DNA from: Polaribacter vadi
GTDB taxonomy: Bacteria; Bacteroidota; Bacteroidia; Flavobacteriales; Flavobacteriaceae
Length of the DNA: 64,000 nucleotides
Reading direction: 5' to 3'
Assembly (NCBI RefSeq): GCF_018861005.1
Contig: NZ_JAHKQL010000001.1
Coordinates: forward strand, 1-64,000
Shown: positions 1-64,000 of the stretch, piece after piece
Position numbering within the stretch: position 1 is the stretch's first letter
Layout: each line of letters opens with the position of its first letter
Program-made: the position numbers and the translations under genes
The notes under the pieces: generated by a model
What the model was told of the DNA's origin: nothing
Seen by the model: only the letters and a program-made list of their open reading frames with translations
The model's database searches: none

Positions 1-2
1 CT

Positions 3-56
3 CAAACAAATGCTACAATCTGGGCTAAGCCTATTTATAAACTTATAGAAAATTAG
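3..56 (+). CDS. possible C-terminal end of a CDS entering from the left
   Basis: The third plus frame is open from the window edge to a TAG at 54-56 and reads QTNATIWAKPIYKLIEN. It sits 33 bases before the next gene on the same strand, as expected for the 3' end of a co-directional gene. Seventeen residues are too few to name a family. It could also be chance open frame, since a second frame here is open for a similar length. Confidence 0.35.
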   Translation, partial: QTNATIWAKPIYKLIEN

Positions 57-89
57 TAAAAACAAGTAAAACTTATTTATTTTTACATT

Positions 90-1130
90 GTGAAGGTAGA
101 TTATATAATAGTTGGTTTAGGTTTAGCAGGTTTAGCGTTTGTAGAAGAATTATTAACTGCAAATAAAACTTTTATGGTGTTCGAAGACGATTCTCAAACA
201 TCATCATTAGTGGCAGGAGGTGTTTATAATCCTGTTATTTTAAAAAGATTTACCCCAGTTTGGAACGCTAAACAACAATTACAAATAGCTTTACCATTTT
301 ATGAACGTTTAGAAAAGAAGTTCAATACTAAGTTCGATAAAAAAATAGAAACCAAAAAAGTTTTTAAATCAATAGAAGACCAAAATAATTGGTTCGAAGC
401 TGCAGACAAACCTTTACTTATAGATTATTTAGACCCAAAAATAGAAGTTAAAAAACGAGATGGAATAATAGCTGATTTTGGTTTCGGAAATGTAAAAAAT
501 ACAGGAAGAATAGATACTAAAAAGTTAGTAGAAACTTATAGAACCTATTTAAAATTAGAACACAAAATTCGATTTGAAAAATTTGAACATCAACAGATAA
601 AATTCAATGAAGATTGGTTAGAATACAAAAATATTACAACCAACAGAATTGTTTTTTGCGAAGGCTATGGAATGACGCATAATTTATTTTTTAATTATTT
701 GCCATTAAACGAAGTTAAAGGAGAATTAATAACTATTTACTCACCAGATTTAAAAATCGATTTTTTATTAAAATCTACATTATTTATTTTTCCTTTAGGA
801 GATAATCATTATAAGGTAGGAGCAACCTTTAATTGGAAAGATAAAACCTCAAATCCATCAGAAGAGGGTAGAGAAGAGTTAGTCGAAAAATTGAAAAAAG
901 TAATTACAGTTCCTTATAAAATTATAGATCAAACAGCAGGTGTAAGACCAACTGTTAGAGATAGAAGACCTTTGGTAGGTAAACATCCTGCATATCCTAA
1001 TTTAGCAATTTTAAATGGTTTAGGCACAAGAGGAGTAATGATTGCACCTACAGTTGCCAAGGAATTATTTCTTCATTTAGAAACAGGTAAGGAACTTGAT
1101 TCAGAAATAGCAATTAATAGATTTAAATAA
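90..1130 (+). CDS. FAD-dependent oxidoreductase, D-amino-acid-oxidase-like fold
   Basis: A 346-residue flavoprotein of the DAO (glycine/D-amino acid oxidase) superfamily. The N-terminal dinucleotide-binding loop GLGLAG is at residues 9-14. The C-terminal segment around residues 285-330 (GVRPTVRDRRPLVG, then a GLGTRG turn) is the typical second FAD-contact region of the family. No signal peptide or membrane segment is visible, so it is probably cytosolic. The start is GTG at 90; it gives the Rossmann strand at the usual distance from the N-terminus and no ATG lies upstream in frame. The substrate cannot be told from sequence. The next gene is on the opposite strand, so this is the last gene of its transcript. 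Confidence 0.8.
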   Translation: MKVDYIIVGLGLAGLAFVEELLTANKTFMVFEDDSQTSSLVAGGVYNPVILKRFTPVWNAKQQLQIALPFYERLEKKFNTKFDKKIETKKVFKSIEDQNNWFEAADKPLLIDYLDPKIEVKKRDGIIADFGFGNVKNTGRIDTKKLVETYRTYLKLEHKIRFEKFEHQQIKFNEDWLEYKNITTNRIVFCEGYGMTHNLFFNYLPLNEVKGELITIYSPDLKIDFLLKSTLFIFPLGDNHYKVGATFNWKDKTSNPSEEGREELVEKLKKVITVPYKIIDQTAGVRPTVRDRRPLVGKHPAYPNLAILNGLGTRGVMIAPTVAKELFLHLETGKELDSEIAINRFK

Positions 1131-1307
1131 TTGTTTTAATTAAAGAAGTACTTGTTTATAATTTTTGTTGAAAAAGCAACCTGATTCATAAGAAAAAGAT
1201 TGCTTTCTGGGGGCTTAAATGTGTTTTAATTTCTTTGTAAATTATAATAACGTTTTATTTTATACTTAAATTCAAACCAAAGAAAATAAAATTTTATAAA
1301 TTATTTG

Positions 1308-1323
1308 TGGGTATTAATACCCA
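1308..1323. promoter_or_regulatory. perfect 16-bp palindrome, candidate response-regulator site
   Basis: TGGGTATTAATACCCA is a perfect 16-nt palindrome 15 bases beyond the stop codon of the response regulator. Its 14-nt core differs in one base from the palindrome at 4035-4048 upstream of the partner kinase. Paired GGGTA/TACCC half sites suit a dimeric LuxR/NarL-type regulator. Function is inferred. No U-run follows, so a terminator is less likely. Confidence 0.4.
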
Positions 1324-1337
1324 TAATAAATTAATCT

Positions 1338-1967
1338 TTAGTTAAATAGATGTTTGTTTTTTAAAACCCATTTAGAAAGAGAACCAGTTTGCTGACCTAA
1401 GTTAAGTTTGGTAATAATTTTACTACGATGTTTTTCTATAGTTCTTGGTGATGTAAATAAGATATGTCCAATTTCTTTATTTGTTTTGTGTTGCGAAATT
1501 AATTTTAAAATTCTTCTTTCAGCTAAGGTTAGCTCTTTTAAAATTGAATTGGTTTCGTTTGTAAAACCAATATATTTTTTAACGTTTTTACTAAAATATG
1601 GAATTCCATTTTTTACAGAATTTATGCAAGTTTCTATCTCCTCTAAAGCAAATTCTTTTAGTAAATATCCATAAATGTTTAGTTTTTTGGCTTTTAAATA
1701 CAGGTCTATTTCTTTATGAAGTGTAATTAAAATAATTTTGGTAATAATATTGTTTTTTTTGCATTCATCAGCAATCTCTATACCTGTTAAATTAGGCATT
1801 TCTACATCTAAAATGGCAATGTCTGGTTTGTTTTTAATAATAAAATTAAGAGCAGATTGGCCATCTGTTGCAATGCCAATCACATTCATTTTTTTCTCAA
1901 TTAACAACTCATTTAAACCTTTTATTAAAATAGGATGATCGTCTGCTATATAAATAGATTGTTTCAT
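1338..1967 (-). CDS. two-component response regulator, NarL/LuxR family
   Basis: A 209-residue DNA-binding response regulator. The receiver domain (about residues 3-120) has the acidic pair D9-D10 and the phospho-acceptor D54 in ILDVEMPNLTG. A LuxR-type helix-turn-helix fills about 143-207 (LTLAERRILKLI, then a TSPRTIEKHRSKI recognition region). Its start overlaps the end of the upstream sensor kinase gene by four bases (ATGA), so the two are translationally coupled and form a cognate pair. The signal and targets are unknown. The palindromes at 1308-1323 and 4035-4048 are candidate binding sites, suggesting autoregulation. Confidence 0.92.
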   Translation of the reverse strand: MKQSIYIADDHPILIKGLNELLIEKKMNVIGIATDGQSALNFIIKNKPDIAILDVEMPNLTGIEIADECKKNNIITKIILITLHKEIDLYLKAKKLNIYGYLLKEFALEEIETCINSVKNGIPYFSKNVKKYIGFTNETNSILKELTLAERRILKLISQHKTNKEIGHILFTSPRTIEKHRSKIITKLNLGQQTGSLSKWVLKNKHLFN

Positions 1968-3979
1968 TTTAAAGGAAATAAAATTTTAATAACGGTTTCA
2001 TTTTTTTTTACGCAACAGACTTTTAAAGAACCTTTTAAAAAATCTACTCGTTGATTTATAGTTTTTAATCCGAGACTTTTATTATCATTTAATTTTTCTA
2101 TGTAATTAAAACCAATTCCATTATCTTGAATAATAATGTAAATATGATGCTTTTTAATTAGTTTTAAAGTAACTCTAGCAGAACTTGCATCTGCATGTTT
2201 AATAATATTTGTAAGGCATTCTTGTATTATTCTAAATACATTAACCTCTTGTTCAACAGTTAAAATATTATCTATATTATCAATATCACCAAAAATAAAA
2301 GTTTCGCTATTATCATCGAGTTTACGCATAAGGTTGTCTAATGCGCTTGTTAAACCAATACCTTTTAATTGAAAAGGGTATAAAACTCTAGATATACTTC
2401 GCATTTCTTCTATTGCATCATTAATCAATTTTTCTAGAGACTTGTCTTTTATAGATGTTATTTTATGCTTAATTAGTAATAAACTATGCCCTAAACCATC
2501 ATGTAAATCTTTAGAAATTCTTTTTCTTTGTTCTTCTTGAGCTAATAATAGTTTCTGTGAATAATTTATTTGTATTTTTTTCTCTTTTATAGAGAGTAGT
2601 CTATTCCAATATAAGTAGATGATAATTAATAAAAGAACGATAAAAATTATAATTGCAATTAGTAATTCTTTTTTAGTTTTATTCTTTTTTTTTAAATGGA
2701 TTATTTTATTATTCTGTAATTGTTCTTCTTTTTCTTTTTCGGATAAAGTTTGATAATAATTAACAACACTAACTGAATTAATATTAGTAATTGAGTCTTT
2801 TATTTTGGTAAAAAATTGATAATATTTTAACGCATTTTTAGCATCATTTTTATCGGTGTAAATATCAAAAATTAATTTATTTAATTCTTTTTTAGATGCT
2901 AAATCACCTTGTTTTTCAATTTCCAATAACGTTTTTTGTGCTAATTCTAAGGCACTTTTTGGTTGATGATTTTTATAAAGATAAAAGCATTTTATTTTAT
3001 TAAAAAAATCTTTACTAATTGAATTAGCATTGTCAGTTTTAATTTCTAAAGCAGCTTTTTTTAAAAATATTTCTGCTTGAGATAGTTTGCCATATTGTAT
3101 ATAATATTTTGCAATTGCAGTTTGATAATAGGGTATAAAGCCATCATTATCGTTACTCTTTTCTTTATGTGCTAATGCTTTATCTAAATATGTTTTATAG
3201 TTTTTTATGTTACCTACTTCTTTGTAGTTAATTGCTAAATTGTAATAATTAGAAGTTAAACCAATGTTGTATTTTAAAGACTTTTTTTTAGCTATAATAT
3301 TTAATAGCTTTTCTATAGCAATTTCGTTTAAACCGATTTTAGTATAAATAGAAATAATTGCTGTTTTAATAAAAAAAGTGTAAGTTAAATCGTTTAAATT
3401 TTCATAATAAACAGAAGCTAGTTCGTAGTTTTTAATGGCGTCAATGAAATTATTTGTTTTTACTAATATCTGTCCTTTTAAAAAAATTGCATCTGCTTTA
3501 TAAAGCGAATCTTTTACTGTATAACCATAGTTTTTTATAGAAATATTACAGTTTTTATAGGCTTTTGTAAAATTACTTTTATCATAATAAGCTCTTGCTT
3601 TTTTCTGATAAATTCCTCCTAATAGATAAGTGTCATTAATCTTGTTTGTATGTTCTTCTAATTTATTTAGTAGAAGAATTGCAAAATCTGGATCGTTAAA
3701 TTCCATTTCAATTCTAGAGCATAAGCTTAAAATTTTGGAGGTAGCAACGCTATGTTTGTCTTGTTTAAACGCAAGTTCTAGATATTGTAAGGTAAAATCT
3801 TTAAAAGATTTTGAATCTTTAGTATCATCAATTAAGTGTACTAAAGATTTTAATTGAATAGGTTTATTTTGTTTTGTAAAATGTAAGTCTTGGGCAGTAT
3901 TATAATTACTTTTGTTATGATTTGAAAAAATAGTATGTGACAATAATAAACATAAATAAAATATTTTTACTTGTTTCAT
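1964..3979 (-). CDS. TPR-containing sensor histidine kinase, HisKA_3 (NarX/DesK) type
   Basis: A 671-residue sensor kinase. After an N-terminal signal-like hydrophobic segment (about 5-19) there is a long tetratricopeptide-rich sensor region (about 80-400). One transmembrane helix follows at about 438-457, then a basic coiled linker. The HisKA_3 dimerisation domain has phospho-acceptor H493 in KDLHDGLGHS. The HATPase_c domain at the C-terminus shows the N box (ECLTNIIKHA) and G1 box (DNGIGF). The extracytoplasmic TPR array followed by one helix is a common Bacteroidota arrangement, usually thought to sense a protein or peptide partner. It overlaps the response regulator gene by four bases. 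The ligand is unknown. Confidence 0.92.
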   Translation of the reverse strand: MKQVKIFYLCLLLSHTIFSNHNKSNYNTAQDLHFTKQNKPIQLKSLVHLIDDTKDSKSFKDFTLQYLELAFKQDKHSVATSKILSLCSRIEMEFNDPDFAILLLNKLEEHTNKINDTYLLGGIYQKKARAYYDKSNFTKAYKNCNISIKNYGYTVKDSLYKADAIFLKGQILVKTNNFIDAIKNYELASVYYENLNDLTYTFFIKTAIISIYTKIGLNEIAIEKLLNIIAKKKSLKYNIGLTSNYYNLAINYKEVGNIKNYKTYLDKALAHKEKSNDNDGFIPYYQTAIAKYYIQYGKLSQAEIFLKKAALEIKTDNANSISKDFFNKIKCFYLYKNHQPKSALELAQKTLLEIEKQGDLASKKELNKLIFDIYTDKNDAKNALKYYQFFTKIKDSITNINSVSVVNYYQTLSEKEKEEQLQNNKIIHLKKKNKTKKELLIAIIIFIVLLLIIIYLYWNRLLSIKEKKIQINYSQKLLLAQEEQRKRISKDLHDGLGHSLLLIKHKITSIKDKSLEKLINDAIEEMRSISRVLYPFQLKGIGLTSALDNLMRKLDDNSETFIFGDIDNIDNILTVEQEVNVFRIIQECLTNIIKHADASSARVTLKLIKKHHIYIIIQDNGIGFNYIEKLNDNKSLGLKTINQRVDFLKGSLKVCCVKKNETVIKILFPLK

Positions 3980-4034
3980 TAGGGAGGGGATTAGTTGAAA
4001 AATGTAAAAGTCGCAAAAAAAACATCAAATAATT

Positions 4035-4048
4035 GGGTATTAGTACCC
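4035..4048. promoter_or_regulatory. palindrome GGGTATTAGTACCC upstream of the sensor kinase
   Basis: GGGTA/TACCC half sites separated by four bases lie 56-69 bases upstream of the kinase start. Thirteen of fourteen positions match the palindrome at 1309-1322. Location just upstream of the operon and symmetry fit an operator for the LuxR-type regulator encoded in it. The binding protein is inferred, not shown. Confidence 0.45.
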
Positions 4049-4078
4049 TAAAAAATAGTTTTTAATAAGATTGGTTCA

Positions 4079-4453
4079 TCATTTTTCATCATAACTTACA
4101 AACATGTTTATCCATAGAATTCTAGATAATCGTAAATTTATGGGTGCTAGAATAAAAAGAGCAGCAACAACAGCTAAAAAAGATTGTAATAAATTAAAGT
4201 CTAAACCGAGTTTTGTAATTACAAAAACAACTATAGAAATAGCTACTGTAATACCGTAATTTACATACATAGCTCCATAAAAAAATGAAGGTTCCATCAT
4301 ATATTTTAAATTACAATGCGAACAATTATCATGTAATTTTGTGATTTTTGATGGATTAAAAGTAAAAGAATACTTAAAGAATTCTCCTTCTTGACATTTA
4401 GGGCATTTACCATTTGCAATACTATATAATTTTGTCCCTTTTTTAAACATCAT
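4079..4453 (-). CDS. DUF983 family small membrane protein with zinc-ribbon-like cysteines
   Basis: A 124-residue protein. The N-terminus has two CxxC pairs (C17/C20 and C44/C47), consistent with a rubredoxin-like or zinc-ribbon knuckle. Two hydrophobic helices follow (about 63-83 and 88-107). This composition matches the DUF983 family, which is common in Bacteroidota and Alphaproteobacteria and has no established biochemical role. The gene diverges from the ABC-F ATPase at 4527, and their -7 boxes abut at 4470-4485. The start is the first of two adjacent ATG codons. Confidence 0.8.
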   Translation of the reverse strand: MMFKKGTKLYSIANGKCPKCQEGEFFKYSFTFNPSKITKLHDNCSHCNLKYMMEPSFFYGAMYVNYGITVAISIVVFVITKLGLDFNLLQSFLAVVAALFILAPINLRLSRILWINMFVSYDEK

Positions 4454-4469
4454 AACTTTAAAATTTATC

Positions 4470-4485
4470 TACTTTTGCAAAGGTA
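4470..4485. promoter_or_regulatory. abutting divergent -7 promoter boxes
   Basis: TACTTTTG at 4470-4477 reads rightward toward the ABC-F gene. TACCTTTG at 4485-4478 reads leftward toward the DUF983 gene. Both match the Bacteroidota TAnnTTTG -7 consensus and together form a near-palindrome. No clear -33 TTG box is seen for either. Confidence 0.45.
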
Positions 4486-4526
4486 AATTTTTTACCACTT
4501 TAATTAAGTAACAATTATTACATTTC

Positions 4527-6446
4527 ATGTTAAACGTTCATAATTTAACAGTTTCTTTTATGGGAACTGATTTGTTTTCTGGTATCACTTTTAAATTAAA
4601 TAAAGGAGATAGAATTGGTCTGATTGGTAAAAACGGAGCAGGAAAATCTACTTTACTAAAAGTACTTTCTAAAGATATAGAAAGTAGTGGAGGAACTATG
4701 GCGTTTGATAAAGATGTGCAAATAGGTTTTTTAAGACAAGATATAGATTTTGTAGAAGGAAGAACCATTTTAGAAGAAGCATACCAAGCTTTCGAAGAAA
4801 TTAAAAAAATTGAGTTAGAATTAGAAGATATTAATAATCAGTTAACCACAAGAACAGATTATGAGAGCGATTCTTACACGCAATTAATACAAGATTTAAC
4901 AGACAAACAAGAACGTTACGAACTTCTTGGAGGTTACAATTATCAAGGAGATACAGAAAAAATATTACAAGGTTTAGGTTTTCAAAGAGAAGATTTTAAT
5001 AAACTAACAGATACTTTTTCTGGTGGATGGAGAATGCGAATAGAGTTGGCAAAACTGTTATTACAAAACAATGATATTTTGTTGCTAGATGAGCCAACAA
5101 ACCATTTAGATATCGAATCAATTATTTGGTTAGAGAACTTTTTAAAAGGTTATTCTGGTGCAATTGTGTTGGTTTCTCACGATAAAATGTTTTTAGATAA
5201 CGTAACCAACAGAACTATAGAAATCTCTTTAGGGCAAATTTACGATTACAAAAAACCATACTCTCAATTCTTATTATTAAGAGCAGAAATTAAAGAAAAA
5301 CAATTACAAGCTCAGAAAAATCAAGAAAAAGAAATAAAACAAAAGCAACATTTAATCAATAAATTTAAAGCAAAAGCCAGCAAAGCATCTATGGCACAAT
5401 CTTTAATGAAACAGCTTGACAAAGTTGAGTTGATTGAAGTTGACCAAGATGACAACCAAGCTATGAATGTGCGCTTTGCTATTTCTAAAGAACCTGGTAA
5501 AATTATTGTTGAAGCAGAAGATTTGTCTAAAAGTTATGGAGATAAACACGTTTTAGAAGGTGTAGATTTATTAATAGAAAGAAATTCTAAAATTGCTTTT
5601 GTAGGGCAAAATGGACAAGGAAAATCGACTTTAGCTAAAATGATGGTAGGCGAAATTCCTTTTGAAGGGCATTTAAAACTCGGTCATAATGTTGAAGTTG
5701 GGTATTTTGCTCAGAATCAATCAGAATATTTACCACCAGAAAAAACAGTATTAGAAATTATGGAAGATGCTGCAACAGACTCTAACAGAATGCGAGTTAG
5801 AGATATGTTAGGTTCTTTTTTATTTGGTGGAGATGCTGTAGATAAAAAAGCAAAAGTACTTTCTGGAGGAGAAAGAAACAGGTTAGCCTTATGTAAATTA
5901 TTATTACAGCCATTCAATGTTTTAATAATGGATGAGCCAACAAATCACTTAGATATTGCCTCTAAAACTGTTTTAAAAGAAGCGTTAAATAATTTTAATG
6001 GTACTTTAATTGTAGTTTCTCACGATAGAGAATTTTTACAAGGTTTAACTAGCACTGTTTATGGATTTAAAGACAAAGAAATAAAAGAATATTTAGGTGA
6101 TATTGATTATTTCTTAGAGCAACACAAAATGGAAAATTTACGTGAAGCTGAAAAGAAAACAGTAGTAAAAGTAGAAAAAGATACTTCTAAAAACGAAGCA
6201 TATCAATTAAGTAGAGAGCAAGAAAAAGAGTTAAAAAAGCTAAATAACAAGCTTTCTAAAATAGAAACTGAAATTGCAGATTTAGAAGCTGAAGTAGAAA
6301 AACTAGATTTAGAACTAGCAAAAAATTACGATGAAGTTTCTGCTAAACCTAATTTCTTTAAAAACTACAAAGCTAAAAAAGCAAAAGTAGATACTTTAAT
6401 GGAAGAGTGGGAGAAAGTAGAAGCAGAAGTTTCTAATTTTTCCTAG
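4527..6446 (+). CDS. ABC-F family ATPase (Uup/EttA-like), ribosome-associated
   Basis: A 639-residue protein with two ABC ATPase domains and no transmembrane segment, the hallmark of ABC-F proteins. Domain 1 has Walker A GLIGKNGAGKST at 31-42 and Walker B LLLDEPTNHLD. Domain 2 has Walker A GQNGQGKST, the signature LSGGERNRLAL and Walker B LIMDEPTNHLD. A charged linker separates the domains and a C-terminal coiled coil (about 555-639) extends the protein as in Uup. Family members act on the ribosome in translation and some give antibiotic protection; nothing here points to a resistance role. Transcription is probably from the TACTTTTG box at 4470. Confidence 0.9.
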   Translation: MLNVHNLTVSFMGTDLFSGITFKLNKGDRIGLIGKNGAGKSTLLKVLSKDIESSGGTMAFDKDVQIGFLRQDIDFVEGRTILEEAYQAFEEIKKIELELEDINNQLTTRTDYESDSYTQLIQDLTDKQERYELLGGYNYQGDTEKILQGLGFQREDFNKLTDTFSGGWRMRIELAKLLLQNNDILLLDEPTNHLDIESIIWLENFLKGYSGAIVLVSHDKMFLDNVTNRTIEISLGQIYDYKKPYSQFLLLRAEIKEKQLQAQKNQEKEIKQKQHLINKFKAKASKASMAQSLMKQLDKVELIEVDQDDNQAMNVRFAISKEPGKIIVEAEDLSKSYGDKHVLEGVDLLIERNSKIAFVGQNGQGKSTLAKMMVGEIPFEGHLKLGHNVEVGYFAQNQSEYLPPEKTVLEIMEDAATDSNRMRVRDMLGSFLFGGDAVDKKAKVLSGGERNRLALCKLLLQPFNVLIMDEPTNHLDIASKTVLKEALNNFNGTLIVVSHDREFLQGLTSTVYGFKDKEIKEYLGDIDYFLEQHKMENLREAEKKTVVKVEKDTSKNEAYQLSREQEKELKKLNNKLSKIETEIADLEAEVEKLDLELAKNYDEVSAKPNFFKNYKAKKAKVDTLMEEWEKVEAEVSNFS

Positions 6447-6495
6447 GTTTTTTTATAAGCAACCTGCTCTAGAAACTTTAATAAATGAGGAGTAT

Positions 6496-6936
6496 TTATT
6501 GAAAATAATTGAAGAAAAATTCAATTATAACACTAAGAACAATACTTAATATAGTTGCTAAATAAGACAATGGTTTTAGTTTAAAAGTGTTAGCAAATGC
6601 TAGGTACAAACTAACGATAGCACAAATTGTTAAAATTATTGTGCCGTAAATGGGAACAATACTTTTAAAAAGCCCTATTATATTAAAAATAGGATCTAAT
6701 AAAGCTGTAAAACCAAAAATTGCAAGAGCTAAATTTGTTTTTTTGTGCTCAGTTAATAAGTAATAGCTTGCAAAGATTAGCTCAAGACTTATGGCTAGAG
6801 CTCCAAACTTGTTATAGTATTCTCTTTTAAAATAAGGTTCAAAACTTTGTGGGAATTCAATTTTTAAAATAAAAGTGACACTTAAAATTAGTCCAGTAAT
6901 CAAAAGTAATATCGAAACAATTTTTCTTTTATTCAT
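6496..6936 (-). CDS. small integral membrane protein, family not recognised
   Basis: A 146-residue, very hydrophobic protein. About five hydrophobic stretches are visible (around 6-24, 44-62, 69-90, 95-115 and 120-142), separated by short polar loops such as EYYNK and EHKKTN. I recognise no catalytic motif or family. It stands alone: the gene to its left is convergent and the next minus-strand gene starts beyond a 232-base gap, in which I see nothing definable. Confidence 0.7.
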   Translation of the reverse strand: MNKRKIVSILLLITGLILSVTFILKIEFPQSFEPYFKREYYNKFGALAISLELIFASYYLLTEHKKTNLALAIFGFTALLDPIFNIIGLFKSIVPIYGTIILTICAIVSLYLAFANTFKLKPLSYLATILSIVLSVIIEFFFNYFQ

Positions 6937-7168
6937 GCCTTAAACTTTTTCTTTCTTTTTCAGGTCTGCCTTGGGCGATTGCAAATTATAAAGAAATTAC
7001 AATAATAGCGTAACTTAGTTAAAGGTAAGAATTTAAATTTAAGTATTTAGATACTAGAATAAATTCGTTCTTAAAAATAGTTTTTATTATTGAAAGTTTA
7101 GTTGTTATTGAAAACAAATTGTTACAATTTGGCTCAGTCTAATAAAAAGTGTCTTACGATTGAAGCTA

Positions 7169-9484
7169 TTAATACAAAAGATCTAATTTCTGCTGCTCTT
7201 CAACCTTTATTTTTCCTGAGTTTATAACAGTATTGTTTTTATGATGATTGTTTTTAACACCCCATAAAAGAGCAACCAATTTAACAGGGTTATTGCTAAA
7301 AGTATTCTCGTTTAAAAATACATTTACTATACCTCTGCTTTTTATTAAAACACCACTTTTTTCTTTTTTACCACAAGATTTAAAAGTATTATTTGTTAAA
7401 GTTAATATACCACCAATAGTAGATTCGTCATAACCACCTCTATAAAAATGAATTACATTTTTATTAATTTTTTCAAAATTACAACCTTTAAAAGTTACCA
7501 TTTCTGCATTGTAATCTCCTTTTTCTTCTGCAGCCAAAATAAAACCATTTTCGCAATTTTTAATAGTAGTGTTTACCATTTTTATAGTATCAGAAAAAGA
7601 TCCTTTAGAAGCTTTTAATACAGTTTTAAATCCCTCAACATTACAATTCTCTGCCAAAATATTATAAGCAGAAGACATATTCTCAACTAAAGGTGCAAAG
7701 GCTAAGTGTTCTTTGTTACCTGTAATTGAAATATTTTTTAAAATAAGAGTTCCTTTAGGATTCATTTCAAATAAAGGAGAATTTTTATCACCTTTAAAAA
7801 TCAATTTTGCTTTGTTTTTAGAACTAGAAATTAAAGTAATTTTTTTATCAATTTTTAATGATGATTTTAAATGATAGTTTTCATCAATCAAATCTATAAT
7901 ATCGCCAGAATTTGCTTTTTTTAGTGTGTTTGCTAATTCATTTTCTTTGGCTGATACTTTAAATACAGTTGGTTCTACCTCAATTTTTTCTGTAGAAAAC
8001 CAGCTTGGGCCATAATTTTTCTTATCAATTTTAAATTTTTCTGCTTTAATTAAGTTGCTAATTGCACCTACATAATTCTGATTAATTCTATCGCTATTAA
8101 ACAAGTCTTTGTCAATTTTATCAAATTCAAAACCATTATAAGTTTCATTAATAAAGCCAGTTTGTCCATTTTCTGGAGCATATAACCAATCATTTATTTT
8201 TTTTATTTTTAAAGATTGATGTTGTAGCGCGTTAAATTCTGTAAAAGGAACTTTATTATTATCAAGCACATTATTTTTAAATAAAATACCATCAATATTA
8301 TCATGATTTACCACTAAAGTTTTTTCTGTTTCGTGATTATAGATTAAATTATTTGCAATTATAGAACGAATAGGAGGTGCAGATCTAATTTCTACTTCAG
8401 GTAAAACACCTGCACTTTTCTTGTTTTGGCCAACACCAATTTGCCAAGGCATTTTGCAATCTACCCAAGTATTATGAGCAATTACAACATCTGTTACTTG
8501 CCTGTATCTATTTAATTGAGATTTAGGAATTCCGTTCATCACAGCTAAAGGACTTCTAAATTCAGATCCATTTATTTTATAGAAATAGTTATTTGTAATC
8601 CAATGACCTGTGTTGATTACACGAATTCCCCCATAAAAATCAGAATCGTCATCACCAATAAAAATATTACCATTTACTTTGGCAAAACTTCCATGTCTTA
8701 ATACAAAAGATCCTTCGCATTTGTAAAAAATGTTATCCGTAAAAGTGTTGAAATTTGTTTTATCAGAAATAATTTCAACTTCGCCATTACAAGCTTCAAA
8801 ATAATTATTAGAAACGTTTACATAACCAGGTGTCATGTGTGTTTTGCTATCTCCAATTCTAATGGTTTCTGCTCTTGGGCCGCCTTTTCTTGGTCTTGGG
8901 CCAAAATAATTATTTACAATTTGATGATGATTGCTATTATGTTTATTACCTGTTTGAAAAACACGTAATGTTTCACCATCATTAGATTTTCCTGTAATAT
9001 AACAATGAGCTAAAGTATTGTGTTTACCATAAAAGTTAATCCAATGATCGTTTGTTAACCTGCTTGGTTTTGTAAATCCATCAATAACACAATTTGTTAT
9101 TTTACTATAAAAAGCAGTTGAATCTTCGTTTATTTGATAAGAGATAATGCTATTTTTAGGCGAATATCCATTTCTAAAATACAAACCATCAACCTTTAAA
9201 TATTGCCCACCCAAATGCAAAAAAGATTTACCTTCAATAAAAACTTTTCCAGAATTTTCTGCTCTTAAAATTATAGGTTTAGTTTGTGTACCCACTCCAT
9301 AAAAATTAATTTCAGCATCTTTCCAAATACCATTAGCTAAAACAATTTCTGTACCTGGTTTTACTTCTTTTATTGCTTTATTAAGTTCTTTAAGGTCTTT
9401 TACAAATACACTGTTTAATGTTGATTTGCTATTACAAGAAACTAACAACAACACTAATAAACTAAGTAATAAATTGTTTTTCAT
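7169..9484 (-). CDS. polysaccharide lyase family 6 (alginate lyase/chondroitinase-B-like) lipoprotein
   Basis: A 771-residue secreted lipoprotein (lipobox LLVSC, C17) with the right-handed parallel beta-helix of PL6. The catalytic pair is K242 and R263, spaced 21 residues as in chondroitinase B (K250/R271) and AlyGC (K220/R241). E235 and E237 stand at the same spacing before the lysine as the calcium-binding glutamates of those enzymes. The GGPRAETIRIG segment (201-211) matches the conserved GG-ETIRIG region. The length indicates two beta-helical domains, the AlyGC-like form that often acts on alginate. Substrate is inferred. No susCD pair or other lyase is nearby, so this is not a standard polysaccharide utilisation locus. 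A LuxR-type regulator gene lies 86 bases upstream. Confidence 0.88.
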   Translation of the reverse strand: MKNNLLLSLLVLLLVSCNSKSTLNSVFVKDLKELNKAIKEVKPGTEIVLANGIWKDAEINFYGVGTQTKPIILRAENSGKVFIEGKSFLHLGGQYLKVDGLYFRNGYSPKNSIISYQINEDSTAFYSKITNCVIDGFTKPSRLTNDHWINFYGKHNTLAHCYITGKSNDGETLRVFQTGNKHNSNHHQIVNNYFGPRPRKGGPRAETIRIGDSKTHMTPGYVNVSNNYFEACNGEVEIISDKTNFNTFTDNIFYKCEGSFVLRHGSFAKVNGNIFIGDDDSDFYGGIRVINTGHWITNNYFYKINGSEFRSPLAVMNGIPKSQLNRYRQVTDVVIAHNTWVDCKMPWQIGVGQNKKSAGVLPEVEIRSAPPIRSIIANNLIYNHETEKTLVVNHDNIDGILFKNNVLDNNKVPFTEFNALQHQSLKIKKINDWLYAPENGQTGFINETYNGFEFDKIDKDLFNSDRINQNYVGAISNLIKAEKFKIDKKNYGPSWFSTEKIEVEPTVFKVSAKENELANTLKKANSGDIIDLIDENYHLKSSLKIDKKITLISSSKNKAKLIFKGDKNSPLFEMNPKGTLILKNISITGNKEHLAFAPLVENMSSAYNILAENCNVEGFKTVLKASKGSFSDTIKMVNTTIKNCENGFILAAEEKGDYNAEMVTFKGCNFEKINKNVIHFYRGGYDESTIGGILTLTNNTFKSCGKKEKSGVLIKSRGIVNVFLNENTFSNNPVKLVALLWGVKNNHHKNNTVINSGKIKVEEQQKLDLLY

Positions 9485-9570
9485 AGAATATGCTTTTTTA
9501 TAATTTTGATGTTCTAGTAGAATATAAATGTAAAAATATGGTTGTTAAATTCGTTTTTTTTTTTTAGATA

Positions 9571-10359
9571 CTATTTTTTTATAAATGCATTATAATATTG
9601 TAATAATTCTTTACTAGTTTTAGCTTTTAATTTTAGTTTAATTTTTTTTATATGTTCTCTTACAGTGTGAATAGAAATAAAAAGAGTGTCAGCAATTTCT
9701 TTATGCTTATTTCCCTTACCTAAGTAAGATAATACTTCTAATTCTCTTTTGGTTAAGCTAGTGTACTTGTCTAAATTCTTTTTAATAAATTCATTTTCTT
9801 CAAAAATAGATTGAAAAGTTTTTATTGTTTTTGCAATCTCAGAAGGAGAACTCCTTAATTCTAGTATAGCTTCACCATTTTCATTTAAACCTTTATAAAT
9901 TAGTTCTTTTTCTTTAATGTTGTTTGGAGCAATAATAAATTCTTTGTTTAACCAAACTCTTGCTTCTTCTTCAGTTGCAAAATGCTTTGGATTAAAAACA
10001 CTTGGAGAGGGTTCATCAAAAACACCCATAACTTCCATATGAGAAAGCACATCTTGACCTACAACAAAAGCTATTGGATGATAGCCATCTTTATCTGCTG
10101 TAACAAAACCAGCTTCAAATCTTGGTTTTAAAATATTTTCTTCTACCCAAAGTTTAGTTTTATCATCAATATTATAGGTAAAGTTTTGTTGCAACCAAAT
10201 AATTTGGATTGGATTTATTTTTTCTAAAGCTTTACGATATTGTAATAATTCACTTTTAAAAGATAAAACACTGTTAGGTGGTGTGTTCCAGGAATTAATA
10301 AATCTATTATTTTCAATTTCAAATTTTACTTTTAAATAAGGTCCGTTATAAACAATCAT
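9571..10359 (-). CDS. LuxR-type helix-turn-helix transcriptional regulator without receiver domain
   Basis: A 262-residue protein ending in a LuxR DNA-binding domain (about 197-258: LTKRELEVLSYLGKGNKHKEIADTL, then the ISIHTVREHIKKI recognition helix, split here by description). The first 150 residues are soluble and mixed alpha/beta, not a receiver domain; this N-terminal type is common in flavobacterial LuxR proteins and its ligand is unknown. A short helical linker at about 170-195 joins the two. It lies directly upstream of the PL6 lyase on the same strand, so it may control that gene; this is inference from position only. Confidence 0.85.
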   Translation of the reverse strand: MIVYNGPYLKVKFEIENNRFINSWNTPPNSVLSFKSELLQYRKALEKINPIQIIWLQQNFTYNIDDKTKLWVEENILKPRFEAGFVTADKDGYHPIAFVVGQDVLSHMEVMGVFDEPSPSVFNPKHFATEEEARVWLNKEFIIAPNNIKEKELIYKGLNENGEAILELRSSPSEIAKTIKTFQSIFEENEFIKKNLDKYTSLTKRELEVLSYLGKGNKHKEIADTLFISIHTVREHIKKIKLKLKAKTSKELLQYYNAFIKK

Positions 10360-10661
10360 AAAATTTTATTAGAATTTGGTACGTTAAAGTACAGTTTATA
10401 TAATTGTTTTCAATTAAAAATTGAATATTTTAAAATATTTGCTTCAATTCTTAATTAAGTACAATTATAAGGAAATTGTATTTATGATTATTAATAATTG
10501 GTATTGTTGTTTTATTTATTGATTTTCAGTTGAATAGGGTTTGTGGAAATAGTTTGAATATTATTTTATAAGTTTATAGTTTACTTGTAAAAAAAATCAA
10601 ATGTGGAGATGTAACTTTTTGATTAGAAATCTATTATTTTTACTGCTTATTAAAACTAGTA
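10360..10661. other. 302-base AT-rich intergenic region
   Basis: Separates divergent genes (the LuxR regulator and the PLP enzyme) and must hold both promoters. I see a weak inverted repeat around TTCAATT/AATTGAA near 10409-10425 and a repeated AAGTACA, but no convincing -33/-7 pair, terminator or RNA gene. Confidence 0.5.
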
Positions 10662-11612
10662 TTGAGCTTAGCAAAAAATCCTTTTATCATATTGCCCTTA
10701 GATATTAAAAATCAACAAATTCATCTTCCTGTTTTAGAAGAAAAAAAGGTTGAGCTTTTTATAAAAAGAGAAGATTTAATTCATCCTTTTGTTTCTGGTA
10801 ATAAATTCAGAAAATTAAAGTATAACATTCAAGAAGCTGAAAATCAAAATAAAAAAGTATTACTAACTTTTGGTGGAGCCTTTTCCAATCATATTTTAGC
10901 TACTGCAGTTGCTGGTAATTTAAGCGGTTATAAAACTATTGGTATTATTAGAGGTGATGAGTTAGGGAACGATTTAGAAAAAACATTAGCTATAAATTCA
11001 ACTTTAAGAGAAGCTTATAAAAACGGAATGACTTTTGAATTTGTTTCAAGAGCTATTTATAGAAATAAATCTGATGTTGAATTTAAAAATCAACTTAAAG
11101 AAAAATTTGGCGATTTTTATTTGATTCCTGAAGGAGGTACAAATGATTTTGCGATTAAAGGTTGTGAAGAAATTTTAACAAATGATGATGTGAATTTCGA
11201 TTATATTTGTACAGCTGTAGGAACAGGAGGTACAATTTCTGGCTTGATAAATGCTTCTGAAAATCATCAAAAAATAATTGGTTTTCCTGCTTTAAAAGGA
11301 GAGTTTTTAGTTGATGAAATCAATCAGTTAGTTCAAAAAAAGAATTGGAACTTGCAAACTAATTATCATTTTGGGGGTTATGCAAAGTATAATGATGCTT
11401 TAATTCAATTCATCAACAATTTTAAAAAAGAAACGGATGTTTTGTTAGATCCTATTTACACAGGTAAAATGCTTTTCGGAATTTTAGATTTGGTTGATAA
11501 AAATCAATTTGCTAAAAACACTAAAATTTTAGCAATTCATACAGGCGGAATTCAAGGAATAGAAGGTTTTAATCAAAAGTTAAAAAGAAAAGGACAACAA
11601 ATAATACAATAA
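10662..11612 (+). CDS. PLP-dependent ACC deaminase/D-cysteine desulfhydrase family protein
   Basis: A 316-residue fold-type II PLP enzyme. The PLP-lysine motif SGNKFRKLKYN is near residues 44-54. FGGAFSNHI (about 71-79) and the phosphate-binding glycine loop GTGGT (about 188-192) are present. Family members deaminate 1-aminocyclopropane-1-carboxylate or desulfhydrate D-cysteine; sequence alone does not separate these, and D-cysteine desulfhydrase activity is more usual in bacteria of this group. The start appears to be TTG at 10662, because an in-frame stop lies at 10620 and no ATG occurs between. The glucosaminidase gene begins three bases after its stop, so the two are one transcript. Confidence 0.85.
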   Translation: MSLAKNPFIILPLDIKNQQIHLPVLEEKKVELFIKREDLIHPFVSGNKFRKLKYNIQEAENQNKKVLLTFGGAFSNHILATAVAGNLSGYKTIGIIRGDELGNDLEKTLAINSTLREAYKNGMTFEFVSRAIYRNKSDVEFKNQLKEKFGDFYLIPEGGTNDFAIKGCEEILTNDDVNFDYICTAVGTGGTISGLINASENHQKIIGFPALKGEFLVDEINQLVQKKNWNLQTNYHFGGYAKYNDALIQFINNFKKETDVLLDPIYTGKMLFGILDLVDKNQFAKNTKILAIHTGGIQGIEGFNQKLKRKGQQIIQ

Positions 11613-11615
11613 TAT

Positions 11616-12464
11616 ATGAAGTTTAGGATTTTATTTTTTTTATGTTCAATTTTATTTTTTGCCAGTTGTGGTTCTAAAAAGAAAGTAGTTAATAAGAAAA
11701 ATCCTGGAGTTGTAATTGTAGAGCCAAAACCTATAGAGTTACCTTCTGTAAACGAAGTAGAACTTACCAAGAAATTAAAAAAGAAAAACCCAAGTTTAAA
11801 TAAATATACATTGGCTTATATTAGAAAATATGCGCCAATTGCTGTAAAAGAAATGCACGAATATAAAATACCTGCAAGTATAACTTTGGCTCAGGGAATT
11901 TTAGAATCGGGTAGAGGTAGAAGTGAACTGGCTTTAAAATCTAATAATCATTTTGGTATTAAATGCCATACAGGTTGGACAGGGGAACGTGTGTATCATG
12001 ATGATGATAAAAAAAGGGAATGTTTTAGAAAATATGTGTATCCAGAAACTTCTTACAACGATCATTCTTTGTTTTTAACCCAAAGAAGACGCTATGCTTT
12101 TTTGTTTGATTATAATATAAAAAATTATAAAAAATGGGCTTATGGTTTACGAAAAGCGGGTTATGCTACAGATAAAAAATATCCTGCTAAGCTTTTAAAA
12201 ATCATTAAAGACTATAAATTATATGAATTTGATGATGTAAAAAAAGGAAAATATACCAAAGAAATTAAAAAGTTAAACGAAGGTAAAACCTTTAAAAAAC
12301 CGATTGTAATTAAAAAGAGCAAAGAGAATATGTATCAAGTTAGAAAAGGAGATACTTTATATTCAATTAGTAGAAAATTTGGAATTTCTGTAGATTTTTT
12401 AAAGAAGCTTAATGGTTTAAATGATAACACCATTTCTATTGGTCAGCAACTTTTGGTAAAGTAA
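11616..12464 (+). CDS. GH73-type glucosaminidase lipoprotein with C-terminal LysM
   Basis: A 282-residue peptidoglycan hydrolase. A lipobox (FFASC, near residue 18) predicts a lipoprotein. The glucosaminidase domain covers about 70-205, with the catalytic-glutamate motif LAQGILESGRGRSE and the SNNHFGIKC element. A LysM domain ends the protein (about 238-282, YQVRKGDTLYSISRKFG). It should cleave N-acetylglucosaminyl bonds of the wall in the periplasm. It is three bases downstream of the PLP enzyme gene and probably co-transcribed; no metabolic link between the two is obvious. Confidence 0.9.
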   Translation: MKFRILFFLCSILFFASCGSKKKVVNKKNPGVVIVEPKPIELPSVNEVELTKKLKKKNPSLNKYTLAYIRKYAPIAVKEMHEYKIPASITLAQGILESGRGRSELALKSNNHFGIKCHTGWTGERVYHDDDKKRECFRKYVYPETSYNDHSLFLTQRRRYAFLFDYNIKNYKKWAYGLRKAGYATDKKYPAKLLKIIKDYKLYEFDDVKKGKYTKEIKKLNEGKTFKKPIVIKKSKENMYQVRKGDTLYSISRKFGISVDFLKKLNGLNDNTISIGQQLLVK

Positions 12465-12507
12465 TCAGAAACAAAAATTACTTTGTTATACTGTTATTTG
12501 TTTCTGA
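12465..12507 (+). terminator. weak stem-loop after the glucosaminidase gene
   Basis: TCAGAAACAAA (12465-12475) can pair with TTTGTTTCTGA (12497-12507), starting immediately after the stop codon. The stem is AT-rich, the loop is 21 bases and only a short T-rich stretch follows, so it is a possible rather than clear terminator. Confidence 0.4.
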
Positions 12508-12555
12508 TTTCTTAACCTAATTATTTTAATTAAATAAGATTACTTGTCTTTAAGA

Positions 12556-13545
12556 CTAATTCAACATTTTCCAAAGTTTATCTTTCAGTTCTTGTAAACC
12601 AAATTGAGCAACAGAAGATATAAATATAGCATCTATACCTTTTGGTAAATCTGCTTTTATTTCTGCTTTTAGCTCATCATCTAACATATCAGTTTTAGAA
12701 ATAGCCAATAATCTATCTTTGTCTAATAACTCAGGGTTGTGTTTTTTAAGCTCATTTAGCAAGATTTCATATTCTTTGTTAATATCATCAGAATCTGCAG
12801 GAATTAAGAATAACAAAGCAGAATTACGCTCTATATGGCGTAAAAAACGATGTCCTAAACCTTTACCTTCTGCTGCACCTTCTATAATACCAGGAATATC
12901 TGCCATTACAAAAGTTTGATGATTTCTGTTTTCTACAATACCTAAGTTTGGTTTTAAGGTTGTAAAAGCATAATCTGCAATTTTTGGTTTTGCAGAAGTT
13001 ATAACAGACAATAAAGTAGATTTACCCGCATTTGGGAAACCGACTAAACCAACATCTGCTAGTAATTTTAATTCAATTCTAAACCAACCTTCTGCACCAT
13101 CCATTCCTGGTTGTGCATATCTTGGAGTTTGATTTGTAGAAGATTTAAAATTCCAGTTTCCAAGGCCACCTTTTCCACCACGTAATAAAACAACTTCTTT
13201 TTTGTCTTCGGTAATTTCTACAATTACTTCATCAGTATCAGCATCTTTAATAATTGTTCCTAATGGTACATCAACATAAATATCTTCACCATCAGCACCA
13301 GAACTTCTACTTTTACTACCTGCACCACCACCTTCTGCTCTAAAATGACGTTTAAATTTTAGGTGAAATAAAGTCCACATATTTTTATCTCCACGTAAAA
13401 TTATGTGTCCTCCACGTCCTCCATCACCACCATCAGGACCACCTTTGGTTATATATTTTTCTCTGTGTAAATGTGCAGAACCTTGTCCGCCTTTACCAGA
13501 AGAGGCATATATTTTTATGTAATCTACAAAGTTTCCTTCTGTCAT
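12556..13545 (-). CDS. obg: GTPase Obg/CgtA
   Basis: A 329-residue Obg GTPase involved in 50S ribosome assembly. The glycine-rich Obg fold spans about 1-158 (GGKGGQGS near the start, then [12 protein letters not shown]). The G domain follows with P loop GFPNAGKST near 167-175, DIPG (G3) and a KTD-type G4 (SKTD). The protein stops just after the G domain and lacks the optional C-terminal OCT domain, the usual short form in Bacteroidota. It lies downstream of a lipoprotein gene (5-base gap) and the hpt-adk fusion, all on the minus strand, so a shared transcript is likely. Confidence 0.95.
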
Positions 13546-13550
13546 AATTA

Positions 13551-14243
13551 TTAGTATTGTAGTTTTTTATCAACAATGTTACCTATAAATAAATTGTCTA
13601 GATTTGCTTTTGTTGCAACTTTATCCATTGGATTTTTATATACAGGAGGCAAACCAATATAAGCAGCAATTTCATCTTTTTTTGAATCAATAATTAAAAA
13701 AGATAAACTTAGCTCGTTTTTTATGGGAGGAGTTCCTGCAAATCCTATTGTTGCTAAATTAACTAATCTACCTTTTACTTTTTTTAAAATTGTATTTTCT
13801 TTATTGTATATATATCCAAAACCTTTTACAACTATTGCAAATCTTTGATTTCTTGATTCAAGAAGAGAATCTATTACTTTGGGTATTTTAATTTTATTTG
13901 CTCCAAATAAAGGAGAAGTAAGATTGTAATACAAAGAAGATATTTCTCTATTTATACTATCTCTTAATTTATCATTAGAAATTTTAATCTTATTGTTTAT
14001 TCTATAATTTTCTTTGTTAGAATCAATTATAGAGTCTAATTTAAGTGAAAATCTTTTTGTTAAAGAATCACTATAATAAAATTTATTTGTTCTTTCTACA
14101 ATCTGAATTGTAGCAAAAGAATCAAAATATTCTAATTTAGGGTATTTTTTTTCAGATTTTACAAGTTTAAGATATTTATTGCTTACACAAGATAGAAGAT
14201 TGAAACTTATAACTATAATTATGAAAAATTTATATCTCCTCAA
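13551..14243 (-). CDS. hypothetical lipoprotein between hpt-adk and obg
   Basis: A 230-residue protein with a lipoprotein signal (RRYK, hydrophobic core, then LLSC). The start appears to be TTG at 14243, which keeps the positively charged n-region. The mature part is polar and mostly alpha/beta, with a lysine- and serine-rich first half (to about residue 110) and a later [16 protein letters not shown] segment. I do not recognise the family. Five bases separate it from obg. Adk and obg are often adjacent in flavobacteria, so this gene looks like a local insertion into that cluster; function unknown. Confidence 0.7.
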
Positions 14244-14295
14244 CTCTATGAATTAATAGTATTCAATCTTGAATATTAAACTTTAAATCTAGAAT

Positions 14296-15414
14296 TTACA
14301 GTGTATCAAATACTTCTGCAATTCTTTTGGTAATATCTTCTATAGAACCAACACCATCAATACCATAGTATTTGTTTTGTGCATCAAAATAATCTTTAAG
14401 AATGGCAGTTTTTGTGTTGTATTCGTTAAAACGATTTCTAATTTTGCTTTCATCAGTATCGTCTGTTCTACCACTTGTTTTTCCTCTTTCTAGTAAACGA
14501 GTTACTAAAACATCTTCTGGTACTTCTAAAGCAATCATAGCATTAATTTGCTCGCCTTTATCACCTAAAAAAGCATCTAAAGCATCTGCTTGAGATTGTG
14601 TTCTTGGAAAACCATCAAAAATAAAACCATTGGCATCTGCATTTTTTTCTACTTCTGCTTTTAGCATATTAATGGTAACTTCATCTGGCACTAAATCGCC
14701 TTCATCCATATATTTTTTGGCTAGTAAACCTAATTCAGTAGCGTTTTTAATATTGAAACGAAATACATCTCCTGTAGAAATGTGTACTAAATTGTACATT
14801 TCTTTTAAGAAGTTTGCTTGTGTTCCTTTTCCTGCTCCTGGAGGGCCAAATAATACGATGTTTTTCATTTTGGGTTTTGGTGTTAATTGATATATTTCTG
14901 GATAATTTCTTCCTATTCCATTGTAATCTAATCCATATCCAACAATAAATTTGTCTTCAATACTTTTACCTATATAATCTATTGGTAATTCTTTTCTAAA
15001 CACATCTGGTTTAAAAAATAATGATACTATTTTTAATTTTTTAACATCTAGGTTTTTAAAGATATTATAAATTTCTTGTAGCGTGTTTCCTGTATCTATA
15101 ATATCTTCTAGAATAATAACAGTTCTGCCTGTTAAATCTTCATTAATACCAACTAAATGTTTTACTGTATCTGTTGTTGATGTTCCTTGATAAGAGGCTA
15201 GTTTTACAAAAGATACTTCGCAATTACCATTAAATTCTCTAATAAAATCTGCAGCAAATAAAAAGCATCCATTTAAAATACCTACAAAAATAGGTACTTC
15301 GTCTTTTGGTAAATCGTCTTTTACTTGTTCTGCTAAATATTTTACAATAGCATTTATTTCATCTTTTTTGATGAAAGGTTTAAAGTATAAATCGTGAAGT
15401 TTTAAAATACTCAT
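14296..15414 (-). CDS. adk: fused hypoxanthine phosphoribosyltransferase-adenylate kinase
   Basis: One 372-residue reading frame with two complete enzymes. Residues 1 to about 178 are a hypoxanthine-type phosphoribosyltransferase, with the PRPP motif VIILEDIIDTG at 99-109. Residues 183-372 are a short adenylate kinase (no zinc LID insertion) that begins at M183, where a free Adk would start, with P loop GPPGAGKGT at 190-198 and FDGFPRTQSQA. The join is a short proline/lysine linker (LTPKPKMKN) with no stop codon. The fusion joins purine salvage (base to IMP) to AMP/ADP interconversion. Internal initiation at M183 could also produce free Adk. It sits first in a minus-strand group with the lipoprotein and obg genes. 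Confidence 0.93.
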   Translation of the reverse strand: MSILKLHDLYFKPFIKKDEINAIVKYLAEQVKDDLPKDEVPIFVGILNGCFLFAADFIREFNGNCEVSFVKLASYQGTSTTDTVKHLVGINEDLTGRTVIILEDIIDTGNTLQEIYNIFKNLDVKKLKIVSLFFKPDVFRKELPIDYIGKSIEDKFIVGYGLDYNGIGRNYPEIYQLTPKPKMKNIVLFGPPGAGKGTQANFLKEMYNLVHISTGDVFRFNIKNATELGLLAKKYMDEGDLVPDEVTINMLKAEVEKNADANGFIFDGFPRTQSQADALDAFLGDKGEQINAMIALEVPEDVLVTRLLERGKTSGRTDDTDESKIRNRFNEYNTKTAILKDYFDAQNKYYGIDGVGSIEDITKRIAEVFDTL

Positions 15415-15448
15415 AAGAATGCAAATATAACAGATATATTTAATGAAA

Positions 15449-15488
15449 AAACCGTTTTTAATCTGATTTTCAGAGTTAAAAACGGTTT
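15449..15488 (-). terminator. intrinsic terminator downstream of secDF
   Basis: A perfect 13-bp stem (AAACCGTTTTTAA at 15449-15461 with TTAAAAACGGTTT at 15476-15488) is followed by a T-run on the minus strand. It lies 18 bases after secDF. The plus strand also has a T-rich tail, but no plus gene ends here. Confidence 0.75.
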
Positions 15489-15506
15489 CTTTTATTTAAA
15501 AGAGAA

Positions 15507-18485
15507 CTATTTCTTCTTTTCTTCTTTTTTAGTTGTATCGAACATTATTGGTGTTGCTACAAATAAAGATGAATATGTACCAACTGCTACACCTACAATT
15601 AAGGCAAACATAAATCCTTTAATAGAATCACCACCAAATAAGAAGATGGCTAACATTACTAATAATGTTGTTAAAGATGTATTTATAGTTCTACCTAATG
15701 TAGAGCTTAATGCTTTGTTTACAACTTCGCTGTATTTCCAATTAGGATATGAACCTGTAAATTCTCTAATTCTATCAAAAATAACTACGGTATCATTTAA
15801 GGAGTAACCAACTACTGTTAGTATGGCTGCAATAAATGATTGACCAATTTCCATATCAAAAGGCATAAAACTATAAGTAATAGAGAAAACACCTAATACA
15901 ATTAAAACATCATGGAAAACTGCAATTACAGCTCCTATAGAGAAAGATACTTTTCTAAAACGTAATAAGATGTATAAGAAAACTACTAATAAAGATCCAA
16001 AAACTGCATATAAAGCTGATGTTTTAATATCATCTGCAATAGTTGGTTCTACTTTCATATAACTCATAACGCCTGCACCTTCTTTTTCGAAACCAGGTTT
16101 AAAGTTTTCGTAAGTTGTGTCTCCTAAATAAGGTTTTAAACCAGTAAATAAAGCGTTTTGTACTTGATCATCTACTTCTGTACCTTCTTCATCAATTTTA
16201 TAAACTGTTGTTATTTTAAGTTGATTAGACTCACCATAAGTTTTTACTTCTGGTGCTGTACCAAAAGCATCTTTTAAAGTACTTGAAACTTCAGTAGCAT
16301 TCATGTCTTGATTAAAACGAACAACATAAGAACGACCACCTTTAAAATCTACACCTTGTTTTAAACCAATAGAGAATATAGAAATAATACCAGCAATAAT
16401 AATACCACCAGAAATAATGTAAGCAATCTTACGTTTCTTTAAGAACTCTACATTTATATTTTGGAACCATCCTTTAGAAATAGAAGTATTAAATGTTAAT
16501 ACAGAACCTTTATTTACTGCTCCATCAATTAATAAACGAGTAATAAATACAGCTGTAAATAATGATGTTGCAATACCAATCATTAATGTTAATGCAAAAC
16601 CTTTAATTGGTCCTGTACCAAAAATATATAAAATAATACCTGTTAAAAAAGTAGTAATATTTGCATCAATAATTGCAGATAATGCTCCTTTAAAACTAAA
16701 TCCTTCTTCTACAGATTGTTTTAAACCTTTCTTTTTGAATAATCCTTCTTTAATTCTTTCAAATATAATTACGTTGGCATCTACAGACATACCAATTGTT
16801 AAAATAATACCAGCAATACCAGGTAAAGTTAACACAGCATTAAAAGATGCTAAAATACCGAAGATGAATAAAATATTTACAATTAAAGCAACATCTGCAA
16901 AAGCACCAGCTTTACCATAATATAAAATCATCCAAAGTAAAACTAAAACAATAGCTAAACCAAATGATAGGAAACTTGCATTAATAGCTTCTTGTCCTAA
17001 AGATGGCCCAACAACTTCTGCTTGAATAATTCTTGCAGCAGCAGGTAATTTACCAGCTTTTAATACTGTAGAAATATCCTCTGCTTCTGCAACAGTCATT
17101 GTTCCTCCAGAAATAGAAGTTCTACCACCAGTAATTGCCTGGTTTACAGAAGGTGCAGTGTATACGTAGTCATCTAATACAACAGCAACAAAATTACCTA
17201 CATTATCAGCAGTCATTTTTGCCCATTGTTTAGTTCCAGAACTATTCATAGTCATAGAAACTTCTGGCTTGTTTAATTGATCAAATACTTGACCAGCATC
17301 TAAAATAACATCACCTTCAATAGTTGGTTTGTCATTTCTGTTACCTTTAATGGCGTATAAACCAATTAATTCAGTTGTACCATCTGCACTTGTGTTAGAT
17401 TTATAATCCCATAAAAATTTTGCATATTTAATTTCATTAGGTAATAATGCTCTAATTTCTTTTTTAGATAATAAATCGTTTACAGTAGCTGTATCTAAAA
17501 CACTAGCATAAGCAACTGTAGAATTTAATTGTTGTTGAGATTGCGCAAAATTTGGCATTAAGTAAGTAAATAAATTCTTCTGAACTTTAGTAGAATCTGA
17601 TTCTTCACCTAATAAATCATCAATATCATCTTTTTTAGTTGTATCTTTTTCTTGCTCTAAAACAGAATCATCTTTTAGCATTTCTGCTACTTTAGCATTT
17701 GCAGTAAAGAAAAAGTTTTGTACTTCTGCATTAGTATATACACCCCAAAACTGTAATTCAGCTTTACTTGTGATTAACTTTGTAACACGCTCAATATCTT
17801 TAGCTCCTGGTAATTCAATTTGAATTCTACCAGAATTTCCAATTCTTTGAATGTTTGGTTGTGTAACACCAAATTTATCAATTCTACTTCTTAAAACTTC
17901 GAAAGCAGTACCAATAGAACTATTAATTTCTTCTTGTAAAGTTTCTCTTACAGTAATGTTTGCTTCATCAAAAGAAATTTTATCACTTAAAGCTTTTGTA
18001 CCAAAAATAGAAGGATCACTTAATTTTGTTGTTCCTGCAACTTTTTCAAATTCTTCGAAAAATAAATCTAAGTAATTTAAGTTACTACTTTTTTGTCTAA
18101 CATCTGCAGCTTCTAAAGCAGTGTTAAATGCTTCGTTTTTAGAGTCATTAGCTAAGCTTTTTAAAACTTCTTTTACAGATACTTGTAAAATTGCATTAAT
18201 ACCACCTTTTAAATCAAGACCAAGATTCATTTCTTTGTCTTTTACATCATTATAAGAGTATTCTGCTATTCCTAAATCTATAATGTCTTTGTTGGCAACA
18301 CTATCTAAATATTTTCTTTCGTAACTTGCTTTTTGTCTAGCATCATCACTATCAACAGCTTTGTTGTTAGAGTAAGTTACAGCATCATCTTCAACTTTAT
18401 TAGCTAAAAATGTGAATGATAGTTGATACAAACTCACTAATCCGAAAAGAATAGCGAATAATTTAATTAATCCTTTATTTTGCAT
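15507..18485 (-). CDS. secDF: protein translocase subunit SecDF (fused SecD-SecF)
   Basis: A 992-residue inner-membrane protein that uses the ion gradient to assist Sec-dependent export. The SecD half has an N-terminal helix (about 8-27), the MNLGLDLKGGINAIL motif near 86-100, a large periplasmic domain and the GQEAINAS membrane entry, with TIGMSVDANVIIFERIKEG. The SecF half begins near 670, with a second LKQGVDFKGGRSY motif and a VVGYSLNDTVVIFDRIRE motif. The natural fusion is normal in Bacteroidota. The start is ATG at 18485, downstream of a TATATTTG box at 18528-18521. The C-terminus is lysine-rich. Confidence 0.96.
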   Translation of the reverse strand: MQNKGLIKLFAILFGLVSLYQLSFTFLANKVEDDAVTYSNNKAVDSDDARQKASYERKYLDSVANKDIIDLGIAEYSYNDVKDKEMNLGLDLKGGINAILQVSVKEVLKSLANDSKNEAFNTALEAADVRQKSSNLNYLDLFFEEFEKVAGTTKLSDPSIFGTKALSDKISFDEANITVRETLQEEINSSIGTAFEVLRSRIDKFGVTQPNIQRIGNSGRIQIELPGAKDIERVTKLITSKAELQFWGVYTNAEVQNFFFTANAKVAEMLKDDSVLEQEKDTTKKDDIDDLLGEESDSTKVQKNLFTYLMPNFAQSQQQLNSTVAYASVLDTATVNDLLSKKEIRALLPNEIKYAKFLWDYKSNTSADGTTELIGLYAIKGNRNDKPTIEGDVILDAGQVFDQLNKPEVSMTMNSSGTKQWAKMTADNVGNFVAVVLDDYVYTAPSVNQAITGGRTSISGGTMTVAEAEDISTVLKAGKLPAAARIIQAEVVGPSLGQEAINASFLSFGLAIVLVLLWMILYYGKAGAFADVALIVNILFIFGILASFNAVLTLPGIAGIILTIGMSVDANVIIFERIKEGLFKKKGLKQSVEEGFSFKGALSAIIDANITTFLTGIILYIFGTGPIKGFALTLMIGIATSLFTAVFITRLLIDGAVNKGSVLTFNTSISKGWFQNINVEFLKKRKIAYIISGGIIIAGIISIFSIGLKQGVDFKGGRSYVVRFNQDMNATEVSSTLKDAFGTAPEVKTYGESNQLKITTVYKIDEEGTEVDDQVQNALFTGLKPYLGDTTYENFKPGFEKEGAGVMSYMKVEPTIADDIKTSALYAVFGSLLVVFLYILLRFRKVSFSIGAVIAVFHDVLIVLGVFSITYSFMPFDMEIGQSFIAAILTVVGYSLNDTVVIFDRIREFTGSYPNWKYSEVVNKALSSTLGRTINTSLTTLLVMLAIFLFGGDSIKGFMFALIVGVAVGTYSSLFVATPIMFDTTKKEEKKK

Positions 18486-18520
18486 TTGATATAGTTTTAG
18501 TCAAAAATTTTTAAAACGAG

Positions 18521-18528
18521 CAAATATA
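18521..18528 (-). promoter_or_regulatory. -7 promoter box for secDF
   Basis: TATATTTG on the minus strand, a full match to TAnnTTTG, 36 bases upstream of the secDF start. No clear -33 TTG box is visible. Confidence 0.5.
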
Positions 18529-18640
18529 GATAACTTCTCGAACTTTTTGACATTTAATTATGTTTATTGATTTGTTTTCAGAAGATTGCGAAATCGCGTC
18601 ATTCTGAGGTAGATATTTTAAAATTATCTACTTAAATTGT

Positions 18641-19255
18641 TTAAGATAAGTAATAAAAAGGGCCAGCTCTAACTTCTGGTATGTTGTGGGAAGTACTATT
18701 TTTTACTATAAATAATTGTTTGTAAAATCTAGATTTTGATTTATAAACAGTATTGGCTTCAATTAATAATATTTTTTCTGATGAAGCATAATTTTGTTGA
18801 TTTGTGTATCGATCTGAATCATATTTGATTTCTATAATAGAATTACCATCAAAATTTGATGAATCTGCCTCATTTTCTAATTCATAAACATCAAAATTAA
18901 ATTTAGATTTTTTTTCTGATGGATATTTTTTTTGGTTTTGTTTGTTAGATGATTCTCTAACAGCAATTTCATTTTTTTGAGAAAGTGCTTCTTTAATATA
19001 AGAAACTTGGTCTGAACTGTAATATGAAATTTTTAACCTACCATTTTTAGCTTCTTGAATTTTAATATTTGATGCGCCAGCAGTAGTTAAGCGATTTTTT
19101 ATATCGGCTAATGTAAATTCCTTTTCAGAATCATTTATTTTAGAATTATTAAACTCTAAAACAATTTCTTGATTGGGTACAGGAATATTTTCGTGGAAAG
19201 TACCAAGAAAAGTAAATAAAACTAAAAGTGCACTAAAGTACCATTTTGGGTTCAT
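18641..19255 (-). CDS. hypothetical exported or membrane-anchored protein
   Basis: A protein of about 204 residues. I place the start at the ATG at 19255 (MNPKWYFSALLVLFTF), because it opens a typical signal or anchor helix; a longer in-frame start at 19315 would put twenty unlikely residues before it. The mature part has a charged middle (NKQNQKKYPSEKKSKF) and ends in EVRAGPFYYLS. No known domain is recognised. It lies between recQ and secDF on the same strand, with sizeable gaps on both sides. A weak hairpin (GTAGATA/TATCTAC, 18609-18631) follows it. Confidence 0.65.
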   Translation of the reverse strand: MNPKWYFSALLVLFTFLGTFHENIPVPNQEIVLEFNNSKINDSEKEFTLADIKNRLTTAGASNIKIQEAKNGRLKISYYSSDQVSYIKEALSQKNEIAVRESSNKQNQKKYPSEKKSKFNFDVYELENEADSSNFDGNSIIEIKYDSDRYTNQQNYASSEKILLIEANTVYKSKSRFYKQLFIVKNSTSHNIPEVRAGPFYYLS

Positions 19256-19380
19256 GCGCCAAATATATAAAAAAAGATTGCTTTTTGTAGAAGTATAAAA
19301 CTTCAAATTTAACAATAACAGTTTTTTTGCTTAAAAAGTAATATAAAACTGATAATCAATAAGTACAGAAAGCAATAAAA

Positions 19381-21492
19381 TTACTCTTTTTTTAGAATTA
19401 AAGTTATGCTGATTCTAATTTGGCTGTAAGAAACTTCTTCGTTAAGTTTTTCGTAAATGGGTTTTAATTCCATTTTTTGATTAAATTGATTAAAAACGGT
19501 TCGAACTTTATCAATAATATCTTGTGTAACATATTTTTCAAGTTCAATGTTTTTGCCTTCTGTATATAGTTGAGATAAATGAGAAAAAATAGTAGTTACA
19601 GATAATTCTCTTTTTTCTGCAATTTCTTTTGGATTTAAGCCTTGTTTATAAAGATCTAAAGTTTTTTGAGTTGTAGGTGTTTTACGTGGTTTTTCCACAT
19701 TTTTAAATTGGCGAATTAGATGCATAAAATCTTCACCATATTTTTCCATTTTATTTATACCTACTCCAGAAATGGCCAAAAATTCATTTTCTGATGTTGG
19801 TAATTCACTTGCCATTAATTTTAATGTTTTATCATTAAAAACAATGTAGGCAGGCATATTTTCTTCTTTAGATATAGAATGCCTTAATTTTTTTAGGGCT
19901 GTAAATAAATCGTTATTTACATCACCTATAATGGTCGCTTTTACTATTTTTTGTTTCTTCTTTTTATCATTTGGGCTAATAGGCGTTGTTAATCTAATCT
20001 TTTTTTCGCCTTTTAAAACTTGCCAACCAATGGGTGTTATTTTTAAAGCAGAGTTTTCTGCATACATTATTTCTATCAAACCTTGGTTTGCCATTTGAAT
20101 TATATAATCTCTCCAATCGAAAAAAGAAACATCTTTTCCTATTCCGTAAGTTTTTAGATTAAAATATTGTTTTGAGTGTATATCTGCATTATTACTACCT
20201 CTTAAAACATTAATTAGCATTGTAATTCCGTCTTTTTCTTTCATTCTAGCAATTCCAGAAAGTGCCTTTTGCGATAAAATAGTACCATCAAAATCTTGTG
20301 GTGGATTTTCACAAACATCGCAATTGCCACAATTTTGAGTAAGATGTTCTCCAAAATAAGACAATAATATTTTTCTTCTACAAGATTTTGCTTCTGCAAA
20401 TTGCAACATTCTATTTAACTTTTCTTTTTGCATTGCAGTGTTTGCACCTTCATCTGCAAATTGGCTGTACAATACAAAATCTCTCATATTGTAATAAAGT
20501 AGGGTTTCTGAAGGTAAACCATCTCTACCTGCTCTTCCAATTTCTTGATAATAACCTTCAAGATTTTTAGGTAAATTGTAATGAATTACAAAACGAACAT
20601 TAGATTTATCTATGCCCATACCAAAAGCAATAGTTGCAACAATTATTTTTGTATCATCATTTATAAAATCAGTTTGTGTTTTTTCTCTTTCTTCGTTACT
20701 CATTCCTGCATGATAAAAAGCCACAGAATGCCCTTCTTTTTGAAGGTAGTTAGCTACTTCTTCTGTGTTTTTTCTGCTTAAACAATAAATAATACCACTT
20801 TCATTTTTTCTCCTTTTTATAAAGTTGATAATTTCTTGTAATTTTTTCTTTTTAGTAACTTGTCCTCTTACTTCAATACTCAAGTTTTTTCTATCGAAAG
20901 AAGAGATAAATAATTTTGAATTATTTAAACCTAATTGTGCTTCAATATCTTTTCTAGCAGATTTATCTGCTGTAGCAGTTAAAGCCATAAAAGGTACATT
21001 GGCTAACGAGTTTCTAAATACTTTTAGTTGAGTATACTCTGGTCTAAAATCATGACCCCACATACTTACACAATGCGCTTCATCTATAGCAACTAATTTT
21101 ATGTTTAATTGTTTAAGCCAAGAATTACTTACTGATATTAGTTTTTCTGGGGATAAATATAAGAGTTGTAAATCGCCATTAATTGCTTTGTTGATGACGT
21201 TGTTTTCTTCTTCAACAGAAATAGAGCTGTTAAAGAAATCTGCCTTAATTCCGTTTGATTTTAAGGCTTGTACTTGGTCTTTCATCAATGAAATTAATGG
21301 CGAAACTACAATAGTTATACCGTTAAAAAGTAAGGCAGGGATTTGAAAACACATCGATTTTCCTCCTCCAGTTGGCATTAAAACAAAACTATCTTTACCT
21401 TCTAAAGTTCTGTTGATAATTTCCTCTTGCAGAGGACGAAAATTATCATAACCGAATATTTTTTTTAAAATAGTGTTTGTTTGGTTTGTCAT
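19381..21492 (-). CDS. recQ: ATP-dependent DNA helicase RecQ
   Basis: A 703-residue superfamily 2 helicase that unwinds DNA 3' to 5' in recombination and repair. Helicase motifs: Walker A LMPTGGGKS (about 38-46), DEAH-type box IDEAHCVSMWGHDFRPEY, and ALTATAD. The conserved C-terminal helicase domain has IGRAGRDG. The RecQ zinc site (CRRKILLSYFGE then CGNCDVC) follows, then RQC. An HRDC domain is at about 510-590. A further winged-helix-like tail (QKTLDLYKQGLNPKEIAEKR region) matches the extension found on Bacteroidota and Firmicutes RecQ. Single gene with its own start at 21492. Confidence 0.95.
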   Translation of the reverse strand: MTNQTNTILKKIFGYDNFRPLQEEIINRTLEGKDSFVLMPTGGGKSMCFQIPALLFNGITIVVSPLISLMKDQVQALKSNGIKADFFNSSISVEEENNVINKAINGDLQLLYLSPEKLISVSNSWLKQLNIKLVAIDEAHCVSMWGHDFRPEYTQLKVFRNSLANVPFMALTATADKSARKDIEAQLGLNNSKLFISSFDRKNLSIEVRGQVTKKKKLQEIINFIKRRKNESGIIYCLSRKNTEEVANYLQKEGHSVAFYHAGMSNEEREKTQTDFINDDTKIIVATIAFGMGIDKSNVRFVIHYNLPKNLEGYYQEIGRAGRDGLPSETLLYYNMRDFVLYSQFADEGANTAMQKEKLNRMLQFAEAKSCRRKILLSYFGEHLTQNCGNCDVCENPPQDFDGTILSQKALSGIARMKEKDGITMLINVLRGSNNADIHSKQYFNLKTYGIGKDVSFFDWRDYIIQMANQGLIEIMYAENSALKITPIGWQVLKGEKKIRLTTPISPNDKKKKQKIVKATIIGDVNNDLFTALKKLRHSISKEENMPAYIVFNDKTLKLMASELPTSENEFLAISGVGINKMEKYGEDFMHLIRQFKNVEKPRKTPTTQKTLDLYKQGLNPKEIAEKRELSVTTIFSHLSQLYTEGKNIELEKYVTQDIIDKVRTVFNQFNQKMELKPIYEKLNEEVSYSQIRISITLILKKE

Positions 21493-21603
21493 CTTTTAGC
21501 AATTACTTTACAAAAATACATACTTTACATTGCTAAATAAAAATTAGAATTATAATAATGGATTATCTAAAAAAGAGAATCTAATTTTGAAATAGATGCA
21601 ACA

Positions 21604-21632
21604 AAAAATCCAGCTCATTGAGCTGGATTTTT
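21604..21632 (-). terminator. intrinsic terminator downstream of mdh
   Basis: AAAAATCCAGCT (21604-21615) pairs with AGCTGGATTTTT (21621-21632) around a short loop, with T-runs on both strands. It is 26 bases after mdh and separates it from recQ. Confidence 0.8.
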
Positions 21633-21657
21633 ATAAGTCATAAAAAAAGACTTTATA

Positions 21658-22584
21658 TTATAATTCTAATAAACCATTAGTTTTAGAAACACCTGCAGCA
21701 GATTCTTCTAAATGTGCTTTTTCAGCATCACTTAAACTAATTTCTACAATACTTTCTATACCATCTTTACCTAAAACAACTGGTACACCAATACATAAAT
21801 CATTTAAACCAAATTCACCTTCTAATAAAGAAGAACATGGGAATATTTTTTTAGTATCGCAAGCAATAGCTTGTACCATACCAGAAACTGCAGCACCTGG
21901 AGCATACCAAGCAGAAGTACCTAATAAACCAGTTAAAGTAGCGCCACCAACTTTAGTATCTTGTTTAACTTGTTCTAATCTTTCTTCAGAAATAAATTCT
22001 GAAACAGGTACAGAGTTACGAGTAGCTAATCTTGTTAAAGGAACCATCCCTTTATCTGAGTGACCACCAATAACCATACCATCAACATCAGAAATAGGCG
22101 CACCTAAAGCTTCTGCTAATCTATATTTAAAACGAGCAGAATCTAAAGCACCACCCATACCAATAATTCTGTTTTTTGGTAAACCTGTAGTTTTATGAAC
22201 TAAATACGTCATAGTATCCATAGGGTTAGAAACCACAATAATTATTGTATTAGGAGAATGTTCGATTAAGCTAGAAGAAACAGTTTTTACGATTCCTGCG
22301 TTAATACCAATTAATTCTTCTCTAGTCATACCTGGTTTTCTAGGAATACCAGAAGTAATTACACAAACATCAGAATTTGCAGTTTTTGTATAATCGCTTG
22401 TGCTTCCAGTGATTTTAGTATCAAAACCGTTTAAAGAAGCTGTTTGCATTAAATCCATTGCTTTACCTTCTGCAAAACCTTCTTTAATGTCTAAAATTAC
22501 TACTTCAGAAGCAAAATTTTTGATTGCAATGTATTCTGCACAACTTGCACCTACTGCACCTGCACCAACAACTGTAACTTTCAT
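21658..22584 (-). CDS. mdh: malate dehydrogenase
   Basis: A 308-residue NAD-dependent malate dehydrogenase of the LDH-like type; interconverts malate and oxaloacetate in the TCA cycle. The N-terminal NAD loop is GAGAVGA (7-13). The substrate arginine loop ITSGIPRKPGMTREEL is near 77-92. Catalytic histidine is in VIGGHSDKGMVP. The cytosolic protein has no signal. Single-gene unit: divergent from the lipoprotein gene at 22836 and closed by the terminator at 21604-21632. Confidence 0.96.
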   Translation of the reverse strand: MKVTVVGAGAVGASCAEYIAIKNFASEVVILDIKEGFAEGKAMDLMQTASLNGFDTKITGSTSDYTKTANSDVCVITSGIPRKPGMTREELIGINAGIVKTVSSSLIEHSPNTIIIVVSNPMDTMTYLVHKTTGLPKNRIIGMGGALDSARFKYRLAEALGAPISDVDGMVIGGHSDKGMVPLTRLATRNSVPVSEFISEERLEQVKQDTKVGGATLTGLLGTSAWYAPGAAVSGMVQAIACDTKKIFPCSSLLEGEFGLNDLCIGVPVVLGKDGIESIVEISLSDAEKAHLEESAAGVSKTNGLLEL

Positions 22585-22621
22585 ATAAATATTTTTAAAA
22601 TTTGTTAAATAAATCTAATCA

Positions 22622-22629
22622 CAAAAATA
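22622..22629 (-). promoter_or_regulatory. -7 promoter box for mdh
   Basis: TATTTTTG on the minus strand (matches TAnnTTTG), 37 bases upstream of the mdh start. No clear -33 box at the usual distance. Confidence 0.4.
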
Positions 22630-22791
22630 CAATATTCTGAATGTTTTATTGTGATATATGTCATAAAAAAAGTTACGAATTTTATTGATTTTATCTATAA
22701 ATTGGAAAGAATATTACGAGTTTATGTGTAAAAGTTGTATCAATTGTATTGAATCTTGTATGAATTGTAAATAATACCTACATTATTTTTC

Positions 22792-22799
22792 TATATTTG
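22792..22799 (+). promoter_or_regulatory. -7 promoter box for the 22836 lipoprotein gene
   Basis: TATATTTG, a full -7 match, 36 bases upstream of the start. A TTG at 22765-22767 is 24 bases away, slightly beyond the usual spacing. Confidence 0.55.
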
Positions 22800-22835
22800 T
22801 TAAACAACATTTAATAACTTATAAATAAAAAAATC

Positions 22836-23333
22836 ATGAAAAAATTTAAAATTATTCAAACAATGCTAGTACTTTTTGTAGCTTTTACATTTAGTAATTG
22901 TGAAGAAGATGGAGAAATACAATTTATTGTAATAGATGAATTTGAGAGTAATGCTGTGGTTACAGGATTAAACACTGCAACTTCATTTGAAACTTCTAAT
23001 TCTACTAATATTCAAGATTTATTAGACAATGCAAGTGAATTTGTTGAAGCAGAAATTGAAAAAGTTACATTAACCTTAGAAGATGATTTTTCTGGAGAAG
23101 CGATTACAGGTAATTTTGATTTAACAGTAGGGCCTATTAATATAAATCAAACTCTAACTTTAACTAAAGGAGAAGGTGTAGAAGTAATTATACCTACAAA
23201 CGCATCAAGTATTTTATCAGTAGTTAATGCTGGTGTTTTTCCTTATGTAATTAAAGCTGATTTTACTCAAACACCTGCAGATGATAATTTTACTATCAAT
23301 TTAAAATTTAAAATTAAAGCTACTGTACAGTAA
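22836..23333 (+). CDS. hypothetical lipoprotein, partner of DUF6588-like barrel
   Basis: A 165-residue protein with an N-terminal signal ending in a lipobox-like FSNC (C22). The acidic spacer EEDGE follows, as in flavobacterial surface-exported lipoproteins. The mature part is beta-rich and threonine/asparagine-rich with no known motif. The next gene, an outer-membrane barrel, starts 41 bases later on the same strand, so both probably act in the outer membrane. Function unknown. Confidence 0.75.
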   Translation: MKKFKIIQTMLVLFVAFTFSNCEEDGEIQFIVIDEFESNAVVTGLNTATSFETSNSTNIQDLLDNASEFVEAEIEKVTLTLEDDFSGEAITGNFDLTVGPININQTLTLTKGEGVEVIIPTNASSILSVVNAGVFPYVIKADFTQTPADDNFTINLKFKIKATVQ

Positions 23334-23374
23334 AGTGCAATAACTTATCTAAAATTAACTAAACTATAAACTAT

Positions 23375-24376
23375 ATGAAAAAAGTATTTTTATTTTTATT
23401 TACTGCATTTACGTTAACTTCATATTCACAAATTGAATTAGAATCTATTTTAGAAGGTGGTGTTGCAGATGCAAGAGCTTTATTACAAGGATATGTAGAA
23501 CCTTTTCCTACAGGTTTTGGAAATGGAATTAATGGAGGTTGGTATTCAACTGCAAAAACTCACAAATTATTTGGATTTGATATTGCTGTAATTGCAAATG
23601 GTGCTTCTGTGCCTTCTTCAGCAGAAACTTTTACTTTTAATAATGCAGATTATTCTAACATTAAATTAGAAGATTCTAGTATTTCTTCTGCAGAATTACC
23701 AACATTATTTGGGTCTCAAAAGTTAGATGATAGACCTTTACTAACATTTACAGATGACACAGGTAATTCTATTTCTACGTCATCTTTACCAGGTTCAGGT
23801 TTAAAAGAAGCTATTGGGTACAATGTGGTTCCTTCTGCAATGTTGCAAGCTGGTATTGGTTTGTTTAAAAATACAGATTTAATAATAAGATACATTCCAG
23901 AGCAAAATGATACAGATTATCAATTTTCAACATTTGGTTTTGGTATTAAACACGATTTAAAGCAATGGATCCCTTTCGTTAAACGTTTACCTTTTGATGT
24001 TTCTGCTTTAGTTGGATGGAATGATGTAAAATCTAAATTCTTTATAGATCCAGAAGATCAACCATCTCAAGCATTAGAGTTTAATACAAAGACTTTTATC
24101 TTTCAAGTTTTGGCATCTAAAAAACTTTCGATTTTCACTATTTATGGTGGTGTAGGTACAACAAACTATAAAACAGATGTTAATATGTTAGGTTCTTACA
24201 CAACATCAGCTTCTAATACTACTTATACAGATCCAATTAGTTTAAAATATGATGGTAGCTCTATGAAAGCTAATTTAGGTTTAAGTATAAAATTATTATT
24301 CTTAAATATTGCAGCTGAATATGCAACACAAGAGTATGATGTATTTTCATTGAGAGCAGGTTTTAGTATCAGATAA
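23375..24376 (+). CDS. outer-membrane beta-barrel protein, DUF6588-like
   Basis: A 333-residue protein with a Sec signal peptide (about 1-19, cut near SYSQ). Alternating hydrophobic strands and a C-terminal aromatic/arginine strand (VFSLRAGFSIR) suggest a beta-barrel. The opening LLQGYVEPFPTGFGNGINGGWYSTA region resembles the DUF6588 family of Bacteroidota, which has no known role; the family call is from memory of the pattern. It is preceded by a lipoprotein gene and followed by a strong terminator. Confidence 0.7.
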   Translation: MKKVFLFLFTAFTLTSYSQIELESILEGGVADARALLQGYVEPFPTGFGNGINGGWYSTAKTHKLFGFDIAVIANGASVPSSAETFTFNNADYSNIKLEDSSISSAELPTLFGSQKLDDRPLLTFTDDTGNSISTSSLPGSGLKEAIGYNVVPSAMLQAGIGLFKNTDLIIRYIPEQNDTDYQFSTFGFGIKHDLKQWIPFVKRLPFDVSALVGWNDVKSKFFIDPEDQPSQALEFNTKTFIFQVLASKKLSIFTIYGGVGTTNYKTDVNMLGSYTTSASNTTYTDPISLKYDGSSMKANLGLSIKLLFLNIAAEYATQEYDVFSLRAGFSIR

Positions 24377-24396
24377 AAATAGAATATAGAAAACAA

Positions 24397-24430
24397 AAAA
24401 AAGGTGTAAGAATTTTCTTACACCTTTTTT
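24397..24430. terminator. bidirectional intrinsic terminator between 23375 gene and gyrB
   Basis: AAAAAAGGTGTAAGAA (24397-24412) pairs with TTCTTACACCTTTTTT (24415-24430), with T-runs on both strands. It lies between two convergent genes and can serve both. Confidence 0.85.
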
Positions 24431-24450
24431 GTTTATTTACCTTTTAGGTA

Positions 24451-26726
<2,276 letters not shown>

Positions 26727-27983
26727 ATGAAGGTAATTATAAAATGTTTGATGTTAATTGTACTTTTTTCTACAATTAATTTAAGAGGACAAGAAAAAGA
26801 AAAATTTACACCTAAAATTAAATGGAATTTAACTACTCAGATTTGGTTTAGGTATTCTGATTTAAATGAGGGGTCTTTAATAAATGGAGAAACTACAAAT
26901 AGTTATTTAGATGTTTCTTTAAGACGATTACGTATTCCTATTTCATCTCAAGTAACTCCAAAATTGTTTTTATATTCAATATTTGGAGGTAATAATTATA
27001 ATTTTCAAGATCGTAGTTTTCCTATTGAAATTTTAGATTTATATGCAGAGTATTCTTTCAGTAAAAAGCTTGAAGTAGGTTTTGGTAAATCTGGTTGGCA
27101 AGGTTTAAGTAGATATAATGTGCGTTCTAGTAAATCTTTAATGGGATTAGATTCACCTTTATTTGTATTAACAACTGTAAATAAAAACGATCATATAGGT
27201 CGTTCATTAGGTATTTGGGCTAAAGGACAAATTAGTAAAATAGATTATAGAATTTCTTTTAGTAGACCAACTTTGGTAACAAGTGTGCCAAATGGAAAAG
27301 TAGATTTTGCAAATAATAGACCAAGAATAAGAACATCTTCTTATGTAAAATATCAATTTTTAAATCACGAATCTAATAAGTCAGCTTATTTACCTGGTAC
27401 ATATGTTAAAGGAAAAAAAGTGTTTAATATTGGTGCTGGTTTTCAATATCAAGAAAAAAGTATGAGTGATGGTGATGCATTGTTAACAAATACTAATTTG
27501 TATGATATGAAACATTGGGCAGTAGATTCTTTTTTAAACCTTCCTATATCTAATGGAGATGCATTTACTGGCTATTTAGGTTATTTTGATTATGATTTTG
27601 GAAAGGATTATATTAGAAATATTGGAGCAAATAATCCAACAACTGGAGGAGGTGCAGATTTTAATGGGGCAGGAGTTACATTTCCGATGATTGGTACAGG
27701 AACAACATTGTACTTGCAATTAGGTTATGCTTTTAAAGAAACAAAGGTTTTAAATTACCCAATAGTTATTCAGCCAAATATTGCTATACAGAGTTCTAAT
27801 TGGGATGCTTTAAATGAGCAAATGACAGTTTACGATTTTACACTAAACTTTTTATTGAATGGAACTCATAATAATAAGTTGAGTTTGGGTTACCAACATC
27901 GCCCTGTTTTTGATGCTACTACAATGCAACAAAAAAATTATAAAGGAATGGCAGTTTTACAATATCAAGTGTCATTACATTAA
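26727..27983 (+). CDS. outer-membrane porin
   Basis: A 418-residue protein with a signal peptide (about 1-21, ending LRGQ). Amphipathic beta-strands run throughout, with a C-terminal strand ending LQYQVSLH. The arrangement (IKWNLTTQIWFRYSDLNEG start, RRLRIPISSQ, NNRPRIRTSSYVKYQF) resembles the porin family annotated in Bacteroidota next to phosphate or organic-acid genes. The solute is not evident. It precedes a TonB-dependent receptor and a hydrolase-GDPD fusion on the same strand, so it may help take up the same class of compound. Confidence 0.7.
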   Translation: MKVIIKCLMLIVLFSTINLRGQEKEKFTPKIKWNLTTQIWFRYSDLNEGSLINGETTNSYLDVSLRRLRIPISSQVTPKLFLYSIFGGNNYNFQDRSFPIEILDLYAEYSFSKKLEVGFGKSGWQGLSRYNVRSSKSLMGLDSPLFVLTTVNKNDHIGRSLGIWAKGQISKIDYRISFSRPTLVTSVPNGKVDFANNRPRIRTSSYVKYQFLNHESNKSAYLPGTYVKGKKVFNIGAGFQYQEKSMSDGDALLTNTNLYDMKHWAVDSFLNLPISNGDAFTGYLGYFDYDFGKDYIRNIGANNPTTGGGADFNGAGVTFPMIGTGTTLYLQLGYAFKETKVLNYPIVIQPNIAIQSSNWDALNEQMTVYDFTLNFLLNGTHNNKLSLGYQHRPVFDATTMQQKNYKGMAVLQYQVSLH

Positions 27984-28042
27984 AAAGATTTTTAAATTCG
28001 AAAAATTATCATTAATAAGAGTTAAATAAACTATTAATATTA

Positions 28043-28057
28043 GGTAAAACTTTTACC
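28043..28057. promoter_or_regulatory. 15-nt palindrome upstream of the TonB-dependent receptor
   Basis: GGTAAAACTTTTACC, seven-base arms around one C, lies 76-90 bases upstream of the -7 box at 28133. It is a candidate operator; the regulator is unknown. Confidence 0.35.
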
Positions 28058-28132
28058 AAAAATTAACAATATGTAATAAAATAAGTAACTCTAAGATTAC
28101 AATAAGCTAACAAGTTTCTAAAACCGCAGGTA

Positions 28133-28140
28133 TAAATTTG
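28133..28140 (+). promoter_or_regulatory. -7 promoter box for the TonB-dependent receptor gene
   Basis: TAAATTTG, matching TAnnTTTG, 34 bases before the ATG at 28175. No good -33 TTG is seen. Confidence 0.45.
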
Positions 28141-28174
28141 AACTTTATAACAATTCATAAAATTCAAAAATACA

Positions 28175-30679
28175 ATGCGTTTAAAATTTTTATTTATAGT
28201 ATCAATAATTTTTTTGGGTATACTTAGTATTAATGCTCAAAATTCGAATACGTTAAAAGGTGTAGTTACTACTGAACAAGGAGAGCCAATTATGGGGGCT
28301 AGTATTTTTCTAAAAGGCTTATCTATTGGAACAACTACAGATTTTGATGGTGCATTTTTATTAGAAAATATACCAAATAAAACCTACACTATTCAAGTGT
28401 CTTATGTTGGGTACAATACAATTACAAAAGAAATTGTAATTAATAAACCAGTATCTGTGCAGAACTTTGTGTTAAAAGAAAGTTCTTATATGTTAGAGGG
28501 TGTTGTGGTAACATCTCAAAAAAGAGAACAAAAAAATAAAGATGTACCTATTGCAATTACATCTTATGGAACAGATTTTTTAGAAAATCAAGGAACTTTT
28601 GAATATGATGCTTTATCAGAATACGTGCCAGGTTTTCAAGTTCAAATTCAGAGTGTAAATAACCCAGGTATTGTGGTTAGAGGAATTACAAGTGATAGTG
28701 GAGATTCTAGAGTAGAGCCAAGAGTTTCTATTTTTCAAGACGGAGTTTCTATTAGTAAATCAAGAGGTTCTGTTGTTGAGTTGTTCGATATAGAACGTGT
28801 AGAAGTTTTAAAAGGACCACAAGGAACATTGTTTGGTAGAGGAGCTCAAATAGGTGCAATGCATATCATTCAAAATAAAGCAAAAAACGAAACTTCTGGT
28901 TCTGTAAAATTAGGATATGGAAATTTTAATCAATTTTTAGCAACAGGGCATTTTAATACGCCTTTAGTAGATGATAAATTATTTTTTAGAGCTGCTGCAA
29001 TTTACAATGGTAGAGATGGTTTTATTGAAAATTTATCAGGTGGAGATTTGAATGGAAAAGAAACAGTTGCATTTAGAACTTCTTTTAAATATTTATTAAG
29101 TGATAATACAAGTTTAGATGTTATTGCAAATTGGCAAAAAGACACACCTCCAGGTACTTCTTTTAAAAGCGGAACTTATGCGCCTTTAGGTGGAGATACA
29201 AATCCTAATACTTTTGCAGATTTAGAAAGAGGAGAAGAATTAGGTTTAGATAGAACAGTTTGGGGTGTAACAGCAATTTTAAAACATAGTTTTAATGATG
29301 TTTGGGATTTAACCTCAACAACTGCATACAGAAAATTCGATTCTAATGAAGCTTTTGATGCAGATGGGACTGTAGCTCCAGCTTTATTCTTCAATGAAAT
29401 ATCAATTGGTAAACAATTCAGTCAAGAATTTAGATTTAATTTTGATAATGATGATAAATTCAGAGGTTTTTTTGGAGCTAATTTCTTCTACGAAGATGGT
29501 TCGCAAAGTGTGCCTTGGGAATATGATGAGAGAAGTGTGGCAATGTTACTTTTAAATCCTGCAAATCTTGTTGTAAACGGATTGCCTATTTTATTGCCAA
29601 ATATTCCTAACGATCCAGCTACATTTGGTGCAATTGCTGGTGCTCCATTAAGTGCTTTTAACAAGGAAACGTATACAAATTTTGGAGAAAATTATTCAGG
29701 TGATGTTTTTATTGATGCGTCTTATGATGTTACTGATAAATTATCATTTACCTTAGGTTTAAGAGCAACTATAGAAAATATTAATGCAGCTTACGAAGTA
29801 GAAGATACTGAAACACCATCTTTTTTAGGTTATTTATCAGGTAATTTTCCAAACACATTATTTGCGTCAACCAATGGAAAAATATCGGCTAGTGAAAACT
29901 TTTTATCAGCTGTAGGACGTTTTGCTGTTAACTATGATGTTAACGAAAACATTACATTATTTGGTACAACTTCTAGAGGAAGAAGACCTAATGTTATCAA
30001 TGTAACTGCAACAGAAACCAATGTTTTATCAGATGAAATTGTTTGGTCTTATGAGGTAGGTGCAAAATCTTTATTTTTAGACAATAGATTACAGTTTGAT
30101 GTAAATGCTTACGTGTACGATTATTCTAACTTTCAAACATCAGTGGCTAAATTAGAAAACGGAGTGTTAACAGCTACAACAGAAGATAGTGGTAATGCAA
30201 GTTCTTTTGGCTTTGAAGTTGCTTTGCAATATGCTTTTTCTAAAACATCTAGTTTCTTTGCAAATTATGGGTATATAGATGCTTCTTTTGATGATGTAGA
30301 TTCTGATGGAAATGCGCAAGAATTAGCAGGTAATACTTTTAGATTAACTCCAGAGAATTCTTTTTCAGCAGGTTTTAATATCAATTTAGAAGTCAATAAT
30401 AAATTAGATTACTTTTTTAGACCTACATATACTTATAAATCTAAAGTATTTTTTGAAGAAACTAACTTACCAGAAATTTCGCAAGATGCTTATGGTTTGT
30501 TAAACTTTAGAACAGGTTTAGTTGTTGATAAAAATTATGAAATTAACTTTTATATGACCAATGTTTTAGACAAAGAATTTATTGTTGATGCAGGTAATAC
30601 TGGTGGTGCATTTGGCATTCCAACTTTTATTGCAGGTGCTCCTAGATTTTTTGGTGTTCAAGTAAAAGCAAAATTTTAA
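28175..30679 (+). CDS. TonB-dependent outer-membrane receptor with carboxypeptidase-like N-domain
   Basis: An 834-residue receptor. Signal peptide about 1-21 (ILSINAQ). A CarboxypepD_reg-like domain at about 25-110 (LKGVVTTEQGEPIMGASIFLKG) precedes the plug (VVVTSQKREQKNKDVPIAIT, then the VEVLKGPQGTLFGRGAQIGAMHI core). The barrel follows and ends in an aromatic strand (RFFGVQVKAKF). No SusD partner is adjacent, so it resembles a stand-alone receptor rather than a SusCD complex. The following gene encodes an exported hydrolase-GDPD fusion, which suggests uptake of glycerophosphodiester or lipid breakdown products; this is inference. A hairpin between the two genes may reduce read-through. Confidence 0.9.
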   Translation: MRLKFLFIVSIIFLGILSINAQNSNTLKGVVTTEQGEPIMGASIFLKGLSIGTTTDFDGAFLLENIPNKTYTIQVSYVGYNTITKEIVINKPVSVQNFVLKESSYMLEGVVVTSQKREQKNKDVPIAITSYGTDFLENQGTFEYDALSEYVPGFQVQIQSVNNPGIVVRGITSDSGDSRVEPRVSIFQDGVSISKSRGSVVELFDIERVEVLKGPQGTLFGRGAQIGAMHIIQNKAKNETSGSVKLGYGNFNQFLATGHFNTPLVDDKLFFRAAAIYNGRDGFIENLSGGDLNGKETVAFRTSFKYLLSDNTSLDVIANWQKDTPPGTSFKSGTYAPLGGDTNPNTFADLERGEELGLDRTVWGVTAILKHSFNDVWDLTSTTAYRKFDSNEAFDADGTVAPALFFNEISIGKQFSQEFRFNFDNDDKFRGFFGANFFYEDGSQSVPWEYDERSVAMLLLNPANLVVNGLPILLPNIPNDPATFGAIAGAPLSAFNKETYTNFGENYSGDVFIDASYDVTDKLSFTLGLRATIENINAAYEVEDTETPSFLGYLSGNFPNTLFASTNGKISASENFLSAVGRFAVNYDVNENITLFGTTSRGRRPNVINVTATETNVLSDEIVWSYEVGAKSLFLDNRLQFDVNAYVYDYSNFQTSVAKLENGVLTATTEDSGNASSFGFEVALQYAFSKTSSFFANYGYIDASFDDVDSDGNAQELAGNTFRLTPENSFSAGFNINLEVNNKLDYFFRPTYTYKSKVFFEETNLPEISQDAYGLLNFRTGLVVDKNYEINFYMTNVLDKEFIVDAGNTGGAFGIPTFIAGAPRFFGVQVKAKF

Positions 30680-30700
30680 TAGTAAGATAAAAAGAATTAA

Positions 30701-30731
30701 AAGCTGACTAATTAGATTTAGTCAGTTTTTT
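30701..30731 (+). terminator. intrinsic terminator after the TonB receptor gene
   Basis: AAGCTGACTA (30701-30710) pairs with TAGTCAGTTT (30719-30728, one G-T pair) followed by T's. It ends only 13 bases before the next gene, so it may act as a partial internal terminator. Confidence 0.6.
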
Positions 30732-30744
30732 AAATTGAATACCT

Positions 30745-32511
30745 ATGCAAAGAACATTTTTAATTTCAGTTTTATTATTTGCTATTCATTTGGCAGTTTT
30801 TGGACAAGAAGTAAAATCGATAAAAACAATAGAAAGTATTGTGAATGCTAAAGAAAAAAGCATTTTAAATATCAAACCAAATAATCAAGCAAAAATTATT
30901 TGGGCAGATAATTTTAATCAAAAACAAACGGAAATTGCGTTTGTGTATTTACATGGTTTTGGAGCAAGCAGCAGAGAAGGAGAACCAATTATGAGCCAGC
31001 TTTCTAAAAAATACAATGCCAATGTTTACATGTCTCGTTTAAAAGAACATGGAATTAAGAGAGAAGATAGTTTTAAACATTTAACACCAGAAAACTATTT
31101 AGCATCAGCAAAAGAAGCATTGTTAATTGGTAAAATTATCGGAAAAAAAATAATTTTAGTAAGTACCTCTACTGGTGGTTCTTTAAGTTTAAAATTAGCA
31201 TCAGAAGATAATTCAATTGCAGGTTTAATTATGTATTCGCCTTTTATAGATCTTAAAAATCCGGCTTTTAAAATGATTGTTACACCAGAAGGTAAAGCAG
31301 GGTTTATAAAAATGAACAAAGGGAGTGAAATTATGAAACAAGAAAGACCAGCAGAAGAAGCGAAATTTTGGTCTACAATTTATCATATAGATGGTTACGA
31401 AGCTTTAATTAAGATGATTGTATCTACTATGAAACCCGAAACTTTTTCTAAAGTAAAAGTGCCTGCATTTGTTGGGTATTATTACAAAAATGAGCAAGAA
31501 CAAGATCAAGTAGTTTCTGTACCTGCCATGTTAAAAATGTTTGATGATTTAGGAACATCAACAGAAAAAAAAGTAAAAATTGCTTTTCCAGAAACTGGGA
31601 ATCATGTAATTGGTTGCGATTTAAGATCTAAAGATTGGCAAAGTGTTTACAAAGAAACTGTTCAATTTATTGACGATGTAATTTTAGAAAAAAAGCAACA
31701 ATATAATTTTGATCTTCAAGGACATAGAGGTGCTAGAGGTTTATCACCAGAAAATACGCTTCAAGCTTTTAAAAAAGCATTAGACATAAACGTAAATACA
31801 ATTGAGTTAGATGTTGTAATTAGTAAAGATGATAAAGTGGTAGTATCTCATGAACCTTATTTAAATGCTGAAATTGTTTTAGATGCTAAAGGCGAAAGAA
31901 TTACCAAAGAAGAAGGTTTGGCATTTAATTTCTATAAAAATAATTATAATAACATAAAAAAATACGATGTAGGTTCTTTAGGTAATGCAAAGTTTCCTGA
32001 GCAAGAAAAGAGTATTGCTTACAAACCTTTGTTATCTGAAGTGATTAATTATGTAGAAAATATAAATTCAGAAGTTTTTTATAATATAGAAATTAAAAGT
32101 ACTCCAAATGATGAGAAAAAAGGGTATCAACCATCCGTAAAAGATTTTTCTGATTTGGTTATTGCGCAATTAAAAAAAACGAAATTACCAGTAAAACGAA
32201 TCACTTTACAAAGTTTTGATCCAAGAGTTCTTGAGTATATTCATAAAACATATCCAGAATATAGATTGGCGTTTTTAACTTACCAAAATGATGCAAAAAC
32301 GAATCTAAAAATATTAAGTTTTGTGCCTCAGATTTACAGTCCATATTACATTTTAGTAAACAAAAATGAAGTTGATGCAATACATCAGCAAAATATGAAA
32401 GTAATTCCTTGGACAGTTAATAAAAAAGAAGATATGATAAATTTACTTAAAATGGGTGTTGATGGTATTATTACAGATTATCCTAATATCGCAGTTCCTT
32501 TAAGAAAGTAA
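30745..32511 (+). CDS. fused alpha/beta-hydrolase and glycerophosphodiester phosphodiesterase
   Basis: A 588-residue exported protein (signal peptide 1-20, AVFGQ) with two catalytic modules. The first (about 50-315) is an alpha/beta-hydrolase: oxyanion strand VYLHGFGASS, nucleophile S142 in STSTGG (the usual first Gly of GxSxG is Ser), and H287 in TGNHVIG. The second (about 322-588) is a GDPD TIM barrel with H327-R328, PENT, E354-x-D356 and H369, the family's catalytic and metal set. A plausible job is stepwise breakdown of phospholipids in the periplasm: deacylation, then release of glycerol-3-phosphate. It follows a TonB receptor and ends at a strong terminator. Confidence 0.88.
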   Translation: MQRTFLISVLLFAIHLAVFGQEVKSIKTIESIVNAKEKSILNIKPNNQAKIIWADNFNQKQTEIAFVYLHGFGASSREGEPIMSQLSKKYNANVYMSRLKEHGIKREDSFKHLTPENYLASAKEALLIGKIIGKKIILVSTSTGGSLSLKLASEDNSIAGLIMYSPFIDLKNPAFKMIVTPEGKAGFIKMNKGSEIMKQERPAEEAKFWSTIYHIDGYEALIKMIVSTMKPETFSKVKVPAFVGYYYKNEQEQDQVVSVPAMLKMFDDLGTSTEKKVKIAFPETGNHVIGCDLRSKDWQSVYKETVQFIDDVILEKKQQYNFDLQGHRGARGLSPENTLQAFKKALDINVNTIELDVVISKDDKVVVSHEPYLNAEIVLDAKGERITKEEGLAFNFYKNNYNNIKKYDVGSLGNAKFPEQEKSIAYKPLLSEVINYVENINSEVFYNIEIKSTPNDEKKGYQPSVKDFSDLVIAQLKKTKLPVKRITLQSFDPRVLEYIHKTYPEYRLAFLTYQNDAKTNLKILSFVPQIYSPYYILVNKNEVDAIHQQNMKVIPWTVNKKEDMINLLKMGVDGIITDYPNIAVPLRK

Positions 32512-32564
32512 TAAAAAAGTAATTATTCTTAAAATAGTTATATTGTTTGTGTTGTTAATAAAAG

Positions 32565-32593
32565 AAAATCCTGCGTAAAGCAGGATTTTTTTT
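32565..32593 (+). terminator. intrinsic terminator after the hydrolase-GDPD gene
   Basis: AAAATCCTGC (32565-32574), loop GTAAA, GCAGGATTTT (32580-32589), followed by a run of T's. It also lies just beyond the gatB::aspS stop on the opposite strand and may serve both. Confidence 0.85.
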
Positions 32594-32620
32594 GTTTATT
32601 AATTCGATAAAATTATTAAT

Positions 32621-35600
32621 CTATCTCATAATTTTCACATTCATTTCTTCTACTTTTTTATCAGAAAGAATTGATGGAGCATTAAATAATAAATCTTCTG
32701 ATGTTCCAGTTTTAGGGAAAGCCATTACTTCTCTAATAGAAGCTTTTTTCTCTAAAATCATCATTAAACGATCTACTCCCCAAGCAATTCCTCCATGAGG
32801 AGGTGCACCATATTGAAACGCTTTGTACATTGTTCCAACACTTTTTATCATTTCTTCTTTGTTGTAACCCATCTTTTTATAGGTTGCTTCTAGAATTTCT
32901 GCTTTATGTGCACGCACAGAACCTCCACCAATTTCGTAACCATTTAAGATTAAATCGTATTGTTGCGCTATGATTGTTCCAATTTCATCATCTTTACCAT
33001 TCATGTGTTTTTCTAAATCGTAAACAGCTGGCATTGAGAAAGGATTGTGTGTAAACGTCCATCTGCCTTCATCCGTTTTTTCAAACATCGGAAAATCTAC
33101 AACCCAAGCAGGTCTTAATTCCTTAGGATTTATCAATTTTAAGATTCTTCCCATTTCTTGACGAACAGCATCTAAAGCTTTGTTTGCGGTTGCATAATCA
33201 GCAGCAGAGAAAAATACAATATCACCAATTTGAGCATCTGTAGCTTTTATGATATTTGCAGCAATTTCTTCACCTAAAAACTTAATAATTGGCGATTGTA
33301 AATCATTTTCATTTACAATAATGTAAGCCAAACCACCTAAACCATTTTGTTGCGCAATTGCAGTCAAGTTTTCAATTTGACCTTTAGACATACGTTTGTT
33401 TCCTTGTTCTTCCGCAGAAACTTTTATACATTTTACAATTCCACCTTCATCTATAGGTTTACTAAATACTTGAAAAGTAGTGTCTTTAACTATGTCTGTA
33501 ATATCTTGCATTTCTAAACCATAACGTAAATCTGGTCTATCACAACCATATTTATCCATAGCTTCTTTGTAAGTAATCACTTCAAAAGGACGTAAAATCC
33601 ATTTTTTACCATAGATTTTCTTCACTATTTCATTAAACATTTTGGTGTTTAAATCGATAATCTGTTGCATACTTGCATATGCCATTTCAATATCTAACTG
33701 TGTAAATTCTGGCTGACGATCTCCTCTAGAATCTTCATCTCTAAAACAACGTGCAATTTGGAAGTATTTCTCAAATCCACCAACCATCAACATTTGCTTA
33801 AATTGTTGAGGTGCTTGTGGTAACGTATAAAAAGAACCTGCTTGTTTTCTTGTTGGGACAATAAATTCTCTTGCACCTTCGTCTGTACCTGCAGTTAAAA
33901 TCGGTGTTTCTATTTCTAAAAACTCTTCTTCATCTAAAATATCACGCAGTAATTTAATTACTTTATGTCTGTTTACAATTGCCTTGCGAACTTCATCATT
34001 TCTATGATCTAAAAACTTGTATTGAAAACGAACATTTTCATTGGTTTTCATGGCTCTTTTTATTTCAAAAGGCAAAGTTTTAGATAGGTTTAAAATTTCT
34101 AATGCAGAAGTTTCAAGTTCTATTTTACCAGTTCTTAAACCTGCATTATAATCATCTTCTCTTCTTTGAACTACAACACCAGTAACCATAATTACAGTTT
34201 CTGGTTTTAATTTTACCAATTCATCTAAATTCGGGAAAGTTTCTCTACTTAAACGAACCTGAAAAACTTGATAACTAGAATCACGTAAATCGATAAAAAT
34301 TAATTCTCCATGATCTCTAACACTAGAAACCCAACCAGATAATGTTACTTCTGCATTGATAGAATCATCAGATAATTCTGATATTTTATGGGTTCTATAT
34401 TCATCTTTTATGATGATAGGAGTTTCTTTTAATTCCTCTTCAACTTTAGATTTTGATTTGTCTTTGTTAGTTTCAGTTTTAGAAATTTTTACAGTTTCAG
34501 AACTCTGAACTTTTGACCCTGAACTTTTAACTTGAGATAAAATTTCTTCACGAATCACTTTTCCTGAAGCTCCTTTACCAATAATTTTGATGACTTTACC
34601 AACTAAAATTCCAGCTTTACCCTGATTTCCGTTTTTGATGTCGTTGGCAATTGCTTCGTTTTCAGATATTACTTTAGATACAGCATCCTTAATTTTATCT
34701 TCAGAAATGGTGTTGTCTTCAAAATATTTATTGTAATCGAAAGTTCTATCTTTTAAATATCTTGTAATTCCATTTTGAACTAAAACAGACGTAATTTTAT
34801 CTGCTTTAAATAATTGAAAAATTTCAATTAACTGATCTACATTATGAATATTGGCATATTCATCAGCAGCAATATTATTTACCAAAGTTTTAGCTACAAA
34901 AGACGGATCTTTTATCACGTTATTAATAGCAATAAAAGTTTCAGAACGCAATGAATCTGCAGTAAAAAACTTAGCATCTTGTGGTAAAACACCTCCTTTT
35001 ATCAAAATAGATTCAACTGCAAAAGGTAAAGAACTAACATCAACATCTATACTTTCTACAACATTTTTAATACTTACAAAAGGTAAATCTGGTTCAGAAA
35101 TAAAACGATAATCCGCTTCAAACTCCTTTTTACGCATTGTTTTAGTTTGCTTTAAATCTGCATCAAACAATACTGTAGTTTGGTCTGGTCTAAATTCTTT
35201 GTGCTCTATATAATAGTTTAATTGCTTTTCAACTTCTTCTTTTAAAGCTTCAATCATAAACTTAAATGAGTTCAAGTTTTTGATTTCTGTACGTGGATTT
35301 AAGTTATAGCTGTGTTTTTTTCTAAGTGATACAGAAACATCAGATTTAAATTCACCTTTCTCCAAATTTGCTTCGGATATTTTTAAATTTTGAACAATTC
35401 TCTGAATATATTGTGCATACGTAGATGCATCTTCAATGTGTCTGATACAAGGTTCAGTTACAATTTCAATTAAAGGTACACCAGCTTTGTTAAAATCGAC
35501 TAAAGAAACTTTCTTTTCATGCATCAATTTTGCAGCATCTTCCTCAATGTGAACTTGCGTTAAATTCACAGTAAATTGAGATCCATCATTTCTGAAACAA

Positions 35601-35956
35601 GAAACTTGTCCATCAGGAATTACAGGGTTATGAAACTGTGTAATCTGTATATTTTTAGGATTATCTGGATATTCGTAATGTTTACGATCCCAAGAAATTA
35701 CTTCGTTTTCAAAAGTTGATTTTACAGCTTTACCAAAATAAATTGCTTTGGTAATTGCTTCTTTATTTATAGATGGTAAAACACCCATTTGCCCAGTACA
35801 AACTGAACATATATTTGTGTTTGGCTGTGCAGATTCTGTATTTGCACAAGAGCAAAACAACTTGGTTTTTGTGTTTAAACGAACGTGAGTTTCTAAACCT
35901 ATTACTAGTTCTAAATCGTATTTTTTTAATAAATCATTTAATTTCTCTAGCTCCAT
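32621..35956 (-). CDS. gatB-aspS: GatB-aspartyl-tRNA synthetase fusion
   Basis: One 1111-residue frame encodes two enzymes. Residues 1 to about 475 are GatB of the Asp-tRNA(Asn)/Glu-tRNA(Gln) amidotransferase: VIGLETHVRLNTKTKLFC at 18-35, zinc-type cysteines C35, C37, C50 and C53, and the C-terminal helical tail. A Ser/Lys/Glu-rich linker (about 476-512) follows. Residues about 515-1111 are a bacterial-type AspRS: OB-fold anticodon domain (GWVSSVRDHGELIFIDLRD at 541-559), class II motif 2 (FRDED near 738-742, RQPEFTQLDIE 747-757), GAD domain (about 820-940) and motif 3 (GIAWGVDRLMMIL 1056-1068). H549 fits non-discriminating AspRS. It overlaps gatA by one base (TAATG). The chain should charge Asp onto tRNA and pass Asp-tRNA(Asn) for amidation. 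Confidence 0.95.
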   Translation of the reverse strand: MELEKLNDLLKKYDLELVIGLETHVRLNTKTKLFCSCANTESAQPNTNICSVCTGQMGVLPSINKEAITKAIYFGKAVKSTFENEVISWDRKHYEYPDNPKNIQITQFHNPVIPDGQVSCFRNDGSQFTVNLTQVHIEEDAAKLMHEKKVSLVDFNKAGVPLIEIVTEPCIRHIEDASTYAQYIQRIVQNLKISEANLEKGEFKSDVSVSLRKKHSYNLNPRTEIKNLNSFKFMIEALKEEVEKQLNYYIEHKEFRPDQTTVLFDADLKQTKTMRKKEFEADYRFISEPDLPFVSIKNVVESIDVDVSSLPFAVESILIKGGVLPQDAKFFTADSLRSETFIAINNVIKDPSFVAKTLVNNIAADEYANIHNVDQLIEIFQLFKADKITSVLVQNGITRYLKDRTFDYNKYFEDNTISEDKIKDAVSKVISENEAIANDIKNGNQGKAGILVGKVIKIIGKGASGKVIREEILSQVKSSGSKVQSSETVKISKTETNKDKSKSKVEEELKETPIIIKDEYRTHKISELSDDSINAEVTLSGWVSSVRDHGELIFIDLRDSSYQVFQVRLSRETFPNLDELVKLKPETVIMVTGVVVQRREDDYNAGLRTGKIELETSALEILNLSKTLPFEIKRAMKTNENVRFQYKFLDHRNDEVRKAIVNRHKVIKLLRDILDEEEFLEIETPILTAGTDEGAREFIVPTRKQAGSFYTLPQAPQQFKQMLMVGGFEKYFQIARCFRDEDSRGDRQPEFTQLDIEMAYASMQQIIDLNTKMFNEIVKKIYGKKWILRPFEVITYKEAMDKYGCDRPDLRYGLEMQDITDIVKDTTFQVFSKPIDEGGIVKCIKVSAEEQGNKRMSKGQIENLTAIAQQNGLGGLAYIIVNENDLQSPIIKFLGEEIAANIIKATDAQIGDIVFFSAADYATANKALDAVRQEMGRILKLINPKELRPAWVVDFPMFEKTDEGRWTFTHNPFSMPAVYDLEKHMNGKDDEIGTIIAQQYDLILNGYEIGGGSVRAHKAEILEATYKKMGYNKEEMIKSVGTMYKAFQYGAPPHGGIAWGVDRLMMILEKKASIREVMAFPKTGTSEDLLFNAPSILSDKKVEEMNVKIMR

Positions 35957-37356
35957 TATATTAAATCATTTAAGAAATTAGCGAATTGTAAAACCAAAGC
36001 ATCATTGTTTTTTGCTGCAGAAATTTGCAAACCTGTTGCAGTTCCTTTTGGTATTGTTAACGTTGGTAATTGACCTAAACTAAAACCTACTGTATAAGCA
36101 TCAGATAAATACATTGCTAGAGGATCGTTTAAGCTGTCTCCAATTTTAGGAGGTGTATTTGGTGTTACTGGCGACAAAATGATATCAACTTCTTTAAAGT
36201 CTTTTTCAAAATTATCAGAAATTTGATCTCTTAGGTTTAAGCCTTTTAAGTAAATCTCATCAGAAAAACCTTGAGACAAAACTTGATTACCACCAACAAT
36301 TCTTCTTTTAGATTCTTGAGAGAAGTTTTCTGAACGAGTAATAGAATAGGTGTCTTTTAAATTATCACCTTCAATTCTTGCTCCATAATTTGTACCATCT
36401 AATCTTGAAAGGTTAGAAGCAGTTTCAGCCATTGCTAAAGTATAGTATGTAGAAACTAAAGTATCAGATTCAAAGAAATCAAGTTCTTTAACTTCAATTC
36501 CTTTTGTTTTTATTTTTTCTATGGATGCTAAAAAATCTGCTTTTACTTGGGCATCAATAGCATCACTTTCTATAAAGTTTTTAAAATAACCAATGGTTTT
36601 TATTTCATCAGTATTTAAAATAGTTTCTTCGGATATTTTTTCTGATTGATAAGTAGTTTGATCTTTTATGTCTTTACCACTCATTACATTTAAAACGATT
36701 CTAATATCTTCAATTGATTTTGCAATTGGCCCAACACAATCTGTAGAAGATGCGTATGCCATAATTCCAAAACGAGAAATTCTACCATAAGTTGGTTTTA
36801 ATCCGAAGACATTATTGTAACCTGCTGGCTGACGAATAGAACCTCCAGTATCTCCACCAATAGAAAAAACGGTATAATCTTTGGCAACATTTACAGCAGA
36901 ACCTCCACTTGAACCTCCAGAAACTAAATCTGAATTAATGGCATTTTTTACAGCACCAAAAATGGTGTTTTCAGATGACGATCCATGTCCAAAACTATCG
37001 CAATTTTCTTTAACTAAAGGAATTGCACCTGCATCTAATAATTTCTGAATTGCAGTAGCTGTGTAAGCCGATTTATAATTTTTTAGTAAATCAGAACTTG
37101 CTGTGGTGTAAGTTCCTTGTACCATATAAACATCTTTAATTCCGAAAGGTATTCCTTCTAAAAGTCCAATTTCTTGTCCGCTTTCAATTTTAGCATCAAC
37201 TTTAGCAGCCAATTCCAAGGCCATTTTATCTAATAAAGAATTTACAGAATTGTATGCGTTAGATTTTAGTAAATCTAATTTGTCTTGTACTAACTTTGTA
37301 CAAGTAAATTCTTTGGCCATCAATTGTTGATGGATTTTGTGTATTTGCGATTTCAT
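35956..37356 (-). CDS. gatA: Asp-tRNA(Asn)/Glu-tRNA(Gln) amidotransferase subunit GatA
   Basis: A 466-residue amidase-signature protein that supplies ammonia from glutamine or asparagine. The Ser-cisSer-Lys triad is K74 (GIKDVY), S149 (SGGSSGGSA) and S173 (GGDTGGSIRQPAG). Their spacings (99 and 24 residues to the nucleophile) equal those of staphylococcal GatA (K79, S154, S178). It lies three bases after the gatC-like gene and its stop overlaps the gatB::aspS start by one base, so all three are translated together. Confidence 0.95.
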   Translation of the reverse strand: MKSQIHKIHQQLMAKEFTCTKLVQDKLDLLKSNAYNSVNSLLDKMALELAAKVDAKIESGQEIGLLEGIPFGIKDVYMVQGTYTTASSDLLKNYKSAYTATAIQKLLDAGAIPLVKENCDSFGHGSSSENTIFGAVKNAINSDLVSGGSSGGSAVNVAKDYTVFSIGGDTGGSIRQPAGYNNVFGLKPTYGRISRFGIMAYASSTDCVGPIAKSIEDIRIVLNVMSGKDIKDQTTYQSEKISEETILNTDEIKTIGYFKNFIESDAIDAQVKADFLASIEKIKTKGIEVKELDFFESDTLVSTYYTLAMAETASNLSRLDGTNYGARIEGDNLKDTYSITRSENFSQESKRRIVGGNQVLSQGFSDEIYLKGLNLRDQISDNFEKDFKEVDIILSPVTPNTPPKIGDSLNDPLAMYLSDAYTVGFSLGQLPTLTIPKGTATGLQISAAKNNDALVLQFANFLNDLI

Positions 37357-37358
37357 AT

Positions 37359-37628
37359 TTATTCTTCAATCACTTTAGAAACAACTAAATAGCCGTTTTT
37401 TTCTTTAGGGAAATTTTCAATAATTATTTTTTTCTCTTCTTTTGGGCTGTCTATTACAACATCCTCTCTCAAATCATCTAGAGAAACAGCATTATTATGA
37501 TTATTCTTAAAAGAATTGTTATTCGTTAAATTGGCATTTTTAATTACCTCAAATAATTTATTTACAGCTTCAGATGGCTGAGCTCCTTTAATACTAGACA
37601 ATATGTCTACTGTCATAATTTTACTCAT
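37359..37628 (-). CDS. gatC: GatC-like amidotransferase subunit
   Basis: An 89-residue protein immediately upstream of gatA. The C-terminal half fits GatC, which ends in a LRED...GYLVVPKVI pattern: here LREDVVIDSP at about 53-62 and NGYLVVSKVIEE at 78-89. The N-terminal half is divergent; it lacks an obvious GatC helix pair and has an asparagine-rich stretch (ten Asn in about 26 residues, near 23-48). GatC normally wraps the GatA-GatB interface. Position and tail support the call; the N-terminus leaves doubt. The start ATG lies 27 bases after a terminator hairpin, in the leader of the operon. Confidence 0.72.
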   Translation of the reverse strand: MSKIMTVDILSSIKGAQPSEAVNKLFEVIKNANLTNNNSFKNNHNNAVSLDDLREDVVIDSPKEEKKIIIENFPKEKNGYLVVSKVIEE

Positions 37629-37654
37629 CTTAATATTGCTTTTAATTAAAAAGT

Positions 37655-37680
37655 AAAGCCTTCCGAAATCGGAAGGCTTT
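37655..37680 (-). terminator. attenuator terminator in front of gatC
   Basis: On the minus strand AAAGCCTTCCGA (37680-37669) pairs with TCGGAAGGCTTT (37666-37655), a 12-bp stem with a two-base formal loop, followed by ACTTTTT. It lies between the Asn leader peptide and gatC with no upstream gene to terminate, so it must act on the operon's own leader transcript. Confidence 0.88.
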
Positions 37681-37712
37681 ATTTATATATTTCTAAACAA
37701 CAACCTTCCAAT
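37668..37712 (-). promoter_or_regulatory. candidate antiterminator of the gat-aspS leader
   Basis: ATTGGAAGGTT (37712-37702) can pair with AGCCTTCCGAT (37678-37668), eleven pairs with two G-U. The second arm is part of the terminator stem at 37655-37680, so the two structures exclude each other. The first arm begins within two bases of the leader stop codon (37716-37714), where a terminating ribosome would cover it. Confidence 0.7.
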
Positions 37713-37749
37713 CCTAAAAATTAGGATTATTAAAATTATTATTGTTGTT
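37696..37749 (-). promoter_or_regulatory. upstream (1:2) structure of the gat-aspS leader
   Basis: Asn codons in the leader (AACAACAA, 37749-37742) can pair with TTGTTGTT (37703-37696). Inside it AATCCTAA (37728-37721) pairs with TTAGGATT (37717-37710). Together they enclose GGAAGG, the antiterminator arm. A ribosome stalled on the Asn run would block the outer stem and free that arm. Confidence 0.6.
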
Positions 37750-37764
37750 ATTATTCATAATCAT
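37714..37764 (-). CDS. asparagine-rich leader peptide of the gat-aspS operon
   Basis: A 16-codon frame reading MIMNNNNNNNFNNPNF then TAG. Ten of sixteen codons are Asn (seven in a row at 37755-37735). It starts 13 bases after a TATATTTG -7 box and ends just before mutually exclusive hairpins and a terminator that precede gatC. A run of codons for the amino acid made by the operon is the hallmark of ribosome-mediated attenuation, as in trpL, hisL and pheL. Here scarcity of Asn-tRNA(Asn) would stall the ribosome and allow transcription of the amidotransferase and AspRS. A second in-frame ATG is at codon 3. Peptide and mechanism are inferred from sequence. Confidence 0.85.
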   Translation of the reverse strand: MIMNNNNNNNFNNPNF

Positions 37765-37777
37765 TATTAATTGGTGG

Positions 37778-37785
37778 CAAATATA
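37778..37785 (-). promoter_or_regulatory. -7 promoter box of the gat-aspS operon
   Basis: TATATTTG on the minus strand, full TAnnTTTG match. Transcription would begin near 37770, only a few bases before the leader peptide start, an arrangement matching the trp leader. No strong -33 box is visible. Confidence 0.6.
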
Positions 37786-37834
37786 TATAGAATTGTTGTG
37801 TCTGCCACGTTAATTAATTAGTTTTTAAAAGAAA

Positions 37835-37867
37835 ACACCAATAATTTATAAGATAAATCATTGGTGT
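37835..37867 (-). terminator. terminator-like hairpin of unknown purpose
   Basis: ACACCAAT-x-ATTT (37835-37847) pairs with AAAT-x-ATTGGTGT (37855-37867), one mismatch, seven-base loop. On the minus strand TTTCTTTT follows. No minus-strand gene ends here. A TAAATTTG box at 37921-37914 and a small palindrome CAAACA/TGTTTG (37893-37907) lie upstream, so it may end a short RNA. Confidence 0.4.
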
Positions 37868-38074
37868 AGACATTAATTCAGTAAATTCAAATCAAACACG
37901 TTGTTTGGAGTTACAAATTTAAGTTTTTTGTTTGGTATTGTAAATAGATTTCATTTAACCTGTTATAATATTTAATTAAAATGATTATTAACATATGTAA
38001 ATGTAAGTACGAAAACGATTTATTGAATTTTTCTTTTAAAAAGTCTAATTAAGAGAAAAAAAGATAAAATAAAA
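37868..38074. other. AT-rich spacer between gat and trp control regions
   Basis: Apart from the CAAACACGTTGTTTG palindrome at 37893-37907 and a TAAATTTG box (minus, 37921-37914), I see no gene, leader or terminator here. Confidence 0.45.
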
Positions 38075-38106
38075 TTTGTGCAAAAAGAAATAGCTCTTTA
38101 CATTTG
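38075..38106 (+). promoter_or_regulatory. trp operon promoter
   Basis: TTTG at 38075-38078, a 20-base spacer, then TACATTTG at 38099-38106. This is a full Bacteroidota promoter (TTTG-N17-23-TAnnTTTG). Transcription should start just before the leader ATG at 38116. Confidence 0.75.
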
Positions 38107-38115
38107 TAATTCAGT

Positions 38116-38163
38116 ATGAAGAAAATAATAAACAATACTTGGTGGTGGAACTCTCTTATCTAA
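38116..38163 (+). CDS. trpL: trp operon leader peptide
   Basis: A 15-codon peptide, MKKIINNTWWWNSLI, then TAA. Three consecutive Trp codons (TGG at 38140-38148) sit in the middle. It starts nine bases after the -7 box and is followed by mutually exclusive hairpins and a terminator before trpE. This is the arrangement of the enterobacterial trp attenuator, in which slow decoding of Trp codons favours read-through. The call rests on sequence layout alone. Confidence 0.88.
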   Translation: MKKIINNTWWWNSLI

Positions 38164-38171
38164 TAAGTGAG
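38151..38171 (+). promoter_or_regulatory. trp leader 1:2 hairpin
   Basis: CTCTCTTAT (38151-38159) pairs with ATAAGTGAG (38163-38171) with one T-T mismatch and a three-base loop. It overlaps the end of trpL and takes up the antiterminator arm. Confidence 0.65.
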
Positions 38172-38215
38172 AACTAATCCTATATGTATAAAATATAAAA
38201 AAAGGCTTATCTCAC
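38167..38215 (+). promoter_or_regulatory. trp leader antiterminator
   Basis: GTGAGA (38167-38172) pairs with TCTCAC (38210-38215); TAA (38175-38177) can extend it with TTA (38207-38209) across a two-base bulge. It uses the loop and inner left arm of the terminator, so the two exclude each other. A ribosome at the trpL stop (38161-38163) would cover the first arm. Confidence 0.65.
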
Positions 38216-38230
38216 GATAAGCCTTTTTTT
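38197..38230 (+). terminator. trp attenuator terminator
   Basis: AAAAAAAGGCTTAT (38197-38210), loop CTCACG, ATAAGCCTTTTTTT (38217-38230): a 14-bp perfect stem ending in seven T's, located between trpL and trpE. Confidence 0.92.
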
Positions 38231-38286
38231 ATGCTGAATTTATATCAGCATAAAAAATAAAAAGATCCTGAATCTATTTCAGCATA
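38230..38286 (+). promoter_or_regulatory. alternative hairpins in front of trpE
   Basis: TATGCTGA (38230-38237) can pair with TCAGCATA at 38245-38252 or with an identical copy at 38279-38286, four bases before the trpE ATG. The second pairing would place the start region in a stem. A translational switch is possible but unproven. Confidence 0.4.
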
Positions 38287-38289
38287 AAA

Positions 38290-39681
38290 ATGAAAAAAAT
38301 ACAGTTTAAAACCATTCACAAAACTAAAATTGCAGATACAATAACTCCTGTAGGTTTGTATTTACGTTTTAGAGATAAATATGCAAATACACTTTTGCTA
38401 GAAAGTTCAGATTATCATAGTAAAGACGAAAGTTTTACGTTTATAGCTATTGAGCCTGTGGTTTCTATAAAAGCAGAAAATCATTATTTAAGTTTTTCTC
38501 ATAATGGAGTTGAATTAGAAAATCAAGAAATTGGTAGAAACTTCAATACTATTTTCGAAAATTATAGTAAATCAATCGCTTTAGATTGCCCAGCAGAATT
38601 AAAATCATTTAACGGTTTGTATGGTTATACAACTTATGATTCTGTTCAGTATTTTGAAAATATTGAATTATCTGTTGCTGATGCTCCTTCTGCAATTCCT
38701 CTATTACAATATAGTTTTTACAGGTTTATTATTGCTATCAATCATTTTAATGATGAAATGACATTGATAGAAAATATTGAAGAAGGCACTGAATCAAGAA
38801 TAAAGGAAATTCAGACAATTATAGATGCACAAACTTTTAATACTCAAAAGTTTGATATTGTTGGTGATGAGACATCAAATGTAAAAGGAGAAGAATTTAT
38901 TGATTATGTAAAAAAAGCAAAATCTCATTGTAAAAGAGGAGATGTTTTTCAACTTGTTTTATCTCGCCAATTTCAACAAAAATTTAAAGGTGATGAATTT
39001 AATGTATACAGAGCATTGCGTTCTATAAATCCATCTCCATATTTATTTTATTTTGATTATGGTTCTTTTAAATTAATGGGATCTTCACCAGAAGCACAAA
39101 TTAAAATTTCTGCAGGTAAAGCAACTATCAATCCAATTGCAGGTACCTTTAGAAGAACTGGTGATATGGCAAAAGATATTCTATTGGGTAAAAAATTATC
39201 CGCAGATAAAAAAGAAACTGCAGAACACGTAATGTTGGTAGATTTAGCACGAAACGATTTAAGTAAACACGCAGATAAGGTAGAAGTTGAGGTTTTTAAA
39301 GAAGTACAGTATTTTAGTCATGTAATTCATTTAGTTTCTACAGTTTCTGGTCAATTAAAAGGAAATCCGATAGAAATTGTGGGTGATACTTTTCCTGCAG
39401 GAACTTTAAGTGGAGCACCAAAATACAAAGCAATGCAGTTAATTGATAAATACGAGAATCAATCCAGAGGTTTTTATGGTGGAGCAGTTGGTATTATTGG
39501 TCTTGATGGTTCTGTAAATTTAGCGATTGCAATTCGTAGTTTTGTAAGTAAAAACAAGACTTTATATTACCAAGCAGGAGCAGGAATCGTAATTCATTCT
39601 GATGAAGAAAAAGAATTACAAGAAGTAAATAATAAATTAGCAGCGTTAAAAAAAGCGTTGATTTTAGCGGAAAATATTTAA
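38290..39681 (+). CDS. trpE: anthranilate synthase component I
   Basis: A 463-residue chorismate-binding enzyme that, with TrpG, makes anthranilate from chorismate and glutamine. The C-terminal chorismate domain shows KRGDVFQLVLSRQF (about 217-230), the SPEA element, the NPIAGTFRRTGD loop and the FPAGTLSGAPK segment. The N-terminal half carries the regulatory Trp-binding domain (LLLESSDYHS region is the typical feedback motif), so end-product inhibition is likely. First structural gene of the operon, 60 bases after the attenuator terminator. Confidence 0.95.
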   Translation: MKKIQFKTIHKTKIADTITPVGLYLRFRDKYANTLLLESSDYHSKDESFTFIAIEPVVSIKAENHYLSFSHNGVELENQEIGRNFNTIFENYSKSIALDCPAELKSFNGLYGYTTYDSVQYFENIELSVADAPSAIPLLQYSFYRFIIAINHFNDEMTLIENIEEGTESRIKEIQTIIDAQTFNTQKFDIVGDETSNVKGEEFIDYVKKAKSHCKRGDVFQLVLSRQFQQKFKGDEFNVYRALRSINPSPYLFYFDYGSFKLMGSSPEAQIKISAGKATINPIAGTFRRTGDMAKDILLGKKLSADKKETAEHVMLVDLARNDLSKHADKVEVEVFKEVQYFSHVIHLVSTVSGQLKGNPIEIVGDTFPAGTLSGAPKYKAMQLIDKYENQSRGFYGGAVGIIGLDGSVNLAIAIRSFVSKNKTLYYQAGAGIVIHSDEEKELQEVNNKLAALKKALILAENI

Positions 39682-39686
39682 AGAAT

Positions 39687-39744
39687 GCTTTTAGTTATTT
39701 GCTATTAGCTTTTAGCTAATTGCCAAAAGCCAAAAGCCAAAAGC
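39687..39744 (+). repeat. short tandem and inverted repeats between trpE and trpG
   Basis: GCTTTTAG/GCTATTAG words (39687, 39701, 39708) are followed by three tandem GCCAAAA units (39722-39742). The GCTTTTag words are loosely complementary to the GCCAAAAGC units and could form a stem. A longer trpG frame from 39720 would be translated repeat. Confidence 0.6.
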
Positions 39745-39752
39745 TTTTTAAA

Positions 39753-40334
39753 ATGAAAATATTAATTTTAGATAATTACGATTCGTTTACCTATAACTTA
39801 GTTCATATGGTAGAAAAAATTACAGGAAAATTTCCTGCGGTTTTTAGAAACGATGAAATCAGTATTGCAGATGTAGGAAACTACGATATAATTATGTTAT
39901 CACCAGGACCTGGAATTCCTGATGAAGCAGGAATCTTAAAAGAGGTAATTAAAACCTACGCAGGTGTTAAACCAATTTTTGGAGTGTGTTTAGGCTTACA
40001 AGCAATTATAGAAGTTTTTGGAGGAACAATTATCAATTTAGAAGATGTTTTTCATGGGGTTGCTACAGAAATGAGAGTTGTAAATACAGAAGCAGAAATT
40101 TTTAAAGATGTTCCTGAAACATTTTTTGCAGCACGTTACCATTCTTGGGCTGCAACAGATATAGATTTTCCTCCTGAGTTGGTAGTAACTGCAAGAGATG
40201 AAGATGGATTAATTCAAGCAATTGAACATAAGCGTTTTAATATTTCTGCTGTTCAATTCCATCCAGAATCTATTTTAACAGATGTTGGGGAGCAATTGGT
40301 AACTAATTTTATCAATGCAAATAGCCCATCCTAA
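39753..40334 (+). CDS. trpG: anthranilate synthase component II (glutamine amidotransferase)
   Basis: A 193-residue class I glutamine amidotransferase that supplies ammonia to TrpE. It begins MKILILDNYDSFTYN, the family's standard N-terminus, which fixes the start at 39753 rather than 39720. The nucleophile cysteine is in PIFGVCLGLQAI, and the His-Glu part of the triad in AVQFHPESIL. Follows trpE after a repeat-containing gap. Confidence 0.95.
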   Translation: MKILILDNYDSFTYNLVHMVEKITGKFPAVFRNDEISIADVGNYDIIMLSPGPGIPDEAGILKEVIKTYAGVKPIFGVCLGLQAIIEVFGGTIINLEDVFHGVATEMRVVNTEAEIFKDVPETFFAARYHSWAATDIDFPPELVVTARDEDGLIQAIEHKRFNISAVQFHPESILTDVGEQLVTNFINANSPS

Positions 40335-40369
40335 TTTTACCAAAGAGAGAAATTAAAAGGGACTTTTTT

Positions 40370-41362
40370 ATGAAAGACATATTAAATAAATTATACAATC
40401 ACGAAAGATTGTCTAAATCTGAAGCAAAACAAATCTTAAAAGATATTGCTGCAGAAAAATATAATGATGCACATTTAGCATCATTTATGACTGTTTTTAT
40501 GATGCGTCCTATAACTGCAGATGAACTTTCTGGTTTTAGAGATGCGTTAAAAGAATTAGCTATAAAAGTAGATTTATCAGATTACAATACTATCGATATT
40601 GTAGGGACAGGAGGTGATGGAAAAGATACATTCAATATATCAACATTAACATCATTTATAGTTGCAGGTACAGGTCAAAAAGTGGCAAAACACGGTAATT
40701 ATTCTGTGTCTTCTCAATCTGGTTCTTCAGATATGTTAGCCACTTTTGGGTATCAATTTACCAATGATGAAAACATTTTAAAAAAACATTTAGAAAAAGC
40801 AAACATTTGTTTTTTACACGCACCAAAATTTCATCCAGCAATGAAAGCTGTTGGACCAACAAGGAAAGCGTTAAAGTTAAAAACGTTTTTTAATATGTTA
40901 GGACCTTTGGTAAATCCGAGTTCGCCTAAAAACCACATGTTAGGTACTTTTAATTTGGAAGTTGCACGTTTGTATAATTACATTTTACAAGAAGAAGAAA
41001 ATATCAATTACGGAATTATTCACGCTTTAGATGGTTATGATGAAATTTCGCTAACAAGCGGATTTAAATTATTCAATAAAAAAGGAGAACAATTGATAAC
41101 TCCTGAAGATTTAGGACAAAAAAGGTTACAGCAGTCTGATATTTTTGGAGGGAATTCTGTAGCTGATGCTGCTAAAATTTTTAAATCTATTTTAGAAGGA
41201 AATGGTACTGAAGCACAAAATAATGTGGTTTTAACAAATGCTGCATTTGCATTAACAATTGTTGATGATCAAAAGTCTTTTGAAAGGGCATTTGAAGAAG
41301 CAAAAAGTTCTTTGTTTGGTGGTAAAGCAAGACAGACTTTAGAAAAATTAGTAAGTATTTAA
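40370..41362 (+). CDS. trpD: anthranilate phosphoribosyltransferase
   Basis: A 330-residue enzyme that joins anthranilate to PRPP. The PRPP/anthranilate site is clear: DIVGTGGDGKDTFNIST (about 78-94) and the KHGNYSVSSQSGSSDML loop. GPTRKALKLKTFFNMLGPLVNP follows in the middle of the protein. Third gene of the operon; a small membrane-protein gene begins one base after its stop. Confidence 0.95.
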   Translation: MKDILNKLYNHERLSKSEAKQILKDIAAEKYNDAHLASFMTVFMMRPITADELSGFRDALKELAIKVDLSDYNTIDIVGTGGDGKDTFNISTLTSFIVAGTGQKVAKHGNYSVSSQSGSSDMLATFGYQFTNDENILKKHLEKANICFLHAPKFHPAMKAVGPTRKALKLKTFFNMLGPLVNPSSPKNHMLGTFNLEVARLYNYILQEEENINYGIIHALDGYDEISLTSGFKLFNKKGEQLITPEDLGQKRLQQSDIFGGNSVADAAKIFKSILEGNGTEAQNNVVLTNAAFALTIVDDQKSFERAFEEAKSSLFGGKARQTLEKLVSI

Positions 41363-41363
41363 A

Positions 41364-41534
41364 ATGGCAAAAAAGAAAAACAATATAATTTTGATAATAC
41401 CTGCTTTCTTGTTAATGGGAACAGCTATAGGAATACAAACCAAAGATCTTTTTAAACAAATGATTATTGGTTTAATAGTAGGTGTAATTGTTTACTTTTT
41501 TCTTAGATATAGAAATAAAAAATTAAATAAATAA
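41364..41534 (+). CDS. small two-helix membrane protein inside the trp operon
   Basis: A 56-residue frame beginning one base after the trpD stop. It opens with a basic MAKKKNN, then a hydrophobic helix (about 8-24, with PAFLLMGTAIGI), a short polar loop (QTKDLFKQ), a second helix (about 33-47, MIIGLIVGVIVYFFL) and a basic tail. Tight spacing and a coherent topology indicate a real gene. The family and role are unknown. A palindromic repeat starts at its stop. Confidence 0.72.
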   Translation: MAKKKNNIILIIPAFLLMGTAIGIQTKDLFKQMIIGLIVGVIVYFFLRYRNKKLNK

Positions 41535-41612
41535 TGTCATTTCGAACGAAATGAAATCAAGTTGAGAAATCTAAAAAAAATAATAAGATTCCTCCAAAAA
41601 GTCGAAATGACA
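41535..41612. repeat. GTCATT-type palindromic repeat between trpD-side gene and trpC
   Basis: A 78-base element with perfect 11-bp ends, TGTCATTTCGA (41535-41545) and TCGAAATGACA (41602-41612). The inner parts (GAGAAATCT and AGATTCCTCC-like words) are roughly complementary. It resembles intergenic palindromes seen widely in Bacteroidota genomes. Confidence 0.8.
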
Positions 41613-41625
41613 AATATTGAAAATA

Positions 41626-42414
41626 ATGACAATTTTAGATAAAATAATCGCATTTAAAAAGAAGGAAATTGCTAAAATAAAAGCAGAAGTTCCTATTAAG
41701 AAATTAGTAGAAAGTCCTAATTTTGATAGAACACCTTTTTCATTAAAAAAGGCTTTGCTAGAAGTTGGTTCAACAGGAATTATTGCCGAGTTTAAACGTC
41801 AATCTCCTTCCAAAGGAATAATCAATGATAAAGCAACCATTACAGAAGTAACTAATGGGTATTTAGTTGCAAATGTTGCTGCGCAATCTATCTTAACAGA
41901 TACTTCTTTTTTTGGTGGTACAATGGCAGATTTAATGGAGGCAAGAACAATCAATCAACAAAAACCGATTTTAAGAAAAGATTTTGTGGTTGATGCTTTT
42001 CAAATTGTAGAAGCTAAAGCAATTGGTGCAGATGTAATTTTATTAATTGCTTCTTGTTTAACATCAGCAGAGTTAAAAAACTACGGAAATCTTGCTACAG
42101 ATTTGGGTTTAAGTGTTTTATATGAAGTGCACACGCAAGAAGATTTAGATAAAATTAATGATTTAGATAACAAAATTATCGGAATCAATAACAGAAATTT
42201 AAAAACTTTTGAAGTTGATTTAGAACACTCTATAAAATTAGCAAATCAAATTCCTGATACTTGTATTAAGGTTTCAGAAAGCGGAATTTCTGACCCAAAA
42301 ATTATTACTGGTTTAAAAGAATTTGGGTTTCAAGGATTTTTAATTGGTGAGAATTTTATGAAAGAAGAAAATCCTGGAGAAGCTTGTCAAGAATTTATCA
42401 GTCAAATTAGATAA
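41626..42414 (+). CDS. trpC: indole-3-glycerol phosphate synthase
   Basis: A 262-residue TIM-barrel enzyme that closes the indole ring. IIAEFKRQSPSKG near 55-67 holds the catalytic lysine region. LRKDFVVD, VLYEVH, IGINNRNLKTFEVD and SESGI are the other barrel motifs. The start is the ATG at 41626; an upstream TTG at 41617 is less likely. Ends two bases before trpF. Confidence 0.95.
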   Translation: MTILDKIIAFKKKEIAKIKAEVPIKKLVESPNFDRTPFSLKKALLEVGSTGIIAEFKRQSPSKGIINDKATITEVTNGYLVANVAAQSILTDTSFFGGTMADLMEARTINQQKPILRKDFVVDAFQIVEAKAIGADVILLIASCLTSAELKNYGNLATDLGLSVLYEVHTQEDLDKINDLDNKIIGINNRNLKTFEVDLEHSIKLANQIPDTCIKVSESGISDPKIITGLKEFGFQGFLIGENFMKEENPGEACQEFISQIR

Positions 42415-42416
42415 GT

Positions 42417-43124
42417 ATGAAACTGAAAGTCTGTGGAATGAAATATGTAGAAAATATTCAGCAAGTTGCTGAATTAAATCCTGATTATTTAGGGTTTATT
42501 TTCTATGATAACTCCAAAAGAAATTTTGAAGGCATTATTCCAGAATTTTCAAATTCGATTAAAAAAACGGGTGTTTTTGTTAATGAATATGTAGAGATTG
42601 TTATTTCGCTAGTAGAAGAGTATAGATTAGATGCTATTCAATTACATGGTGATGAATCTGTAGAATATATTATCAAATTAAAGAGACAATTAGCAGAAAA
42701 CAGAGCTTTGTTTATTGAAGAAAACAAGCAGATTAAAAAGAAGAAAAATCAACATTATATCTCGAAAAATGAAGTTGAAATAATTAAAGTTTTCGGAATT
42801 AAAGATGAATTTAATTTTGATGTTTTACAGCCTTATTTAGATGTTGTTGATTTCTTTTTGTTTGATACAAAAGGAAAAGAAAGAGGAGGTAATGGTACAA
42901 AATTTGATTGGTCTGTTTTAGAAAAATATCCTTATGATAAACCTTTCTTTTTAAGTGGTGGAATTGGTCCAAAAGATATAGAACAAATCCAAATAGTAAG
43001 AAAAACAAATTTACCCATTTACGCGTTAGATGTAAATAGTAAATTTGAAATGGAGCCAGGTAGAAAGAAAATAGAAGAATTAAAAGAGTTTAAAAAGAAC
43101 GTCATTACGAACGTAGTAAAATAA
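42417..43124 (+). CDS. trpF: phosphoribosylanthranilate isomerase
   Basis: A 235-residue TIM barrel. It starts MKLKVCGMK, with the catalytic cysteine of the family, and has AIQLHGDES and LSGGIGPKDI. It is longer than usual: a lysine-rich insertion (EENKQIKKKKNQHYISKN) lies near residues 100-118. The last eight residues (NVITNVVK) come from a palindromic repeat that overlaps the 3' end (43100-43160), so the original C-terminus has been replaced or extended. Two bases after trpC. Confidence 0.93.
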   Translation: MKLKVCGMKYVENIQQVAELNPDYLGFIFYDNSKRNFEGIIPEFSNSIKKTGVFVNEYVEIVISLVEEYRLDAIQLHGDESVEYIIKLKRQLAENRALFIEENKQIKKKKNQHYISKNEVEIIKVFGIKDEFNFDVLQPYLDVVDFFLFDTKGKERGGNGTKFDWSVLEKYPYDKPFFLSGGIGPKDIEQIQIVRKTNLPIYALDVNSKFEMEPGRKKIEELKEFKKNVITNVVK

Positions 43125-43160
43125 TCTGCTGATTAATTAGGAGATTGTTTCGTAATTCGG
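43100..43160. repeat. imperfect GTCATT-type palindrome overlapping the 3' end of trpF
   Basis: CGTCATTACGAA...AATAATCTGCT on the left is loosely mirrored by AGGAGATTGTTTCGTAATTCGG on the right (about 43138-43160). The element begins inside trpF, encodes its last codons and its stop, and fills most of the gap to trpB. Confidence 0.65.
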
Positions 43161-43179
43161 ATTTACAAAAAATAAAAAT

Positions 43180-44364
43180 ATGAAATCACAATTTCAGCCA
43201 GACAAAAATGGATATTATGGACAATTTGGTGGAGCATTTATTCCAGAATTGTTATATCCAAATGTAAAAGAGTTAGAAGATAATTATATTCAAATTATCG
43301 AATCTGATGAATTTCAAAACGAATATAAATCTTTATTAAAAGATTATGTTGGTAGGCCAAGTCCATTGTATTTAGCCAAACGTTTGTCAGAGAAATATGG
43401 TGCTTTTATCTACTTAAAGAGAGAAGATTTAAATCATACAGGGGCTCATAAAGTAAACAATACAATTGGTCAGATTTTGATTGCTAAGAAATTAGGTAAA
43501 ACTAAAATTATTGCAGAAACAGGCGCAGGTCAGCATGGAGTTGCAACTGCTACAGTTTGTGCTTTAATGGGCTTAGAATGTACTGTTTTTATGGGCGAAA
43601 AAGATATTGAGCGTCAAGCACCAAATGTTGCTAGAATGAAAATGTTAGGCGCAAAAGTAGTCCCAGCATTAAGTGGAAGTAAAACTTTAAAAGACGCTAC
43701 AAATGAAGCTATAAGATACTGGATTCAGCATCCAGAAACCTTTTATTTAATTGGTTCTGTAGTTGGTCCACATCCATATCCAGATATGGTTGCTCGTTTA
43801 CAAGCTGTTATTTCTGAAGAAATAAAATGGCAATTAAAAGAAAAAACAGGTAAAGAAAACCCAGATACAATTATAGCTTGTGTTGGTGGTGGTTCTAATG
43901 CAGCTGGTGCTTTTTATCATTATATGGATAATGAAGAAGTAGAGCTAATTGCTGTAGAAGCTTCTGGTTTAGGTGTAAATTCTGGAGAGAGTGCTGCTAC
44001 TTCTCAATTAGGTGAAGTTGGTATTATTCACGGTTCTAAAACCATTTTAATGCAAGATGAATATGGCCAAATTGTTGAACCTTATTCAATTTCTGCTGGT
44101 TTAGATTATCCAGGAGTTGGACCTTTGCATGCATATTTATTCGATTCTAAAAGAGCAAATTTTATGGATGCAACTGATACAGAAGCATTAACGGCTGCTT
44201 ACGAATTAACAAAAATTGAAGGAATTATCCCTGCTCTAGAAAGTGCGCATGCTTTAGCTGTATTATCAAAAATTAAATTTACAAAAGACCAAGTTGTTGT
44301 TGTAAATTTATCTGGTAGAGGAGATAAAGACCTAGAAACCTATATTAAACATTTAGAGGATTAG
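43180..44364 (+). CDS. trpB: tryptophan synthase beta subunit
   Basis: A 394-residue PLP enzyme that joins indole and serine. The PLP lysine is K91 in HTGAHKVNN. The catalytic glutamate lies in AETGAGQHG, and GGGSNAAG binds the PLP phosphate. Full length with the standard TrpB1 N-terminus ([16 protein letters not shown]). Confidence 0.97.
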
Positions 44365-44368
44365 TAAC

Positions 44369-44448
44369 TGTCATTCCTGCGAAAGCAGGAATCTCATAAT
44401 TAACATGAGTACATTTAAAAAAAGATTCCTGCCTACGCAGGAATGACA
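44369..44448. repeat. GTCATTCCTGCG palindromic repeat between trpB and trpA
   Basis: An 80-base element with perfect 13-bp ends, TGTCATTCCTGCG (44369-44381) and CGCAGGAATGACA (44436-44448). Each arm also contains its own smaller CCTGC/GCAGG palindrome. This is the widespread GTCATTCCTGCG type of bacterial intergenic repeat. Confidence 0.85.
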
Positions 44449-44458
44449 ACAAATAATT

Positions 44459-45226
44459 ATGAATTCAATTAAAGAATTATTTCAACAAAAAGATAAAAAT
44501 TTATTATCAATTTATTTTACTTGTGGTTATCCAAAATTAGATGATACAACTAAAGTAATTACTGCATTAGAAAAAAGTGGTGTAGATTTTATTGAGGTTG
44601 GTTTACCTTATTCAGATCCTTTAGCAGATGGACCAACGATACAAGATAGTAGTCAAAAAGCACTAGAAAATGGTATTAACTTAGATTTGGTTTTTGAGCA
44701 GTTAATGACTATTAAAGAAACTAATAAAACACCTTTAGTTTTAATGGGGTATTTAAATCAAATGTTAAAATATGGCGAAGATAAATTCTGTCAAAAAGTT
44801 GTAGATTGTGGTATTGATACGTTAATTCTACCAGATTTACCTATGGTGGAATTCGAAAATCATTATCAAGAATTGTTTGATAAATATGGACTTACAAATG
44901 TATTTTTAATAACACCTCACACATCAGAAGAAAGAATTAAAAAGATAGATGAATATTCAAAAGCATTTATTTATGTTGTGGCTTCTGCATCAATTACAGG
45001 TGCTAAAGGAGAAATTTCTAACAAACAAGTTGCTTATTTCGAAAGAATTAAAGCAATGAATTTAAAAAGTAATCTAATTGTTGGTTTTGGTATTTCTGAT
45101 AAACAAACATTTAATACAGCTTGTAATTATGCAAATGGTGCAATTATAGGTTCTGCTTTTATTAAAAATTTAGGAAAAAACGGAGTTGCCTCTATTGATG
45201 GTTTTATAAAACCGATAATTAGTTAA
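44459..45226 (+). CDS. trpA: tryptophan synthase alpha subunit
   Basis: A 255-residue TIM barrel that cleaves indole-3-glycerol phosphate to indole. Catalytic E46 and D57 lie in FIEVGLPYSDPLADGPT with the same 11-residue spacing as E49/D60 of the Salmonella enzyme. VGFGISDKQTF and ASITGAKGE are the phosphate-site motifs. Last gene of the trp operon. Confidence 0.96.
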   Translation: MNSIKELFQQKDKNLLSIYFTCGYPKLDDTTKVITALEKSGVDFIEVGLPYSDPLADGPTIQDSSQKALENGINLDLVFEQLMTIKETNKTPLVLMGYLNQMLKYGEDKFCQKVVDCGIDTLILPDLPMVEFENHYQELFDKYGLTNVFLITPHTSEERIKKIDEYSKAFIYVVASASITGAKGEISNKQVAYFERIKAMNLKSNLIVGFGISDKQTFNTACNYANGAIIGSAFIKNLGKNGVASIDGFIKPIIS

Positions 45227-45314
45227 ATAAAACTTAAAACAGTCTTAAACAATTTTCGAAATTTAAGAACCGGTCTTAATATAGTCTAACTTAGTTGTTT
45301 TAAATTCAAATAAA

Positions 45315-48300
45315 ATGACTAAAAAAACTATTCTATTCATTGCAGTTATCTGTAATTTAACTTTTTTAAACGCCCAAAATTCGTTGGTAAGAACACCAAC
45401 AATTAGTCCTGATGCTTCTAAAATGGCATTTGGTTATCATGGAGATATTTGGGTGTTAGATTTAAAAACTAATCAAACAAATAGATTAACCATTCATCAA
45501 GCTTATGAGAGTAATCCTATCTGGAATACCAAAAGCAACGAAATTATTTTTATGTCCAATAGAAAAGGAAGTAGAAATATTTTTAAAACTGATTTAAATG
45601 GTGGTGTACCAAATCAAATAACTTTCTATCCAACAACAGATACTCCAAGTCAGTGGAATGCAAATGGAGATATTATTTTTTCTAGTAACCGAATTTTTAA
45701 AGGTACAGAAAGAGAGTCTTCTATCTATAAAATTAACGAAAAAGGAGAAACACCAACTCGTTTTATGGAAGCTTTAGGAAGTCAAGCTTCTGTTTCTCCA
45801 AATGGAAAATTTGTTGCTTTTGTAAAAGGGACTTGTAGAATTTCTAGAGAAGATTATAATGGACCTGCGCAAAGAGATATTTGGATTTATAATATAAAAT
45901 CAAAACAATATCATCAAATTACAACTAGTAAAAAGAACGATCATACTCCACTTTGGGATGCAGATAACAATCTGTATTATATAGGTTCAGAAAGTGGTAG
46001 ATATAATATTTATAAAACATCATTAAATGCAAATGGTAGTAAATCTGGTTCTGAAACTCAATTAACAGACTTAAAAGTTGATGGAGTTTTATCTTTTTCA
46101 GTAAGTAATACTGGTACAATTGTTTACAATAGTGGAATTGAAGTTTTTAAAATCCAAAACGGAAAATCTAACAAAGTAAACTTAAATTTAGCTACAGACA
46201 ATAGATTCGAATTAGAAGAAAGAAAAACAGTTTCAGACGGAATTAGAGATTTAAGTGTATCACCTAATGGAAAATTAATCGCTTTAAGTATTAATGGAGA
46301 AATTTTTGTAAAAGAAAACAACAAAGACCAAACAAAAGCGAATAATGTAAGTAATCATCCTTTTAGAGATGATAACCCTTTTTGGATTGATGATAATACT
46401 TTAGGTTTTTTATCTGACAGAAGTGGTCAAAATGAACTGTATAAAGTTGTTTCTACGGATGAAAACGTGAGTTTAAATAGAAGTTTAAAAATAAAAGTAA
46501 CTCAACTTACTAAAAGTAAAATTGATGTTTTTGAACCTATTTTATCTCCAAACAGAAAGAAATTAGCCTACAGAATTGGTAGAGGTCAATTAGTTATTGC
46601 AGATGTAAATGATGGAAAATTAGACAAACCAAAAAGTTATTCAGATACTTGGGCTGCTGCAAATAGTGTTGCTTGGAGTCCTGATAGTAAATACATTGCT
46701 TACTCTCAATCAGATTTAGATTTTGATAGCGAAATTTATATTCAGTCTATAGAAAAACCATCAAAAAAGATGAATATTTCTATGCATCCAAGGTCAGATT
46801 CTAGACCAGTTTGGAGTCCTGATGGTAAAAAACTTTCTTTTGTTTCTAATAGAGCAGGAGATAGAGGAGGTATCAATTATGATACTTGGATGGTTTGGTT
46901 ACAAAAATCTGATTGGGAAAAAACGAGATCTGATTATAAAGAAGGTGATTATTATCAACAAAAAGAAGATAAAAAGAAAGATAAAAAAGAGGTTGTTGTT
47001 AAGATAGATGAAGATAAAATTTATGATAGATTAGTGCAATTAACAAGTTGGGCTGGTAATGAATATGGAGCTATGTTTAGTGCAGATAGTAAAAGTATTT
47101 ATATTTCTGCAACAAACCCAGCAACTAGAAGTAATGGATATTATAAAGTAGATTTATTAGGAGGTACCCCTAAAGAAGTTAAAGGTGTAACTTTTGTTGG
47201 TGGCAATAGCTTAAACAAAGGAACTTTGTATTATTCATCTAGAGGGAAATTAAAATCTTTAAGTTTAAAGAGTGATAAGGTTGCTTCTTTTTCACATTCT
47301 GCAACTTATACAGTTTATAATGATAAATTAAACGAACAAGTTTTTTACGAAGGAGTTAGAGCAATAACTGCTGGTTTTTACGACCCACAATATCATGGTT
47401 ATGAGTGGGATAAGATTGTTAAAAGATATACTCCTTGGGTTTTATCTGCAGCTACAAAACAAGACTATACTTTTATGTATAATAATATGCTTGGACAATT
47501 GAATGCAAGTCATATGGGGTACAGAGGTAGTTCTCCAGAAGAAGTTTCTAGTGATAAAGTTGGTCTTTTAGGTTTAGCAGTTTCTAATGTAAATAATGGT
47601 GTTAAAATTGATTATATTTTACCAAATTCAGCTGCAACAAAAACAAATGTTTCTTTAAGTACTGGTAATGTTATTACTGCTGTAAATGGAAAGAAAATTG
47701 GTAAAAACACAAATTTTTATAGTGTTTTAAGAAATACTTCTGGTGATGAAATTCTTTTAACTTTAGCTGATAAAAAAGAGGTTGTAGTAAGAACAGAATC
47801 TACAAGAACTATTAGTAGTTTACGTTATGAAGAATGGATAAATTCTCGTAAAAAATTAGTTGATGAATATTCTAATGGACAGTTAGGTTATATTCATATT
47901 CAAGGAATGAACTTGCCAAGTTTTGAGCGTTTTGAGCGTGAATTAAAAGCAAGTGGTTATGGTAAAAAAGGTATTGTAATAGATGTTAGAAATAATGGAG
48001 GTGGTTGGACCACTGATCGACTATTAGCCGTTTTAACTTACCAGCAACATGCTTATACAGTGCCAAGAGATGCTACAGATAATCTTCAGAAAAATAATTT
48101 AAAGTATAAAGAAAACTATCCTTATAATGAAAGAGCTGTTTTATCTGTTAATACTAAACCTTTAGTAGCATTATCTAATCAAAGTAGTTATTCTAATGCA
48201 GAGATTTTTGCACATGCATTTAAGAGCTTAAAATTAGGTAAATTAGTAGGTCAGCCAACATTTGGAGCAGTAATTTCTACAGGTAGTCATCGTTTGCAAG

Positions 48301-48476
48301 ATGGTTCTATTAGAATGCCATATAGAGCTTGGTACGTTAAAGAATCAGGATTAAATATGGAACATGGGCCAGCAGTACCAGATGTTTTAGTAGAAAACAA
48401 ACCAGGTTGGAAAGCAAGGAATGAAGATGATCAACTTAAAAAAGCTGTTGAGGTTTTATTGCAAGATATTAAATAA
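45315..48476 (+). CDS. tricorn-type S41 family peptidase
   Basis: A 1053-residue exported peptidase (signal peptide about 1-20, FLNAQ). WD40/PD40 beta-propeller repeats fill about 25-560 (TPTISPDASKMAFG, VAWSPDSKYIAYS, PVWSPDGKKLSFVS). A tricorn core region and a PDZ domain (about 745-820) follow. The S41 serine-protease domain at the C-terminus has YIHIQGM and a nucleophile serine near 960 in SYSNAE. Tricorn proteases trim peptides; Bacteroidota homologues are periplasmic. Separate from the trp operon by an 88-base gap, ends at a strong terminator. Confidence 0.92.
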   Translation: MTKKTILFIAVICNLTFLNAQNSLVRTPTISPDASKMAFGYHGDIWVLDLKTNQTNRLTIHQAYESNPIWNTKSNEIIFMSNRKGSRNIFKTDLNGGVPNQITFYPTTDTPSQWNANGDIIFSSNRIFKGTERESSIYKINEKGETPTRFMEALGSQASVSPNGKFVAFVKGTCRISREDYNGPAQRDIWIYNIKSKQYHQITTSKKNDHTPLWDADNNLYYIGSESGRYNIYKTSLNANGSKSGSETQLTDLKVDGVLSFSVSNTGTIVYNSGIEVFKIQNGKSNKVNLNLATDNRFELEERKTVSDGIRDLSVSPNGKLIALSINGEIFVKENNKDQTKANNVSNHPFRDDNPFWIDDNTLGFLSDRSGQNELYKVVSTDENVSLNRSLKIKVTQLTKSKIDVFEPILSPNRKKLAYRIGRGQLVIADVNDGKLDKPKSYSDTWAAANSVAWSPDSKYIAYSQSDLDFDSEIYIQSIEKPSKKMNISMHPRSDSRPVWSPDGKKLSFVSNRAGDRGGINYDTWMVWLQKSDWEKTRSDYKEGDYYQQKEDKKKDKKEVVVKIDEDKIYDRLVQLTSWAGNEYGAMFSADSKSIYISATNPATRSNGYYKVDLLGGTPKEVKGVTFVGGNSLNKGTLYYSSRGKLKSLSLKSDKVASFSHSATYTVYNDKLNEQVFYEGVRAITAGFYDPQYHGYEWDKIVKRYTPWVLSAATKQDYTFMYNNMLGQLNASHMGYRGSSPEEVSSDKVGLLGLAVSNVNNGVKIDYILPNSAATKTNVSLSTGNVITAVNGKKIGKNTNFYSVLRNTSGDEILLTLADKKEVVVRTESTRTISSLRYEEWINSRKKLVDEYSNGQLGYIHIQGMNLPSFERFERELKASGYGKKGIVIDVRNNGGGWTTDRLLAVLTYQQHAYTVPRDATDNLQKNNLKYKENYPYNERAVLSVNTKPLVALSNQSSYSNAEIFAHAFKSLKLGKLVGQPTFGAVISTGSHRLQDGSIRMPYRAWYVKESGLNMEHGPAVPDVLVENKPGWKARNEDDQLKKAVEVLLQDIK

Positions 48477-48503
48477 TATTACTATTTATTTTATTATAAA
48501 TCA

Positions 48504-48534
48504 AAAAAGCGAAACTTTTTAAGTTTCGCTTTTT
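48504..48534. terminator. bidirectional terminator after the tricorn gene
   Basis: AAAAAGCGAAACTT (48504-48517), loop TTT, AAGTTTCGCTTTTT (48521-48534). T-runs on both strands serve the two convergent genes. Confidence 0.85.
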
Positions 48535-48570
48535 GCTTTTATTTACATAAAAAAAGGGAACAATTTAAAT

Positions 48571-49383
48571 TTAATGCTGTATTATAATTTTTTTTGTTGT
48601 ACTTATATTATTTTCATTAGATAATTTTACAAGGTAAATACCTTCAGATAATTCAGATGTATTTATGGTTTGAACTGTATTAGTAATTTTTTTAGATATA
48701 ATTTTTTTACCTAGTAAGTTGTAGATTTCAACTTTGCTAACTTTATTGCTAACATCATTTATTTGTAATTGATTGTTTGTAGGTATTGGATATAATTGGG
48801 TTAAATTTAATTCCTTCTCTTCAACAGAAGCTACAGCACCTTCTTGGTAAAAACGTAATTCGCTAATAGTGTTCCAAGCACTTGTATTTGCTTCTGTAGT
48901 TGCGTTTATTCTACCATAACAAATTAGTTTTACATGAGTTATACTATTTTGTACACTAGGCAAAATAAACTGTTTGTAAGTACCATCTATATTGCTTTGT
49001 TGTTTAGCTCCTCCATATACATCAGTATAATTAGTACCATCAGAAGAAACTAATAATTGAAAACCATAAGGATCATCTTTAGCTAGAGTTAAATATTGAA
49101 TTTCAGCTAAATTATAAGTAGCTCCTAAGTTAAAAATTAATGAAGCTTCACTTGTAGCATTACCTAAGTTTCCTGCCCAATCAGTATCATCATCATTATC
49201 AACAATGCGTTCTTTTACGTTGTTTTTTGTGTCTGTAACTTCTTCATCAAAAGCAGAGACAGCAGTTACACCACTTATTTCTGTATTGCTTGTTGTTTCT
49301 TGCGCAGCTATTGTAAAGCTTAAAAATAGTAGTAATGTGTTAAAAAGTGCTTTTTTTTGTTTTAGTAAGTTTAAAGTAATCAT
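48571..49383 (-). CDS. T9SS cargo protein with discoidin-like domain
   Basis: A 270-residue secreted protein. Signal peptide about 10-27 (LFLSFTIAAQ). The middle (about 40-185) resembles an F5/8 type C (discoidin) carbohydrate-binding domain, with the NDDDTDWAGN loop and SELRFYQEG end. A type A Por/T9SS sorting domain ends the protein (about 197-270: LYPIPTNNQLQI, VEIYNLLGKKI, ELSEGIYLVKL, TKKIIIQ). The product should be exported by the type IX secretion system to the surface or medium. Ligand unknown. Confidence 0.85.
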   Translation of the reverse strand: MITLNLLKQKKALFNTLLLFLSFTIAAQETTSNTEISGVTAVSAFDEEVTDTKNNVKERIVDNDDDTDWAGNLGNATSEASLIFNLGATYNLAEIQYLTLAKDDPYGFQLLVSSDGTNYTDVYGGAKQQSNIDGTYKQFILPSVQNSITHVKLICYGRINATTEANTSAWNTISELRFYQEGAVASVEEKELNLTQLYPIPTNNQLQINDVSNKVSKVEIYNLLGKKIISKKITNTVQTINTSELSEGIYLVKLSNENNISTTKKIIIQH

Positions 49384-49608
49384 TTTTTCGATAGTTTTAG
49401 TTTTAAGTTAATAATTAATAAATGGTTAACCAAATATAGTAATTATATTTTAATTGCTAAAAAAATGAATTAATGATTGTTTTTTAGATGTTTTATTGAG
49501 AATAACTATGTATTTTCTGATAGAGAGTAAATTTGATTCCTAGATTGGGGTTTTATCTTTAAGTTGATTACTTTAGGGTTAAAAAAATAATATAGAGTTT
49601 ATATTTTT

Positions 49609-50073
49609 TTAATTAATCTCTAAAAGTTTTACATCAAATAGAACTACTTCACCTGCCAAAGAAGAATAAGAATAATAAGGGTAGCCAATTTTAGAAGGAA
49701 TTATTAAAGTAGCTTCACCACCTTCTTTTAAGTAAGTTATACCTTCAGAAAAACCAGTAATTAATTGATTTAAATTAAAGGTTGCACCATCTTCAGAGCT
49801 TTCATCAAAAACAACACCATCTGTATTATAACCTTTATAATATACAGTTACATTAGATGTAATTGTTGGTGAAACTCCAACACCTTCTTCTTTTATGATA
49901 TAATACAAACCAGAATCACTTTTTTCTGGATTTAAATTGTTTTCAGTAATATAATCTTGAATTTCAATTTCGTTTAAAGCATCATAATCAACAGGATTTT
50001 CATCTATTGGTTCAGAGTTTAAACAAGAAATACATGTAAGTGCTAAAATTATTATTGATAGATAGGATTTCAT
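49609..50073 (-). CDS. FKBP-type peptidyl-prolyl isomerase lipoprotein
   Basis: A 154-residue lipoprotein (ISC lipobox, C17) with an FKBP domain at about 55-153 (SGLYYIIKEEG, VTVYYKGYNTDGVVFDESS, EGITYLKEGGEATLIIPSKIGYP split across strands). Probable periplasmic proline isomerase or chaperone. It is related in type to the gliding protein GldI, but I cannot assign it to that gene. It follows the amidohydrolase gene after 14 bases, suggesting co-transcription. Confidence 0.88.
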   Translation of the reverse strand: MKSYLSIIILALTCISCLNSEPIDENPVDYDALNEIEIQDYITENNLNPEKSDSGLYYIIKEEGVGVSPTITSNVTVYYKGYNTDGVVFDESSEDGATFNLNQLITGFSEGITYLKEGGEATLIIPSKIGYPYYSYSSLAGEVVLFDVKLLEIN

Positions 50074-50087
50074 AAGTAAGTTTAAAT

Positions 50088-51773
50088 TTATTCTGTTTTT
50101 TCGTTTTCTATTATTTTTTCTTCCTTTTCTTCTTCATTCTTTTTAACGACTTCTTTTATGGTATACACATTTTCTCCATTTAAATAAGTAGCTATTGCTT
50201 TTGTATTAGGTATTTCATTACCATCTATACTCATAAGATCTTGACTTAGAATTACAAAGTCTGCAAATTTACCAACTTCAATTGTTCCTTTTTCTTGCTC
50301 TTCAAAATTTGCATGTGCAGCCCAAATTGTCATCCCTTTTAAAGTTTGAGTTCTTGTTAATGCATTACCAATTTGAAAACCTTCTTCTGGAAAACCTTCT
50401 AAATCCTTACGATGTCTTGCAGCGTAAAACGTTAAAAACGGATTTACTTTTTCCACAGGAAAATCTGTACCTAAAGCAATTTTTCCATATCTGTTTAATA
50501 AATTTCTATAAGCGTATGCGCCTCTCATTCTTTCTTTGCCTAGCCTTTCTTCTGCCCAATACATATCTGATGTTGCATGAGTTGGTTGTACAGAAGGTAT
50601 AATATTGTTAAAACTTCTAAAATCTTTACTAGATATTATTTGTGCATGTTCAATTCGCCAACGTCTATCTTCTTGGTCTTTTAAAGCTTCTTTATAGGTT
50701 TTTAACATCCAAGTGTTTGCAGAGTCACCAATTGCATGTGTGTTCATTTGAAATTCTGAAGCAGCAATTTGTTTGGCAATTTCTCTATATCTTTCTGGAG
50801 GATAAATTAAAGCTCCAAAATGATTTTCTCTATCAGAATAAGGTTCACGTAAAGCAGCACCTCTAGAGCCTAAAGCTCCATCACCATAGACTTTAAAAGA
50901 TCGTACATTTAATCTGTCTGTTTTGTAAATTCCTTGTTTTATATAGTAATCAATTTGCGATTGTTTGTCACCAGAAACCATTGCATAAATTCGCATTTTT
51001 AATTGATTTTTCTTTTGTAAGTCATCAATTAAATCGATTGTGTTTTTATCTAAACCTGCATCATCTACAGTTGTTAATCCATAAGAGAAACAGATCTTTT
51101 GAGCTTCTAAAAGAGCGTCAATAGATTCTTGTCTTGTTGGTTCTGGTATTTTTATAAAATCCATAGCAGCATCAATTAAAACACCAGTCATTACTCCGTT
51201 TTTAGTAATGATTTCTCCACCAGTTACAGGAGTGTCTTTATTAATACCTGCTAAGTTTAGGGCTGCTTGGTTTACTAATAAGGCATGGCCATCTATTCTT
51301 GTAATTGCAACTGGAGTTGATGGAAACAAAGCATCTAATTTTTCTTTAGTTGGGAACTCTTTTACTTCCCAATCATTTTGGTCCCAACCACGACCAGTTA
51401 TAAAACTTACATTTTTTTCTTTTTGGTATGCTACTAAAGTATCTAGAATAGCATCGTAACTTTTTGTGCCTTCTAAATTTGCTTTTTGTTGTTGTAAACC
51501 CATTCTGTAAAAATGACAGTGAGCGTCTATAATACCAGGTATAATTGCTCTTTCTTTTGCGTTAACAGTGTCTAAAGCAATGTAATTTTCTAAAATTTCT
51601 TCATTAGTACCAATGGCTACAAATTTCCCATCCTTTACAGCAAATGCTTCTTTTTTTTGAAAAAAATCATTAATAGTATATGTGGTAGAATTATAGACAA
51701 TTAAGTCTACCTTTTCTTTTCCACAAGAAAACAGTAACAGCGTTAAAATTAAGATGGGGATATTCTTTGTCAT
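50088..51773 (-). CDS. amidohydrolase family lipoprotein (YtcJ-like)
   Basis: A 561-residue metal-dependent amidohydrolase of the amidohydrolase_3 type. The N-terminus has a lipobox (LLLFSC). The metal HxH is in IIPGIIDAHCHF; further conserved elements are NTHAIGDSAN, RIEHAQI and LGTDFPVE. The charged C-terminal tail (KKNEEEKEEKIIENEKTE) is unusual low-complexity sequence. Substrate cannot be told; such exported enzymes are usually assigned to N-acyl or cyclic amide compounds. Confidence 0.87.
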   Translation of the reverse strand: MTKNIPILILTLLLFSCGKEKVDLIVYNSTTYTINDFFQKKEAFAVKDGKFVAIGTNEEILENYIALDTVNAKERAIIPGIIDAHCHFYRMGLQQQKANLEGTKSYDAILDTLVAYQKEKNVSFITGRGWDQNDWEVKEFPTKEKLDALFPSTPVAITRIDGHALLVNQAALNLAGINKDTPVTGGEIITKNGVMTGVLIDAAMDFIKIPEPTRQESIDALLEAQKICFSYGLTTVDDAGLDKNTIDLIDDLQKKNQLKMRIYAMVSGDKQSQIDYYIKQGIYKTDRLNVRSFKVYGDGALGSRGAALREPYSDRENHFGALIYPPERYREIAKQIAASEFQMNTHAIGDSANTWMLKTYKEALKDQEDRRWRIEHAQIISSKDFRSFNNIIPSVQPTHATSDMYWAEERLGKERMRGAYAYRNLLNRYGKIALGTDFPVEKVNPFLTFYAARHRKDLEGFPEEGFQIGNALTRTQTLKGMTIWAAHANFEEQEKGTIEVGKFADFVILSQDLMSIDGNEIPNTKAIATYLNGENVYTIKEVVKKNEEEKEEKIIENEKTE

Positions 51774-51854
51774 AATTAATTAGTGAATATACATAAATTA
51801 TATTCCATACATCAATATAAATTGAAGTGGAATTCTAATGATTTCTAATTTCTT

Positions 51855-52124
51855 TTAACCTCTTTCAGGTTTTACTTTTGTTACATTCCATATATGAATG
51901 AATAATATAATTATACTTAATGCTGAATATTTTACAGTTGCTCTAAATAAAAGACCTAAACCTAAAATAAATTCGATAATACTAGCAGTGTAGTTATTCT
52001 CTTTTTTAGGTAATAAAATTGAAACAAAGTGTTTGAAAACCTTAGGTTTAATTAAATTCATAATTCCTGCGAAGCAGAAAAACGAACTATAAATAAATTC
52101 TAATATTAGGACTCTTATTTTCAA
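51855..52124 (-). CDS. small DoxX-like membrane protein
   Basis: An 89-residue protein with three hydrophobic stretches (about 5-23, 44-62 and 66-84). The FAGIMNLIKPK and IIEFILGLGLLF features recall DoxX-like proteins, but it is shorter than the four-helix family norm. Five bases separate it from the upstream peptidase gene, so it is probably translated from the same mRNA. Role unknown. Confidence 0.6.
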   Translation of the reverse strand: MKIRVLILEFIYSSFFCFAGIMNLIKPKVFKHFVSILLPKKENNYTASIIEFILGLGLLFRATVKYSALSIIILFIHIWNVTKVKPERG

Positions 52125-52129
52125 TTACT

Positions 52130-53563
52130 TTAAAGTTTTACTGGCGAATCTGAGTATAAATATTTATCCATTAAATAAACAATGCTTGCCATAGATGCAC
52201 TACCTAAAACTAATTCTCTTTTATTAACCTTATCAAAAGTATCTCTACTTGTATGATGATAATCGAAATAACGTTGAGAATCTGGTCTGTAACCTACTAA
52301 AGTTACATTTTCGCCTTTTAATGGGCTAATATCTGCACCAGAACCACCTTTGTCTAAATCGTGTAAACCATAAGGAGAAAGTAATTTCTTCCAGCTTTGT
52401 AATAATTCTGTGTTTACACTATTAGCATCAATAGAAAAACCTCTTGGTGTATGGCCACCAGCATCAGATTCTAATCCTCCAATATGGTTTTCTTTGTTTA
52501 AAGTTGCTAGTTCAGCATATTTTTTAGCACCTCTTGTTCCATTTTCTTCGTTCATAAAAAACACAATTCTAATGGTGTTTTTTGGTTTGATGTTGTTCTT
52601 TTTAAACAGATAAGCAACTTCTAAAGACTGTACAATTCCTGTTCCATCATCATGAGCACCTTCACCTAAATCCCAAGAATCTAAATGACCACCAACCACA
52701 AAAATATTTTCTGGTGTTTTTTCTCCTTTTATTTCACCAACAACATTAAAAGAAGGGGCATCTGGTAAAGTTTTACAACTTTGTTTAAAGTAGAATTTTA
52801 AATTAGGATTTACTTTTAAATCATCACTTAAAATATTGGCAGCTTTACTACTAATAGCAGCTGTAGGTATGTGTTTTTCTATTGGTAAATCTCCATAACT
52901 CATTGTTCCTGTATGTGGATAATCATCAATAGAATTAGTCATAGAACGTACAATTACACCTTTTGCTCCAAACTCGCCACAAATAGCTGCACCTCTAACA
53001 CGTTGATCTACACAACCTCCATAAGCTCTAAAAGTATTGATTAATGTATCATCAAAAGGACGATTAAAAAACACAATTTTACCTTCCATTTTATTACCTA
53101 AAGCTTTAGCTTCTTCTAAACTTTTAACCTCAATAACTTTTGCTAAAACTCCAGAATTTGGTGTTGCAACAGAAAAACCTAAAGCACAAATTGGCACATT
53201 TTTCTGATTTCCATTTGTTGTGTAAGTTGCTACTTCTTTTTCGCCACGAACCCAATGAGGTACCATAACTGGTTGCAACCAAACAGAATCTAAACCTACT
53301 TCTTTCATTAATTTTTCTCCCCATTCTACAGCTTTTTGCGCCTCTGGAGAACCAGATAATCTACCACCAACATTTTTTGTTAAGTCTCTTAACCACTCAT
53401 AAGATTTACCTTCTGTTAAAGCAGAATTAAAAATAGTTTTAATGTTTGTAGAATCTGTTTTTTCTGCAATAGAAAGCAGATTAGAATTCTCTTTTTTTTC
53501 TATGTTTTTATTACAAGAAAAAATTAATAAAGAAAAGGGTATTAAAAATATAATTTTTTTCAT
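52130..53563 (-). CDS. M28 family zinc aminopeptidase/carboxypeptidase Q-like lipoprotein
   Basis: A 477-residue exported peptidase (lipobox IFSC, C17). A PA-type insert lies at about 130-250. The M28 domain carries the two-zinc site: H293 and D295 (GGHLDSW), D305/D306 (HDDGTG), the catalytic E339-E340 (FMNEENG), D367 (ESDAG) and a late His in DYHHTS. Expected to remove amino acids from peptides outside the cytoplasm. The neighbouring amidohydrolase and small genes lie on the same strand. Confidence 0.9.
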   Translation of the reverse strand: MKKIIFLIPFSLLIFSCNKNIEKKENSNLLSIAEKTDSTNIKTIFNSALTEGKSYEWLRDLTKNVGGRLSGSPEAQKAVEWGEKLMKEVGLDSVWLQPVMVPHWVRGEKEVATYTTNGNQKNVPICALGFSVATPNSGVLAKVIEVKSLEEAKALGNKMEGKIVFFNRPFDDTLINTFRAYGGCVDQRVRGAAICGEFGAKGVIVRSMTNSIDDYPHTGTMSYGDLPIEKHIPTAAISSKAANILSDDLKVNPNLKFYFKQSCKTLPDAPSFNVVGEIKGEKTPENIFVVGGHLDSWDLGEGAHDDGTGIVQSLEVAYLFKKNNIKPKNTIRIVFFMNEENGTRGAKKYAELATLNKENHIGGLESDAGGHTPRGFSIDANSVNTELLQSWKKLLSPYGLHDLDKGGSGADISPLKGENVTLVGYRPDSQRYFDYHHTSRDTFDKVNKRELVLGSASMASIVYLMDKYLYSDSPVKL

Positions 53564-53586
53564 GTGTTGTAGAGTTTGAATAGGAA

Positions 53587-54303
53587 TTAAACTTCCTTTA
53601 ATAATTTCTTAGATTCTTGATAGATGTATCTATATTTTCGTTGATTTACTTCTATCATATTATTTATTTCAGCAATAATCTCTTCTAAAACAATTTTTGC
53701 TTCTTCCTTTTTGTTTCTTCTAATAAAAAATTTTGATAGTTCTAATCTTTCTGGGTAATTAGAATATCTTTTGTCAATTTTTTTAAATTGATGTTCAGCT
53801 TCATCAAAATCGTTACATTTTTCTAAAGAAATAGCATAAATATAAAGAGAACTTCTAAAGGATTTGTCTAAATCTATTTTACTTGCGTAAGCTTTTACTT
53901 TGTTATAATCTTCTAATTCAAAATAGCATTTTATAGCTTTATTTAATGTATGAGGATTGTTTTTGTAATTCCCTTCTAAAGCTTTCTCATAATAGGGTAT
54001 TGCTAATGCAAAATCTTTATTGTCTCTATGTGCATCTGCTAAATCTATTAGGTTTTGATAGGTTTCTGAAAAACTTAACCTCTTTTCTAGTTCTTTAATC
54101 TTTTTAGTAGGGTTTAAAGCAGTATCTACAGCATCTGTTAAACTTTTTAAATTAGCCCCATTAAGTATGTGCATAAAAAGGTAAACTAAAGAGCCAATTA
54201 CAGGTACAAAAAAGATAACAAAGTACCAATAGGTTTCGTTTCTACTTTTATAAACGTGAAAAATACAAAAAGCTTGAAAAGCTATTATAATGTAATAAAG
54301 CAT
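53587..54303 (-). CDS. membrane-anchored TPR protein with PLDc_N-like start
   Basis: A 238-residue protein. Two N-terminal transmembrane helices (about 1-18 and 26-44, with WYFVIFFVPVIGSLVYLF) resemble the PLDc_N region of cardiolipin synthases, but no phospholipase domain follows. Instead TPR-like helical repeats occupy about 75-230 (FALAIPYYEKALEG and related). Probably a cytoplasmic-face scaffold at the inner membrane. Function unknown. Confidence 0.75.
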   Translation of the reverse strand: MLYYIIIAFQAFCIFHVYKSRNETYWYFVIFFVPVIGSLVYLFMHILNGANLKSLTDAVDTALNPTKKIKELEKRLSFSETYQNLIDLADAHRDNKDFALAIPYYEKALEGNYKNNPHTLNKAIKCYFELEDYNKVKAYASKIDLDKSFRSSLYIYAISLEKCNDFDEAEHQFKKIDKRYSNYPERLELSKFFIRRNKKEEAKIVLEEIIAEINNMIEVNQRKYRYIYQESKKLLKEV

Positions 54304-54387
54304 AGTCGTAAATATAAGAAAAATGTGATTTTAACTTATATCTTTTTTAAATAACTTAAACTATTTAAAACTTTAAGTAATAAGAAT

Positions 54388-56157
54388 TTAAAAATCGAAC
54401 TTATAAGTTATACCTCCTAATACTTGAAAACCTTGCACATTAAAGTTTGCAAAACGTTGGTAGTCTGAATTTAGAACATTATTTAATCTTAAAAAAGCTG
54501 AGAATTTATCGTTAAAATGATAACCTCCATTCAAATTAACATCAACAAAGGCATCTAAAGTTTGTATGGCACTTACAGCTGATGGTGAAGTTGATGCATA
54601 AATAATGTCTTTTCTTTCTCCAACATAAAATATATTTGTGGTTGCATACCATTTATTGCTTTTGTATTTACCAATAAAAGCACCTTGTATTGTTGGTAAG
54701 TTCCAAGCTTCAAATTGAGAACTCATTGTATAACTATCAAATTGAACGTTGGTAGAAAGTGTAATTCTTTTGGTTAAATCATATTCTAATTCTGCTAAAA
54801 AAGATGTTGTTTTTACATCGTCATAAACTAATGTAAAAGAATTACCATATTCAAAACCTTGTAAAGCAACACCGTTTATAAAATTATTAGTGCCATTAGA
54901 TTTTGAGTTATTTCTGATGAATAAAGCCTTGTCTTGCTCTTCTTTAAAACTTGCTGATAAATTAAAACTAAGATCGTTATTAATTACACCATTAAAACCT
55001 AAAAAAGCATTGTATTTTTCTGCTGTTTGGGTAATGAACAAAGTAGGAGAAACATAAGGATTTTCTTCAGTAAATTTCTTGTAAGTATTGGTTTTAAAAT
55101 CACCAACAACACCTGCGTAAGCATTAAGTTTTTCTGTTATTATTGATTTTTGAATCTTAATATCTGGGTAAACCAAAACATTATTCACACTATTTTCAGC
55201 ATCAAAAGAACCAAAAAGTTTTGCGCCTAATTTTACAGAAAATCCACCAAAAGTGGCATTATATTCTGGATTTAATTTAGCAGTAAAAATGGAGTATTTT
55301 AAAGCAGTATCACTAGTATAATCGCTTTTAAATTCGCCATTTAATAATTCTACAGAAGTTTTTAATTGTAAATTATTAAGACTTCTACTAATAAAATCAA
55401 TAGGCAAATCAAAATTTGTATTTAGGTTTATAAAAAACTCACTGCTTTTATAATCGTCCATAAAATAAGACAAAGACAAAACACTTTTATCTATATAAGA
55501 ATCTAAAAAATCTACTTCACCAGTTGCATTAAAAAACTTATAAGCTTGGTTTTCTTCTATATTTTGAATAGTACTTGGTGCAAAAGAATTTTCTTGTAAA
55601 CCATACCAATTGTAATTGTTTAATTCTGTGTTTAAAATTAATTTCCAATCGAAATAACGCTCTTCTTGTTCGTAAGAAACACTGGCTAAAAGATTAGAAA
55701 AATCGCTGTCTAAGTCTGTGTTTTCTATGTTAGCTAAAGAAGCTTCGTATTTAAGAGAAACACCAATTTCACTTTCAAAACGAGTGTAATTATGTAAATA
55801 CGCTTCAAAATAAGGAGATGTAAAATTGCCAAAACCAGCAGCTATATAATTGTCGTAAATACGTTCTTTAACACCAACATCTATACCTTTTACAACACCA
55901 CTTTTTGGTATAAAAGTAGAGGCAACTGGAGCCGAAAAAATGTTATAAGTCAGTTTTTTCTTTTTGCTGTTGTCTGATAAATTTACAACAGGGTTTTTAT
56001 GAATCTTGTTAGCATCTGCAATTTCTGGATTGTAAGTAGTAATTACTTCTACAACCTCAGTTTTTACGGTGTCTTTTGCAACAACAGGTTTTGTTTGTTG
56101 TGCATTTGTGACTAACAATGCAAAGAAAATTAAAAATATGATTAAGCCTTTTTTCAT
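54388..56157 (-). CDS. TonB-receptor-like outer-membrane barrel without a clear plug
   Basis: A 589-residue outer-membrane protein with signal peptide (about 1-20, LVTNAQ). The sequence is barrel-like to a final aromatic strand (GFQVLGGITYKFDF). A short N-terminal periplasmic segment (VVEVITTYNPEIADANKIHKNP) precedes the strands, but a full plug domain is not visible. Its ATG overlaps the stop of the large TPR gene by one base, so the two proteins are made together and may form one complex. Confidence 0.78.
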   Translation of the reverse strand: MKKGLIIFLIFFALLVTNAQQTKPVVAKDTVKTEVVEVITTYNPEIADANKIHKNPVVNLSDNSKKKKLTYNIFSAPVASTFIPKSGVVKGIDVGVKERIYDNYIAAGFGNFTSPYFEAYLHNYTRFESEIGVSLKYEASLANIENTDLDSDFSNLLASVSYEQEERYFDWKLILNTELNNYNWYGLQENSFAPSTIQNIEENQAYKFFNATGEVDFLDSYIDKSVLSLSYFMDDYKSSEFFINLNTNFDLPIDFISRSLNNLQLKTSVELLNGEFKSDYTSDTALKYSIFTAKLNPEYNATFGGFSVKLGAKLFGSFDAENSVNNVLVYPDIKIQKSIITEKLNAYAGVVGDFKTNTYKKFTEENPYVSPTLFITQTAEKYNAFLGFNGVINNDLSFNLSASFKEEQDKALFIRNNSKSNGTNNFINGVALQGFEYGNSFTLVYDDVKTTSFLAELEYDLTKRITLSTNVQFDSYTMSSQFEAWNLPTIQGAFIGKYKSNKWYATTNIFYVGERKDIIYASTSPSAVSAIQTLDAFVDVNLNGGYHFNDKFSAFLRLNNVLNSDYQRFANFNVQGFQVLGGITYKFDF

Positions 56158-59100
56158 TAATTTTTATTTTGTGGAGTTATAGAATTATTGGTTTTGGCTT
56201 CGTTTTCTTTTATTTTATCGAGTTCTATTTGAGCTTCTTTTACAATATCATCAAACTGAGTAAAGTTTTTAATTACGTTTTCTAAGATAAATGTTGCTTG
56301 GTAAGCATCTTTTAAACTGTAATAATTTTTAGCCATTATTACATAACTCTTTACTCCCCAATATTTATAAGCAGAATAATTTGCAATTAATTCTTGCACA
56401 ACTTTGGTAGATGCTTCAAACTCATTTTCTAAATTTTTAAAGTAAGCATTGTAATACAAGGTTTCCGCCTTTAACTCTCCTGTTGCTTCTTGTTCTACAA
56501 CACTATAATACTCTTGCGCTTTTTGTAAATCTAGATTTAAAAAAGATGCTCTTGCAATAATAATTTTTGCATCTAATTCTAAACTGTCATCTAATTTGTC
56601 TTTTTTCAATATTTTTTCAGCGTATTCTATAGCCAAGAAATAAGATTCTGTTTTTGAGTATGCTTTCATTAAATTACTCTGCGCAAACAAAATATTTTCT
56701 GAGACATAAGCCTCAAGTTCTAATCTTTCTAACAAAGGTATAGCCTCATTAAGATTTTCTTTTTGTAGATATATTTGAGATAATTTAGCCAAAACATCTT
56801 CGCTAAATTCACTTTGGCCAGCTTCTAAAACTACTTTATATTTGTCTGCTGCTTGGTTAAATAAACCTTCTTTAAACAAAATATCAGCTAAGTAATAATT
56901 CGCTTTTAAACTGTTTTTACCATCAGGAAAATTTCTTAAATATTTTTTTAGACTTAAAATACTTCCATCATTTTTACCTTCAAAGTATTTACGTTCTGCA
57001 ATTGCAAAAGTTGAGTTTTCTAATTCATTATCAGAAACATTTACAAATCGTAAAGTTTTTGTCCAAGCAACATAACCATCTAAATTATCTTCATCTACAT
57101 AAATGTTTTTGGCATTTCTTACAGCCTCTAAAGCATCCGAAGAATTTGGGAATTTACTCACCATCAATTTAAACTTTTCTAAAGCTTTTGCATTCTGATT
57201 TTCATTATAATACAATAATCCTTGACGTACTAAAGCTCTTGGTAAAAAAGCACTTTTTTGATGTTTTGCTAACAAACGATCGTAAGCTTGGTGTGCTTTT
57301 CTGTTGTCTTTTATTTTGGTATAAGTATTTGCTAATTGATACAATGCATCATCTTTTAAAGTAGAATTGCTATACTTATTTACTACTTTGGTTAATGCAT
57401 CAATTTTAGCATCATTTTGGTTTTGAAAACCATAACTCATACCAATTTGATATTGTGCATAATCTGCTTCTGCACCATTTTTATCAACTACAGTTTTATA
57501 ATTATTAATGGCACTTGAGTAGTTTCTTAATGCAAAATAACTATCTCCTAAACGTATAAATGCATCATCGATTAAAACTTCATCATCAACTTTAGTTTTA
57601 GAAAAACGATTAAAAGAATTAATTGCATTTTCGTATTCTTTCAGTTTAAAATAAGTGTAACCAATATTGTAATCTATCAAAGAAAACTCTACCTTATTTA
57701 TTGATGTTAAATTGTTTTTTGCTGATTTAAATTTGGCTAAAGCTTCTGTATAATTTTCTAAACGATACAGAGTTTCTGCTTCCCAATAATTTGCTTTTTG
57801 AGAAATTTCTGCATCATTTGCACTTTTAGCAGTTGTAAAATAAGGTAGAGATTGTTGTAATTTCTTTTGATTAAATAACTGAATTGCTCTGTATAAAGAA
57901 ACTTCTGATGTTAGTGTTAAATTTTCTTGCGATTTTTTCTTTTTTAAATAATCTAATGCACCTTGATAATCTTGTTGATGTAAAAATGATGAAACTACCA
58001 ATTCATTAATTTCGTTATAAGAAGTTGAGTTTGGATATTTTTTTAGATAATTCTGTAAAACATCAGAAACGTTTTCAAAAGGGTTACCTTCTTCGTAACT
58101 CAATTTAGCATAATTTAAAGCAGCATCTTGCTGAATTTTAGAGCTAAATGTCATTTCGCTTGCGGTTTTAAAAGCATTTAAAGCTTCGTTTTTTTTATCT
58201 GTATTTAAATAACATTCAGCTAAATGATAATATGCATTTTGTGATACTTCATTTTTTTGAGTGATGATTTTATTAAAATAACTAATGGCGTTTTCAAAAT
58301 CGTTTTGCTTAAAATAGGCATAACCTAATTGATAATAATCTGTGTTATTCCATTTACGAGCTTTGCCTTTATATGCAATAAGGTAAGGAATTGCTTCTTC
58401 GTATTTTTGTAAGTTAAAATAACTTTCACCTACAATTTTTGATATTTCTGAAATGTCTTTTCTTTTGGCTGTTTTTAAAAGTTCTGGCCCCACTTTTACA
58501 CAACGTTCAAATTGCCCAGCTTTAAAACTGATGTCTAACAAATAATAAGAAATTTCTGATTTGTAAGATTTATTATCAGCAATTTCTTTTAACGTAGATT
58601 CTGCAATGCCATAATCTTCTTGTTTGTATGCTATATAACCATAATAATACCTAGAATCATTACCATATTTAGCATCGTTTATTAATGGTAAAAAACGATC
58701 TTTAGCTAAGGTTAGTCTATTCGCAACTACATAACCATAACCCATTTTAAAATTTAATTCCTTTCTGTTATCCTCAGAAATTAAATCCATATTTACTTTT
58801 TGATACCATTTTAAAGCGTGTGCTGCTTTTTTATTGGCAAAGTAGTAATTACCTACATTAAAAAACGCTTTGTTTTTTTTATTACTTGTTGGGTTTTCAT
58901 CAACAAAAGTTAAAACTTTATCATCTGCATTAGTTTGGTTTAATTTTACAGCACACATTGCATCGTAATAAGAAGCGTCTGCTTTTAAACTAGAACTTTC
59001 TTTGGCATCTGTTTGTACTTTTTCGAAGGTTTTTTGTGCAGCAGCATACGCTTTATTATTATAAAGTTTAAGTGCATTATTAAAGTCTGTAATTACACTA

Positions 59101-59192
59101 GCCTCTGCAATAGATTGTTGTGAAAAAGCAACAAAAGTTGATAGTAAGAAAGTAAATGATAAAATAGATTTTATACTAAAACTAAATTTCAT
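56157..59192 (-). CDS. large tetratricopeptide-repeat protein
   Basis: A 1011-residue exported protein (signal peptide about 1-25, AFSQQ) made almost wholly of TPR-type helical pairs, with repeated FxxAxxYFxK/KYPNS-like units. The C-terminus is polar (KTNNSITPQNKN). It is translationally coupled to the outer-membrane barrel gene and divergent from ftsE. The pair is probably an envelope complex in the periplasm; the partner and cargo are unknown. Confidence 0.87.
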   Translation of the reverse strand: MKFSFSIKSILSFTFLLSTFVAFSQQSIAEASVITDFNNALKLYNNKAYAAAQKTFEKVQTDAKESSSLKADASYYDAMCAVKLNQTNADDKVLTFVDENPTSNKKNKAFFNVGNYYFANKKAAHALKWYQKVNMDLISEDNRKELNFKMGYGYVVANRLTLAKDRFLPLINDAKYGNDSRYYYGYIAYKQEDYGIAESTLKEIADNKSYKSEISYYLLDISFKAGQFERCVKVGPELLKTAKRKDISEISKIVGESYFNLQKYEEAIPYLIAYKGKARKWNNTDYYQLGYAYFKQNDFENAISYFNKIITQKNEVSQNAYYHLAECYLNTDKKNEALNAFKTASEMTFSSKIQQDAALNYAKLSYEEGNPFENVSDVLQNYLKKYPNSTSYNEINELVVSSFLHQQDYQGALDYLKKKKSQENLTLTSEVSLYRAIQLFNQKKLQQSLPYFTTAKSANDAEISQKANYWEAETLYRLENYTEALAKFKSAKNNLTSINKVEFSLIDYNIGYTYFKLKEYENAINSFNRFSKTKVDDEVLIDDAFIRLGDSYFALRNYSSAINNYKTVVDKNGAEADYAQYQIGMSYGFQNQNDAKIDALTKVVNKYSNSTLKDDALYQLANTYTKIKDNRKAHQAYDRLLAKHQKSAFLPRALVRQGLLYYNENQNAKALEKFKLMVSKFPNSSDALEAVRNAKNIYVDEDNLDGYVAWTKTLRFVNVSDNELENSTFAIAERKYFEGKNDGSILSLKKYLRNFPDGKNSLKANYYLADILFKEGLFNQAADKYKVVLEAGQSEFSEDVLAKLSQIYLQKENLNEAIPLLERLELEAYVSENILFAQSNLMKAYSKTESYFLAIEYAEKILKKDKLDDSLELDAKIIIARASFLNLDLQKAQEYYSVVEQEATGELKAETLYYNAYFKNLENEFEASTKVVQELIANYSAYKYWGVKSYVIMAKNYYSLKDAYQATFILENVIKNFTQFDDIVKEAQIELDKIKENEAKTNNSITPQNKN

Positions 59193-59278
59193 ACAATTGT
59201 TTTTGTTATAACCTAATTAACGAACATTTTTTTAATTTGTTGGATGATGTCTAAAAAAATATTCAAAATAATTTACTG

Positions 59279-59286
59279 CAAAAATA
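59279..59286 (-). promoter_or_regulatory. -7 promoter box for the TPR gene
   Basis: TATTTTTG on the minus strand, 86 bases upstream of the TPR gene start; matches TAnnTTTG, no clear -33. Confidence 0.35.
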
Positions 59287-59328
59287 AGAATTATTGAATT
59301 TTTGTATGCTAAAATCATAAGAAACTAA

Positions 59329-59336
59329 TAAGTTTG
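59329..59336 (+). promoter_or_regulatory. -7 promoter box for ftsE
   Basis: TAAGTTTG, 17 bases before the ftsE ATG. A TTTG at 59301-59304 lies 24 bases upstream, slightly long for a -33 box. Confidence 0.5.
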
Positions 59337-59353
59337 TAAAAACGACTATTTTT

Positions 59354-60040
59354 ATGGAAAAACCAGTTTTACAATTAGAAAATGCAGATATCTATCAAAG
59401 AGATAACTTGGTGTTATCTAAGGTTAATTTAACCATTCAAAAAGGAGGTTTTTACTATTTAATTGGTAAAACAGGAAGTGGAAAAAGTAGTTTAATGAAA
59501 ACACTTTATGGAGATTTAAGACTGCAAAAAGGTACAGGTTCTATTGTTGATTTTGATTTAAGAAACCTAAAGGATAAAGAAATTCCGTTTTTAAGAAGAA
59601 AAATAGGAATCGTTTTTCAAGATTTTAAATTATTAAGTGATAGAACAGTTTTTGGAAATTTAGAATTTGTTTTAAAAGCTACTGGTTGGAAAAATAAAGA
59701 AGAAATTAAAGCAAAAATAAATGAGGTTTTAGATAAAGTAGGTATGCAATCTAAATACTATAAAAATACTTTTGAACTTTCTGGGGGTGAGCAACAAAGA
59801 GTAGCTATTGCAAGAGCTTTGTTAAACGATCCAGAATTAATTTTAGCAGATGAGCCTACAGGAAATTTAGATCCAAAAACATCGTTAGAAGTTATGGGCC
59901 TTTTAAATGAAATTCATAAAAGCGGAAAAACAATTTTAATGGCAACTCACGATTATCAATTAATTGTAAAGTTTAAACACAATACATTAAAAGTAGAAGC
60001 AGGAGAATTGTTTGAGGTAGTGCAACAAGCAACAGTTTAA
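59354..60040 (+). CDS. ftsE: cell-division ATP-binding protein FtsE
   Basis: A 228-residue ABC ATPase. Walker A GKTGSGKSS at 38-46, Q loop (IGIVFQDFKLL), signature LSGGEQQRVAIARALL, Walker B LILADEPTGNLD and H-loop ATHDYQ. The IGIVFQDFKLLSDRTVFGNL stretch is typical of FtsE, which with FtsX controls septal peptidoglycan hydrolases. ftsX is not adjacent; instead two unrelated genes overlap its end. Single-base overlap (TAATG) with the GT2 gene couples their translation. Confidence 0.92.
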   Translation: MEKPVLQLENADIYQRDNLVLSKVNLTIQKGGFYYLIGKTGSGKSSLMKTLYGDLRLQKGTGSIVDFDLRNLKDKEIPFLRRKIGIVFQDFKLLSDRTVFGNLEFVLKATGWKNKEEIKAKINEVLDKVGMQSKYYKNTFELSGGEQQRVAIARALLNDPELILADEPTGNLDPKTSLEVMGLLNEIHKSGKTILMATHDYQLIVKFKHNTLKVEAGELFEVVQQATV

Positions 60041-60918
60041 TGCTTTCTGTATTAATACCAACATATAATTACAATACCTTTTCTCTGGTTAAAGAACTTT
60101 ACCAACAATTAATTTTAGAAAATATTAATTTCGAAATTCTTTGTTTTGATGATGCTTCAAATTCTGAATTAAATTTAGAAAACCAAAAAATAAATATTTT
60201 ACCAAATTCAACTTTTAAAAGCTTACCACAAAATTTGGGCAGAAGTGCTATCAGAAACTTATTAGCTAAAGAAGCTAAAAACAAATGGTTGCTTTTTTTA
60301 GATGCAGATGTTTGCCCAAAAAGCAAAGACTTTATTAAGCAATATATTACAAAATTTAAAGTTACAGATACTGTTTTTTGTGGTGGATTATTATATGAAG
60401 ACACACAACAAAATAAACAGTTGTTACGTTATAAATTTGGTAAAAAACACGAAGCAATACCCGTAAAAGAAAGACAAGCTAATGCAGAAAAGTATTTTTT
60501 TACGTCTAATTTTTTAATTGAGAAAGCAGTTTTTAAATCAGTAAAATTTGAAGAGAAATTAATAAAATACGGAAGAGAAGATTTATTATTTTCTTTAGAA
60601 TTAGTCAAAAAAGGTTTTAATATTGAGCATATTACTAATGAGGTATATCATTTAGGTTTAGATGATAATGCTACTTTTGTTGCTAAAACAAAAAAGGCAA
60701 TGGAAAACCTTGTTTTTATTGAAAAAGAACAACTAATTGCATCAGAAAACATAACTTTATTAAAATTTGTAAATCAACTTAAAAAGGTAAAACTGAATAA
60801 AACTCTAGGTAAATTTTATACTTTATTTGAGAGGTTAGCTATAAATAAATCTTCAGTTTTTTACTTAAGCTGTATGAAAGTTTGCTATTTGTGTTACCTA
60901 AAATCGAGCTATGAATAG
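60040..60918 (+). CDS. glycosyltransferase family 2
   Basis: A 292-residue GT-A fold enzyme. It begins MLSVLIPTYNYN, the standard nucleotide-sugar strand, with a DDAS element near 38 and a DxD-type metal motif in LLFLDADVCP. The later GREDLLFSLELVKKG acidic region is the acceptor-side motif. No transmembrane segment is clear. It overlaps ftsE by one base and the next gene by eight, so it belongs to the ftsE transcript. Sugar and acceptor unknown. Confidence 0.88.
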   Translation: MLSVLIPTYNYNTFSLVKELYQQLILENINFEILCFDDASNSELNLENQKINILPNSTFKSLPQNLGRSAIRNLLAKEAKNKWLLFLDADVCPKSKDFIKQYITKFKVTDTVFCGGLLYEDTQQNKQLLRYKFGKKHEAIPVKERQANAEKYFFTSNFLIEKAVFKSVKFEEKLIKYGREDLLFSLELVKKGFNIEHITNEVYHLGLDDNATFVAKTKKAMENLVFIEKEQLIASENITLLKFVNQLKKVKLNKTLGKFYTLFERLAINKSSVFYLSCMKVCYLCYLKSSYE

Positions 60919-61723
60919 AATTGAAATAGGACATTTAATTTATAAAAACTTACTTAAAAATAAAGCTGTATTAAAAGAACAGTATTTATCTTCTAAAGAT
61001 AAAATTGGGTATTTTTTTATTGATGATATTCTGCCAAAAGAATTAGCAGAAAGTATTTATAAAAAATTTCCTAAAACTGAAGATGCAATAAAGAAAAAGA
61101 ATTTAAGAGAGTTTAAGTATTTAGCCTATCAAATGGATAAGTACGATGATCTTTTAGAAGAAGTTATTTATGCTTTTCAAGATAAAAAAGTAGTAGAAAT
61201 TATTGCGGAAATTTGTGATTTGCCTTCTATTTATCCTGATGAAAATTTGTATGCAGGAGGTTTATCATTAATGGGAAAAGATAATTTTTTAAATCCGCAT
61301 TTAGATAATTCGCATGATAAAGACAGAAATAGATGGCGTGTTCTAAACTTATTGTATTATGCTACTCCAAATTGGCAATTAGAAAATGGTGGTAATTTAG
61401 AATTGTGGCAAAATGGTTTAAAAGAAAAACCATTAACTGTAAAAAGTAAATTTAACAGGCTTGTTGTTATGGCAACACATAGTAATTCTTGGCATTCAGT
61501 TTCTAAAATATCTGAAGAAAATGTAAGAACTTGTGTGTCTAATTATTATTTTTCTGATAAACCAATTTTTGAGTCAGATACTTTTCATGTTACAACCTTT
61601 AGAGCAAAACCATCAGAAAAAATAAAGGATTCTTTGCTACAAATAGATAATACTTTAAGAAGTACTGTTAGAAAAGTTTTTAAGAAAGGAGTTAGAGAAA
61701 ATCCGCATCAATATAAAAAGTAA
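60911..61723 (+). CDS. 2-oxoglutarate/Fe(II)-dependent oxygenase
   Basis: A 270-residue double-stranded beta-helix protein. The iron facial triad is H130, D132 (NPHLDN) and H195 (NSWHSV), with R206 eleven residues later as the likely 2-oxoglutarate ligand. This is the prolyl-4-hydroxylase-like layout. It starts inside the GT2 gene (eight-base overlap). Its pairing with a glycosyltransferase suggests modification of a glycan or of a glycosylated protein; this is inferred from position. Confidence 0.87.
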   Translation: MNRIEIGHLIYKNLLKNKAVLKEQYLSSKDKIGYFFIDDILPKELAESIYKKFPKTEDAIKKKNLREFKYLAYQMDKYDDLLEEVIYAFQDKKVVEIIAEICDLPSIYPDENLYAGGLSLMGKDNFLNPHLDNSHDKDRNRWRVLNLLYYATPNWQLENGGNLELWQNGLKEKPLTVKSKFNRLVVMATHSNSWHSVSKISEENVRTCVSNYYFSDKPIFESDTFHVTTFRAKPSEKIKDSLLQIDNTLRSTVRKVFKKGVRENPHQYKK

Positions 61724-61725
61724 AA

Positions 61726-62820
61726 TTATTTAAAATGAGATAACAAGAGTTGTTCTTGTGCTTCCCAAATTAATTCTGATTTTGCTTTAACAAGTGCATT
61801 GCTAAAATCTTTTTTAAGCATGGTTTCTATTTGATTGGCAATTGCTTCTGGAGTTCTTTTTTCTATAATTTCACCAACTTTATATTCTGTAACAATTCTT
61901 TTCATTTCTGGTAAATCAGATACTAAAATGGGTATTTCTGCTTGAATGTAATCAAATATTTTGTTGGGTAATGCATATCTATAATTGAGTCCTAAATCTT
62001 CTTCAAAACTAATTCCAATATTAGCATTAGGTGTAAGTTTATGTAATTCTTCTGGATTTAATTTTCCTAAAAAATAGACTTTATTTTGTAATCCTTTTTC
62101 TGTAATTTTTGTTTTTAATGATGTTGCTATATCTCCATCACCAATAATTACTAAAATCGTATTATTTAAAAATGGAACAGCATCAATCATTAATTCTAAG
62201 CCTCTACCAACATTTAAAACTCCTTGATAAAGAATTACATTTTTGTTGGTTACATCAAAAGAAAAAGCATCTTTTATAACTTCTTTTTTCTTTGGTAGAT
62301 TTCTTATCGTGGTAAAATTAGTTTGATAAAGGTTTTTGTAATACTCAGCAATACTATTACAAACTGTATACGTGTGTTTTAGTTTGGGTAAAATCATTTT
62401 TTCTAAACCCACCCAAATACTTTTCTTAAAAGGTTTGTTTACCAATTCTGGCACTTCAGAAAATAATTCATGACTATCGTAAACTAATTTTTTTTGCTGT
62501 AATTTGCTTACAAGAAAATTAGCTAATAAAGTATCTAAATCGTTAGCTAATAGTATGTGTTTCTTTTTAAAAAGGAGAAATAAAAATAAGCGAAAATTAA
62601 ATTCGGCATAGAATAAAAAGCTCTGATTAAAAACTAATTTTAATCTTTTTGTTTTGTAGTTTCTGTCAATTTCTATTGATGATTTTAATTTTCTACCAAC
62701 AAGTAGAACATCAAAATTGTTTTCTACTAAAGTAGTACAAACCTTGTGTACTCTTTGGTCTGTGGTTAAATCATTGGTAACAGAAACAATTACTTTTTTC
62801 AATTTTTTTCTTTTGTGCAA
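61726..62820 (-). CDS. GT4-type glycosyltransferase
   Basis: A 364-residue GT-B enzyme. KVIVSVTNDLTTDQRVHKVC opens the N-terminal domain and the C-terminal half has VILYQGVLNVGRGLELMIDA, VIIGDG and the E-x7-E region EIPILVSDLPEMKRIV. Both candidate starts are TTG: 62820, or 62802, which gives the family-like MKKVIVSVTNDL. I list the longer form; the shorter is about equally likely. It converges with the 2OG oxygenase gene and ends three bases from it. Confidence 0.87.
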   Translation of the reverse strand: MHKRKKLKKVIVSVTNDLTTDQRVHKVCTTLVENNFDVLLVGRKLKSSIEIDRNYKTKRLKLVFNQSFLFYAEFNFRLFLFLLFKKKHILLANDLDTLLANFLVSKLQQKKLVYDSHELFSEVPELVNKPFKKSIWVGLEKMILPKLKHTYTVCNSIAEYYKNLYQTNFTTIRNLPKKKEVIKDAFSFDVTNKNVILYQGVLNVGRGLELMIDAVPFLNNTILVIIGDGDIATSLKTKITEKGLQNKVYFLGKLNPEELHKLTPNANIGISFEEDLGLNYRYALPNKIFDYIQAEIPILVSDLPEMKRIVTEYKVGEIIEKRTPEAIANQIETMLKKDFSNALVKAKSELIWEAQEQLLLSHFK

Positions 62821-62835
62821 TATAGAAATAAAAAA

Positions 62836-62858
62836 CCCACTCCTCAGTGAGGAGTGGG
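62836..62858 (-). terminator. GC-rich terminator between histidine kinase and GT4
   Basis: CCCACTCCTCA (62836-62846) pairs with TGAGGAGTGGG (62848-62858), eleven pairs, followed on the minus strand by TTTTTT. It ends the histidine-kinase transcript just before the GT4 gene. Confidence 0.78.
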
Positions 62859-62970
62859 AAAATTGCTATGAAAAAGAATGATAAGATTACTCTTACCATA
62901 TACTAGGACGTATCTTTATTTAAAAAATTACAATCAATATTGATTTTAACATTTTTTTAATAAAAAAGGA

Positions 62971-64000
62971 CTAAAAACTCAGACTAAAAACGGTCCCTTC
63001 ATTTTCTACACTATTCACTAAAATTTTCCCCTTGTGTAATAACATGATTTGTTTACAAAGACTTAAGCCTATTCCACTCCCTGTAGATTTACTGGTAAAA
63101 AAGGGTATAAAAATATTTTCCATAATATCTTTGGGTATTCCTGTTCCGTTATCAAAAACTTTAATAATTGTATTGTGGTTTTGGGTTTGAGAAGCTGTAA
63201 TTTTAATTAACGGTTTTTCTTGTTTTTGGCAAGCATCTTTTGCATTTAAGATTAAATTGATTAATACTTGTTCTATTAAATGCACATCAATATCTAGTTG
63301 TAATCTTTTAGAAGAAATTGAAAACTGAATATCAATATTTTTAGCTTTTATTGATGGAGCCATTAACAATTCAATATTATTAAAAAGCTCAGAAACTTGT
63401 GTTTTTTGAAGATTTAAGTTGGTTACTTTACTTAAACTTCTGTAAGTTTTTGCAAATTTTAATAAACCTTGACTTCTGTTTTTTATCGTTTTAATACCTG
63501 CATTTAAATCTTCTACCTCTAAAGAATTTTCATTAGGTTTCTCAATATTTAATTCTAGATTTCTTTGTAAAGTATCTGCTAAAGAAGAAATAGGCGCAAT
63601 AGAATTCATTATTTCGTGTGTCATTACACTTAATAATTTTTTCCAAGCTTCAGATTCGTTTTTATTTAAAGTATTATCAATGTTTTGTAGTACAACTAGT
63701 TTAAAAGAATCTTCTTTTATCTGAAAAATGGTGTCAGAAATTAAAACTTTTAAACGTTCGTTTTGGAGTGCTATTGTAATTGAGTTAGGTTCTCTATTAT
63801 AGGTTTCAAAAATAATATTGTATAATTCTGGTTTTCTATTTTCTACAAAACGAATATTTTTAAATGATGGAAAATCGATAATTTCTTTAAAGGTATCATT
63901 TAGCCATAAAACATCTCCAGTTTCTATATTATAAGCGATAATTCCAACATCAATCATTTCTAAAATTTTTTGCAGATAGATGTATTGTGTTTCGTTTTTA
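62971..64000 (-). CDS. sensor histidine kinase, truncated by the window edge
   Basis: The frame is open to position 64000, so the N-terminus lies outside the window; an ATG at 63957 is internal (the residues before it, KNETQYIYLQKILE, read straight into MIDVGIIAYN, a PAS-like start). Visible parts: a PAS domain (to about residue 110 of the visible part), HisKA with the phospho-acceptor in MTHEIMNSIAPISS, and HATPase_c with LILNAKDACQ, DNGTGIPKD and GSGIGLSLCKQI. The layout resembles NtrY/NtrB-type kinases, which partner sigma-54 activators; the partner is outside the window. Confidence 0.9.
   Translation of the reverse strand, partial: KNETQYIYLQKILEMIDVGIIAYNIETGDVLWLNDTFKEIIDFPSFKNIRFVENRKPELYNIIFETYNREPNSITIALQNERLKVLISDTIFQIKEDSFKLVVLQNIDNTLNKNESEAWKKLLSVMTHEIMNSIAPISSLADTLQRNLELNIEKPNENSLEVEDLNAGIKTIKNRSQGLLKFAKTYRSLSKVTNLNLQKTQVSELFNNIELLMAPSIKAKNIDIQFSISSKRLQLDIDVHLIEQVLINLILNAKDACQKQEKPLIKITASQTQNHNTIIKVFDNGTGIPKDIMENIFIPFFTSKSTGSGIGLSLCKQIMLLHKGKILVNSVENEGTVFSLSF

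What the first reader, a model, noticed from the sequence alone, without database searches (positions are those of the whole stretch)
37628..37785. Asparagine-codon attenuator controlling the gat-aspS transamidosome operon
Seen on the minus strand, in order: a TATATTTG promoter box (37785-37778); a leader MIMNNNNNNNFNNPNF with ten Asn codons (37764-37714); pairing of the Asn codons AACAACAA (37749-37742) with TTGTTGTT (37703-37696) around an inner AATCCTAA/TTAGGATT stem; an antiterminator (37712-37702 with 37678-37668); and a 12-bp terminator with T-run (37680-37655), then gatC. Established: this layout defines ribosome-mediated attenuation (trpL, hisL, pheM-pheST). Inference: when Asn-tRNA(Asn) is scarce, the ribosome stalls on the Asn run, the antiterminator forms and the operon is read; when it is plentiful, the ribosome reaches the stop and masks the antiterminator arm, so transcription ends. 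I know of no described Asn leader peptide for an amidotransferase/AspRS operon.
Basis: partly seen in the sequence, partly recalled or inferred. Interest (0 to 1): 0.95.

Follow-up and report, generated by a model that had tools for sequence, protein, structure and literature searches.

The report
Asparagine-sensing leader for asparagine operon
A short RNA leader packed with asparagine codons, conserved ahead of a gatC-gatA-gatB/aspS operon in many flavobacteria that lack the usual asparagine synthetase, is predicted to turn the operon on when asparagine-charged tRNA runs short, so these bacteria would likely control asparagine made on tRNA the way E. coli controls tryptophan.

Summary
Minus strand 37785-37648 carries a TAnnTTTG box, a 16-codon leader ORF with ten Asn codons, an antiterminator arm just after the stop, and a 12-bp terminator, then gatC.

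It is conserved: 84 of 123 fetched gatC loci (75 distinct sequences), and 37 of the 59 genomes with this gatC in an even family sample. In 59 relatives a model of it scores above 53.5 bits only at this operon. Compensatory changes support the leader hairpin and terminator; the antiterminator core hardly varies, so covariation cannot test it.

The operon encodes GatC, GatA and a GatB::AspRS fusion. The genome also has AsnRS, GlnRS and a separate AspRS, but no asparagine synthetase was found. Across 397 family genomes this gatC (59) and AsnB (300) never co-occur. So the operon is probably the route to asparagine, made on tRNA, and the leader its end-product control.

T-box control of gatCAB is known in Clostridium; no leader-peptide version was found in ten searches of an incomplete library. 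Nothing was tested at the bench.

The parts
37778..37785 (-). promoter -7 box TATATTTG (TAnnTTTG type)
   Evidence: sequence; TAnnTTTG found upstream of the leader start in 84 of 84 leader loci. That TAnnTTTG is the Bacteroidetes promoter box is recalled knowledge.
37714..37764 (-). leader ORF MIMNNNNNNNFNNPNF, ten Asn codons, stop TAG; an in-frame second ATG lies at 37758
   Evidence: pattern M-x-x-Asn run-F-N-N-P-x-x-stop, with a few substitutions, in 75 distinct leaders
37732..37749 (-). region 1: Asn run plus Phe codon, pairs with region 2
   Evidence: RNAalifold consensus: Asn run with RUUGUU, and UUUC of the Phe codon with GAAG
37710..37728 (-). inner hairpin AATCCTAA / TTAGGATT spanning the stop codon
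   Evidence: compensatory C-G to U-A in 3 of 75 leaders, with Pro to Ser codon change; its outermost two pairs form in fewer than half of the leaders
37702..37712 (-). region 2: antiterminator arm ATTGGAAGGTT, begins just after the stop codon
   Evidence: arm found 3-6 nt after the stop in 69 of 75 leaders; pairs with region 3 when region 1 is removed
37696..37703 (-). TTGTTGTT, complement of the Asn codons
   Evidence: TTRTTGTT exactly in 65 of 75 distinct leaders, a variant in the other 10
37654..37681 (-). intrinsic terminator, 12 bp, 4-nt loop (regions 3 and 4)
   Evidence: compensatory changes at two pairs of the consensus stem
37648..37653 (-). T-rich tail of the terminator
37359..37628 (-). 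gatC (89 aa, divergent)
   Evidence: no Pfam match; TIGR00135 E 2.5e-4, below its cut-off; first gene of the gat operon
35956..37356 (-). gatA (466 aa)
   Evidence: Amidase PF01425, E 1.7e-111; best NCBIfam gatA TIGR00132, 433 bits against a cut-off of 481
32621..35956 (-). gatB::aspS fusion (1111 aa): GatB 14-477, bacterial-type AspRS 519-1110
   Evidence: NCBI names relatives 'bifunctional amidotransferase subunit GatB/aspartate--tRNA ligase AspS'

Best explanation
This is a conserved leader that encodes an asparagine-rich peptide ahead of the gatC-gatA-gatB::aspS operon, and it is predicted to work as a ribosome-mediated transcription attenuator that lets the operon be read when Asn-tRNA(Asn) is scarce. 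Shown by sequence: the leader, the two alternative stems, the terminator, their conservation, and an operon that in the sampled family never shares a genome with AsnB. Inferred: when Asn-tRNA is short, the ribosome stalls in the Asn run, the arm just after the stop codon is free to pair with the terminator's 5' half, and RNA polymerase reads on into gatC. When Asn-tRNA is plentiful, the ribosome reaches the stop codon, covers that arm, and the terminator forms. Inferred: the fused AspRS charges Asp onto tRNA(Asn) and GatCAB amidates it, so the operon makes asparagine on the tRNA that the leader reads, closing an end-product loop.
For: Leader and terminator upstream of gatC in 84 of 123 loci, 75 distinct; in the even family sample 37 of 59 operon genomes (17 of 30 plus 20 of 29). 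Asn is 650 of 1040 codons after the start in the 75 leaders, 6-10 per leader. Covariation of leader hairpin plus terminator: 43 cells changed on both sides against 21.3 +/- 4.0 shuffled, 0 of 500 reach it; C-G to U-A in three leaders, where the Pro codon becomes Ser. Model R1 gives 12 strong hits (95.7-127.5 bits), each just upstream of this gatC, and nothing else above 53.5 bits in 59 genomes (these leaders are also in the model). Snapshots ending just past region 3: antiterminator in 75 of 75 with the RNA masked to the Phe codon, 0 of 75 masked to stop+10. Metabolism: this gatC in 59, AsnB in 300, both in 0 of 397 family genomes. Own genome: no AsnA or AsnB found, but AsnRS, GlnRS and a separate AspRS. 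All 59 GatB matches over cut-off in that sample lie in long frames: 58 of 1114 aa or more, one of 809. The nearest solved AspRS is the P. aeruginosa Asp/Asn enzyme, and 73 of 75 fusions share its His. The one tRNA(Asn) found has U1-A72, which bacterial GatCAB recognises (PMC4206432, passages).
Against: No expression data. 22 of 59 operon genomes lack the leader, so the operon can do without it. Two of the five covariation measures are weak: pairs with a double change 6 against 4.4 (44 of 500) and further pair types 20 against 18.9 (156 of 500). The antiterminator shows no covariation; its core is nearly invariant, as a strand shared with the terminator should be. At equilibrium, 69 of 75 leaders masked to the Phe codon still fold into the terminator, so the model needs co-transcriptional folding. 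Without a ribosome, 64-69 of 75 snapshots form the antiterminator. The 0 of 75 at stop+10 follows from the assumed footprint. The leader also has Phe, and some have Arg or Leu. 5 of 15 operon genomes of the genus carry another AsnB-family protein over cut-off.
Confidence: 0.84

Rival explanations
1. The leader peptide itself stalls the ribosome (an arrest peptide, from the conserved F-N-N-P end) and senses something other than Asn-tRNA.
For: F-N-N-P near the stop is nearly invariant; Phe and Pro are more conserved than a pure Asn counter needs.
Against: The conserved codons are accounted for by RNA pairing: UUUC with GAAG and UCCUA with UAGGA. Pro becomes Ser in three leaders with a compensating base downstream. 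The run is Asn-rich in all 75 (6-10 each), which an arrest peptide would not need.
Confidence: 0.07
2. A constitutive terminator with a fortuitous AT-rich ORF: a fixed brake on the operon without Asn sensing.
For: AAT/AAC repeats arise easily in AT-rich DNA (general knowledge); leaderless relatives exist.
Against: 75 distinct leaders keep the Asn run, stop position, alternative arm and terminator together, with compensatory changes; a mere brake would not need them.
Confidence: 0.05
3. The attenuator is real but the operon serves another purpose than making asparagine, for example topping up Asn-tRNA under stress or bypassing inhibitors of AspRS or AsnRS.
For: AsnRS and a second AspRS are present, so Asn-tRNA can be made without it given free Asn; some operon genomes have other AsnB-family proteins.
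Against: Strict exclusion with AsnB (0 of 59 against 300 of 338), seen inside at least five mixed genera, and the precedent of Bdellovibrio with GlnRS, AsnRS, GatCAB and no Asn synthetase (PMC4206432, passages).
Confidence: 0.1
4. A T-box or protein-binding riboswitch rather than a translated leader.
For: T-box control of tRNA-dependent amidation is known in Clostridium (Saad 2012, 2013, seen only as references in PMC4206432).
Against: No T-box match in the window at gathering, nor in 37600-38300 up to E 1; conserved frame and stop, and a start codon in all 84.
Confidence: 0.02

Closest known systems
Classical amino-acid leader attenuators (trpL, hisL, thrL, pheM-pheST; recalled), with Rfam Thr_leader RF00506 and Phe_leader RF01859 as nearest leader models
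   Same: leader peptide rich in the regulated amino acid, alternative stems, terminator; sub-threshold matches of the Asn leader to Thr_leader (27.0 bits) and Phe_leader (28.1 bits), gathering score 55 for both
   Different: Asn instead of the known residues; the target is a tRNA-dependent amidation operon; no Rfam family reaches its gathering score here
Bacteroid-trp leader, Rfam RF01692
   Same: Bacteroidetes leader-peptide attenuator; one lies divergently about 330 bases away in this window
   Different: Trp codons, different sequence; the Asn leader is not matched by this model
[quoted passage not shown] 2012, 2013; only their titles seen, in the reference list of PMC4206432)
   Same: RNA control of tRNA-dependent amidation for asparagine, by the 2012 title; that Asn-tRNA charging is sensed is recalled
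   Different: a T-box binds the tRNA directly; here a ribosome translating Asn codons would be the sensor. An earlier T-box survey reported none ahead of the amidotransferase genes of species lacking GlnRS or AsnRS (PMC2494555, passage)
tRNA-dependent Asn synthesis in Bdellovibrio, Deinococcus and Thermus (PMC4206432, start of abstract and passages)
   Same: GlnRS, AsnRS, GatCAB and a non-discriminating AspRS, with no Asn synthetase in Bdellovibrio
   Different: here a second bacterial-type AspRS, fused to GatB, under an Asn leader
P. aeruginosa Asp/Asn AspRS (PDB 4wj3, 4wj4); that these entries are the Asn transamidosome is recalled
   Same: nearest solved relative of the AspRS part; same His in RDHG
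   Different: the chain is not fused to GatB
AspRS-GatC fusion, NCBIfam NF009460
   Same: AspRS fused to a GatCAB subunit
   Different: different subunit; score 470 against a cut-off of 1379

Membership tests
ribosome-mediated transcription attenuator | leader ORF rich in codons of the regulated amino acid | tested here: met
   10 Asn of 16 in the window; 6-10 Asn in each of 75 distinct leaders; translation itself not tested
ribosome-mediated transcription attenuator | intrinsic terminator between leader and first structural gene | tested here: met
   by sequence:
ribosome-mediated transcription attenuator | mutually exclusive antiterminator made accessible by stalling in the run | tested here: inconclusive
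   met in folding snapshots (75 of 75; window RNA); not met at equilibrium with region 4 present in 69 of 75; no covariation
ribosome-mediated transcription attenuator | stop codon placed so that a terminating ribosome covers the antiterminator arm | tested here: met
   arm found 3-6 nt after the stop in 69 of 75, at 0 in five, one mis-read by the pattern; footprint assumed
ribosome-mediated transcription attenuator | read-through rises when the aminoacyl-tRNA is scarce | not testable with these tools
   needs a bench experiment
tRNA-dependent asparagine synthesis | GatC, GatA, GatB present | tested here: met
   GatB over its cut-off, GatA and GatC below theirs (GatC weak)
tRNA-dependent asparagine synthesis | no AsnA or AsnB | tested here: met
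   own genome; the PF00733 hit is MnmA-like (my reading of the sequence), the best TIGR01536 hit 54.8 bits against a cut-off of 267.1
tRNA-dependent asparagine synthesis | non-discriminating AspRS | tested here: inconclusive
   His at the P. aeruginosa position in 73 of 75 fusions, two not found by the pattern; that this residue marks loose tRNA choice is recalled; activity not tested
tRNA-dependent asparagine synthesis | tRNA(Asn) with U1-A72 | tested here: met
   the one tRNA(Asn) found by pattern has U1 opposite A72; other copies not excluded
T-box riboswitch | match to the T-box model | tested here: not met
   no match in the window or in 37600-38300 up to E 1
Rfam Bacteroid-trp RF01692 | match of the Asn leader to the model | tested here: not met
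   only the divergent trp leader at 38096-38211 matches

The most novel reading that the evidence does not exclude
Flavobacteriaceae swap the asparagine synthetase for a covalent transamidosome (GatB fused to a second AspRS) that makes asparagine only on tRNA, and control it with an asparagine leader peptide. The ribosome would then read, codon by codon, the product of the very operon it controls. It would be the first leader-peptide attenuator for an amide amino acid and for a tRNA-dependent biosynthetic route, a ribosome-based counterpart of the clostridial gatCAB T-box reached independently.
Probability: 0.62. Interest if true: 0.8.

Novelty: new member of a known kind. Interest (0 to 1): 0.74.

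Why it matters
It would add asparagine to the amino acids sensed by leader peptides and show a non-T-box way to feed Asn-tRNA charging back on tRNA-dependent amidation. The strict either/or with AsnB offers a reason why these flavobacteria keep a GatCAB although direct charging is available (AsnRS checked in 59 relatives; GlnRS only in this genome). It makes a direct test possible: does a cell that makes asparagine on tRNA set that flux by ribosome stalling at Asn codons? The alignment of 75 leaders is ready material for a new Rfam family.

Tried and rejected
T-box or other Rfam element: no match at gathering for the Asn leader. A second copy of the leader elsewhere: none above 53.5 bits in 59 genomes (run with strict filters and a capped list); eight of the loci with weaker hits (L142-L149) hold no Asn-rich short ORF. 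An Asn leader ahead of AsnB: none seen by eye in the one AsnB locus read. Whole-RNA equilibrium folds as proof of switching: they fail in 69 of 75; the snapshot test fits a co-transcriptional switch, and its 'ribosome at stop' result rests on an assumed footprint (at the longest transcript, 2 of 75 pair region 3 with another place). Covariation of the Asn run with TTRTTGTT: AACAACAA against arm type p 0.013 within the all-Asn group but p 1.0 over all; AACAATAA against arm type p 3e-7 over all but p 1.0 within the group, so confounded with lineage; three rows (L043, L057, L090) were sorted wrongly by a stray CGT. The PF00733 hit in the own genome as an Asn synthetase: it reads as MnmA.

One search printed six minus-strand loci on the wrong strand; corrected. 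Genomes with neither this gatC nor AsnB (38 of 397) were not resolved; one of them, G197, has the fusion without a gatC hit, and G182 has gatC without a GatB hit. Other AsnB-family proteins were not counted in the family sample (one search kept E 1e-100 or better). The Fisher p-values ignore kinship. Tree: 75 of 80 named loci, five dropped for want of a full fusion frame, quick method.

Papers: PMC4833913, PMC9723704, PMC2965389, PMC2494555, PMC6523644, PMC9437257 seen as found passages; PMC4206432 as start of abstract and passages; others only as listings. No Asn leader peptide for a gat operon appeared in ten searches of a library without most subscription papers. PMC9723704 says that leader-peptide attenuation was seen ahead of amino-acid operons in Flavobacterium psychrophilum; its table of 64 structured leaders was not seen. 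A comparative study of attenuators of amino-acid and aminoacyl-tRNA operons (about 2010, recalled) was not looked up and may mention one.

Full report
What is there. On the minus strand, between divergent genes that I read as trp genes and a gat operon, the sequence shows in order a TATATTTG box (37785-37778), a leader ORF MIMNNNNNNNFNNPNF (37764-37714), an arm complementary to the terminator's 5' half, a 12-bp terminator (37681-37654) with a T-rich tail, and gatC from 37628. Among ten short ORFs of the window dominated by one residue, only this one is followed by a terminator. The operon is gatC, gatA and a gatB::aspS fusion of 1111 aa. NCBI names relatives of the fusion accordingly; the listed best matches that carry an organism name are Polaribacter, so the window is very likely from that genus.

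Conservation. GatC was used as the handle. It is in 14 of 59 relatives, in 59 of 397 genomes drawn evenly from the family, in 41 of 237 genera, and in 175 stretches of named genomes, of which the best 80 were kept. Of the 123 loci so gathered (some species occur twice), 84 have the Asn leader with terminator: 83 with ATG and L084 with GTG, 75 distinct sequences. For an even denominator I fetched the remaining loci of the family sample: 17 of the first 30 and 20 of the other 29 have the leader, so 37 of 59. All 84 leaders have a TAnnTTTG box, mostly 24-27 bases upstream. The peptide mostly reads M-x-x, a run of Asn (with Arg or Leu at one place in many Polaribacter), F-N-N-P-x-x-stop.

Loci without the leader. 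They mostly carry a compact box, ACTTT[TC]GTAnTTT, just before gatC: 27 of 39 leaderless loci among the 123, 9 of 9 among the later fetched ones, and 0 of 84 leader loci. On a quick tree of 75 fusion proteins (52 with leader, 23 without; five of the 80 named loci had no full frame) the leader needs 11 changes, at least 7 on starred branches, against about 20 in shuffles. It was gained or lost repeatedly while staying clustered.

Uniqueness. A covariance model of the 75 leaders (R1) gives 12 hits at 95.7-127.5 bits in 59 genomes, each at the gat operon; the next score is 53.5 bits. These 12 leaders are among the sequences behind the model, so the point is the gap and the lack of other copies. 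Of the 15 operon genomes of the genus (14 by GatC, plus G004 by GatB), 12 have the leader, two are leaderless (L004, L009), and in G004 the contig ends inside gatA. Eight of the weaker hits were inspected and contain no Asn-rich short ORF.

RNA logic. The full leader folds as leader hairpin plus terminator (-34.5 kcal/mol, z -5.4). Without the leader ORF the window's RNA folds as the antiterminator (-20.9; -18.0, z -6.5 when cut before region 4). The consensus fold pairs part of the Asn run with RUUGUU, the Phe codon UUUC with GAAG of the antiterminator arm, UCCUA with UAGGA, and the terminator. Support: C-G to U-A in three leaders (L013, L030, L031), which costs the peptide its Pro, and two terminator pairs with compensatory changes (6 and 24 sequences). 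Over the structure read from the window, 43 double changes against 21.3 +/- 4.0 in shuffles (0 of 500), but the number of pairs with a double change (6 against 4.4, 44 of 500) and of pair types (20 against 18.9, 156 of 500) is weak. The antiterminator shows no covariation, as its core is shared with the terminator.

Snapshots. Transcripts ending just past region 3 give the antiterminator in 75 of 75 when the RNA is masked to the Phe codon, in 0 of 75 when masked to stop+10, and in 64-69 of 75 with nothing masked. At equilibrium with region 4 present, 69 of 75 masked to the Phe codon keep the terminator. So the design works if folding follows transcription, and the off-signal would be the ribosome at the stop codon. 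The arm was found 3-6 bases after the stop in 69 of 75.

Why asparagine. The genome has AsnRS (C12), a separate AspRS of 593 aa (C35) and GlnRS, so GatCAB is not needed for charging as such. It has no AsnA match and no AsnB: the PF00733 hit reads as MnmA, and the best TIGR01536 hit, 54.8 bits, lies in a 627-aa frame that I take for GlmS. In the genus set, an AsnB of the short kind (frame about 530-590 aa, matched in two pieces, which I label E. coli-type) is in 19 of 21 genomes without the operon (one, G020, with a stop inside; the two misses are 53% and 57% complete) and in 0 of 15 with it. AsnRS is over cut-off in 14 of those 15 and in two pieces in G004. In the family sample, with the 553-aa AsnB of G035 as query at E 1e-100, gatC 59, AsnB 300, both 0, neither 38 of 397. 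At least five genera hold both types, so the swap recurred.

Against this. 5 of the 15 operon genomes (G013, G015, G021, G024, G029) carry another AsnB-family protein over cut-off; I take these for amidotransferases of other pathways, untested. In the family sample GatB over cut-off is found only in long frames: 58 of 59 are 1114 aa or more, the other 809 aa; other families of the order have frames of stand-alone size.

AspRS specificity. The nearest solved relative of the fused AspRS is the P. aeruginosa Asp/Asn enzyme (4wj3). Its RDHG matches the fusion; E. coli and T. thermophilus have RDLG and the cell's other AspRS has RDKG. 73 of 75 fusions have the His; in two my pattern found nothing. 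That this His marks loose tRNA choice is recalled, not read here. The one tRNA(Asn) found starts with U1 opposite A72, the pair that bacterial GatCAB recognises (PMC4206432, passages).

Known and new. Bdellovibrio uses a non-discriminating AspRS and GatCAB to make Asn beside AsnRS and GlnRS; the survey in PMC4206432 lists Bacteroidetes among 18 genera with GlnRS, AsnRS, GatCAB and no Asn synthetase, and found a second AspRS among those 18 only in Deinococcus-Thermus (passages). T-box control of amidation in Clostridium is the nearest regulatory analogue (titles in that paper's reference list; the papers themselves are not held). No Asn leader peptide came up in ten searches of a library that lacks most subscription papers, and one flavobacterial table of leaders was out of reach. 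The mechanism class is old; the residue, the target and the closed loop are new as far as I could see.

Noticed in passing
window 38096-38211 (+): Rfam Bacteroid-trp leader (54.9 bits) with a short ORF MKKIINNTWWWNSLI and a terminator-like hairpin ahead of genes I read as trpE, trpG, trpD: two predicted attenuators back to back, one for Trp and one for Asn.
   Followed up: partly
window 37826-37905 (-): Inverted repeat ACACCAATGATTTA..TAAATTATTGGTGT with a T-rich tail, preceded by TGTTTGATTTGAATTTACTGAATTAAT; aligned in L003, L013, L015 and in part L008, also visible in L004, L009, L053, L058. Possibly a small RNA between the two operons.
   Followed up: partly
L004, L009, L015, L167, L170 and others, just upstream of gatC: Leaderless operons share a compact box ACTTT[TC]GTAnTTT (27 of 39, later 9 of 9) found in none of 84 leader loci: an alternative control region in place of the attenuator.
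   Followed up: partly
window 32621-35956 (-): GatB::AspRS fusion; in the family sample all 59 GatB matches over cut-off lie in long frames, 58 of 1114 aa or more.
   Followed up: yes
about 20-40 bases upstream of the TAnnTTTG box in many leader loci: A recurring AAAAAATAGTG..TAGTNTAT block, possibly a -33 region or a regulator site.
   Followed up: no
L035 (Polaribacter sp. Hel1_85), upstream of gatC: No Asn ORF but a different terminator-like AGCTCGATCGAGCTTTTTTTT: perhaps a decayed or replaced leader.
   Followed up: no
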